In this document: positions 1 to 45,601 of the stretch, one piece after another | How the letters are laid out: the number at the start of each line of letters is the position of its first letter | How positions within the stretch are numbered: position 1 is the first letter of the stretch | DNA from: Hadesarchaea archaeon | Lineage (GTDB): Archaea > Hadarchaeota > Hadarchaeia > Hadarchaeales > WYZ-LMO6 | Assembly (NCBI GenBank): GCA_029259185.1 | Contig: JAPDJF010000030.1 | Span: 1 to 45,601 of the forward strand | Length of the DNA stretch: 45,601 nt | Reading direction: 5' to 3' | Position numbers and translations under genes: made by a program | The notes under the pieces: generated by a model | Seen by the model: the letters and a program-made list of their open reading frames with translations, nothing else | Database searches by the model: none | Told to the model about the DNA's origin: nothing

Positions 1-400
1 CCAAGTACGGAATCCTGGTGGGGGGGACTAGGAGGATGTACTCCGACCCCAGCACCTCGGCCCCGAGCAAGCAAGCGAAGAAGACCGCGGGGAGGTAGAG
101 GGGGAAGGCCCAGAAACCCAAAGGCTTGGAATCGGGAAAGATCCGGGTGAAGTGAACGAACACGGGGAAGAGGAGGATCAGACCCCCTTCCGCGAACCTC
201 CCCAGCAGGAAGGCGAGATACCCCGAGGTCACGTCCTCCCCGGACTTCCCCAAACACCACACCATCCCCAAGAACGCGAGCAAGGCAGCCATCCGGTGGG
301 TGGGGTACCAGAACCCAGCCCTCAGGATGTACAGACCGAAGGAGAACAGCAAGAAAGAGGAGACGAATCCGCCTAGGGTGTAAGCGCTTGCATCAATCAT
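1..400 (-). CDS. Partial multi-TM membrane protein (C-terminus runs off the window); resembles N-terminal membrane regions of archaeal sensor proteins
   Basis: Manual reverse translation from ATG at 400: MIDASAYTLGGFVSSFLLFSFGLYILRAGFWYPTHRMAALLAFLGMVWCLGKSGEDVTSGYLAFLLGRFAEGG..., open to the window edge. Not in the ORF track because it has no stop in the window. Confidence 0.65.
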   Translation of the reverse strand, partial: MIDASAYTLGGFVSSFLLFSFGLYILRAGFWYPTHRMAALLAFLGMVWCLGKSGEDVTSGYLAFLLGRFAEGGLILLFPVFVHFTRIFPDSKPLGFWAFPLYLPAVFFACLLGAEVLGSEYILLVPPTRIPYL

Positions 401-708
401 CTCTTTGACCGAGGTATGCGATGCTTCGCTCTCAAAAAGCTCCTGATCCACCGCTCACATGCGCTCTTCCCCTCCGGGGTGAGCTGATACTTCTTCAGAG
501 ATTCATTAAACTCGACGAACTCTTCCTTCGTCATTCGCTCGAGTGCCTCGTTCAGGAGACCGGGGGGCACTATGTTCTCTTCCACCGGGATCGAGAAGAT
601 GCTGATGCCGAGGGCGTTGGGTTCACGCTTGTTGAGTTCGTATAAAATAAGGACCTCGGCCCCGGATACGGTCTTCAACCCTCTGTTTTTTCCCACGACC
701 CCCACCAA
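397..708 (-). CDS. Small wHTH-like hypothetical protein
   Basis: 103 aa ORF with 'KKYQLTPEGKSACERWIRSF' wing-like pattern; 4-bp ATGA overlap with the downstream membrane protein start. Confidence 0.6.
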   Translation of the reverse strand: MVGVVGKNRGLKTVSGAEVLILYELNKREPNALGISIFSIPVEENIVPPGLLNEALERMTKEEFVEFNESLKKYQLTPEGKSACERWIRSFLRAKHRIPRSKR

Positions 709-953
709 TTTTTATTTATTACATCTATTTAAGTTCTGTTTATTGAACTTGGTTCACTAATCTGGTTTACTAATTTATTACCTAGAATCTCCATTTTTTT
801 GTAAGTTAATCCACTAAGGCATGGCTTCGCAGGTGATTCGATGATCGATACGGCCCCCATCAAGCCGGTAGACAGAGTTGCTCGGGGGAAGAGAGCTGTC
901 TCCCACCTCGCGGGCCCACCTCCGCCTATCTCCAGACCGAACAAAAATTTGGG

Positions 954-1229
954 GTGGTCGGGATGAAAATCTGGAACATCTTGGAGACCCCATGTGCTCG
1001 GATAATTTTTTTCCTCTCGGAACAGGGGGAGGTGAGGTATTCGAAGCTGACTAAACTTGTTCCGAGTCGTGGTACCCTATCATCGAATCTCAGGGACCTA
1101 GAGCAAGAAGGGTTGATCAAGAGAAGGGTCACAACAACAAAACCAATCCAATCAATTTATTCCCTGACCGAAAAGGGAACGATCATCGCAGAAAATCTCC
1201 TCCAGATGAGGAAAACCCTCCGGTCTTAG
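954..1229 (+). CDS. Winged-helix transcriptional regulator (HxlR/MarR-like)
   Basis: KLTKLVPSRGTLSSNLRDLEQEGLIKRRVTTTKPIQSIYSLTEKG is typical wHTH. Confidence 0.75.
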   Translation: MVGMKIWNILETPCARIIFFLSEQGEVRYSKLTKLVPSRGTLSSNLRDLEQEGLIKRRVTTTKPIQSIYSLTEKGTIIAENLLQMRKTLRS

Positions 1230-1328
1230 TTCAATCTCAACGGGAACGAAGGCGACTACCGGATTCCACGCGAAGTCTGTTTAACGGGCTTGGATCGCGA
1301 GTGGTTAGAATCCTCCGAGCAAACACCT

Positions 1329-1445
1329 TGGTGCGGGGGAGGGGATTTGAACCCCCGAACTCCTTCGAGACCAGATCTCCCACCCAACAGACTTGAGTAT
1401 CGCCCAAAAAGTCTGGCGCCTTTGACCTGGCTCGGCAACCCCCGC
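1329..1445 (-). tRNA. tRNA-Leu with intron(s); anticodon probably CAA; CCA encoded
   Basis: Minus-strand GCGGGGG-TT-GCCGAGCCAGGTCAAAGGC-G-CCAGA...TCTGG-TCTCGAAGGAGTTC-GGGGGTTCAAATCCCCT-CCCCCGC-A-CCA; class II variable arm, A73, 36 nt between the anticodon-stem halves. Confidence 0.85.
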
Positions 1446-1514
1446 ACTATTCATTTTCTCTTTTCGGATTTTTAACGAATGTGTCTTTTCAAGACTTTGA
1501 AAGAACCAGCACCC

Positions 1515-2921
1515 TCACCTGTACCAGGGGAGACATCGGGTCAAATATTCCGAAAGAAACGTCGCTACCCCTTCGTACCTGCACAGCCTTAATACTCCCT
1601 TCCCCTCGTACACACGGTATCCCTCAGATACGGCCTCCTTCACATGTTTCCCGAACCCCTCTCGCCGATCGAGGAGTTGCCTGAGGACGTCCCCCACTCT
1701 TCGTTTTTCTCGTTCAACTTCAAAGACCACTCTCCCTTCCGAATTGACATAGGGGCCACTCCACGATTTCCCTGAGTGGAGATGCCTTCCGATGAAATTC
1801 GACGCGGACACGGTGATCGGGGGACCAACCCTCATCCGAAGACCGGGCAGGCACGAATGGGCTACCTCCAGCAGAATAACAGATATCCCATCAGACCACA
1901 CATCGCTCCTCAGGACTTCAAATCCCTCCCGCGCCAGTGCCGCCGAAATAGTCCGTTCGGTCTTTCGAAGCTGGGGGTACAAAACATCCTCCACCACATC
2001 AGGGGTTTTAAAAGTGATGCAGAACAACCCCGTTCCCCTCCGCTCTATCAATCGACTCAACTCCCGGCGACTAATTTTCCGTGCGGGATTTGGGAAAAAG
2101 AATTTTTCGTGCGGTTCTTTGAGGAAATCTCTACAAGCGAGGACAAAAGTAGCAAAGCTTTGGAGAGAGACCGCTGCCGCAACGTTCCGGCTGCGATCCA
2201 CCGGATCCACCACGACTAGAGGACGATCCCCGAACAGCAAGCGAACTTCGGATGGATCCGCATAAACTCCCTCTATGTCTATGATGATCCCAGGCTTCCA
2301 GCTGGCCGCCCTCCCCACCAGCCCCTGAAAAGACCCATAATGGAGGATCAATAGCTCGCAGAGGTAGCCCGAAAAACCTCCGACTTTGAACTCCGATCCG
2401 TAACATCCGGTTCCCATCATGAACCTCTTGAGGAGCCGAATTTCCCGCTTGAGGCCGTCGTTCAAACGTCGTGATACATACTGGGTGTGGAAAGGTGTTC
2501 TGTCCACCGCCGAGCGCAACTCGGTTGGACTCCTGAGCCTGAAACAAGGGACAACTTCGACTCTGTACCCCCTGAACTCGATCTCCAAGTATGGATGCTC
2601 GGCGTACTTCAGCCTCCGCTTTCCACCAAGCCTCTGCGCAACTTCTAAAACCTCTGTGAAGAGTTCTCTAGGAGAGTCTTCGGGAAGGAGAACGAACAGA
2701 TCTAGATCGTTCTCCCCAGCGAGCCATGTGTCCTTTGCAAAAGAACCCTCCACTCTGACCTCCGCTTCTATCCCTCTCCTACTCAATCCTTCCGACAACT
2801 TGGCCATCAGCCTGTTTATCACTTCCCGCGATTTCCTCCTGTCCTCCTCGGTTGGTTGGATTCTAGCTAATACCGCTGAACAAATTTCTGAGATCTTCCT
2901 CTCACTTCCTCTCGGCTCCAT
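1515..2921 (-). CDS. cca: CCA-adding enzyme (archaeal class I tRNA nucleotidyltransferase)
   Basis: VEGSFAKDTWLAGENDLDLFVLLPED nucleotidyltransferase motif; archaeal CCA-enzyme size and layout. Confidence 0.93.
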   Translation of the reverse strand: MEPRGSERKISEICSAVLARIQPTEEDRRKSREVINRLMAKLSEGLSRRGIEAEVRVEGSFAKDTWLAGENDLDLFVLLPEDSPRELFTEVLEVAQRLGGKRRLKYAEHPYLEIEFRGYRVEVVPCFRLRSPTELRSAVDRTPFHTQYVSRRLNDGLKREIRLLKRFMMGTGCYGSEFKVGGFSGYLCELLILHYGSFQGLVGRAASWKPGIIIDIEGVYADPSEVRLLFGDRPLVVVDPVDRSRNVAAAVSLQSFATFVLACRDFLKEPHEKFFFPNPARKISRRELSRLIERRGTGLFCITFKTPDVVEDVLYPQLRKTERTISAALAREGFEVLRSDVWSDGISVILLEVAHSCLPGLRMRVGPPITVSASNFIGRHLHSGKSWSGPYVNSEGRVVFEVEREKRRVGDVLRQLLDRREGFGKHVKEAVSEGYRVYEGKGVLRLCRYEGVATFLSEYLTRCLPWYR

Positions 2922-2971
2922 CGAACTCCAAGCTCATATTAAACTTCATTCCAATAAATCCCATCAGAAGG

Positions 2972-3997
2972 TCACATGCTCCAATACTTGGCTAACAGTC
3001 TCTTGAGTTCACCTATTACCGGAAGCCGCCGATGTTCCGGAGGTGAAGCAAATTCCCTACCAACCAAAGCCTTCGTGAGATTTGCCGCCGCCTCACCTAT
3101 GACCTCCAGGGCGTAACCTCCCTCCAGCACGAAAACGACCTTTCCACCGCACAAGTGTTCTGCCTGTTTCACCACATGCCCGGTTAACCACCCATATGCG
3201 GAGGGGGAGAGCTGGAGCTGAGTTAGTGGATCCTCCGCCAACGGATCGAATCCCACCGACACCGCTATGAATTCAGGTTTGAATATCTCGCTTAACGGCA
3301 AGAAGATTTCTTCGATGGCAAAAGCGTAGTCGGGATCTCCACTCCCTGGGGGGAATGGCACGTTCACATTAAATCCCTCCCCATCACCAGATCCGAGCTC
3401 ATGGATGAACCCACAACCTGGATAAAGCGTCCTGGGATCTTGATGGAACGAGAGATAGAGAACCGAGGGATCCTCATAGAATATGTCTTGCGTGCCATTT
3501 CCGTGATGGGCATCCAGATCCAAAATCATTATCCTCTTCATGTTGAAGTTCTGCTTCAGCTTTTCAACCATCACGGCCACATTGTTGAAATAACAAAATC
3601 CACCACCCCTCACCCTACACGCATGGTGCCCAGGAGGTCTGAGGAGGGCAAATGCATTATTCCACTTTCCCGAGACCACACCCTCACCAGCGTCGATCGC
3701 TCCCCCAACCGCCAGCAGGGCAATCCCAAACGTGCCCGGAGGCGTTGGAGTGTCCAAATCTAACGGTGTTCCCGATTCACTCATCTTCTCAACCAACCGG
3801 ACGTAAGAGGGATCGTGGACCAACTGGAGATCCTCCACCGACGCCGGAGACGGAGGAGTCACCTGAACTTCGGGCGAATACCACATCTTCTCCTTCTTCA
3901 ATGTTTCAACTATCGCCCTTAATCGCCAAGGGTTCTCCGGATGGCTCCTTCCGGGATCGTGTTTCATGAACTCTTCTGAGTATATCAACGCGGTCAT
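2972..3997 (-). CDS. Histone deacetylase family protein (AcuC/HDAC-like)
   Basis: RPPGHHACRVRGGGFCYFNNVAV, DLDAHHGNGTQDIFYEDPSVLYLSFHQ. Likely start MTALIYSEEF at 3997, giving a 4-bp overlap with the upstream gene. Confidence 0.93.
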   Translation of the reverse strand: MTALIYSEEFMKHDPGRSHPENPWRLRAIVETLKKEKMWYSPEVQVTPPSPASVEDLQLVHDPSYVRLVEKMSESGTPLDLDTPTPPGTFGIALLAVGGAIDAGEGVVSGKWNNAFALLRPPGHHACRVRGGGFCYFNNVAVMVEKLKQNFNMKRIMILDLDAHHGNGTQDIFYEDPSVLYLSFHQDPRTLYPGCGFIHELGSGDGEGFNVNVPFPPGSGDPDYAFAIEEIFLPLSEIFKPEFIAVSVGFDPLAEDPLTQLQLSPSAYGWLTGHVVKQAEHLCGGKVVFVLEGGYALEVIGEAAANLTKALVGREFASPPEHRRLPVIGELKRLLAKYWSM

Positions 3998-4668
3998 ATC
4001 TTCTCCACCGTTTTGACTCTTTTTATCGATAGATACCCCCTCACCCCATCCCACACCCGATCAGCTTCAAGCAATTCGATGCGTCTGGAAAAGAAGGGTG
4101 CATCCAGCACTAACGTCTCGTACTCCCCCCCTTCCGCGACTAGGTTGATTCCATATTTTTCCTTTACCCTGACCAAATCCTCTACGCACCTCCTATCTAG
4201 CGTTCTCCCGAGCCACTCCTCTCCCAAACCCTCAGAAGAGACCGATGTTATGATCACTTTAAAACCTTCCCCTAGGAGTTCGAACAAGAGCCGGAGGGGA
4301 TCTTCTCCCCACAAGGGGGCGACTACTTCAAGACCCAGTTTTTCACAAATTTTGTCTATCCGGGTTTTCTGGTAGGTCGAAGCTATCGCTCCGCTCACCA
4401 CACCTTCAACGTCCAATCCTCTAAGCACCCTCTCCAGATCACCCACCTCTTTCTCTTTTTCCCCACTCGTCTCCGCCTCCAGCGAGGGAATATCTGAACA
4501 TTCGGCGAAAACTCTGGCCAAACGTATGTTGGGGTGATGGTACATCCAAGAATCCGCTCTCTGAGGGATCATGATGATCGCCTCTGAGATCTCATGGCCA
4601 CTCCGCATGGCTCGCCAGATGGCCAGTGCGGAGTCCTTTCCACCTGAACAGAGAGCTGCGAGTCTCAC
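3994..4668 (-). CDS. dph6: Diphthine--ammonia ligase family protein (PP-loop ATPase)
   Basis: LCSGGKDSALAIWRA PP-loop; VVSGAIASTYQKTRID; EGGEYETLVLDAPFF. Confidence 0.92.
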   Translation of the reverse strand: MRLAALCSGGKDSALAIWRAMRSGHEISEAIIMIPQRADSWMYHHPNIRLARVFAECSDIPSLEAETSGEKEKEVGDLERVLRGLDVEGVVSGAIASTYQKTRIDKICEKLGLEVVAPLWGEDPLRLLFELLGEGFKVIITSVSSEGLGEEWLGRTLDRRCVEDLVRVKEKYGINLVAEGGEYETLVLDAPFFSRRIELLEADRVWDGVRGYLSIKRVKTVEKI

Positions 4669-4705
4669 GCACTAGTATTTAGCTTCAAAATGTAAAAATA
4701 CTAGA

Positions 4706-5053
4706 ATGAACTTGCTGAGGACAACCGCATCCATCCTAGGTGTGGTAGGTGTCTTCATCATCTTTGAGGCGGGCACCCCTCAACCCCGCAGCATGATAGA
4801 TTACTCGATGATAAGTTTAGGAGTCGCGTTTTCTCTTACTTATTTCCTGCTGGTAGTCGAAGACTCACCGAGCGGTGCTCGGGTCTCTGTCCTCTTCGCA
4901 CCCATCATGCTCGGAGCGGGGATCTCCTCACTCTACCAAGTTGCGACGCATTCGTTCTCCGAAACTGCTTTTTCATGCCTGACCGTGCTCGCAATATTTT
5001 TTATACTCGTAGGCATCGCCATGGTCTACAAAGTGTTTTCTACCTCAGCCTAG
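4706..5053 (+). CDS. Small multi-TM hypothetical membrane protein
   Basis: 115 aa ORF with about four hydrophobic segments. Confidence 0.55.
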   Translation: MNLLRTTASILGVVGVFIIFEAGTPQPRSMIDYSMISLGVAFSLTYFLLVVEDSPSGARVSVLFAPIMLGAGISSLYQVATHSFSETAFSCLTVLAIFFILVGIAMVYKVFSTSA

Positions 5054-5123
5054 ATGTTTCGAATATCAGCACTGAGAAAATCCCGTTACGGTTTGCTACG
5101 GATTCCCGACCAATCCATCGAGC

Positions 5124-6530
5124 ATGGGGTATAATTTTTTAAAAAGAAAGAAAACTTCTCTAGTGTTAGCCCGGTTGATTTCCGTCATTACACTCTCCAT
5201 CGTGCTGTCCTTGATTTTCCTCCCACCAGTTACTGGAGACTCAGTGGTTTATAGGATCCAAAAGACCTACGAGGTCTCCAACGAGAGTTCCACAACCGCA
5301 ACCAATGTGCAGGTGTTCATTTTCATCTTCGACAACGGTTATTTCGGATGGAACAACCAAACAATCCTCAACGAAGACATTCTACCCCTCGACTACACGA
5401 TCGAAGAGTGTGACGACAACCGAGTGTTGGAATTCTCACTCGGAACGCTTCGCCCGAATGAATCCCAGCTCATCTCCATAGAGCAAATCATCCGCGTCGA
5501 TGATGTGGAATTGACCATCGACCCATCAAAGGTGGGGGGTACTGTTCCTCCAGAGTTGTTTCCACTCACCCAGCCGGTTCCACACCTGTGGGAAAGTGAT
5601 GCCCCCGAGCTTGTGGAGAGGGTCAGAGAACTCACTGAGAACGAGAGTAACCTATACTGGAGCGCGAAAACCGTATTTGACTTCGTGAACGGATATCTCA
5701 CCTACCAACCCAGCGAGGCGGAACACAGCGCCCTTGAAGCATATCGTACTAGGGTGGGAGACTGTAGCGAATTCGCCCACCTCCTTATCGCCTTGATCAG
5801 GGCGATGGGTTTGCCTGCCAAACTCATCGTTGGATACGGATATCAACATGATAGGGAGACCGATCTCGAAGACATGGGGCATGCGTTTGCCTCCATCTAT
5901 CTACCAAGCGTTGGATGGCTCCCGGCCGACGAGACTTGGGGCTTGGGAGGGGAGTTCGGGGAGCTAAGCTGCGACCACCTGATCCTGTTCACGAGTGATG
6001 GATCCAACCTAGTGAGCAACGGACGGATCCGTATTCCGGGAGACAGCATAACCTACTCGTACATCGGTACGGATCCGCGAATCTCCCTCCACTTGCGAAG
6101 ATCGGAAATAACCCGCGAGGTTGCCCTTGAGACACAGCTCAGGACAGCGCCCGGATTAGAGGGAAAGACCCTCCATCTTTACGTAACGGTTAAGAACTCG
6201 GGGACAAGGAAGGTGGAAAACCTATGGATCTCGATTCATGCCGATGAGAACCATTTTGTCGTTCCCCCAGAGCATGTCCTGCCAAGTCTGGCTCCGAAGA
6301 GTGAGCAGACGATCACCTTCGAACTCGAGGTGAAAGAGAGTGTCAGGAGCGACCCGATTATGGTGAGGGTAGACTACGATACGTGCTATGGAAAATTTTC
6401 GTCTGAGAGTGAAGAGGTTCTGATCACCGTGAATATGCCCCAACTGCCCTCGGGAGGCGTGATGAGGTTACTCATTATCATGGGATTGATAGGGATCGTG
6501 GGTGCCATTGTAGCCCTGTTACGGCGGTAA
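5124..6530 (+). CDS. Membrane-anchored transglutaminase-like domain protein
   Basis: N-terminal hydrophobic signal/anchor; TRVGDCSEFAHLLIALIRAMGLPAKLIVGYGY...MGHAFASIYLPSVGWLPADETWG (Cys-His-Asp core); C-terminal TM helix plus RR. Confidence 0.85.
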   Translation: MGYNFLKRKKTSLVLARLISVITLSIVLSLIFLPPVTGDSVVYRIQKTYEVSNESSTTATNVQVFIFIFDNGYFGWNNQTILNEDILPLDYTIEECDDNRVLEFSLGTLRPNESQLISIEQIIRVDDVELTIDPSKVGGTVPPELFPLTQPVPHLWESDAPELVERVRELTENESNLYWSAKTVFDFVNGYLTYQPSEAEHSALEAYRTRVGDCSEFAHLLIALIRAMGLPAKLIVGYGYQHDRETDLEDMGHAFASIYLPSVGWLPADETWGLGGEFGELSCDHLILFTSDGSNLVSNGRIRIPGDSITYSYIGTDPRISLHLRRSEITREVALETQLRTAPGLEGKTLHLYVTVKNSGTRKVENLWISIHADENHFVVPPEHVLPSLAPKSEQTITFELEVKESVRSDPIMVRVDYDTCYGKFSSESEEVLITVNMPQLPSGGVMRLLIIMGLIGIVGAIVALLRR

Positions 6531-6589
6531 AAGCCCGATGACCCACTCCCCCTGCCCTCGGAGGTGGATTCGACGATAGGGTGACCTCC

Positions 6590-6790
6590 TCCCCTCGCTT
6601 TCGCAGGGGGGCTTCCGCTTTTCCCTCGCGCTTCGCGGAAGCTTTCCCCGCTTTAGCGGTGCTCTAGCCCCTGCTTCATCCACCGACCCGATCCCATCCC
6701 ATTAGGCGGTTACGGAGATCCAATGTCCATCCTACCTGCGCTGTGCAGGTCCACAGGCGTTGGGTTCGGGGTGGCCCTCTCCACCTCCCG
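6590..6790 (-). mobile_element. Decayed IS605-type tnpB 3' end / right-end relic
   Basis: Minus strand 'GGTGGATGAAGCAGGGGC...GGAAGCCCCCCTGCGAAAGCGAGGGGAGG' parallels 'GGTGGATGAAGCAGGAAGCCCCCTGCGAGAGCTGGGTAGTT' of the relic at 41.5 kb. Confidence 0.5.
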
Positions 6791-6904
6791 GAAGAAATTG
6801 GAGGGGAAATAACGTGGTTTTCGGCTTTCATCCCCCAGCTCTCGCATGGAGGCTCCCCGCCGACAGAGTTAAATCTGAGGGAGCTGGAATTGAAAGTGAT
6901 CGGC

Positions 6905-7516
6905 ATGGAGTACTTCGCAGGCACGGTAGTGGGGTTGCGGGCTAAAGAGGGAATCGCCCTGGCCTCAGACACGCGTGGGGTCTCGTATTACATGGTGTTG
7001 AGCAAGCGAGCACGCAAACTCTTCAAATTGGATGAAAAAATAGGTGCTGCCTTCTCTGGAGCTCCGGGGGATATCCAGAGTCTGGTGAACTTCCTCAGAG
7101 TGGAGGCCAACATCTATCGACTGCAACATGGACGCACCATCTCCATCCGAGGATTGGCCCAAGTGGCATCGAACATCCTTCAAGGTCGAAGGTTGTTCCC
7201 ATACGTGCTTGAAGGGGTGATATCCGGAGTCGAGAGAGATGGGCCCCACCTTATCCTCATCGACCCTGCCGGCGGAAGGATCGAAGAGGAGGATTTCGCA
7301 AGCGGAGGTACGGGTGCTATGGTAGCATACGGGGTCTTGGAGAGAAATTACCGAAAAGGGATGAGCCTCCAAGAATGCGAGAAACTCGCCGCGGAGGCTA
7401 TTAAAACCGCTATAGAGCGGGATGCCGCGACTGGGGATAAGATAGTAGTCTCGATCATCGACGAAGGGGGGTACCGCGAGCTGTCCGATGAAGAGGTCGA
7501 GCGACTCCTCAAGTGA
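6905..7516 (+). CDS. psmB: Proteasome beta-type subunit, possibly inactive class
   Basis: FAGTVVGLRAKEGIALASDTRG...LSKRARKLFKLDEKIGAAFSGAPGD...SGGTGAMVAYGVLE...ERDAATGDKI; start ATG at 6905 rather than 6743. Confidence 0.9.
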   Translation: MEYFAGTVVGLRAKEGIALASDTRGVSYYMVLSKRARKLFKLDEKIGAAFSGAPGDIQSLVNFLRVEANIYRLQHGRTISIRGLAQVASNILQGRRLFPYVLEGVISGVERDGPHLILIDPAGGRIEEEDFASGGTGAMVAYGVLERNYRKGMSLQECEKLAAEAIKTAIERDAATGDKIVVSIIDEGGYRELSDEEVERLLK

Positions 7517-7519
7517 GCA

Positions 7520-7852
7520 TTAATTGAGTTTCTTGAGGACCTCCAATATCGTTTCCATCTCCTTGAGAAGTTGCATGACCCGCTCGTGATCCTTTTCCCT
7601 CTCAAGTTCGGATCTTACCTTATCGAGCTTTGCTTCTAAGACCTTCCCGAGTTCCGATTTCTTAGAGGTTTTTTCCGCGGGCTTCTCGGCCAACAGTTTT
7701 TCCCCACATATTGGACAGAAGATTTTGCCATCCTTTTCGAAAAGCGGTCCTTTACACTCAGCACAATGGATTGAAAGCATTTTCGCCCCAGAAAAGAGGG
7801 TTTCTACTGCCTTGGTCAGTTTCTCGTCTTTCATTCCCTCGTCCAAATTCAT
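7520..7852 (-). CDS. Sjogren syndrome/scleroderma autoantigen 1-like (UPF0148) zinc-ribbon protein
   Basis: GAKMLSIHCAECKGPLFEKDGKIFCPICGEKL; likely start MNLDEGMKDEK. Confidence 0.85.
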   Translation of the reverse strand: MNLDEGMKDEKLTKAVETLFSGAKMLSIHCAECKGPLFEKDGKIFCPICGEKLLAEKPAEKTSKKSELGKVLEAKLDKVRSELEREKDHERVMQLLKEMETILEVLKKLN

Positions 7853-7879
7853 TTTTATCGGTTTTTCTTTAATTAATGC

Positions 7880-8155
7880 GTGGTGATGCACGTGTCCTCA
7901 GGTGCAGAGGCTAAGCTAAAACAGGCGGGGGAGATATTAGCGAGCATCGTGGGGGACACCTCGGTTCCTAGAAACATCAGGAGGGTAGCCAATGAAGCTA
8001 GAGAAACTCTGCTCGAGGAGAATAAGGAGCCATCGGTCAGAGCGGCGTTCGCTGCGAGCATGCTCGATGAGGTGAGCAACGATCCTAACATGCCTATGCA
8101 CACGAGGACCACGATATGGAATGTCCTGAGCATCCTGGAGACCATACGTGAGTAG
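7880..8155 (+). CDS. UPF0147 family protein
   Basis: ASIVGDTSVPRNIRRVANEARETLLEENKEPSVRAAFAASMLDEVSNDPNMPMHTRTTIWNVLS. Confidence 0.93.
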   Translation: MVMHVSSGAEAKLKQAGEILASIVGDTSVPRNIRRVANEARETLLEENKEPSVRAAFAASMLDEVSNDPNMPMHTRTTIWNVLSILETIRE

Positions 8156-8199
8156 CGAACCCGAGTTCAGGCTTTCGGTAGGCTGGTAGGCTGGAATGT

Positions 8200-8811
8200 C
8201 TAGGGGTATCTCTCCTCCTCAGACCGTCTAGACGGAGGCCTGACAAAAATCCTGTACTTGTCCAATCCCTGAAGCTCTTTCATTATCCTCTCAACGATCA
8301 TCGTAGTGATATCTCCAAGTCCCTTCACCCTGTTCTTGAGATCCTCAAAACTTGAGAACGGTGCTCTCTCCCTCTCGTTTATGATGGTCCACATCAGCTT
8401 CTTCCCTATACCCGGGATCAGCTCCAGCTGATGAAAGCGTGTTGTTATTGGCCCGGCTGTGTTGAAGAACTCCAAGAACCTACCTGGAGACTCATTCACC
8501 AAACGCTGGATTACGGAGGAGAGTTCCGCTTTGGCCGCTGCCGTGAGCTCCTCGTATCCGATCCGCCGTTTGACACGATTCACTTTCGCCCTCTCTCCCC
8601 TTCCTATGAACACCTTCTCCTGGGGTTCGAACTTAACCCCCTTTTTAGGAACCACCTCCAAGAGGGTGAAGAAGGTATCACCTATTATTTGGGCTACGGG
8701 CTCGCGGAGGTGTATGGGCCTCGAATCGTTCGGATGACCCTGAGGCAGGAAATCCAGCACTATACCGTAATCTTCAAACTTCTTTTGAACCAAGTTCTGA
8801 CCCCATATCAA
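8200..8811 (-). CDS. DUF655 helix-hairpin-helix RNA/DNA-binding protein
   Basis: YGIVLDFLPQGHPNDSRPIHLREPVAQIIGDTFFTLLEVVPKKG; LELIPGIGKKLMWTIINERE HhH motif; conserved neighbourhood with rpoF and L21e. Confidence 0.93.
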   Translation of the reverse strand: MIWGQNLVQKKFEDYGIVLDFLPQGHPNDSRPIHLREPVAQIIGDTFFTLLEVVPKKGVKFEPQEKVFIGRGERAKVNRVKRRIGYEELTAAAKAELSSVIQRLVNESPGRFLEFFNTAGPITTRFHQLELIPGIGKKLMWTIINERERAPFSSFEDLKNRVKGLGDITTMIVERIMKELQGLDKYRIFVRPPSRRSEEERYP

Positions 8812-8815
8812 GAAT

Positions 8816-9157
8816 TCATTCGCGGCGCTTGTTCAGGAGATCCAAGACTTTTTTTATCTCCTCATCCGAGAGTTTTCTCCTCTCCTTAGCCAGGATAAGC
8901 TCTACCTCCTCCTTGGTTTCGGGCATGAGATCCACCAACAGGACAGCTTGGTTCTCCCTCAGATCGACCGCCCCCATGAGTTCGCTCACGAGTTCCCTAG
9001 CTTCCTTTCCCTTGAGCTTAGAGAACTTCTGAGCGTAATCGTAAGCCAGCCTCTGCTCATACCCGAGTTCCTCCCTCTCCTTTTTCATCTTCTCCAGTAT
9101 CTCCAACACTTCTGCTAGAGTGACCGGCCTCTCAGAAACTGTTCCCCGCCCTATCAT
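8816..9157 (-). CDS. rpoF: DNA-directed RNA polymerase subunit F (Rpb4)
   Basis: 113 aa, VTLAEVLEILEKMKKEREELGYEQRLAYDYAQKFSKL; next to L21e. Confidence 0.9.
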   Translation of the reverse strand: MIGRGTVSERPVTLAEVLEILEKMKKEREELGYEQRLAYDYAQKFSKLKGKEARELVSELMGAVDLRENQAVLLVDLMPETKEEVELILAKERRKLSDEEIKKVLDLLNKRRE

Positions 9158-9426
9158 CCAGCTACCCTCTTAAGATGCTCTGGAGTGATAATAACCTTTT
9201 TGATTTTCCCCCCATCTTTGAACTCGACCTCGTAGGCCCGTCCCACCCTTCCTCTAACCACCCCCACCCTCCCATGGTACCTCGGGTGAGGCCTCCCTCC
9301 TGGGACACTCGGCTCTATCAGGAGGACCACCTTTTCCCCCAACCCGAACTTCTGGACCACCTTACTCACTTGGAAAAGCCCCCTCCTCCTCGACCCCTTG
9401 GCCAACTTCTTACGCGCCTTGACCAT
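9154..9426 (-). CDS. rpl21e: 50S ribosomal protein L21e
   Basis: KARKKLAKGSRRRGLFQVSKVVQKFGLGEKVVLLIEPSVPGGRPHPRYHGRVGVVRGRVGRAYEVE. Confidence 0.96.
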   Translation of the reverse strand: MVKARKKLAKGSRRRGLFQVSKVVQKFGLGEKVVLLIEPSVPGGRPHPRYHGRVGVVRGRVGRAYEVEFKDGGKIKKVIITPEHLKRVAG

Positions 9427-9477
9427 TCTCCTACTTTCCCCCCTCTCGATTAAGAGCTTTGCCCCCCCCAGAGAAAA

Positions 9478-10839
9478 TTATCTTAGACCCTTTCTTTCCA
9501 TCTCCCTCACAAATTTCGCGAGCGGTCCAACCCTTGGCAACCTGCGCTTGCTAAAACTCTTCACGAGCTTCTTCATCAGTTCGTACTGTTTCAGCAGCTC
9601 TCTCACCTCCACCTCACTCGTTCCCGAACCGAGTGCGATCCTCCTTATCCTAGAAGCGTTCAAGACTTCCGGATTTTCAAGTTCCTGAGGTGTCATCGAC
9701 TGCATTATCACTTTAAAGCGCTTCAATTTCTCCTCCCCGAGCTTCATCTGATCCTCAGGAATCGATACCCCTAACCCGGGGATGAGCTGGACGAGCTTCT
9801 TGAGGGGACCCATCTTGCCTACCATCTCAAGCTGCTCGTACACCATTTTCAGCGTCAACTTACCTTTGAAGACATCCTTGAGATCCTCCTTCTTCACTTC
9901 CTCGGACCTTACCACTTCCTCAACTCGCCTCAGCAGGGTTTCCAAGTCACCCATTCCAAGCAACCTAGCGACAAAGCGCGGAGGGGAGAAAAGCTCGATA
10001 TCGTCCATATGCTCACCCGTTCCTATGAACTTGATCGGTGCCCCCGTGGCGGCCACGGCCGAGAGGGCACCCCCACCCTTTGCCGTCCCGTCGAGCTTGG
10101 TCACCATTATTGAGCCAATGGGAGTGGCCCTCGTGAAAGCCGCCGCCTGATCCCTGACCTGTTGGCCTAGGGTCCCATCCACCACCAACATTATCTCGTC
10201 CGGTTTTATGGCCTCTGCTATCCTCTTCATCTCCACCATGAGATCCTCTTCCCTCTTGTGCCTTCCAGCGGAGTCCACTACTATGAGATCGTATCGCTTG
10301 AGCTTCATCTCCTCCACTCCCCTCTTGGCGAGTTCGACTGGATCCTTGGCCCCCGGATCTCCTATCACCTCGATACCCACTTTTTGACCCAGTTGGCTCA
10401 ACTGCTCATAGGCTCCCGCACGGAACGTATCCGCACACACGGCCCCGACCTTGAACCCTTTCTTTTTGAAGTAGTTTGCCAGCTTCGCCGCCGAAGTCGT
10501 CTTCCCACTCCCCTGAAGCCCGACCATCAGTAACACCGTGGATCTGTCTGGTTTGAGTTCCAAAGTGGCGGGCTTTCCAAGCAGCGAGGAGAGCTCCTCG
10601 TAAACCACCCTCAACACGTGCTCCCTCCTGGTTACACCGACCGGAAGTTTTTCCTTGAGCACGCGGTTTTGAATTCGTTTAGTGAGATCCGACACGAGTT
10701 GAACGTTCACGTCAGCTTGGAGGAGAGCCCGCTGGATGTCTCTCACGAGTTCCTTAACGATTCCCTCGTCCACATGAGGAGCCTTGGCTATCTTCTGAAG
10801 AGCTCCGTAGAGGGCCTTTCCCAGCTTTTCTAGAACCAT
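9478..10839 (-). CDS. srp54: Signal recognition particle protein SRP54
   Basis: MVGLQGSGKTTSAAKLANYF, DTFRAGAYEQLSQL, VDSAGRHKREEDLMVEM, TKLDGTAKGGGALSA. Confidence 0.98.
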   Translation of the reverse strand: MVLEKLGKALYGALQKIAKAPHVDEGIVKELVRDIQRALLQADVNVQLVSDLTKRIQNRVLKEKLPVGVTRREHVLRVVYEELSSLLGKPATLELKPDRSTVLLMVGLQGSGKTTSAAKLANYFKKKGFKVGAVCADTFRAGAYEQLSQLGQKVGIEVIGDPGAKDPVELAKRGVEEMKLKRYDLIVVDSAGRHKREEDLMVEMKRIAEAIKPDEIMLVVDGTLGQQVRDQAAAFTRATPIGSIMVTKLDGTAKGGGALSAVAATGAPIKFIGTGEHMDDIELFSPPRFVARLLGMGDLETLLRRVEEVVRSEEVKKEDLKDVFKGKLTLKMVYEQLEMVGKMGPLKKLVQLIPGLGVSIPEDQMKLGEEKLKRFKVIMQSMTPQELENPEVLNASRIRRIALGSGTSEVEVRELLKQYELMKKLVKSFSKRRLPRVGPLAKFVREMERKGLR

Positions 10840-10977
10840 CCGATTCCTCTCCAGAGGTTTCCCTTGGAGACATTAAATCTGTATCGAAGTCATGCCCAAA
10901 ACTTTCAGAACTTTCTGACAAAGGTTCTGGTAAATATTCGTGGCTTAAGGATTTAGGGGGAACGCCAAGTTACTCTG

Positions 10978-11242
10978 ATGCTGGTCTCCAAAACCGTGAG
11001 GGCTGAACCGCACGGCCTCACGAGAAGCGAGCTGAGGGGACTGGAAGACCTCCAAGCGTGGGATCGCGCCCAAGAGGGACTACAAGAAGCTGAGGGAGCA
11101 GACTAGGCTATCCTCCTACTATAGGTCGCTCAGTTGGAAGGCAAAAGACGGGCGCAAATCCCCTATTCTCCTCGATAAGGACGCATTCAAGATCGTGGAG
11201 ATTGACAATAAATTTGCCCGGTTTTTCATCTCGATCCCTTAA
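10978..11242 (+). pseudogene. Fragmented IS605-type TnpB N-terminal relic (frameshifted)
   Basis: MLVSKTVRAEPHGLTRSELRGLEDLQAWDRAQ in one frame; DYKKLREQTRLSSYYRSLSWKAKDGRKSPILLDKDAFKIVEIDNKFARFFISIP* in another; neither forms a complete gene. Confidence 0.45.
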
Positions 11243-11251
11243 CTAGTTCCT

Positions 11252-11839
11252 TCAAAGTATCTTCTCCACAAGTTTCCTTATCTGCTGATGCACGTCCCCC
11301 ACCGATCCCGTGCCATCGACCAGCTCAAGTCTTCCCTTCCTGACGAGTTCCAGATATTTCATCCGAACGGTGCGCTGGAGTTCGAGGTCGCTCTCGAATT
11401 TATCTAACTTCCTCCTCCCTCTTATCCTCCTAACACACATCTCAGGAGGCACATCTATGAGAATTGCGAAATCCGGGAGCGGTGCGAACACGTTTATTCC
11501 TTCTATCCACTCCATCGGCAACCCACGGGCTGACTGGTAAGCAAGTGACGAGTATACGCAACGCTCACTCACCACGATCTTCCCCTCGCGGAGTGATGGG
11601 ATGATGAGCGACTCCGCGTGTTCCAAACGATCTGCAGCGAAGAGAAGGGCTTCCACCCGAGCTCGAAGACCCGCTCTCCTGAGCGAGCGCTTGATGATGC
11701 GTCCCAAGGTGCCACGGGTTGGTTCTGCTGTCCGTAAGACCTCGTATCCTTCAGAACGGAGCCACCTAACCAAGAGTTTGACTTGGGTGGTTTTACCGCA
11801 CCCATCGAGACCCTCAACGCAGATGAACTTTCCACCCAT
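11252..11839 (-). CDS. tmk: Thymidylate kinase
   Basis: KFICVEGLDGCGKTTQVKLLVRWLRSEGYEV...SERCVYSSLAYQSARGL. Confidence 0.95.
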   Translation of the reverse strand: MGGKFICVEGLDGCGKTTQVKLLVRWLRSEGYEVLRTAEPTRGTLGRIIKRSLRRAGLRARVEALLFAADRLEHAESLIIPSLREGKIVVSERCVYSSLAYQSARGLPMEWIEGINVFAPLPDFAILIDVPPEMCVRRIRGRRKLDKFESDLELQRTVRMKYLELVRKGRLELVDGTGSVGDVHQQIRKLVEKIL

Positions 11840-12991
11840 TCATCCACCCCAAGGAATAGGAAAACACAAGAGGAAAACCGCAAACGTTAAAAACGCTAGA
11901 TGCTTGTGGAAAGGGGAAAGCTCAGAGATATCATCTAACACCCCCCCATGCGGTTGGTTAAAGATCAAAATTATGAGAAGACCCCATAGCCAAAACGGAT
12001 ACCCTGGAAATATGAATCCCGAAAAAAGTAAGAGAAAACCGACTGCCCTCGTGATCATGTAGTGACTCTCCCTGCTCAGTAGCCCCCTAGCCACGTGGCC
12101 CCCATCCAGCTGACCCGCGGGGAAGAGGTTCAAAGAAGTTATGACCATCATCACCGAACCTGAAAAAACCAGGGGACTCTGCTCAAGCCCAGATGGAATC
12201 CTGCCGTAGAACAACAACTGAAGCACCATCAACATCGGGCACGTGAAAATGAGGGGCTCACCCCCGGGCTCGGAAAACATCAATCCTATGGAAGTGAGTA
12301 AGACCGCCACCAAGAACCCCAAGAGCGGACCACTCGCGCCTATCTCCACGAGGGCATTCCGGTTTGGGATCGGACCCTTGAGCCTTATCAAGGCCCCCAA
12401 CGTTCCAAGAAAAGTAGGCGCGGGAATGAAGTATGGTAAAGAGGCCTCCACCCTGTTCCTGCTAGCCGCTAACTTGTGGCCCATCTCATGGGCCCCAAGC
12501 ATTGCCAGAAGACTGGATGAAAAAAGCGCAGCATAGGGCACGCTCCGCTCGAAGATCAAGAAATAGCTGAAGCCGAAGGTCGTAATCACCGTAGTGAGTA
12601 GAAGCAAGATGTTCAAGTGAGGTTTGTCCCTCGCCGACCTAGGCGATCTGAACACCTGTAGTTTGAGACAGTCCCCCCTTTTCCTCAGGACGCCAACGAA
12701 ACCGTTCTTCTGGAGTTTCGAAAGCACCCTTGAGAACGAACGTCCTGGATTCTCAGCCTCCACCTCGAACTCCGCACGGTCTTCGTACGCTATGAGATCA
12801 ACCACCGAAAATTCGTTTTCCACCACCGACCCCACACGTGCCCACGAGGAGGGGAGTCCTCTATCCACGACCGCCATATCCCCTCCACACCTCGGACAGC
12901 TCTCCACGAGCAGTTCTCCCAAACCCAGCGTGGACATACAGTACTCCGTATGCTTGCATGCCAAACACTGGAGCTTGGCTATCGGGCCCAA
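11840..12991 (-). CDS. Site-2 protease-like M50 metalloprotease with N-terminal zinc ribbon
   Basis: CLACKHTEYC...CPRCGG zinc ribbon; LLAMLGAHEMGHKLAA (HExxH); FPAGQLDGGHVARGLL; multiple TM segments. Confidence 0.92.
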   Translation of the reverse strand: MGPIAKLQCLACKHTEYCMSTLGLGELLVESCPRCGGDMAVVDRGLPSSWARVGSVVENEFSVVDLIAYEDRAEFEVEAENPGRSFSRVLSKLQKNGFVGVLRKRGDCLKLQVFRSPRSARDKPHLNILLLLTTVITTFGFSYFLIFERSVPYAALFSSSLLAMLGAHEMGHKLAASRNRVEASLPYFIPAPTFLGTLGALIRLKGPIPNRNALVEIGASGPLLGFLVAVLLTSIGLMFSEPGGEPLIFTCPMLMVLQLLFYGRIPSGLEQSPLVFSGSVMMVITSLNLFPAGQLDGGHVARGLLSRESHYMITRAVGFLLLFSGFIFPGYPFWLWGLLIILIFNQPHGGVLDDISELSPFHKHLAFLTFAVFLLCFPIPWGG

Positions 12992-13143
12992 CCCACCACC
13001 TCAACGGTGGAGATTTGAACTTACCACTTAATAAGTAAGATGGCGGAAAACCCCACCGAGTATCCTAACTCGGTAGAAGATAAGACATGAAACCCAACAG
13101 TAAGAATTAATACTTCAAGCACACAACTCCTGCCGGTGTCCGA

Positions 13144-14994
13144 GTGCGCCTGTTACTGATCCATGCTGATTACCTCGAGTTCGAAGCCATCCAGCCGACC
13201 CCCGCGGCAGAGGAGGTGGGGGAGGACAGAAAGTCCGGGAGGATAGAAGAGGCTCTAGTCGCATTCACCGCGGTAGAGGAGGACGATGAAAGGGATCAAG
13301 CGAACGTGGTTTCAAAGGCTCTCAAGGAAATTCTAGATTATTGTGAACGGGTTCGAGTGAGAAAGGTCGCTGTGTATCCCTATGCCCACTTGAGTCCCAA
13401 CCTTTCATCCCCCACCGCAGCAATAAAGATCTTGAAGGACCTGAGGGAAAGGTTATCGAAAGAAGGTCTTGAGGTTCTCCACGTCCCCTTCGGATGGTAT
13501 AAATCTTTCACCCTGAGATGCAAAGGACATCCGCTCAGTGAACTCTCTAGAACTATAACAGCAGAACCTGAGATCACCCGGGTTGAGGAAGAAAAGCCGA
13601 GTGAATTCATCGTGATCAACCCCGAAGGGGAGGAGGAGAAGCTCGATCTCAGGGATTTAGACTCATGTGAAGCCATTAGGAGTGACCCACTCATGAAGCA
13701 ATTCATCCTCAGCGAGGAACTCAAACATAAGCCCCGTGCGGAGCCTGCCCACATAAAGCTCATGCGCAGGCTGGAACTCGTGGATTATGAGCCATCGAGT
13801 GACATCGGACATTTCCGGTTTTACCCGAAAGGTGCCATGATGAAATCCCTGCTCGAGGATTTCGCACTCCAACTGGCGAGGGAGATCGGTGCTATAATCA
13901 TCGAAACCCCCCTCCTCTACCGGGTGGACGAACCCGACATACGTGAGCAGGCCTCCAAATTCCTCGCCAAAGACTACCGAGTGAAAATTCCTGGCCGAAC
14001 CCTTCTGCTCAGGTTCGCGGGAGACTTCGGGCTGTTTCGAATGATGAAGGAGACACACGTTAGTTACAAACAGATGCCGATCAGGGTCTTCGAACTTTCA
14101 CCATCGTTCAGATTAGAGCAGAGCGGTGAGTGTGTGGGACTGAAAAGATTACGTGCATTCACTATGCCTGATCTCCACTGCTTTTGTTTGGATCTCAGTC
14201 AAGGACTGGAGGAATACGATCGTCTCTTCCATTTGTTCCTCAGACCCTTCGAGCTGATGGGTATTCCATACGTTATAGTGTTCAGAGTAGTGAAGGAATT
14301 CTACGATAAACACCGAGATTTCATTGGGGGGCTACTAAGGAAGGTTCGAAAGCCAGCTCTCGTGGAACTCCTCCCCGAAAGGAAGCATTACTGGGTGATG
14401 AAACACGAACTTCAAATCCTAGACTCCACCGGGGGGAACTCCCAACTCGCAACCGTACAGCTCGATCTCGAAGACTCCGAGCGATACGGGATATCCTACG
14501 TGGACGAGAACGGAAAAAAGAGGGGATGCATCATCTTGCACTCGTCCATGGGATCCATTGAGAGGTGGATGTACGCGTTGCTAGAAAACGCGGAGAAGCT
14601 CAAGAAAGCCGGAAGGTCCCCCTCCCTCCCCTTGTGGCTCTCTCCTACCCAAGTGAGGCTGATACCCGTAAGTGATCGTCACCTGAAGCTCTGCATACAA
14701 CACTCGGAAGAGCTGGAGAGATATGGAGTACGCGTTGACATCGATGACAGGAACGAGACGGTGGCGAAGAGGATAAGGTATGCGGAGCGTGAGTGGATTC
14801 CGTACGTGGTTGTGGTAGGGGATGAGGAGGAGAAGAGCCGCAGGTTGCCGGTCAGGGTGAGGGAACTCGGAAAACTCGTCTCGCTTGAGATAGGCGAACT
14901 CGGGGAGGAAATCAGGAAGAAGTGCGAAGGCACGCCGCGCGCGCCCTTACCTCTTCCAAAGTTATTATCTATGCGTCCGATATTTGTGGGATAA
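13144..14994 (+). CDS. thrS: Threonyl-tRNA synthetase, archaeal type with N-terminal editing domain
   Basis: MRLLLIHADYLEFEA...; class II motifs, e.g. PIRVFELSPSFRLEQSGECVGLKRLRAFTMPDLHCFC; GTG start. Confidence 0.96.
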   Translation: MRLLLIHADYLEFEAIQPTPAAEEVGEDRKSGRIEEALVAFTAVEEDDERDQANVVSKALKEILDYCERVRVRKVAVYPYAHLSPNLSSPTAAIKILKDLRERLSKEGLEVLHVPFGWYKSFTLRCKGHPLSELSRTITAEPEITRVEEEKPSEFIVINPEGEEEKLDLRDLDSCEAIRSDPLMKQFILSEELKHKPRAEPAHIKLMRRLELVDYEPSSDIGHFRFYPKGAMMKSLLEDFALQLAREIGAIIIETPLLYRVDEPDIREQASKFLAKDYRVKIPGRTLLLRFAGDFGLFRMMKETHVSYKQMPIRVFELSPSFRLEQSGECVGLKRLRAFTMPDLHCFCLDLSQGLEEYDRLFHLFLRPFELMGIPYVIVFRVVKEFYDKHRDFIGGLLRKVRKPALVELLPERKHYWVMKHELQILDSTGGNSQLATVQLDLEDSERYGISYVDENGKKRGCIILHSSMGSIERWMYALLENAEKLKKAGRSPSLPLWLSPTQVRLIPVSDRHLKLCIQHSEELERYGVRVDIDDRNETVAKRIRYAEREWIPYVVVVGDEEEKSRRLPVRVRELGKLVSLEIGELGEEIRKKCEGTPRAPLPLPKLLSMRPIFVG

Positions 14995-14997
14995 TGA

Positions 14998-15879
14998 TTA
15001 GTACCACCCGATACCCAGTTTCCTGCAGTTGGAGTCTACCTCCCTCTGGATCTCATCTATCTCCGTCTCCGAGAGATGAGCGAACCTACCTTGAAGCTTT
15101 AGATACTCCCTCACGGGCCTGCGTTTCTCAGGCTTAAAAGTCACCCTAATCTTTCCCCCCTCCATCTCGTAGAGGATCCACGCCCCCGTATCCACCGCAA
15201 GCCTCGCTAGCTTGATCGTGAGTTTTGGATCGTACCTCCACCCGGTCGGACAAGGGCAATGCACATGAATGTAACATGGGCCATTTATCTCCATCGCCTT
15301 TTTGACCTTCTCCACGTAGTCCCAAGGGTAGCCCACCGATGCGGTCGCCACATACGGAACGTGGTGGGCAGCAACTATTGCGGGCATATCTTTCTTGCTC
15401 CTGTCCTCCCCCCGTTTCACCCTACCTACTGGGGTCGTGGTCGTCCAAGCTGTAAAGGGTGTGGTTCCGCTTCGCTGGATACCGGTGTTCATGTACGCCT
15501 CGTTATCGAGACATATGTAGAGGAAGTTATGGCCGCGCTCAAGTGCTCCCGAGAGCGCTTGCAAGCCTATATCCGCCGTGCCACCATCGCCGGCGAAGGC
15601 CACCGGCTTTATGTCCTTCCCCAAAACTTTCAGGGCGACCTCGATTCCCGATGCGATAGCGGCCGCGTTCTCGAAGGCGCCATGGATCCAGGGAACTTTC
15701 CAAGCGGTTTGAGGATATGGGGTGCTCACTACTTCCATACAGCCCGTAGCCTCGGCCACGATTACGTTCTTCCCGGTCGCCTTAAGTGCTAGACGGATGG
15801 CGAGAGCCTCTGCACAACCAGCACAAGCCCTGTGACCCTGTGCGAAAAACTCTTCCTCCTTGAGCTCAAGCCCTCCCAT
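14998..15879 (-). CDS. porB: Pyruvate:ferredoxin oxidoreductase beta subunit
   Basis: [22 protein letters not shown]...[45 protein letters not shown]. Confidence 0.97.
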
Positions 15880-17055
15880 TCACCTCACCTTCTCAACGTC
15901 CAGCCCTATCCAGTGAAGCACTTTCCCCACCTCTCCGCTCGAGGCCGCACCAGAGGTGATTTCGATCACCTCATCCAGATCGGAGAACTTGACGTCCCTT
16001 CCCCCCAAGCCCATCACGAAATCGAGGAAAAGGGGTCTCCGCTTGACATTGGCGAACGCTGCCACAACATCCGTGTACAATGCCCCAACCCATCCCATCG
16101 AGATATCCTTCTCCACCACCCCTACTGCTTTTGCCCCCATCAAGACTTCTGCAAGCTCCTCGGCCGGAAATGGTCTGTAGAGCCTCAGCTTCACCAGCCC
16201 AACTTTCTCCCCACGTCCTCTCCATCTGTCGACCACCTCTTTGATGGTTCCGGCCAGCGAACCCATGGTGAGCAAAATTATATCGGCATCGTCGGTGCGG
16301 TACTCCTCCATCATCCCGTACTTCCTCCCAAACCGTTTACCGAACTCCTCATCTACCTCCACCAATTTTTTCTTCGCGAGTTCGGTAGCCTCATGCTGCT
16401 GATACCTGAACTCCTGATACACCTCCGGAACTCCTACCGCTCCCATCGTGATGGGATGTTCAGGATCGAGCTTAAACTTCGGGGAATAGGGGGGAAGGAA
16501 AGAATCCACTTCATCCTGCTCTGGAACATCCACCGGCTCAACCGTGTGGGAAAGGATGTAACCATCATAACACACCATCACGGGGAGAAAGACCTGTTCG
16601 GCCAAACGAAAGGCCTGAAGTACCGAATCCAATATCTCTTGGTTGTTCTCACAGTACAGCTGCACCCAACCCGAATCCCTGACCGCCATCGAATCTTGCT
16701 GATCGTTCCATATACTCAGGGGAGCCGAGAGTGACCGATTAGCGTTGGTCATCACGATAGGCAATCTCATCCCCGAGACCACGTATAGGATCTCGCTCAT
16801 CAGCATCAATCCCTGTGAAGAAGTGGCCGTGAATGCTCTCGCTCCCGTGGCCGAGGCCCCCAAGCAAACACTCAGTGCGCTGTGCTCCGACTCTACCTTA
16901 ACGAATTCCGCATCCAGTTCACCGTCTGCCACGAACTTCGCCAACGTCTCCACTACCACGGTCTGGGGGGTGATAGGATAAGCTGAGATGACCTGAACCC
17001 TAGCTAATTTAGCCGCCATCGCGGCCGCCTCATTTCCATTCAACACCCGTCTCAA
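15880..17055 (-). CDS. porA: Pyruvate:ferredoxin oxidoreductase alpha subunit
   Basis: NGNEAAAMAAKLARVQVISAYPITPQTVVVE...TSSQGLMLMSEILYVVSGMRLPIVMTNANR. Confidence 0.97.
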   Translation of the reverse strand: MRRVLNGNEAAAMAAKLARVQVISAYPITPQTVVVETLAKFVADGELDAEFVKVESEHSALSVCLGASATGARAFTATSSQGLMLMSEILYVVSGMRLPIVMTNANRSLSAPLSIWNDQQDSMAVRDSGWVQLYCENNQEILDSVLQAFRLAEQVFLPVMVCYDGYILSHTVEPVDVPEQDEVDSFLPPYSPKFKLDPEHPITMGAVGVPEVYQEFRYQQHEATELAKKKLVEVDEEFGKRFGRKYGMMEEYRTDDADIILLTMGSLAGTIKEVVDRWRGRGEKVGLVKLRLYRPFPAEELAEVLMGAKAVGVVEKDISMGWVGALYTDVVAAFANVKRRPLFLDFVMGLGGRDVKFSDLDEVIEITSGAASSGEVGKVLHWIGLDVEKVR

Positions 17056-17056
17056 C

Positions 17057-18229
17057 TCATCCCTCCTCCACCATCCTTATCACTCCCCTCGGACACTCGT
17101 TCGCACATATCCCGCACCCCTTACAGTAATCGTAGTTCACCTCGTACTCGATCTCACCGAGCTTCACGATCGAAGCATCGGGACAGTAGAACCAACAGTT
17201 GTTGCACCCATTGCACACACCACAACTGAAACACCTCTCAGCCTCTATCTCCACCATTCGTCCCACAGCCTCCGAGATGCTTCCCTCGGGTATCGAAACC
17301 CGAGGGGAAAACGTGAAATAATCGAGATTTATTTCCTCAAATTTCACAGGTTGAGGCTCCAACACTTGGGGCAAACTTTCGTCCCGGAGGTATTTGTCAA
17401 TGGCGATGGCGGCTTTTCTCCCGGATCCTATGGCCCAAGCCACCCCGCGTCTCGCCCCCACAGCCGCATCTCCGCCCACAAACAGCTCCTTCCTTCCGGT
17501 TCTCCCCCACCGGTCAATCTTCACTCGTCCATGCTCTACGGCTACCCCTTGGGGCAACTGAGGGAGGCCGAACATCCTGCCAGGTGCTAGGAAAACTGCA
17601 TCATACTCCCTCAGCTCATCTAGATTTTCGATGCGGTGCCCGGTTCGGATCTCCATTCCAAGATTCAAGATCGAAGATAGCTCACGTCTCAGGATCTCTC
17701 TGGGCAAACGCTCCTCGGCAATCCCCACCGCCATCATCCCCCCCGTTACCTCCAGTGCCTCGAAAATCGTGACCCTGTGACCCAACAGGGTGAGGTGGTA
17801 AGCACAAGCTATCCCTGCCGGACCCGATCCCACCACAGCTACCTTTTTCCCCGTGGGAGGGCTCGAACTTTTTTTGATCCACCCTTCCCTTAACCCCAAA
17901 TCACCGAGAAATCGCTCGATCTCGTGGATCGCCAAGGGTTCATCGAATTTCCTTCGGTTACACACCCTCTCACACGGATGATAGCATATCCTCCCACACA
18001 CCGAGGGCAAGGGATTCGTCTCCTTGAGAACTTCCCAAGCCTCTCTGAACTTCCCATCCTTGACGAGGTACAAGATGCGCTGAACATCGTTCCCAACCGG
18101 ACAGCCAACATTGCATGGAGGCGTCCTGTTCTCATAAATAGGGCGTAAGTGTCTCCACCCTCCCGTTAGGTAGTCTACGCTACTGCCGGGTTTATCTATA
18201 ACCGCACCAGGCAGCAATTTTGAGCTCAT
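17057..18229 (-). CDS. porD: POR delta (2x[4Fe-4S]) fused to a GltD-like flavoprotein domain lacking the NAD(P)H-binding module
   Basis: N-terminal [12 protein letters not shown]...[19 protein letters not shown] fold [18 protein letters not shown]-terminal [18 protein letters not shown]...[16 protein letters not shown]. Confidence 0.9.
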
Positions 18230-18786
18230 CCCATCTCCCTCGACTTTTCGTACGCAGCCCTGACGGCGGCCACGTTTCTCTCTGCCACCCTTTCTTTGAA
18301 ATAACTTCTGATCACTTTTAACACCGACTCCAAGTTAACCATCTCCGTAGCCTTTACGTACGCCCCCAACATCGCCATGTTGGTTATAGGTACCCCTATT
18401 TTCTCGATCGCGATCGAAGTGGCATCGACCGTTACTATCCTTTTAGCCTTGAGTCCTCGCGGAACTTCTCGGGTGTTGAGTATGAGAATGCCGTCTCGTT
18501 TCAAACCCTCTGACACGTTCACCACACCCAAGAGTGTCGGATCCAAGACAACCACGTGATCCGGGGTGTATATCTGGGTTCGAACCCTGATCGGTTTCTC
18601 GTCGATCCTAGCGAAAGCCACCACCGGCGCCCCCCTCCTCTCTGCACCAAAAAAAGGAAAGGCCTGACAGTACTTCCCTTCTAGAAAAGCTGCTTCTGCT
18701 AACAGCCTCGCGGCTGTAACCGCACCCTGACCACCGCGACCGTGAAACCTTATCTCAATCATTTTTACCATCTTGACAACTCTCAT
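18226..18786 (-). CDS. porG: Pyruvate:ferredoxin oxidoreductase gamma subunit
   Basis: [52 protein letters not shown]. Confidence 0.97.
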
Positions 18787-18879
18787 TTAAATCATTTTAC
18801 ATCTTGATAACCCAACAACTCTTAAGAATTGATTTATATCCATACCGGTCCAAAATTCCATCACGTATTCTGGTGCCCT

Positions 18880-19620
18880 TCAAGGTGATCTGCGCACTCC
18901 TCTCTTCCTCAGGTATTCCCTCGCCAACATCCTTACCTGCTCATCGCGCATCTTTATAGTCAACATCTGCTGAACCACGAGAGTCAAGAAAACGAAGAAC
19001 ACTAGGATCCCGCCGAATCCACCCGTGATGTTCGCGACCTTCGTGAGAAGTGACTCCCCTCCGAAGACGGTCAACGTGAGCCCGACCACCATCGCCTTGT
19101 ACACGGATCCAAACAACAGAGAGGAGAGAACCAAAAGCGAGATTCCTGCGAAGAGTGTGTACCTCACGATGTCATGCTCCCGGAGGAATTTGAACAAGTC
19201 TGCTAAAGTTGATGATTTTTGACCCAAGAATCGCTTGAACCCCACGTTCTTCCAAAGCCTCACCCTTTCCCCCCTCTGGTATATCTCCTTTTCCTTCCCC
19301 CCAGCATCCAGTTCCTCGTAGACCTGTCCCTGAAGATCTCTCTTCACGTCTCCCGCCACATCCTCCTCCACCAAAACGGGAAGGGCTCTGTAACAGTCTT
19401 TCGTGCTCATCCTCGTTTCCTTGGCTATGTTCTCAACAAGCTCACTCACCAAATCGTCAAATCCTTCCTCCCTCAGCGTTTGTTCGATGGCGCTCCTCAG
19501 ATCCAAACCGCTCGTCCCCTCGACGCTTATGCGCTCCATCAAACTGTCTATGAAGGCTCGTCTGAACTTGTCGAACCTCGCCCTCCTCAGGATCTCCTTT
19601 CCCTTGGTATCGATCGTCAT
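18880..19620 (-). CDS. Hypothetical protein with soluble N-terminus and C-terminal TM segments
   Basis: 246 aa ORF; hydrophobic segments from DIVRYTLFAGISLLVLSSLLFGSVYKAMVVG to GILVFFVFLTLVVQQML. Confidence 0.7.
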   Translation of the reverse strand: MTIDTKGKEILRRARFDKFRRAFIDSLMERISVEGTSGLDLRSAIEQTLREEGFDDLVSELVENIAKETRMSTKDCYRALPVLVEEDVAGDVKRDLQGQVYEELDAGGKEKEIYQRGERVRLWKNVGFKRFLGQKSSTLADLFKFLREHDIVRYTLFAGISLLVLSSLLFGSVYKAMVVGLTLTVFGGESLLTKVANITGGFGGILVFFVFLTLVVQQMLTIKMRDEQVRMLAREYLRKRGVRRSP

Positions 19621-19686
19621 GAAAGCTTCTATCCCCTAACGCATTTCTGCGTCCCCAAATAAAACTCCCTCTAAAACGGTGACCGA

Positions 19687-21633
19687 TCAGCCACTGTAGC
19701 CTACCCTTTCTTTTAAGATCTCAACGACCTCTGGATTGAAGAGAGTTGAGGTATCCCCTATCGGGGCGTTGATCAAGAGAGATTTGAGGATCCTCCGCAT
19801 TATCTTCCCGCTTCGAGTCTTGGGCAAATCTGGAACGAACAGTATCCGCTCGGGTGTCGCGGTGGGGCCTATCTTCTCCCTGACCAAGGATTTGAGTTCC
19901 TTCTCGAGTTCGGGGGATGGAGAAACCCCCTTTCTAAGCACGACATATGCCACGGGTGTTTCTCCTTTCACCTCGTGGGGTTTTGAGACCACAGCACTCT
20001 CGGTCACTGCTTCGTGGGCGTTTATCACGTCCTCCACCTCAGCCGTTGAAAGACGATGGCCGGACACTTTCATCACATCATCCACCCTTCCCGTTACCCT
20101 TATACACCCGTAGAGTGCCCGAACTGCCCCATCCGATGGGAAGTAGTATCTGTAGTCGAACTTAGCCCAATAAGTTTCCCTGTATTTTTCATCTGCCTTA
20201 TACAGTCCTCGGAGCATGCCGGGCGCGAGGGGGGGGACCTGAACTAAGTAACCGGAGTCGGTAGGGTTTCCGTCCTCATCAACTATGGTCAGCTCCGTCC
20301 CTGGAAATGGACGCCCGGCCACGGTGGGGATAAACGGCCCTATTCCAGGAAGGGACATTATGAGCGTCCCACCCGTCTCCGTTTGCCACCAAGTATCGGT
20401 AATCGGACACCTCCCCCCGCCCACGACTTTAAAGTACCATAACCACGTCTCCCGATCTATCGGTTCACCGACGGTGCCCAAAAGTCTAAGACTGCTCAGG
20501 TCGTGCTTTTTAACCCACTCTTCGCCGAACCTAACGAACATCCTTATCGCAGTTGGTGCTGTGTAAAATATGGTTACCCTTTGTTTCTCTATGATCTCCC
20601 ACCACCGATCGGGGGCAGGGTAGTCTGGCGCTCCCTCGTAAATTAGGAGGGTGGAATTGTTCAAGAGCGGACCGTAGCAAGCATACGTGTGACCGGTAAC
20701 CCACCCGATATCCGAGGTGCACCAGAATACGTCGTCGTCGTGGAGATCAAACACCCACTTGGCGGTCCAGTACGCTTGGGTGAGATATCCTCCAGTGGTA
20801 TGCATCACCCCTTTCGGCTTCCCGGTCGTGCCGCTCGTGTAGAGGAGGAAGAGGAGATCCTCACTGTCCATCTCCTCCGGCTGGCACCATCCTCCCGCCT
20901 CCTCCGTTACCTCATGCCACCACACATCCCGCCCCTCCTGCATTTTCACCTCGTTTCCGGCTCGTCTGACCACCACCACTTTCTCCACACACGTTCCTTT
21001 GACAGCCTCATCGGCATTTGACTTCAAATTCACACACTTACCCCTCCGGTAGTACCCATCACACGTGACAAGCACTTTGGCTTCCGCATCCTCCAATCTC
21101 ACCCTCAAGGCTTGGGGGGCGAAAGCCGAGAAAACGACGGTGTGGGGGGCTCCCAAGCGGGCACATGCGAGTATGGTGGGATAGAGCTCAGGGATCATCG
21201 GGAGGTAAATACCCACCCGATCTCCCTTCTTGACCCCCAGCTTCCTCAACGCGTTGGCAAACTTATTCACTTGGAGAAAGAGATCGTTATAGGTCAAAAC
21301 CCTCACGGGCTCGTTTGGGGGCTCAGGGATCCAGATCACGGCCCTTTTGTTTCCCTTCCCCTGTCTAACATGCCTATCGACGGCGTTGTAGCTCGCGTTA
21401 ATTTTTCCGCCCACAAACCATCTCACGTAAGGCGGATTCCACTCATACGTCTTGTCCCATCTCCTGAACCACTCCAATCCTTCTGAAGCGAGTTTCTCCC
21501 AGAAGGCCACCCTATCCTTGGAGGCTTCCTCATAGATTTTTGGATCGTTGACCCATGCCCTCTTCTTCATTTCCTCGGAGGGCCAGTAAATGTTCTTCTC
21601 TTTCGGGTCCTCGACCACCCAACTCAAAGGCAT
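19687..21633 (-). CDS. acs: Acetyl-CoA synthetase (AMP-forming)
   Basis: LLYTSGTTGKPKGVMHTTGGYLTQAYWTAKWVFDLHDDDVFWCTSDIGWVTGHTY...YFPSDGAVRALYGCIRVTGRVDDVMKVSGHRLSTAEVE...PKTRSGKIMRR. Confidence 0.97.
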   Translation of the reverse strand: MPLSWVVEDPKEKNIYWPSEEMKKRAWVNDPKIYEEASKDRVAFWEKLASEGLEWFRRWDKTYEWNPPYVRWFVGGKINASYNAVDRHVRQGKGNKRAVIWIPEPPNEPVRVLTYNDLFLQVNKFANALRKLGVKKGDRVGIYLPMIPELYPTILACARLGAPHTVVFSAFAPQALRVRLEDAEAKVLVTCDGYYRRGKCVNLKSNADEAVKGTCVEKVVVVRRAGNEVKMQEGRDVWWHEVTEEAGGWCQPEEMDSEDLLFLLYTSGTTGKPKGVMHTTGGYLTQAYWTAKWVFDLHDDDVFWCTSDIGWVTGHTYACYGPLLNNSTLLIYEGAPDYPAPDRWWEIIEKQRVTIFYTAPTAIRMFVRFGEEWVKKHDLSSLRLLGTVGEPIDRETWLWYFKVVGGGRCPITDTWWQTETGGTLIMSLPGIGPFIPTVAGRPFPGTELTIVDEDGNPTDSGYLVQVPPLAPGMLRGLYKADEKYRETYWAKFDYRYYFPSDGAVRALYGCIRVTGRVDDVMKVSGHRLSTAEVEDVINAHEAVTESAVVSKPHEVKGETPVAYVVLRKGVSPSPELEKELKSLVREKIGPTATPERILFVPDLPKTRSGKIMRRILKSLLINAPIGDTSTLFNPEVVEILKERVGYSG

Positions 21634-21693
21634 CTACAGTTCATGTCGATCCTCTCATAAAAGCTTTTTCCCCGGAGGATGGCTAGAAATATG

Positions 21694-22006
21694 GGGGTAC
21701 CGGCGAGCTGGTGGGCAGCTGCCGGGCGACTCCGTCGCCTGAGGAAATTCCATCCATCAAGTAGGCACCGCGAGCCCGTGAGGGCTAGACCGAGAGGTCT
21801 GACCCTGGCACAGAAACGACACCCACCGGTCCGTGGGCGATGATGCGGAAACGCTGAGGTCGGATCGGAGAGGGATGAAACGGCCAATCCGCGGGATGCA
21901 AGGGCAAGTTTCCATCGATGAGCGCCTACTCGAGATGGGTGGTGGCCCGCTGAGCCCAATGCTGCCTAAAACAGAAGATGGATTACGGCCAGCACGCCGG
22001 TGCCCC
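21694..22006 (+). ncRNA. rnpB: RNase P RNA (archaeal)
   Basis: GAGGAAATTCC CR-I-like motif near 21740, terminal ACAGAAGATGGATTACGGCC, and 12-bp P1 pairing GGGGTACCGGCG/CGCCGGTGCCCC (one G-U). Confidence 0.92.
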
Positions 22007-22046
22007 ATATCGTTTTAAGCCGGCTGGCTGTTAAGTAGATGGTGCT

Positions 22047-22268
22047 ATGGGAAAGAAGTGGGGACGCTACGCGATCGGAGGGAGAAGCCAACCTGTCTCT
22101 TGTGTGTATTGTGGTCGCCTGGTCCCACGGATAAAAGCCGTACCCGTGAAGAGGGGCTCATGGCTGGACCCAAAAGCTATCCCGGGAATAGACAGGAGAA
22201 AAATATTCATTCCCGCTAGAAAGGGCTACGCGTGCATCTCATGCGCAAAACATCGAGGACTACTATGA
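22047..22268 (+). CDS. rps26e: 30S ribosomal protein S26e
   Basis: VSCVYCGRLVPRIKAVPVKRG...IFIPARKGYACISCAKHRGLL zinc-binding pattern. Confidence 0.85.
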   Translation: MGKKWGRYAIGGRSQPVSCVYCGRLVPRIKAVPVKRGSWLDPKAIPGIDRRKIFIPARKGYACISCAKHRGLL

Positions 22269-22415
22269 TCACGCCCTCCTCTCTTTGGCCTTGGGCCTCA
22301 GTTTGGTGTACCCACACTTCCTGCACTTGACTGCCCTCCAAGCATTGTGAGCGTTGCATCGCATACATATCTTCACCCGGAATAAGCGCTTCTCGGCCAC
22401 CTCGAACCTAGCCAT
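22269..22415 (-). CDS. rpl40e: 50S ribosomal protein L40e
   Basis: Manual translation (48 aa, below the ORF-track cutoff): [48 protein letters not shown]. Confidence 0.93.
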
Positions 22416-22419
22416 CCGA

Positions 22420-23310
22420 TCACCTCCTAAGCGACCTCAATACATCCGGTATCTTCTCGATTAAATCTGACGCCGTGAAACCATACCCCCTTTCCCTCAT
22501 ACACATATCGCCTGCCATACCGTTTATGAACGCGCCCCCCCAGGCTGCTTCAAAAGCTTTGACACCTTGGGCTAGGAGTGCTCCCACCACACCCGAAAGG
22601 ACATCGCCCGTCCCCCCAACCGTCATGCCTGGATTCCCGGTTCGATTCACTATCACGCGACCCTGGGGGGAGGAAATGACATCCGTCCAACCCTTCAACA
22701 GGATCACGCACCCGAGCCTCTTGGCGAGTTCAGAAACCTGTTTCACACGCTTCCCCAAATCGTTTGACACTTCTTCACCCCCGAGGAGTTTAAACTCGCC
22801 CGCATGAGGGGTGAGCACGACCTCTGTACCCTCCAACACATCCGGTTCGCCCACCACGGCTTTCACCCCATCCGCATCCACGAGCACGGGCAGATGGTGT
22901 TCTCTGACCCGCTTTAGGAAAGAAGTGATCGCCTTCAACGTCCTGTCAAGCGTTCCGAGTCCCGGCCCTACGACCACCGCATCGCACCTCTCGAGTTCGG
23001 GATCGAGTTCACGCAGGACCTTGGGCTCTAGATTCTCGCACGGGAGCTTTATGGTTATAAGATCTGGAGCGAATGAATTGATGATCCTAGCCGTTTCAAA
23101 AGGAGCCGCCACCGTGGCGAGATCCACCCCAGTCCTCAATGCTGCAAGGGCGGTTAGGGCTGGGGCCCCGACGTAGCGTGAGGATCCTCCCAGCACCAGC
23201 AACCTCCCGTTGTCCCCTTTACGCGAGTCCCGTCTCCTCCTCGGAATTAGCCCTTTCACATCCGATACGCGTACGTACTTGAACCCCATCCTACTCTTGT
23301 CCACTCCCAT
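22420..23310 (-). CDS. nnrD: ADP-dependent NAD(P)H-hydrate dehydratase (YjeF C-terminal family)
   Basis: [27 protein letters not shown]...[14 protein letters not shown]...[25 protein letters not shown]; start likely at the internal MGVDKSR or MGFKYV rather than 23415. Confidence 0.92.
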
Positions 23311-23391
23311 GAGTAAATACGTGATGGCCCTCCAGCCCCATCCAACACGACGAACCCTCTGCTTTTTAACCCATCCCAGAAAAGTAAGAGC

Positions 23392-24708
23392 TTGGAAAAA
23401 GTGTTTAAGGAACACTTCCGGGTTGACGAAAACGGGAACCTCTACGTGGGAGGCGTGAAGGCATCGGATCTAGCCGAGAGGTTCGGCACCCCGCTTTTCG
23501 TGATGGATGAGGTGAGGATAAGGAATAACTACAGGAGGTTCTACAACGCCTTCGCCACCAGGTGGGAGAGGGTGCTCATCGCTTACGCCTATAAGGCGAA
23601 TTCGAACTTAGCCGTCTGTAAGGTGTTGCACGAAGAAGGAGCGGGGGCCGAGGTTGTCTCGATGTGCGAACTCAAAGCCGCCCTAGGGCTAGGCGTGCCA
23701 GCGGAGAAAATAGTCTTCAACGGAAACAACAAAAGTGAAAGGGAGATCGAACTCGCCGCTCGAAAAGGAGTGCTGATCAACGTTGATAGCCTCGAGGAAC
23801 TCGAGCTCATCAACGAACTCTCTACCGGGCTTGGGAGAAAAGTTAGGATTGGGATAAGAGTCAACCCGAACATAGAGGTGCCAACCCATCCCTACATCGC
23901 CACGGGTCTCAGGGAGAGCAAGTTCGGACTCGACATGGAAAGTGGTGAAGCCTTGGAGGGATTCTCAAAGGCGATGGGATACAAAAACTTGGAGGTGGTA
24001 GGAATCCACTGCCACGTGGGATCGCAAATCCTGGACACTGCCCCGTTCGAGGAAGAGGCCAAGCGGGTGATGGACTTCGTGGGCAAACTCAAGGAGGAAT
24101 TGAGACTCCAACTCGAATTCGTAGACTTGGGGGGCGGACTGGGAGTACCGAGGAAGCCCGGAGAGAGAGGAGCATCTCCGGAGGAAGTTGCATCTAGGGT
24201 AATTCCTGTGCTGAGGGAATCCGTGCGGGAGAGGGGTGTGAAACCTTTTACCCTGATATTGGAGCCCGGGAGATACCTAGTCGGGGACGCGGGAGTGCTC
24301 CTCCTCAGGGTAGGATGTTTTAAACCGAGAGACAGGACGCCCTCATGGGTATGCGTGGATGGGGGGATAAACATACTGATCCGCCCCGCCCTGCTTGGGA
24401 CCTACTACCACATGGAAGTAGCGAACCGGATGAAGTCAGAACACACGGAGCTGGTGAACATCGCTGGCCCCCTCTGCCAATCGGGAGACGTGATAGGGAG
24501 GGAGAGGAAAATCCCTAAGGTGAGGAGGGGGGATCTCATAGCCGTTTTCGATGCCGGGGCATACACGCTTGTTATGTCGAGCCAATACAACTCCCAGCCC
24601 AGACCGGCTGTGGTGATGGTGAGAGAAGGGGAGGCTGAGGTCGTAAGGTATAGGGAGGACTGCGAGGACGTGCTGAGATACGAAAGGATCCCGAGCTGGT
24701 TACGATGA
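23392..24708 (+). CDS. lysA: Diaminopimelate decarboxylase
   Basis: AYAYKANSNLAVCKVLHEEGAGAEVVSMCEL...GIHCHVGSQI...LEPGRYLVGDAGVLL. Confidence 0.97.
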   Translation: MEKVFKEHFRVDENGNLYVGGVKASDLAERFGTPLFVMDEVRIRNNYRRFYNAFATRWERVLIAYAYKANSNLAVCKVLHEEGAGAEVVSMCELKAALGLGVPAEKIVFNGNNKSEREIELAARKGVLINVDSLEELELINELSTGLGRKVRIGIRVNPNIEVPTHPYIATGLRESKFGLDMESGEALEGFSKAMGYKNLEVVGIHCHVGSQILDTAPFEEEAKRVMDFVGKLKEELRLQLEFVDLGGGLGVPRKPGERGASPEEVASRVIPVLRESVRERGVKPFTLILEPGRYLVGDAGVLLLRVGCFKPRDRTPSWVCVDGGINILIRPALLGTYYHMEVANRMKSEHTELVNIAGPLCQSGDVIGRERKIPKVRRGDLIAVFDAGAYTLVMSSQYNSQPRPAVVMVREGEAEVVRYREDCEDVLRYERIPSWLR

Positions 24709-25940
24709 GGAAAAGAATCGTTGTGAAATTCGGAGGAACTTCGTTGGGTAGTGGTGAGCGCGTGAGGTTAGCCGCCAAATCGGTGCGAAGGGAGCACGAA
24801 AAAGGAACTCAGGTGATCGTTACGGTATCGGCGATGGGACACACGACCGACGAACTCGTGGCCGTGGCTAAAGTTGTATCCGGTGGAAAGATTTCACCCC
24901 ACGAGATGGACGATATAATGGCTATGGGGGAGAGGACGAGCGCTAGAGTGTTCGCAGTCGCCCTCCGCAGCCTTGGAGTGAAAGCCAAGGCGGTGGATCC
25001 TTCCAGCGAGGAGTGGCCCATCATAACCGACAGTGAATTCTCGAGAGCCAAAGTGGATCAAAAGGAAACCGCGAAGAGGATCAAGAAGTACCTCCTCCCC
25101 ATGGTGGAGAGGGGGATCGTCCCCGTCATCTGCGGTTTTTTGGGAAAGGATCTGAAAGGCAACATCACCACCTTGGGAAGGGGTGGCAGCGACATAACCG
25201 CATTCATCCTCGGGAAGTTCCTGAAGGCTTCAGAGGTGATCATCGTCACCGACGTTGAGGGAGTAATGACCGCAGACGTGAACGAAGTCCGAGGAGCGGA
25301 ACTACTGGACTCCATCACGGCCACGGAACTCAGAGAACTTGGAAGATTCGGTGCGAAAGTGATGCACCCCAGAGCAATGAACTACAAGATCCCAGAGGTC
25401 GATGCGAAAGTGATACACTTCAAGCATGGAGATTTATCAGCGAAGGGTACTAGGATAACTGGAGGGATAGTGGAGGGAGAGACCACGGGGATAAAGCTGC
25501 ACGACAGGCCAATAGGGATGATAACCGTCGTCGGAGAGGACATGCAACAGACACCGGGGATACTGGTCAAGACGATAAAGCCCCTGAGCGAGAAGGATGT
25601 GAACATCCTGGGGGTATCGATTGGACCTCGATCCTTTTCGATCTACGTTTGGCAAGACGATTTGAGGAAAGCCCTAGAACTCGTCCACATGAAAGTCAAG
25701 AGAGACGAGGTGATGAAATCCGTCACGAGCGAGAAGGATTTGGCCATGATAGTGGTGGAGAGCGAGAAGTTCATAGAGACCCCCGGGATGATAGCCACAC
25801 TCACCGCCCCGATAGCGAAAGCGAAGATAAACATAGTGGAGATCCTGTCGAGCAGGGCATCGATAAGCTTCTTCGTTGACTGGGAGAACAGGAAGAGGGC
25901 ATTTATGTTGTTGAAGAAGAGGATGGAAGAGGTGGGATGA
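24705..25940 (+). CDS. lysC: Aspartate kinase
   Basis: VVKFGGTSLGSGERVRLAAK...GRGGSDITAFILGKFLKASEVIIVTDVEGVMTADVNEV; C-terminal ACT domains. Confidence 0.97.
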   Translation: MRKRIVVKFGGTSLGSGERVRLAAKSVRREHEKGTQVIVTVSAMGHTTDELVAVAKVVSGGKISPHEMDDIMAMGERTSARVFAVALRSLGVKAKAVDPSSEEWPIITDSEFSRAKVDQKETAKRIKKYLLPMVERGIVPVICGFLGKDLKGNITTLGRGGSDITAFILGKFLKASEVIIVTDVEGVMTADVNEVRGAELLDSITATELRELGRFGAKVMHPRAMNYKIPEVDAKVIHFKHGDLSAKGTRITGGIVEGETTGIKLHDRPIGMITVVGEDMQQTPGILVKTIKPLSEKDVNILGVSIGPRSFSIYVWQDDLRKALELVHMKVKRDEVMKSVTSEKDLAMIVVESEKFIETPGMIATLTAPIAKAKINIVEILSSRASISFFVDWENRKRAFMLLKKRMEEVG

Positions 25941-26822
25941 GTGTTCGAGGGAGCCCTGACCGCCATGGTCACGCCCTTTACCCGAAGTGGCGAACTGGAC
26001 GAAGAGGGATTGAGGAAGAACGTCGAGTTCCAGATAAGGAACGGGATCGACGGCCTAGTACCCGTGGGAACGACTGGGGAGTGCGCTACCCTGACCTACG
26101 AGGAACACGAGAAAGTGATTGAGACCGTGCTGAACGCGGCAAAAGGGAAGGTTCCCGTGATAGCCGGCACGGGGAGCAACAGCACCCAAGAAGCGATAAT
26201 GCTTACCGAGTATGCGAAGGAAGTGGGGGTAGAAGGGGTGCTGCTTGTGGTTCCCTATTACAACAAGCCAACTCAGGCGGGCCTCTACCAACACTTCAAA
26301 CGTATCGCCGAGGAGGTGGACATACCCCAAATCCTCTACAACGTCCCCTCCAGGACTGGACTCAACATGTCTCCCGAGACCGTCGCAAAACTCGCAAAGC
26401 TTAAGAACGTAGTGGGGATCAAGGAAGCGAGTGGGAACTTCGACCAGATCTCAAAGATCTTCCAGCTCACCCGTGGTGAAGACTTCGCGCTGCTCTCGGG
26501 AAACGACTCCCACACCCTCCCCATCCTAGCCCTAGGAGGAGTTGGCGTCATCTCGGTGGCATCCAACATCGTCCCTGGAGAAGTCGCCCGCCTGGTAAAA
26601 GCTTACCGCGAAGGAAAGATCGAGGAGGCCAGGAAGATCCACTACGAACTCGCACCGCTTTTCGAGACCCTCTTCATCGAAACGAATCCCGCTCCGGTGA
26701 AGGAGGCTATGAACATGATGGGTCTCGCGGCGGGAGAACCGAGGCTCCCACTGGTCAGGGTGAGCGAAAGCACGAGGGAGAAACTCAGAGGAGTCTTGTC
26801 TCGGCTCGGGATACTGAAGTGA
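25941..26822 (+). CDS. dapA: 4-hydroxy-tetrahydrodipicolinate synthase
   Basis: GTTGECATLTYEEHEKVIE...YYNKPTQAGLYQHFKRIAE...YNVPSRTGLNM...VGIKEASG; GTG start abutting lysC. Confidence 0.97.
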   Translation: MFEGALTAMVTPFTRSGELDEEGLRKNVEFQIRNGIDGLVPVGTTGECATLTYEEHEKVIETVLNAAKGKVPVIAGTGSNSTQEAIMLTEYAKEVGVEGVLLVVPYYNKPTQAGLYQHFKRIAEEVDIPQILYNVPSRTGLNMSPETVAKLAKLKNVVGIKEASGNFDQISKIFQLTRGEDFALLSGNDSHTLPILALGGVGVISVASNIVPGEVARLVKAYREGKIEEARKIHYELAPLFETLFIETNPAPVKEAMNMMGLAAGEPRLPLVRVSESTREKLRGVLSRLGILK

Positions 26823-26824
26823 AC

Positions 26825-27115
26825 TCATGACTCCACCAAGTACATCACCGTGGAGAGCACAGCCAAGATGCCGAGCATCACCACCGACATCAGAAAGGTT
26901 TTGCGAAATCCCAAGAACTCGAGTGCCCTTTTCGAGATAACATAGATGGCCGAGAACGAACTGAAACAGAACCAGAGAACGATCATCGCAACGAGCGGGA
27001 GGGGGAATTTCAGGAGGAGCATCAGGAACGCTATGAACCCCCCGACCATCATGGCGAGCGTAAAGGGGTAGAACAAGAGGAGCAAAGCACGGGTCCTTCC
27101 CTCCACAAACTTCAC
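26825..27115 (-). CDS. Small membrane protein, hypothetical
   Basis: 96 aa with three hydrophobic segments; ATGA overlap with the DUF61 gene. Confidence 0.6.
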   Translation of the reverse strand: MKFVEGRTRALLLLFYPFTLAMMVGGFIAFLMLLLKFPLPLVAMIVLWFCFSSFSAIYVISKRALEFLGFRKTFLMSVVMLGILAVLSTVMYLVES

Positions 27116-27501
27116 GCCCCCAAGAAAAGGTACTGGGTGGTGGTGGGAAGCTTTCTCCGGAGAACGGCAACCTCTGGGCGGTATATTATCAATTCTAACT
27201 CATCGTTTCTCCCTCTCTTGTTCAGGAAGTGGGAGACCACCTTCACCTCGGTCTTTCCGGTCACCCTCGCTGTTCCCCTCCCCAACCTACGATCCACCTG
27301 AATGAATATGGGAAGCTGGAGCATTTTCCACTCCCCCTCGGGAAGCACCTTCGCGAGCTCTCTCAACTCATCCCGCCTGAAAGAGTGAACCCCCCCACCC
27401 CGCGTCAGAACATGAGGTCTGGAGGACTTCAGCGCGTCCGCGAGGGAGATCCTCTGCTTTGGAAGATGGATGTTCAGTCTACCAAGCTCAAGTTTTATAA
27501 C
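27112..27501 (-). CDS. DUF61 family protein; true start uncertain
   Basis: Open frame upstream of the ORF-track start reads VIKLELGRLNIHLPKQRISLADALKSSRPHVLTRGGGVHSFRRDELRELAKVLPEGEWKMLQLPIFIQVDRRLGRGTARVTGKTEVKVV, a full DUF61-like layout. Confidence 0.7.
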   Translation of the reverse strand, partial: VIKLELGRLNIHLPKQRISLADALKSSRPHVLTRGGGVHSFRRDELRELAKVLPEGEWKMLQLPIFIQVDRRLGRGTARVTGKTEVKVVSHFLNKRGRNDELELIIYRPEVAVLRRKLPTTTQYLFLGA

Positions 27502-27514
27502 CCTGTCCGTTCAC

Positions 27515-28168
27515 TCACCCTCCCGCTTCCTCGGCTCGTCTCTCAAGCATCAATTTGATACGCTTCATCCGGACGAAGTTCTCCCTCTCCATCTCATCCA
27601 GCCGGAGAACGATGAACTTAATTGTCTCCTCAAGCCTCGGTATGAGGATGTACTCGAGTGCATTCACCCTACGCTTCGTCTTCTCAAGTTCCCTCCCCAC
27701 CGCCCGCGCTGCCTCCTCTAGTTCCGCGAGTTGAACTAGAACCTCAAAAGCCCTCTCGAAATCGCGAGAAGCCTCATCGAGGAGTGAAGAAGTGGTGTGA
27801 ACGCTGTACCCCCTACCCAGCGGGTCCCTCTCGACTGACTTGATCTCCACCGTGGGAACCGAGACCCCCATAACGAAACGGGTAGAGAGATCTACCTGGA
27901 GTTCCTTCCTCGTCTCCCTAGATGCCTGCTCCGTCTCGACCGTCCCCATGCTCGCCAAACACTTGCTCAAGCTCCGGTGGGCCACCGAGAGGAGCTCAAA
28001 CGCCCTCCGCTTCGTCCTCCCTATTTTCCGCAAGATCTCCACGAACTCCATAACGAGGGCATCCATCTTCTCCTTTAACAACTCATGTCCCTTCCGTGCT
28101 AGTGCCACCCGTTTCTTGAGTCTGAGGAGCTCCATCCTAGTAGGAGCAACACCGGACATCGTCTTCAA
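27515..28168 (-). CDS. atpD: A-type ATP synthase subunit D
   Basis: GVAPTRMELLRLKKRVALARKGHELLKEKMDALV; LEYILIPRLEETIKFIVLRLDEMEREN. Confidence 0.97.
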   Translation of the reverse strand: MKTMSGVAPTRMELLRLKKRVALARKGHELLKEKMDALVMEFVEILRKIGRTKRRAFELLSVAHRSLSKCLASMGTVETEQASRETRKELQVDLSTRFVMGVSVPTVEIKSVERDPLGRGYSVHTTSSLLDEASRDFERAFEVLVQLAELEEAARAVGRELEKTKRRVNALEYILIPRLEETIKFIVLRLDEMERENFVRMKRIKLMLERRAEEAGG

Positions 28169-28503
28169 GTCTCTTCCTCCTTTATCACTATCTTGGCCCC
28201 AACGGTCCGCTCGACCATCCTCATCAGCTCATCCACCGGAGGCACGTATCCTGTCCGGTCGGGTATCGACAAAACAACGGGGATCGGGTCCTTTCCGGCC
28301 ACGAGTTTTTCGAACTCCTCCCCCAGCTCTTCTCTCACCCTGTAGGTTATCATTATCACCCCCATCCGCTCGCTCGAAAGGAACTCGGAGAGTTTCGAAA
28401 GGGTTTCAGACCTGTCTGAGTGGATGTGGGCGTACTTCACTCCCGCTAGGGAGAACCCTATCACAGTTTCTCTCTCCCCTATGACCGCCACTTCATGCTC
28501 CAA
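28165..28503 (-). CDS. atpF: A-type ATP synthase subunit F
   Basis: VAVIGERETVIGFSLAGVKYAHIHSD...GVIMITYRVREEL...VVLSIPDRTGYVPPVDELMRMVERTVGAKI. Confidence 0.94.
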   Translation of the reverse strand: MEHEVAVIGERETVIGFSLAGVKYAHIHSDRSETLSKLSEFLSSERMGVIMITYRVREELGEEFEKLVAGKDPIPVVLSIPDRTGYVPPVDELMRMVERTVGAKIVIKEEET

Positions 28504-29629
28504 GCTTGGGAACCCCCACCAACATTCCTTTTATTTCACCGGGCTCGACTCCATCGGCCTTCAATCTCACTATCGTGCGCAGGTTCCTCACCTCCATCTC
28601 TTTGCAGTAAAAGTAGCTCACGATCGGCGCCAAGCTGAAGAACTTCGCTAACGAAAGCCACTTGCACAGCTTCAAGTGATTCTCTTCGAGCGTCCTTTCG
28701 AGCTCGAAGAGCGATCCCGTGCTCTCTACCTTTGGAAGGACCTCCAGCAACGCACGGCCATAGGGGACGTGAGATATCACTTCTAGAGCTGAGCGGAGGT
28801 CTTCTGAGGTTATCATGGATCGGAGCATCGCCTCCGTTAGCATGTGGGATGGTCTAACTATCAACTCCTCGATTTCTTCGGGTGGTCTGCCCGCCATTTT
28901 CATCCGGGCTATCGTCTTGATGTTGACGGCATCTATCTCATAACCCACCATCTCCCGGAGGACCTCCCGCTGAGGTTTCTTGCTCAGAACCTCCCGCCAC
29001 AGGGTTGAGTAGTAATGCTTGTCTAGAGCGAAGAGGATCCGCTGGAGACCAGCTTTTTCGTATTCACTCATCACCTCCGAAAGCACCTGGTAGTACTCAC
29101 TTCCTTTCAGGTACTCGAGCAACACCTCCAAGCTCTCGGCCCTAGCGAGCAGCTCCAATCTCTCTCTGGGAGTCGTGGGAGAGGGCTGGAGACGCTCCAC
29201 CACTTTCTCGAAGGGCAGCCTTTCCTCAATAGAGGTGATCAATATTTTGAGATTCAGTAAGTCTACCCTCCCGATGAGCTTCTCGATGACCTCCTTCCTT
29301 TCCTCAGGCACCATTTGGAGGAGCTCCACATAGTGTGAATTCGCATTTTCCCTCAGGGCTCTCTCGATCTGCACCACATCCACCCCGTCCTCCCTCGGTA
29401 TCCCCGCTAGGTATGGGCGGTATTCCGTGTTTTCTAGGAGGGAAAGAACGCTGGCCAAGTTCGGTGCATCGGCGAGTTCCATCAAGTTCTGCTCACGCAA
29501 GAGCCTCCCCTCCCACGCGCTGACGGCTGCATTGCCGTAAACGTAAGGCATCGTCCGCTTGGTATGCCAGATCACGGCCGTGAACAAACCTCCTATCAGG
29601 GATGTTATTAAGAGAGGGATCTCGATCAT
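28493..29629 (-). CDS. atpC: A-type ATP synthase subunit C
   Basis: Position in operon; YVYGNAAVSAWEGRLL...YEIDAVNIKTIARMK...KEMEVRNLRTIVRLKADGVEPGEIKGMLV. Confidence 0.94.
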   Translation of the reverse strand: MIEIPLLITSLIGGLFTAVIWHTKRTMPYVYGNAAVSAWEGRLLREQNLMELADAPNLASVLSLLENTEYRPYLAGIPREDGVDVVQIERALRENANSHYVELLQMVPEERKEVIEKLIGRVDLLNLKILITSIEERLPFEKVVERLQPSPTTPRERLELLARAESLEVLLEYLKGSEYYQVLSEVMSEYEKAGLQRILFALDKHYYSTLWREVLSKKPQREVLREMVGYEIDAVNIKTIARMKMAGRPPEEIEELIVRPSHMLTEAMLRSMITSEDLRSALEVISHVPYGRALLEVLPKVESTGSLFELERTLEENHLKLCKWLSLAKFFSLAPIVSYFYCKEMEVRNLRTIVRLKADGVEPGEIKGMLVGVPKLGA

Positions 29630-30240
29630 CTGAGCCCTTCGAACAGAATTTTGGCTACCTTAGTTCTGAGATCCTCAAAGTTTCTTTTCATCCTCCCCTC
29701 GAGAGTGTCGTCCACCTCGATTTTCCCGTCCGATGTGCTCACCCTCACCCCTCCCACCGTCTCTATCGGGTCTCCGAAGGAGATCCTTTTTCCGACCTTC
29801 CCGGCTATCTCATCCCTATACTTCTGGAGGAGTCTCAGATCCTTGGGGTTGGCCCTCACGATCACCTCATCGGCTCCTAACTTGTTGCATGCGTCGCACG
29901 CTATCCGCACCAAATCTTTCTCGTACACCTTCGACGATACGCGCTTTTTGAGTCTCTCCTCCACCTCTTTGAACACCCGATCGATCAGCTCCTCCCTCTT
30001 CTCGAGCAACATGTTTTTCGTTCTCATCCTTCCCTTGGCCAGGATCTCTTCGTACGCATACCTAGCCCGATCGCGGGCTTCGCTCACCTTCCTCTCAGCT
30101 TCCTGTTTCGAGATCCGCTTGGCCTCCTCCAAGATTCTACGGGCTTCCTGCTCAGCCTCTTCGATAATCCTGGAGGCCTCTCTCTTGGCCCCCTTCACAA
30201 TATCCTCAGCTATCAGTCTCGCGCCCTCTTGAGCCGGCAA
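29626..30240 (-). CDS. atpE: A-type ATP synthase subunit E
   Basis: Coiled-coil N-terminus and VIVRANPKDLRLLQKY...FGDPIETVGGVRVSTSDGKIEVDDTLEGRMKRNFEDLRTKVAKILF. Confidence 0.95.
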   Translation of the reverse strand: MPAQEGARLIAEDIVKGAKREASRIIEEAEQEARRILEEAKRISKQEAERKVSEARDRARYAYEEILAKGRMRTKNMLLEKREELIDRVFKEVEERLKKRVSSKVYEKDLVRIACDACNKLGADEVIVRANPKDLRLLQKYRDEIAGKVGKRISFGDPIETVGGVRVSTSDGKIEVDDTLEGRMKRNFEDLRTKVAKILFEGLR

Positions 30241-30250
30241 ACAGTCCCTC

Positions 30251-30730
30251 CTACAGGGCTCCAGTGAACGTCAGCATCAGGATAGTCCCCAGCAGACCCA
30301 AGATAGCGTACAGCTCCACCATTACCGTGTACATTATGGACGGTGCGAACACCTCCGGCCTCTTGGCGAAAGCCGCTATACCCGCGGCCGCCACCCTTCC
30401 CTGCGCGTATGATGTAAAGCCTTGGAGTATCGCTGGCAGTGCCGCACAGAGAACCGCCAGCCCCACTATTCCCTCCTTAACCGTTATTCCCCCTGCTCCT
30501 CCAGAAAGCGCTGAACCTACGAGGATCAAGAATCCCGCGACGAAGCCGTAGATACCTTGGGTACCCGGTAGCACCTCCATGACGAATGCCGTGTACGCCT
30601 TCTTTGGATCCTCGCTTGCCACCGCCGCAGCTGCAACCCCGGCCAGACCTACCCCGAGGGCTGACATTATCCCTGGGATGCCCATGCTGAGGCCTACCGC
30701 CAATGCTACCCATACTCCCTCCGCTACCAT
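30251..30730 (-). CDS. atpK: A-type ATP synthase rotor subunit K/c (two fused hairpins, 4 TM)
   Basis: MEVLPGTQGIYGFVAGFLI and YAQGRVAAAGIAAFAKRPEVFAPSIMYTVMVELYAILGLLG. Confidence 0.95.
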   Translation of the reverse strand: MVAEGVWVALAVGLSMGIPGIMSALGVGLAGVAAAAVASEDPKKAYTAFVMEVLPGTQGIYGFVAGFLILVGSALSGGAGGITVKEGIVGLAVLCAALPAILQGFTSYAQGRVAAAGIAAFAKRPEVFAPSIMYTVMVELYAILGLLGTILMLTFTGAL

Positions 30731-32748
30731 TTTCCGCCTCCTTTCCTTTTCGTGAACTTCCTTTTAACTTTAAAGGGTTCGAAACCGATCCCCCCTCCCT
30801 CGAAAAACTTGCTGAAAAACTCTACGAAATGCAAACGCATGGTGTGGATGAACGCTCCCAAGCTCTGGATGAATATGTTGAAGCAATGGGCTAGGAAGAG
30901 ACCGAAGACCAGGAGGGCCCCCAACGGGGCTGCGATGAAGATGGGCAACCCCGCTACCCCCCCGTACATCGAACCCACGATGTGGTTTATGGCAAAAGCT
31001 ATGACCCCTGTGGCCATTCCCAACGCCATCAGTCTGCTGTAAGAGGCGGCATCCGCCACCAGTCCTGTGAGACTGTATATCACCCCAATCGGTCCCCCGA
31101 TTTTCTCCCTCAGACCCTTCCCGGAGAGAGCCGCCCCCAACATCGCCAGTGCGAGTCCGAGATAGAAAATACCCCTTGACACGCTCACTACGAGCGGAGC
31201 TTGAACCGTGGGGATGAAAACCTCAAAAATGCCCATCTTGGGGAATCTGAAGTTTATTCCGAACTCCAAGAGTCCAACTCCCAATGCGCTGAACGTTAAA
31301 CCGAAGAATCCGATCGTTGTGAGGATTCGTGGCAAGTGCCCCAGTCCTAACTCTCTCCAGTCCCTCCGAAACACATCTTTGACCGCTCCCCCTAGACCAA
31401 ATCCCCACAGGATATGGAATATCCCCACGAACACCGCAAGCTTCAGGAAGGGTATGGGATTTTCGATGGGATCTATCCACACCGGACCAACCCCGAACCA
31501 TCCCCCAAGCATCGCCCCGATCGGTATCGTCGTAAGAGAACACGCCACCATCGCCTTCCGCAGGGATGGAGATAGCGCCTTAGCGAACCAGAGTCCAAAC
31601 CCCATGAAGGTGGCTAGGAGTAGTCCATACCCAGCATCGGTGAGACAAAACGCAAAGAACAGTGGAAAAGTTATGGAAATGAAGAGGGTGGGATCGACCT
31701 CATCGTATTTCGGTAAGCTGTACATCCGGGTGATGAACTCGAAGTCCTTGACGTAACGAGGGTTATCCAACTCTACCGGTGTCTCCTCCACTTCCGAGGG
31801 GCTAGGCTCCTCCACGCGAAGGATGTACCTCCCCCTCGTCACCCCGGCGATCGTTTTCTCCAGCCTCGACAGGTCCCTCTCAGGCACCCAGCCTTCTACC
31901 ACCACGGTGGCGTACGTGTAACCGAAGAGCCTTCCGCTCTCTACCCTCTCCCTGTGGATCTCAAGGAGTTCGAGAACGACGTTCAGCTCTCCGAGCCAAC
32001 GCTTGGCCAAAGCCCCCATCTTTTTAGAGAGGGACTTCTCCCCCCTCTCGAGCCTTTTCATCTCATCATCTATCGAGCTTAGTGCCTCAACCGGGAGCTG
32101 GGGAATTGGTGGGATCTCAAACGGCTCGACCCCGTACCTGTAGAAGAGGGGCATGAGCTTCCCCTGATCCTCCCGTTTGCACATCACCAAGAGGACCCTC
32201 TCCCGCCCTCTACCAAACGTGTGGATGAGCACCTTTCCCTCGAGCACGCGCTCAGCTTCCTCTGAGAAACCCTTCACCACATCCTCCGCCACCTTACCGG
32301 TGGCGACATGGACCCTCTCGGTGGGGCGCAAACGATCCAGCGAAAGCTGAAACTCCTTCAGCTCTTCGATGATCAAGCGCTGAATGCTGAGCTCCTCTCT
32401 TCTCTCATCTAACTCCTTTCTCTTCGCGCGGAGTTCGTTCACCTTGGGTTCGAGCTCTTCAATCAACCTCTTGGCCTTCCGCCGAAGGAGTAGGGGGCTC
32501 ATCTCAACCTCCACGGGTTTGAACTTCCCAGCCCCCAGAAACCCTTGGATGTTCCTTAACTTCGTGATGAGAGAGGAGAGTTCGAGCAACTCCTCTCCCG
32601 CCGTCTTCCTCGAAACCCTAGCATCCGAGACTTCGCGTAGCTGGGTGAGACCAAGTTCATGCAACTCGGAAACAAGCCTATCCTGCATCCGTTGCAAAAA
32701 GACGACCCTGAACTTCTTCATTCTCATCGTTTTAAGCAAAAAGCTCAC
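30724..32748 (-). CDS. atpI: A-type ATP synthase subunit I (a)
   Basis: 674 aa, N-terminal cytosolic coiled coil and C-terminal TM domain with FALCLTDAGYGLLL-like segment (FAFCLTDAGYGLLLATFMG). Confidence 0.95.
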   Translation of the reverse strand: MSFLLKTMRMKKFRVVFLQRMQDRLVSELHELGLTQLREVSDARVSRKTAGEELLELSSLITKLRNIQGFLGAGKFKPVEVEMSPLLLRRKAKRLIEELEPKVNELRAKRKELDERREELSIQRLIIEELKEFQLSLDRLRPTERVHVATGKVAEDVVKGFSEEAERVLEGKVLIHTFGRGRERVLLVMCKREDQGKLMPLFYRYGVEPFEIPPIPQLPVEALSSIDDEMKRLERGEKSLSKKMGALAKRWLGELNVVLELLEIHRERVESGRLFGYTYATVVVEGWVPERDLSRLEKTIAGVTRGRYILRVEEPSPSEVEETPVELDNPRYVKDFEFITRMYSLPKYDEVDPTLFISITFPLFFAFCLTDAGYGLLLATFMGFGLWFAKALSPSLRKAMVACSLTTIPIGAMLGGWFGVGPVWIDPIENPIPFLKLAVFVGIFHILWGFGLGGAVKDVFRRDWRELGLGHLPRILTTIGFFGLTFSALGVGLLEFGINFRFPKMGIFEVFIPTVQAPLVVSVSRGIFYLGLALAMLGAALSGKGLREKIGGPIGVIYSLTGLVADAASYSRLMALGMATGVIAFAINHIVGSMYGGVAGLPIFIAAPLGALLVFGLFLAHCFNIFIQSLGAFIHTMRLHFVEFFSKFFEGGGIGFEPFKVKRKFTKRKGGGKW

Positions 32749-33077
32749 CGGAGGATGGTCTTGATCAAAAACTCAATTGCCTCTTCGGATTTCTCTTCGG
32801 CCCTTTTCTCCATGAGCTTTATCTTCCTCTCTGCCTCCTTGACTATCCGTTGCACCTCGGCCTCTGCCTTGGCCCTCTCCTCCTCTATTCTAACCCTGGC
32901 CCTCTCATCCGCCTCCCCCCTCTTCTCTTCCCTTAGACTCTCAGCATCCCTCCTAGCTTTTTCCAGGATCGTTGAGGCCCTCGTCCTAGCCTCTTCGATT
33001 ATTTTTTTCGCCTCATCCTCGGCGATCAGTATCGTTTGAATTCGCTCCTCTATCCCCTCTGATCCCATCCAAGTCAC
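32745..33077 (-). CDS. atpH: A-type ATP synthase subunit H (peripheral stalk)
   Basis: 110 aa charged coiled coil; first gene of the unit. Confidence 0.88.
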   Translation of the reverse strand: MTWMGSEGIEERIQTILIAEDEAKKIIEEARTRASTILEKARRDAESLREEKRGEADERARVRIEEERAKAEAEVQRIVKEAERKIKLMEKRAEEKSEEAIEFLIKTILR

Positions 33078-33114
33078 TTATCTAGAACCTTTATTAAAAA
33101 AGATTTTATAAAGA

Positions 33115-34899
33115 ATGAGGCGGAAGATGGGAAAAATCATACGCATCACCGGACCCGCGATCATCGCCGATGGGATGAGGGGCTCGGAAATGTACGAGCT
33201 CGTGCGGGTCGGGGAAGAGGGATTGATGGGCGAGATCATAGGGCTGAAGGGGGATCAAGCCATTATCCAAGTGTATGAGGAAACCTCTGGAATAAAACCT
33301 GGAGAGAAGGTCGAGGGAACTGGAAGACCCCTCTCCGTGGAGTTGGGACCTGGACTAATAGGATCGATCTACGATGGAACCCAGCGCCCCCTGACGGTCA
33401 TCAGATCGAAGGTAGGAGATATGATAAAGAGGGGGGTTTTCGCCCAAGCTTTGGATCGGAGTAAGAAGTGGAAGTTCGTCCCAAGGGTCGAAAAGGGAAA
33501 GGAGGTAGTCGAAGGGGATATTCTTGGAACCGTGCGGGAGACCAAAGTGGTTGAACACAGGATCCTGGTGCCACCCGGTATACGGGGGAAGGTCGCGGAT
33601 ATATCGGAGGGATCCTTCACCGTAGACGAACCGGTCGTCACCCTAGAAACGGATGGACAGAAGAGAAGTCTCTCCCTCATGCAAGTGTGGCCGGTTCGGA
33701 GGGCTAGACCGATCAAGAAGAAACTCGATCCCTCCCAGCCGCTCATCTCGGGCCAAAGAGTCATAGATTCATTCTTCCCTGTAGCCAAGGGGGGAACCGC
33801 CGCCATCCCCGGTGGATTCGGAACTGGAAAAACGGTGATGCTCCATCAGCTCGCGAAGTGGACCGACGCGGACATCGTGGTCTACATCGGGTGCGGTGAG
33901 AGGGGAAACGAGATGTGCGATGTCCTCGTCCACTTCCCTGAACTCAAGGATCCACGTACGGGTGAGTCTATAATGAAGAGAACAGTCCTGATAGCCAACA
34001 CCTCTAACATGCCGGTTGCGGCGAGGGAGGCTGGAGTGTACTCAGGGATTACCATCGCCGAGTACTTCAGGGACATGGGGTACGATGTCGCCCTCATGGC
34101 CGATTCAACCTCGAGGTGGGCCGAAGCCATGAGGGAGATTTCGGGGAGGTTGGAGGAGATGCCAGGTGAAGAAGGATTTCCCGCTTACCTCGCCTCAAGA
34201 CTCGCTGAGTTTTACGAGCGGGCCGGATACGTGCAGACACTGGGGAGCGATGAGCGTTATGGCTCGGTCACGGTCTTGGGCGCGGTTTCTCCTCCTGGAG
34301 GGGACTTCTACGAACCCGTGACCCAGAACACCCTTCGGATAGTGAAAGTATTTTGGGCTCTCGATACCGGACTCGCGGATCGCCGCCACTTCCCTGCCAT
34401 CCATTGGTTGAACAGTTATTCCCTCTACCTCGACGCGGTGGAAGGATGGTGGAAGGAGAACTTTGGAGAAAATTGGAAAGCGTTTAGGAATGAGGCGGTG
34501 GGGATGCTTCAACAGGAGGCCGAGCTCGAGGAGATAGTGAAGCTCGTCGGACCAGATGCCCTCCCCGAACCCGAGAAAGCCGTGCTGGAAGCGGCGAGGA
34601 TGATGAGGGAAGACTTTCTACAACAGTTCGCTTTTCACGAGGTGGATACTTACTGCCCCGCCAAAAAGCAGCTGAACATGCTCAAGCTCGTCCTGAAGTT
34701 CTATAGAAAAGCCGTCGAAGCCGCCAAAGCGGGAGTCCCCGTAAGTGAGATTGGGAAGATACCTGTGAAGGAGAAGATAGCCAACATGAAGCGCATGCCC
34801 GAAGAAGAGTTCGAGCGGGAATATCCCAGAATGGAGAAGGAACTCGATGAGCAGTTCGCGTCCTTGCTCGAGAAGATAAAGGCTGAGGTGAGCGCTTGA
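33115..34899 (+). CDS. atpA: A-type ATP synthase subunit A
   Basis: [83 protein letters not shown]. Confidence 0.98.
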
Positions 34900-36299
34900 A
34901 GAGCCGAGAATACCTGACGGTCGCCGAGGTCTCCGGACCCCTAATGGTGGTCGAGGGGGTGAAGGGTGTCGCCTACGGAGAAGTGGTGGAGATCGTGACG
35001 CCCGATGGTGAGCCCAAACGTGGGCAGGTCCTCGACGCTTACCAGGATCGTGCTATCGTCCAGGTATACGAGGGAACTGGTGGGATAGATACCTCGAAAA
35101 CGAGGGTGAGGTTCACGGGGGAGACCGTGAAGTTCGGGGTCGGGATGGAACTCGTGGGAAGGATATTCAACGGAAAGGGGGAACCGATCGACGGAGGACC
35201 AAAACCTATATTCGAGGACGTGTGGGATGTGCATGGGGCCCCGATCAATCCTGCGGCGAGAGAATACCCGAGTGAATTCATTCAAACCGGCATATCTGCC
35301 ATCGATGGGATGAACACGCTCGTCCGGGGACAGAAGCTCCCCATCTTCTCGGGAGCTGGGTTACCCCACAGCGAACTCGCGGCTCAGATAGCGAGACAAG
35401 CGAAAGTGTTGGGTGAGGAGGAGAGGTTCGGAGTGGTGTTCTGCGGGATGGGTATAACCCATGAAGAAGCTGCGTTCTTCATCAGAGACTTCGAGCGGAC
35501 GGGTGCTCTCGAGAGAGCCATCCTCTTCCTAAACTTGGCCAACGATCCCGCGATCGAGCGCATCTTGACCCCGAGACTCGCACTGACCGCATCCGAATAT
35601 CTCGCCTTCGTCCAAGGGATGCACATTCTAACCATCCTGATAGACATGACGAATTATGCGGAGGCGCTCCGGGAGATCTCCGCGGCTAAGAACGAGGTTC
35701 CGGGGAGGAGAGGCTACCCCGGATACATGTACACAGACCTAGCGACGATCTACGAACGGGCGGGGAGGATAAAGGGTAAGAAGGGATCGGTTACCCAGAT
35801 GCCGATCCTGACGATGCCCGGAGACGACATCACCCACCCCGTTCCCGACCTCAGCGGGTACATCACAGAGGGTCAGCTCATTTTGGACAGGGAACTACAC
35901 CGGAAGGGGATCTACCCCCCGCTGAACGTGCTTCCCTCTCTCTCCAGGCTTATGAAAGATGGGATAGGACCTGGGCGAACGAGGGAGGATCACATGGAGC
36001 TTTCTAACCAGCTGTACGCGGCATACGCGGAGGGTAGGGATCTGAGGGCCCTCGTGGCGGTGGTGGGGGAAGAAGCCTTGACCGAGAGGGACAGAAACTA
36101 CCTCGACTTCGCCGACAAGTTCGAGCGCGAGTTCATAAACCAGGCGAGGGACGAAGACCGATCGATCGAACAAACGTTAGACCTCGGATGGGATTTGCTC
36201 AAAACCCTCCCGAGGCAAGAACTCAAACGCATAGACCCCAAACTCATAGAGAGATATATGGAACCCAAGAGCGCTCGGAACTCAACATCCTCATCATGA
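34896..36299 (+). CDS. atpB: A-type ATP synthase subunit B
   Basis: [64 protein letters not shown]. Confidence 0.98.
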
Positions 36300-36412
36300 A
36301 GTCAGCTGTCTAATCCCTCATCGCGCATTTTCACTTAAACGTTTCTAAGCTTTTAAACCGATCCTCCCCGATTCTGCGGTAAGGTTAAATCTACCCATTT
36401 GGACTCTCTTGG

Positions 36413-38002
36413 ATGTTCGGTCTTAAGAATCGGAGAACTTCGAGAGGAGAAGACTGTGGAAAAACCGTGGTGCTCACCTCCTCGGCAATCGAGATGAGCG
36501 ACTTCAACCTCAATCCCTTCATCGCGTTTACAGGGGGATTTCCAAAGGTAGCACCGCTGAGGGTGCTAAGGAAGTACTTGTATCCCGTAACCCCAGACAA
36601 CGACGACGGGAGCGCACGCTTCGCCCCGTACGGGCTGAGAAAAATCGAGTCTTTACTCGTGGACGAGTTCGGGGAAGATCGTGTCGTGACCTGCACGCCA
36701 CACAACCTCCCCAAGTTCATTGGACGCGAGACCAAGGTGGTAGGGATCTCCACGATGGATCCGCTTGGCATGGGGTTCGTAAGCAGGACTTACACTTCCC
36801 TCGTGGGGCTGAGCGGTGAACCGATCGCGGCCGCTGAGTTCAGGCTGTTGATGAGACACCCCATTTGGAAAAGGTATCGTCCCAAGATTGTGGTCGGAGG
36901 GTCTGGTGCGTGGCAGATCGTGGAAATGGGGGTACAAGACCACTACGGGATAACCACGGTGGTGATCGGAGAAGGTGAGCACTCAATCCTCGAGGTGTTC
37001 AGAAAGGCCGTGAACGATGAGCCTTTACCCAAAATCATTCGCACGGAGAAGCCGAGGATGGAGGAAATCCCAACCATAAAGAATCCATCCCTCTTTGGAG
37101 TAGTGGAAATAACGAGGGGCTGTGGGAAGGGGTGCCAGTTCTGTTCTCCCACCATGCGAACCCGATACTCGTTCCCCCTCGAAAAGATAAAGAAGGAAGT
37201 CGAACTCAACGCCAAAGCTGGCTCCAGGATGATCATCCTCCAGACCGACGACGTTTTCCTCTACGAGTGCGGAGAGAGATTCACGCCTAACCGCGAAGCG
37301 ATCATCGAGTTAATAGAAACTATAAACCGCGTTCCCGGAGTCGAGTTCATCCAGCTGGCTCACGCCGCACTACCCCCGATCGCATACGACCCCCGGACCT
37401 TGGAAGAGATAGCACCCACACTCGTGGAGAAAAGCAGGTGGAGGTGCAGGGGGAAGAGGGTGGCCTCGATTGAGGTCGGTATCGAAACCGGAAGCGTCAG
37501 GTTGATCAAGCGATACATGCGGGGAAAACCTTTACCATACGAACCGGAGGACTGGCGTGAGGTGGTGGTGCAAGCGATCGGCATCCTCAACGATTGTGAT
37601 GTTTATCCGCTCGCAACCCTCGTCGTTGGGCTACCAGGTGAAAAGGAAGAGGATACGCTCATGACGATCGAACTCATCGACGAGTTGAAGGATGCCAAGC
37701 TCTTTTACGTCCCCCTCCTCTTCACGTCTGAAGAGGAGTGTTTGCTCAGCAACGCACGGCACGCGAATCTTCGCCATCTCACGGAGCTCCACTGGGAATT
37801 TTTCTCAACCTGCTGGGCGCACAACGTGAAGGTGTGGGCACCCGAAAACCACCGAAAGTTGGCCATAGGATCCATGCTCATGTACATGCTCTACTACAGG
37901 TGGAGACATGGGAGCTGGGTGATCCGGCACTTGATGAAGCTTGCGGACTTCCCGAATTCCATCATCGGGAAGAACCTCTCCGAGGGCAATCGATTAAAAT
38001 AG
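36413..38002 (+). CDS. Radical SAM protein with probable N-terminal B12-binding-type domain
   Basis: EITRGCGKGCQFCSPTMRTRYSFPLEKIKKEVE (CxxxCxxC), ASIEVGIETGSVRLIKRYMRGK, N-terminal Rossmann-like region VVGISTMDPLGMGF...KIVVGGSGAW. Confidence 0.88.
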   Translation: MFGLKNRRTSRGEDCGKTVVLTSSAIEMSDFNLNPFIAFTGGFPKVAPLRVLRKYLYPVTPDNDDGSARFAPYGLRKIESLLVDEFGEDRVVTCTPHNLPKFIGRETKVVGISTMDPLGMGFVSRTYTSLVGLSGEPIAAAEFRLLMRHPIWKRYRPKIVVGGSGAWQIVEMGVQDHYGITTVVIGEGEHSILEVFRKAVNDEPLPKIIRTEKPRMEEIPTIKNPSLFGVVEITRGCGKGCQFCSPTMRTRYSFPLEKIKKEVELNAKAGSRMIILQTDDVFLYECGERFTPNREAIIELIETINRVPGVEFIQLAHAALPPIAYDPRTLEEIAPTLVEKSRWRCRGKRVASIEVGIETGSVRLIKRYMRGKPLPYEPEDWREVVVQAIGILNDCDVYPLATLVVGLPGEKEEDTLMTIELIDELKDAKLFYVPLLFTSEEECLLSNARHANLRHLTELHWEFFSTCWAHNVKVWAPENHRKLAIGSMLMYMLYYRWRHGSWVIRHLMKLADFPNSIIGKNLSEGNRLK

Positions 38003-38008
38003 GACAAA

Positions 38009-38665
38009 ATGAGTCGTGTTTTGATGAAACTCGTGATATTCGGACCTCCGGGAGCTGGAAAGGGAACCTATAGTGAGATGATATCCACTAGGTACGGGAT
38101 TCCCCACATAGCCACAGGGGATATCATCCGGGAAGAAATTCACAAGGGGACTGAACTCGGGAAGAGATTCAAGGAGTATGTGGGAAGGGGCACCCTGGTT
38201 CCCGATGAGGTGGTGATCGAGATCGTGAAGAAACGCATATCCCAACCCGACTGTGGAAGGGGCTTCATCCTAGACGGCTTTCCCCGTACCATTCCACAGG
38301 CGGAAGCACTAGACGAACTCACCAGCGTGGATTCGGTTATCAATCTCCAAGTGAGCGAGGAGATCATAGTCAAAAGGCTTTCAACGAGGAGGGTGTGCAA
38401 ACGGTGCGGGGCCATCTATAACCTCGTGAGTCTACCTCCAAAAAAGCCAGGAGTGTGTGACAAGTGCGAAGGAGAGCTCTACCAGAGGGAGGACGACAAA
38501 CCCGAGGTGATAAGAAGAAGGCTCAAGGAGTACGAAATTCAAACCAAACCACTTTTGGAATTTTACGAAAAGAAATCTGTGGTGAAGACGATCTCCCTCG
38601 AGAAGGAGGAGAGGATCGAAGTCGTTGCAGAAAAGATTTTCAAACTGATCGAAAGACCGATGTGA
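38009..38665 (+). CDS. adk: Adenylate kinase, bacterial-type with zinc LID
   Basis: MKLVIFGPPGAGKGTYSEMIS; FILDGFPRTIPQAEALD; LID CKRCGAIYNLVSLPPKKPGVCDKCEGELYQREDDKPEVIRRRLKEYE. Likely start at 38024. Confidence 0.96.
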   Translation: MSRVLMKLVIFGPPGAGKGTYSEMISTRYGIPHIATGDIIREEIHKGTELGKRFKEYVGRGTLVPDEVVIEIVKKRISQPDCGRGFILDGFPRTIPQAEALDELTSVDSVINLQVSEEIIVKRLSTRRVCKRCGAIYNLVSLPPKKPGVCDKCEGELYQREDDKPEVIRRRLKEYEIQTKPLLEFYEKKSVVKTISLEKEERIEVVAEKIFKLIERPM

Positions 38666-38746
38666 ATTGAAGCTGACCATCCGGAGCCCAAATCGATGGG
38701 TCCGCTCATCCTACAAGCAAATAAGGACTAGGAACTAAAAATCAGT

Positions 38747-38835
38747 GGGCCCGTAGTCTAGCCTGGATAGGACACTAGCCTGCGGGCAAAACCGGCAGAT
38801 AGCTAGTGGCTCGGGTTCGAATCCCGACGGGCCCG
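38747..38835 (+). tRNA. tRNA-Arg(GCG) with about 15-nt intron at the canonical 37/38 position
   Basis: GGGCCCG-TA-GTCTAGCCTGGATAGGAC-A-CTAGC-CTGCGG[GCAAAACCGGCAGAT]A-GCTAG-...TCGGGTTCGAATCCCGA-CGGGCCC-G. Confidence 0.9.
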
Positions 38836-38837
38836 CC

Positions 38838-39398
38838 TTGATTTTAGAGTCGGAACCAAAAGAAGGATACCCTTCTGGACCTCGTAAAGCAGGAGTGATG
38901 AAGAACTATCGTGGATTGCTGAACGATCCGGAGGTCAAGCGGTGGTACGAGAACTTAAAAGCGGGATCGAAGATAACGGCCGACGTTTACCTTCGGAGGG
39001 TGGGGAACTTCTGTAAGATCCACAACACTACCCCCTCAGGACTGGCAACGATGCCCCCGAGAGAACTTGAAAATCTGCTCCTCGACTTCACGCGCTCCCG
39101 AGAAGGTGAGGGCAAGTTTGGGGGGTATATCGCATCGATCCTGAAAGCGATCAGGTCTTGGCTCGCACACAACCACCGTAAGCTCGATGTTAAAATAAAG
39201 ATCAGGGGGGCACAGCAAACCCCTTCGCTCAAAAATGAAAGGATCCGGACCAAATTCGGGCCGGCACGAATCCTCCTGGCGGGGGGCGAGAGAACTCGCG
39301 TCGCTTCGGTGCTCTTGGCGATGCAGTTGACAATATCGCGTTGCAATCCAAGCAAGTTTCATGTAGCTACACCTTTCCTTCAAGCCAGCCAATTTTAA
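38838..39398 (+). pseudogene. Truncated tyrosine recombinase/integrase (core-binding domain, catalytic domain lost)
   Basis: LNDPEVKRWYENLKAGSKITADVYLRRVGNFCKIHNTTPSGLATM...LRAIRSWLAHN-like (ILKAIRSWLAHNHRKL)...RILLAGGERTRVASVLLAM, then homology appears to end; sits directly 3' of tRNA-Arg. Confidence 0.75.
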
Positions 39399-39810
39399 CG
39401 TTATTTTTTCGATCGAACGTCGGGACGTACGGCTTGATATCCAAAAGAGGGGTGCCGTCGAGCATGTCGATACCCCGTACCTTCAAGATATTCCCCTTTC
39501 GTTCCAACAGCTCCACTACGGTGAGCCCTATTGGATTTGGCCTATTTGGAGACCTCGTGGCGAAAAGCCCGCGTGGAGCATCGTCCAGATAAGGTTTTAC
39601 CAGAAGGCCCGGCGAATCCAAGTTGATGGACTTGTGGAACTCGTACAAAATTATAAGGTGGGAGAAACCCTCGATGTCTTTTAGCCCTTCCTCGTATTTT
39701 TTGAAAACCTCGATCTCGCCGACTTCATTCGATCTGTAAGCTTGGTAGGGCGCGTCTCTGGGTTTTTTGTATGGTGTGTGGATTATCCCTATTGGTTTTA
39801 ATTTTCTCAT
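39367..39810 (-). CDS. TrmO/TsaA-like tRNA methyltransferase family (UPF0066)
   Basis: MRKLKPIGIIHTPYKKPRDAPYQ...FSHLIILYEFHKS...RGLFATRSPNRPNPIGLTVVELLERKGNILKVRGIDMLDGTPLLDIKPYVP. Confidence 0.93.
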   Translation of the reverse strand: MRKLKPIGIIHTPYKKPRDAPYQAYRSNEVGEIEVFKKYEEGLKDIEGFSHLIILYEFHKSINLDSPGLLVKPYLDDAPRGLFATRSPNRPNPIGLTVVELLERKGNILKVRGIDMLDGTPLLDIKPYVPTFDRKNNVKIGWLEGKV

Positions 39811-39835
39811 TCTATCACCATCCCCACCCCGCACC

Positions 39836-40453
39836 TCACGTATTGTTCCGGGAATGTGCGCGCCAACTTCTTTTTGTATGATGTACAGTGGCAGGGGAAA
39901 TCAATCTAACGCCTTTTAGAACGTCGAAATCACTAAATCCGTGAAAACCTCCAACGATGCCGTATATCTTGCCAAATTTGGATGCCGTATTTATGATGTT
40001 GTGCACTCCGGAATGAGCGCAGTCTGTGATTACTCCAAATACGCCTCTTTTGTCCAAACCAATTAACGATTGTTCTTTATAAGCACCTAACTCGCCTGTT
40101 GTAAATACATCTTTGTGTATTTGCATTGGTCCGCGAACTTCAACCAACTTTGTTTTTGCTGGGATCTCGTTTTTTAACCATTTGGAAAACGATGCCAGAG
40201 CGTACACAGAAAGATTTTGATTTTCTTCAAGTAGCTCTGATAGACCACCAGTGTGATCCCCATGCCCGTGCGACAATACAACGAATTTTATGTTGCTCGG
40301 ATTTATGCCTAATTTTTCCAGGTTATGCAACAAAGCTACGCCATCGTTATCCGTGTCAAATAAAATATCATCATCGATTAAACAGGAGAAACCCCAACCC
40401 GCTGTTAATCCTTTCTTTAACACTTCGTTGTCATAAACTACTGTTATTTTCAT
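39836..40453 (-). CDS. Metallo-beta-lactamase-fold hydrolase, C-terminally frameshifted
   Basis: MKITVVYDNEVLKKGLTAGWGFSCLID...VVLSHGHGDHTGGL...VITDCAHSGVHNI...GGFHGF; conserved tail CHCTSYKKKLARTFPEQYVRCGVG lies in another frame (39807-39896). Confidence 0.9.
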   Translation of the reverse strand: MKITVVYDNEVLKKGLTAGWGFSCLIDDDILFDTDNDGVALLHNLEKLGINPSNIKFVVLSHGHGDHTGGLSELLEENQNLSVYALASFSKWLKNEIPAKTKLVEVRGPMQIHKDVFTTGELGAYKEQSLIGLDKRGVFGVITDCAHSGVHNIINTASKFGKIYGIVGGFHGFSDFDVLKGVRLISPATVHHTKRSWRAHSRNNT

Positions 40454-40549
40454 CGCTGCCAGCTTCCGATTAGGGATCTTTCGTAATTCAATGAACACAG
40501 GTAGTTTATATGTGTTTATGTGCATATGCTTATAATAGGAGATGGGAAA

Positions 40550-40990
40550 ATGGCTTATGGTCAAGGAGGTTGGAGAAGAAGAAACATGTATTACCTCACC
40601 GGTCTGCCAGGATGGATGAGGTTCGGATATTTGACACAGACCGGACAAGTGCTTCAGCCTTCTCCAGCCCAAGTACCAGCGCAAATTTCAGTTCCCACTC
40701 ATGGGGACTGCGCTAATTTCAGGGATGGATTCTGCGCATTAAACGGTGCTGCTGTGGATCCTAGTGCCCCCGCGTGTCCAAGCTTCATACCGAAAAGTTC
40801 CACTCCAGCACCACAGACACCTTCAACGCACCCTATGTTTCAAGCATCAGCTGGTTTTCCTCCAGCACAAATGCCCCAGATACCTAAAGAGCAGGAAATC
40901 CAGATGTTGGAGTGGCAAGCAAGAATGGTGGAGCAACAATTAGAACAAATCAAAAAAAGGCTCGAAGAACTCAAAAAGGGGGTGAGATGA
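40550..40990 (+). CDS. DUF5320-like protein with Cys motif and C-terminal coiled coil
   Basis: MAYGQGGWRRRNMYYLTGLPGWMRFGY...DCANFRDGFCALNGAAVDPSAPACPSF...MPQIPKEQEIQMLEWQARMVEQQLEQIKKRLEELKKG. Confidence 0.7.
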   Translation: MAYGQGGWRRRNMYYLTGLPGWMRFGYLTQTGQVLQPSPAQVPAQISVPTHGDCANFRDGFCALNGAAVDPSAPACPSFIPKSSTPAPQTPSTHPMFQASAGFPPAQMPQIPKEQEIQMLEWQARMVEQQLEQIKKRLEELKKGVR

Positions 40991-41419
40991 ATGCTGTTTG
41001 GAATGGATCCCTATGGCTGGATGGGTATGTACGGATATCCATACTGGGATTGGAGATATAGGTGGTTCCCATGGTTGCCCACATGGTGGTGGACGGGAAT
41101 GTACGATCTCATAACACCTTTTACGGGAACACCAGGAATGCCCTACGGCCAACATAGCATGTACGCTCTAACGGCTGCACCATGGACAACCTATACACCG
41201 TACTACGCGCCACCCTACAGCACGTACGCACCACCGGCAACAGCAATGCCGAGCATGACCTACCCATCGCCATATGCACCGCCACCTTACCCAACTAGCA
41301 TGGAGATCCCTCAAATTCCGAAGGAACAAGAAATACAAATGCTTGAAAGCCAGGCGGCGGTGCTCCAGCAACAATTAGATCAGATCAAGAAGAGGCTTGA
41401 AGAACTCAGCAAAATGTAG
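40991..41419 (+). CDS. Trp/Tyr/Pro-rich protein with the same C-terminal coiled-coil motif
   Basis: MLFGMDPYGWMGMYGYPYWDWRYRWFPWLPTWWW...MEIPQIPKEQEIQMLESQAAVLQQQLDQIKKRLEELSKM; two nt after the upstream stop. Confidence 0.7.
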   Translation: MLFGMDPYGWMGMYGYPYWDWRYRWFPWLPTWWWTGMYDLITPFTGTPGMPYGQHSMYALTAAPWTTYTPYYAPPYSTYAPPATAMPSMTYPSPYAPPPYPTSMEIPQIPKEQEIQMLESQAAVLQQQLDQIKKRLEELSKM

Positions 41420-41483
41420 GCCCCAATAGCTTGTCAACGAGTTCGACAAGTAGGGCGAAGGATGCTATGATACATATGAGCCC

Positions 41484-42039
41484 TCAGTGAACTACCCAGC
41501 TCTCGCAGGGGGCTTCCTGCTTCATCCACCAGACTCGATTCCCTTCACAGGTGCGGTCATCCGCTTTCAGCCTTGCGGATCTGCGGGAGGTTACGGAGGT
41601 CTTGACCTCACAGGCGTTCGCTCGGGCCGTTCCAGCTCCCTATCGAATCCCTCAGGGACGTTCTGCGAAGTACCTCTCCTTCCCGCTTGACGATAACCCC
41701 CTTCACTTTTTCCTTAATCTTTCGGTGAAGCTTGATGGGGATCTACCGATTTTCGAGAGCACGAGCTTTCCGCTCTCAAGCTTGAAGCCCGACTGGTTGT
41801 AGTTCAGCGTCTTGAACCAGCCCCTTCCCTTGAACCGCAACTTCCCGATTTTTTTACCGCTCCGCTTTAGCCCAGCCAGAGCAAGCTTGGGTGTCCCCTT
41901 GCTTCAGCCTTATCCCCTTCTCATGCACAAAATTGAGTTCGGAGAGCAGGCGGTTGTAGAGCCACCTGCAAAGTGCCATGTGGTTCAGCTTCCGCTCGGC
42001 TGGCTTTGAAGGATACAGGCGGAACCTGTGGCTAAGCAC
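41484..42039 (-). pseudogene. tnpB: IS605-type tnpB pseudogene with RuvC core deleted; right end/omegaRNA-like scaffold retained
   Basis: N-term VLSHRFRLYPSKPAERKLNHMALCRWLYNRLLSELNF and KKIGKLRFKGRGWFKTLNYNQSGFKLESGKLVLSKIG; C-term NACEVKTSVTSRRSARLKADDRTCEGNRVWWMKQEAPCESWVVH*; only about 550 bp, with internal stops. Confidence 0.85.
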
Positions 42040-42413
42040 GCCCTTGTCCTTCCACATACCTTTTCAGCACATCGAGTGTTACCTGTCCAGTTGTGGCGAG
42101 AAAAATACGATGGAGACCAGAAAAACCATTTCCAGAGCTTTCTTTTTATCTACGCCGAGTTTCTCTCGATGCTATCGTTTTTATTGCAGACCTGGGTATG
42201 TCCAAGGTTGGCTTCGCCTTGAAGATCATGTGGAAGTGATCTTTGTCGCACTCCAAGTTTAGAACCTCGACTTGGAAACTCTCGCTTATCTCTCTCACTT
42301 TCTGCTTCAGCAAATCCACCACCTCGTTTTCAAGCACCTTTCTTCGGTATTTTACGACTTGAACTAGATGATACTGCAGGGCATGACTGAGTGTGCCCCC
42401 TTGTCCAACTCAT
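42032..42413 (-). pseudogene. tnpA: IS200-type Y1 transposase tnpA pseudogene (frameshifted)
   Basis: Fragments in different frames: LDKGAHSV / HALQYHLVQVVKYRRKVLENEVVDLLKQKVREISESFQVEVLNLECDKDHFHMIFKAKPTLDIP / ATTGQVTLDVLKRYVEGQGRA*. Confidence 0.85.
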
Positions 42414-42420
42414 TATATCC

Positions 42421-42465
42421 TGCGGCTCTCATCCCCTAGCTCACGCGAGGGGACTTCTCGCCGCA
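42421..42465. repeat. Probable IS200/IS605 left-end hairpin
   Basis: Nested inverted repeats TGCGGC/GCCGCA (42421-42426/42460-42465) and CCCCT/AGGGG (42433-42437/42448-42452), just upstream of tnpA. Confidence 0.6.
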
Positions 42466-42505
42466 GAAGTTAAAAACCCCGTCGTTGAGTTTCTCCTCTG
42501 GGATC

Positions 42506-43582
42506 ATGCGACTAGCATACCCCCTGACTTTCTTCGCCAACATGAGCATAGCCCTTTCTTCTATGATCATTCCCCTCTTGGCCGAGGACTTGGACATCTC
42601 CTACTTCTACTTGGGTCTCGTGGTCATGGCTTACGGCATTGCTTCCTCCCTCTCCTACTTCCTGTTCGGGAGACTCTCGGATTCGTTCGGGAAGAGAGTA
42701 GTTTTCGTTCGGGTGGGGTTCGCGGCCGGTTTCTTGACTTTCCTCTTCCAAGTCTTGATGCACGACTGGGGATCTATGATGGTCGTGAGGAGCTTAGCCG
42801 GGTTTTCAGTGGGAATATCCTCTTTCCCCCTTCTCGCTTACCTCTCAGAGTTCTCGGGTTACGAGGGAAGGGTTTGGGTGTATTCAGGATTCGGTTCATT
42901 GGGATGGTTTGTAGGGTACATGGGTGCGGGGGTGATCCCCAGCTATGATCCTGTTTTCATTTTGGCCGCCTTGATGTTTCTCCTCGGATTTTTGCTTTCC
43001 CTCCGGATGCATGAGGTAAGGGGGGCGAGGAGAAAACTCTCACCCTCATGGGACATAGTTAAAAAGAACTATGCAGTGTACTTCTCATATCTCCTCAGAC
43101 ACACAGGGGCTTACTGCGTCTGGACGATATTCCCCCTCTACTTGATCGAGTTGGGCGCGACGCGGTTCTGGGTTGGGGTAATCTATTCGTTGAACTGCGT
43201 CCTTCAGTTTTTTGTGATGAGCTCGCTGGGACGCTTGGGTAGGAAGCTTGACGAGAGGTTTCTCATAAGGGTGGGACTTCTCCTCTCCAGCTTGGTCTTC
43301 TTGGGTTACTCGCTTGCCACCTCTTACCTTCAGATAGTTCCTATCCAAGTCATGTTGGCATTCGCTTGGAGCACCCTCTACGTCGGTTCTCTCCTCTACC
43401 TGCTCGCACGTAACGTGGAGAAGGCTACTTCCACAGGAATCTTGGGCTCGACCATAAGCTTGGCTGGGGTCGTGGGTCCCTTCGTGGGTGGAACGATTTC
43501 CGAACTCTTCGGTTTGAGGGCGGTTATGTATGTGGCATTCGTCCTCACGGCCCTAGCGACCATTTTATCCGGGAAAGCGTGA
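42506..43582 (+). CDS. MFS transporter
   Basis: About 12 hydrophobic segments; YGIASSLSYFLFGRLSDSFGKRVVFVRVGF; GILGSTISLAGVVGPFVGGTISELFGLRAVMYV. Confidence 0.9.
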   Translation: MRLAYPLTFFANMSIALSSMIIPLLAEDLDISYFYLGLVVMAYGIASSLSYFLFGRLSDSFGKRVVFVRVGFAAGFLTFLFQVLMHDWGSMMVVRSLAGFSVGISSFPLLAYLSEFSGYEGRVWVYSGFGSLGWFVGYMGAGVIPSYDPVFILAALMFLLGFLLSLRMHEVRGARRKLSPSWDIVKKNYAVYFSYLLRHTGAYCVWTIFPLYLIELGATRFWVGVIYSLNCVLQFFVMSSLGRLGRKLDERFLIRVGLLLSSLVFLGYSLATSYLQIVPIQVMLAFAWSTLYVGSLLYLLARNVEKATSTGILGSTISLAGVVGPFVGGTISELFGLRAVMYVAFVLTALATILSGKA

Positions 43583-43707
43583 GTCAGTGGTAGGGCTGTA
43601 AAACCGCGCTTGTCACTACGGTGCCTGATCTCAAAGTTCAGACTCAAAACGTGGCGGGCCGGAGATTCATACTCAAATGGGTTCGGGTTCCAACTCCGGG
43701 CGTGCTG

Positions 43708-43945
43708 TATTTAATACCCAATTTTGGGCAAATGGCTGACGGTGGGCTGGGTTCTGAAAAACGGTAACTGCGGCTTAGACCGCTTTGATTAGATTGAGGC
43801 GCTCCCTCACGCTCGGCTGAAAGCCGAGATGTGGCCCAGACCGCTGATAGGAGAATGTCGTCCCGGGGTAAAAGGTATATGCCCGCCAGACAAAAACTAC
43901 CCAGAGGTTGTCGGGAGCGGGCCTTCATAGAAGTCTAAATAAGTC
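43708..43945 (+). ncRNA. Candidate structured non-coding RNA interval (family unknown, ends and strand uncertain)
   Basis: No convincing ORF; TATTTAATA followed by palindrome CCCAATTTTGGG, then hairpins GCGG-CTTAGA-CCGC and CTCGGCT-GAA-AGCCGAG. Confidence 0.35.
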
Positions 43946-43979
43946 AACAAATCTGAGGGAAGCCTCTTCCGGTGGGAGT

Positions 43980-45601
43980 TCAGTAGGAGATCTGGAGGGG
44001 TGTCAGCTTTATTTCTCCTCTTCCTTCCCTCAGCAGCTCCCTAGCCGTCCTGAGGGCGTACTCTAGGCCGTACACCCCCTTCCCAGCCAGCCTAGCCCTA
44101 CGGAGGATTTCCTTCTCCGTTTTGTTTTTGAGCCTGCCCACCGCCAGTGCGCCTATCCCGAAGCTTCCCGGACGAAACTCCTTTAGGTCATAGTCGGGTC
44201 TCAGTCCCGCGATCCCGCTCGGGGGTACGGCGTTGACGTCTACCATGATCCTCCTCCCCTCCGCCAGTCTCTCCAAGGTCTGCTCGGAGACCAGCTCCAC
44301 TCCTGGTGTGCCGCTCGCCACCACCACCGAAGCGTCCTTGAGCACTTCGAAGGTCTTCTCCTGATCGTTGACCTGAATTCCCTCCACTCTGGCCCCCCAC
44401 CTCTGGAGGATCTCCTGAGCGCTCTTTTTGGCCCTCTCTTCCTTTCTGGAGGTGAGGTAAACCCGGAGGCCCAGTTGGCTCAGGAGGGAGGCCGAAGCCA
44501 TCCCCACGGGTCCTGTCCCCGCGAGCACCACCGCTTTCACGTCCCCCTTCATCCCCAGCCTCTTCATTCCTTCTTCCACCTTGGCCACCAGCGCCGCCGA
44601 GGTGGTGTAAGCCCCATGTGGATCTATCACCACTGAGGCTTCGAAGGGGGGAAACATGCATTCCTTCACCACTGCCAGAATCCTTTCGGCCTCTTCCAGG
44701 GACTTTCCCCCTATCAAGAAGGTGGAGCGTTTCACCCCCCTAGGTCCCCTGGAAAAGAGGGCATCCTGTGTGATACCCCTAGCGTCATCGACCTTGACCC
44801 CTCCGTAAGGAATGACCGCGTCAAATCCAACGTCGTAGGCTAGGGAGATGTCAAAGGGACTTACGTGGGGCTCCGTATCGAGGAAAAAAAGCAGGAAGGG
44901 CATCTCCCCTTCCTCCAAGGCCCTCACCTGGGGAACGACTTCGAAGCCAGGGAGTTCAAGGTTCCTCCCCAACCTAGTAGGGGGAAAATTTATCTTCAGG
45001 TTGGGGAGGGCCTTCTTCTCCAGCTTCACGTGGGTGAGGTTGGCCCCCATCGCTTTCAGGAGCTTCGCCACCCCCTCCACATGTCTTGGGCTGGTAAGGT
45101 GCACCACCAGAATCCCGTCTTTTTCCAGCTTCCTCGCCCTCTCCAAGATGCCCATGGTGATCCAGGCCTCCCTGACTTCGAACTCAGCCTTTCTGACCTC
45201 CTCTTCCAACTCCTGGTGGAGGTACTGGGCATAGACCTTCAGGTAATCGAGCTGGTGGGACGTGAGCTTCTCTCCCCTCCTCTTGCGGGTGAGCACCTTC
45301 AGGATCTCATCCCTCTTCTCCCTGAGTTCTCCCGCCCTCCCTTCTAGGTAGTATCTGGCGTTTTCGTCCACATCAGCAGGGTAGAGGGGGATTCCTTTCT
45401 CAGCGCATATCTGGGCCACGGGGTTTTCCTCGTAGAACTCTTTGTCGGTTCTCTTCCCTCTCTCCTCCGTCACGAAGTCCGGCCTCTCTTTGGTGAGGAG
45501 CTCCCAAAGGAATTCCCTGAAAGCTGCGGAGGGGGTTCGAACCACTTCCAGAGCCTTTGGGAAACGGGGAAACAGCACCTCGTCGTAATCCCAGAGGGGT
45601 T
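43980..45601 (-). CDS. Methylene-tetrahydromethanopterin/-folate dehydrogenase-like (MtdA/B) domain with a long extra N-terminal region; 5' end beyond the window
   Basis: FLLFFLDTEPHVSPFDISLAYDVGFDAVIPYGGVKVDDARGITQDALFSRG...PFEASVVIDPHGAYTTSAALVAKVEEG...VVLAGTGPVGMASASLLSQLG; frame open past 45578 (...LWDYDEVLFPRFPK). Confidence 0.85.
   Translation of the reverse strand, partial: PLWDYDEVLFPRFPKALEVVRTPSAAFREFLWELLTKERPDFVTEERGKRTDKEFYEENPVAQICAEKGIPLYPADVDENARYYLEGRAGELREKRDEILKVLTRKRRGEKLTSHQLDYLKVYAQYLHQELEEEVRKAEFEVREAWITMGILERARKLEKDGILVVHLTSPRHVEGVAKLLKAMGANLTHVKLEKKALPNLKINFPPTRLGRNLELPGFEVVPQVRALEEGEMPFLLFFLDTEPHVSPFDISLAYDVGFDAVIPYGGVKVDDARGITQDALFSRGPRGVKRSTFLIGGKSLEEAERILAVVKECMFPPFEASVVIDPHGAYTTSAALVAKVEEGMKRLGMKGDVKAVVLAGTGPVGMASASLLSQLGLRVYLTSRKEERAKKSAQEILQRWGARVEGIQVNDQEKTFEVLKDASVVVASGTPGVELVSEQTLERLAEGRRIMVDVNAVPPSGIAGLRPDYDLKEFRPGSFGIGALAVGRLKNKTEKEILRRARLAGKGVYGLEYALRTARELLREGRGEIKLTPLQISY

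Follow-up and report, generated by a model that had tools for sequence, protein, structure and literature searches.

The window analysed here, a stretch of 45,601 nucleotides, is contig C9 of a 1.27-Mb Hadesarchaea genome. It carries two small adjacent genes, A and B, which form a block with a divergently oriented MBL-fold gene and a gene for TrmO. The features of the block and its borders are:

39370..39834, minus strand: TrmO (tRNA t6A37 methyltransferase), at the outer edge of the block (PF01980, 3e-39; TIGR00104, 3.5e-46)
39836..40453, minus strand: MBL-fold hydrolase, divergent from A (PF00753, 2.1e-9), frameshifted near the C-terminus
40505..40511, plus strand: TATA-box-like TTTATAT, in six aligned intergenic regions (consensus read by eye)
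40516..40535, plus strand: palindromic operator candidate TTATGTGCATATGCTTATAA, conserved in relatives with A-B
40550..40990, plus strand: gene A, 146 aa; N-terminal head RRRNMYYLTGLPGWMRFGY, Cys module, coiled-coil tail
40700..40777, plus strand: Cys module of A (H51-x2-C54-x7-C62-x13-C76)
40868..40978, plus strand: coiled-coil tail of A, DUF5320-like
40991..41419, plus strand: gene B, 142 aa; aromatic head RYRWFPWLPTWWWTGMY, Pro/Tyr-rich middle, coiled-coil tail
41303..41413, plus strand: coiled-coil tail of B, DUF5320-like
41857..42057, minus strand: IS605 OrfB/TnpB N-terminal remnant (PF12323, 2.2e-6), past the downstream block border
42149..42337, minus strand: IS200-type transposase (Y1_Tnp) remnant (PF01797, 3.1e-10)

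The ATG at 40550 is the likely start of A and is preceded by an AGGAGA ribosome-binding site (40537–40542); the stop codon of A is followed directly, without a gap, by the start of B at 40991. Both genes are intact open reading frames, with dN/dS values against relatives (0.17–0.26) that are similar to those of the relatives' own copies. A first-pass annotation of this DNA had reported two adjacent reading frames with nearly identical ends and completely different N-termini, and this was confirmed: the tails align over 37 residues, 28 of them identical (76%, E 2e-16), while no alignment between A and B exists outside the tails. The Cys motif of A and the Trp/Tyr/Pro-rich stretch of B were found as quoted there. 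The span given for the pair, beginning at 40453, needed correction, as the adjacent genes are real but it is the divergent MBL gene that starts at 40453, and the reading frame of that gene is itself frameshifted. The pair had also been presented as an undescribed system. A literature search found no functional study or biochemical data for any member of the two families, although the genes are already annotated in Pfam terms. PHROG searches with A and B gave no match, and comparison with solved structures returned generic coiled coils and weak matches only.

Distribution and gene neighbourhood

A scan of GTDB genomes revealed 192 places that encode relatives of A. The best 80 of these 192 loci were analysed, a set that was picked by similarity to A and in which many loci are ended by contig borders, and counts from it are not unbiased frequencies. 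The 80 loci, mostly from MAGs, span ANME-1, ANME-2, other Methanosarcinales, Thorarchaeota, Baldrarchaeota, Odinarchaeota and Bathyarchaeota, together with bacterial phyla (e.g. Armatimonadota, Cloacimonadota and Bipolaricaulota). No relatives were confirmed in viral contigs and, given also the empty PHROG search, a viral origin was rejected.

Co-occurrence of the pair outside this genome, which the first-pass annotation had named as the test of its proposal, was found: in 40 of the 80 loci A has a B-type gene on its own strand no more than 600 bp away. Within the same order the pair is present, complete or cut by a contig end, in genomes G010, G012, G015, G016, G017 and G026 (twice); it was looked for and not found in the same-family genomes G001–G003. 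At least one of the Mrp/NBP35, NifX-type and MinD-like genes occurs in 77 of the 80 loci, with a NifX-type gene in 74 and an Mrp/NBP35 P-loop carrier in 45. All 109 NifX-type proteins of these loci match PF02579 when scanned singly. The Mrp neighbour matches PF10609 (2.3e-97); the likeness to archaeal ApbC/Nbp35 Fe-S carriers belongs to this neighbour and not to A or B. MTH1175/NifX-like and MBL genes had been named as neighbours of such proteins, and both adjoin the pair in the relatives' loci.

The Hadesarchaea gene order begins with D-head and C-head miniproteins (head types are described below), a NifX-type gene, a two-domain NifX-type gene, two MinD-ferredoxin genes, a zinc ribbon, ZIP and DUF89. 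It continues with TrmO-MBL, divergent from A-B, and then Mrp, DUF364, thioredoxin, DUF1847 and radical SAM, some genes being missing in some genomes. TrmO occupies the same place in the G010, G015, G016 and G026 loci. The window's genome has this cassette split, with the NifX/MinD operon on contig C3 (L033), Mrp-DUF364 on C28 (L139) and A-B on C9. In genomes G008 and G009, where Mrp or the entire cassette is retained, the pair survives only as decayed relics, so A-B is dispensable.

The shared C-terminal tail

Across a 33-residue tail, 70 of 99 nucleotides match between A and B. As synonymous sites are saturated, the likeness of the tails points to old, protein-level conservation and not to a recent duplication or an assembly artefact. 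The relation to DUF5320 proposed at first was upheld by sub-threshold matches: A scores 24.9 bits (E 4.6e-5) and B 24.8 bits (E 5e-5) against PF17253, both below its gathering score of 27 bits. Only the tails match, covering profile positions 59–99 in A, B and their relatives, while the heads fall outside the profile. Scores above 27 bits were found in relatives (34.7 bits for L051:7953-8426 and 47.6 bits for one NifX-fused tail). Matches to PF17253 were obtained for 80 of 84 A-type proteins (at 0.001) and 13 of 39 B-type proteins, and a similar tail is found on C-head and some D-head aromatic miniproteins of related loci. Since it is also fused to NifX-type proteins (59 of 109), the tail looks like a common assembly tag rather than a private A-B lock. 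In ANME-1/Methanosarcinales loci most B-type proteins are tail-less, which means that A-B cooperation cannot everywhere depend on tail pairing. Thus, of the earlier idea that a shared helix joins A and B, the tail common to both remains, and its exclusiveness to the pair does not.

A 3-4 hydrophobic spacing runs across four heptads in the A, B and NifX-type tail sets. The eight a/d positions (6, 9, 13, 16, 20, 23, 27 and 30 of the tail) are hydrophobic in at least 0.88 of the tails in the A and NifX sets, and likewise in the B set except for 0.69 at the first. Tail-tail pairing is predicted from these heptads. In the AlphaFold model of A the tail, helix 113–145, is the sole confidently predicted part, and in the relative L048 the same tail as that of B is predicted as helix 134–164. 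The heads are of low confidence (mean pLDDT 56.8 and 51.9), with helices of at most three residues.

Decayed relics of the B tail lie at L142:10146-10294 (G009) and L013:1501-1611 (G008), where the Mrp carrier is retained. A further match to the B tail, on contig C44 (E 0.03), includes internal stop codons and was taken as chance.

Heads and the Cys module

Four head types were distinguished: A, PGWMRFG; B, C-x2-FPWLPRWWW; C, WWPRG (the "third" protein); and D, PFSYLPPW. Across 84 aligned A-type proteins the head shows no variation at G, PGW, R and G, and about 24 further positions are almost fixed. The B-type head follows the pattern C-x2-FPWLPR-x-WWTGMY. The Pro/Tyr/Gly-rich middle of B varies in length among B-type relatives, in which the head and the tail are the conserved parts; ANME-1-type B proteins, of about 62–78 aa, include one conserved head and little low-complexity sequence. 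A D-head (PFSYLPPWQRP) and a B-head (CARFPWLPRWWW) occur together in single miniproteins at L227:1308-1604 and in L209 (motifs at 5727 and 5631 on the minus strand); judged by these sequences, the heads behave as swappable modules.

Every one of the 42 B-type proteins taken from the 80 loci has the Cys of the B-type head (pattern C-x2-F), and the window's B has Tyr in its place. This Cys is nearly invariant among B-type proteins and lost from the window copy, which makes the "aromatic, non-metal" role first given to B doubtful. A Cys-to-Tyr change in the C-head protein of the window's genome was considered as a loss correlated with that of B and was rejected, as G010 is without the same Cys too.

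The Cys module is an insert in Hadesarchaea A, and most A-type proteins are without it. It was found in eight of 297 genomes searched, six from Hadarchaeota and two from other archaea, and the H-x2-C-x7-C-x13-C ligand positions are invariant among eight aligned modules. A free-standing 45-aa miniprotein that adjoins ABC-transporter-like genes (L155:1471-1608) has C-x2-C-x7-C-x13-C, i.e. the same spacing with Cys for His, and this ligand swap argues for a metal site in the module of A. With four metal-ligand-like positions, the module is plausibly such a site, in line with the initial suggestion of one metal-capable subunit. A free 98-aa Cys-module protein adjoins a NifX-type gene in the Bathyarchaeota locus L122.

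A palindrome in the A-B promoter

Alignment of the MBL/A intergenic region for six loci revealed the TATA-like box followed by a palindrome with the consensus TTATGTGC-N4-GCACATAA. The window site has one mismatch, and the number of palindromes expected from window shuffles is 0. Because A-B promoters were the source of the pattern, only the sites elsewhere count as independent evidence. Throughout the phylum Hadarchaeota 28 two-sided palindromes (up to two mismatches) were found. Twenty of these stand before genes for A, C/third or D-head proteins or for Mrp: a script counted 19, and the twentieth is in L211, ahead of a D-head gene that runs off the contig. Most of the other eight fall within coding sequence. 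The same pattern read backwards, as a control, gave three forward and five reverse matches in 28 genomes. The 75 loci L050–L124 yielded two more sites of this two-sided kind by script, both in non-Hadarchaeal loci: in Ca. Hecatella the site is followed by a D-head gene, and in a Bathyarchaeota genome by A.

In the window's genome the palindrome precedes both A-B (C9) and the unlinked NifX/MinD operon (C3), and thereby links the two although they are not neighbours there. As it sits downstream of the TATA box and ahead of the start codon, this candidate operator is probably a repressor site.

History of the window copy

The block of about 2.1 kb (39357–41473) has approximately 76–85% DNA identity to f3 genomes; the alignment is unbroken in L038–L040 and split into at least two pieces in L041 and L042. 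Fourfold-site differences are 0.17–0.44 for A, 0.28–0.37 for B, 0.32–0.41 for MBL and 0.36–0.41 for TrmO. Those of AtpB are 0.63–0.65 in the same genomes and 0.58 in the same-family genome G001. The lower divergence of the block genes, which are short and offer few sites, suggests that the block moved horizontally between Hadarchaeal families. The IS200/IS605 remnants lie a few hundred bases past its downstream end.

Compared with five relatives, the C-terminus of MBL reads SPATVHH... for SPCHCT..., the last conserved CHCT motif being gone by the frameshift. The window's MBL is probably broken; as B has also lost its conserved Cys, the window copy may be only partly functional. A reading frame of 186 aa (38838–39398), which by eye we took to be integrase-like, ends at the block's upstream border. 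It had no match in Pfam, PHROGs or NCBIfam, and this identity was rejected.

Proposed role in metal-cluster assembly

Mrp/NBP35 proteins carry Fe-S clusters, and Desulfovibrio MrpORP is an Mrp NTPase fused to a NifX/ORP-type domain, in which Fe-S is bound in both domains and transferred to proteins of the ORP complex (PMC6345978). Similarly, the relatives' loci hold an Mrp/NBP35 carrier, NifX-type proteins and MinD-like ferredoxin ATPases; unlike in MrpORP, the carrier and the NifX-type domain are separate proteins in the A/B loci. Against the MrpORP equivalog model NF041136 (cut-off 450) a relative's Mrp carrier scores 353 bits and NifX-type proteins 34–76 bits; carriers match the NTPase part and NifX-type proteins the C-terminal domain, all below the cut-off. 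A search of the MrpORP paper (PMC6345978) for DUF terms found none.

Since the neighbours match both parts of MrpORP separately, we propose, with moderate confidence, that A and B serve as small scaffold or adaptor subunits, accessory to an ORP/Mrp-like system of the anaerobe type in which metal-sulfur clusters are assembled. Its parts would be the Mrp/NBP35 P-loop carrier, the NifX/ORP-type (Nitro_FeMo-Co) proteins and the MinD-like ferredoxin ATPases. The four-heptad tail would gather differently headed subunits, NifX-type carriers included, into one assembly. For the aromatic heads the docking site would be offered by the P-loop carrier, by the NifX domain or by the client; the H/C3 module of A would hold either a metal (Zn or Fe-S) or a cluster in transit. 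The palindrome would co-ordinate A-B expression with the NifX/MinD operon, by repression. Conservation of the neighbourhood is not proof of physical interaction, and the proposal is weakened by the tail-less B-type proteins of the ANME-1/Methanosarcinales loci, by the relics in G008 and G009 and by the absence of the pair from G001–G003. More tentatively, the loci may belong to a widespread and undescribed machine with which anaerobic archaea, and bacteria in some cases, assemble metal clusters. It would comprise a kit of modular aromatic miniproteins with at least four interchangeable head types and a tail common to NifX-type carriers, expressed from a single palindromic operator in Hadarchaeota and Bathyarchaeia at the least; this wider picture is somewhat less likely than not.

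Several other readings were weighed. The one to be taken most seriously concerns the window alone, where the pair could be the decaying remainder of a block gained by horizontal transfer and serve no function today, the family's role being as proposed above. The MBL frameshift, the Cys-to-Tyr change in B, the nearby IS605 remnants, a block divergence below that of AtpB and the decayed pairs in G008 and G009 are all consistent with decay. Yet A and B are intact and evolve at dN/dS values like those of the relatives' copies, and the operator-like palindrome is retained with one mismatch, so we regard this as somewhat unlikely. It is less likely still that the proteins are membrane or pole anchors, with aromatic/Gly-rich heads in or on the membrane and a tail that tethers NifX-type and MinD-like proteins. 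The heads are Trp/Tyr-rich, MinD-like partners occur within the same loci and MrpORP, an Mrp/NBP35 protein, is reported to localise to the cell pole (PMC6345978). Against an anchor are the Pro- and Gly-rich head motifs, the Cys module of A, better suited to metal binding, and head helices that never exceed three residues in AlphaFold, though at low confidence.

Binding of RNA or DNA through RG/GRG-rich heads, with the coiled coil providing multivalency, appears improbable. Many B-type proteins do have RG-rich heads, and a Methanosarcina mazei DUF5320 protein is listed with a putative G-quadruplex-binding motif (PMC7565180); that motif is a computational prediction only, RG repeats are scarce in A and B of the window, and the neighbouring genes are of the metal-cluster and not the nucleic-acid kind. 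The least probable reading, in our judgement, is the low-complexity, phase-separating scaffold. The Pro/Tyr/Gly-rich middle of B and the low predicted order would suit it, but it is the head and the tail that are conserved while the middle varies in length, and the short ANME-1-type B proteins contain little sequence of low complexity.

The building and delivery of metal clusters in anaerobic archaea, including the methane-oxidising ANME, is poorly known. Several families of unknown function are here tied together by the tail, by gene order and, in two lineages, by the operator-like palindrome, and the carrier proteins that the A and B families should bind can now be named. One prediction is that NifX-type proteins co-purify with those of the A and B types; another is that the operator will lead to the identity of the regulator and through it to the signal.

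NikR and further palindrome-like sites

Genome G000 includes a perfect palindrome (C2:63747-63766; L176:5748) before a D-head aromatic miniprotein beside nikR, near a MinD/CooC-like ATPase. This adjacency resembles NikR-controlled nickel genes, but the distributions of NikR and the site disagree. NikR is present in G001 and G002, both without a palindrome match, and was not found in G011, G016, G026 and G027, all of which have palindrome sites. NikR was rejected as the regulator, as its presence and that of the palindrome do not match across the 28 genomes.

Three other sites were seen in G000. A weaker palindrome (C2:68033-68052; L176:10034) is flanked on one side by a RACo-like gene and on the other by an FlpD/formate-dehydrogenase-like operon. 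A palindrome-like site at C26:6498-6517 (L224:1299) falls among several GCACATAA half-sites within one stretch, and another (C25:1224-1243; L223:1224) is located 57 bp before an acyl-CoA-dehydrogenase-like gene.
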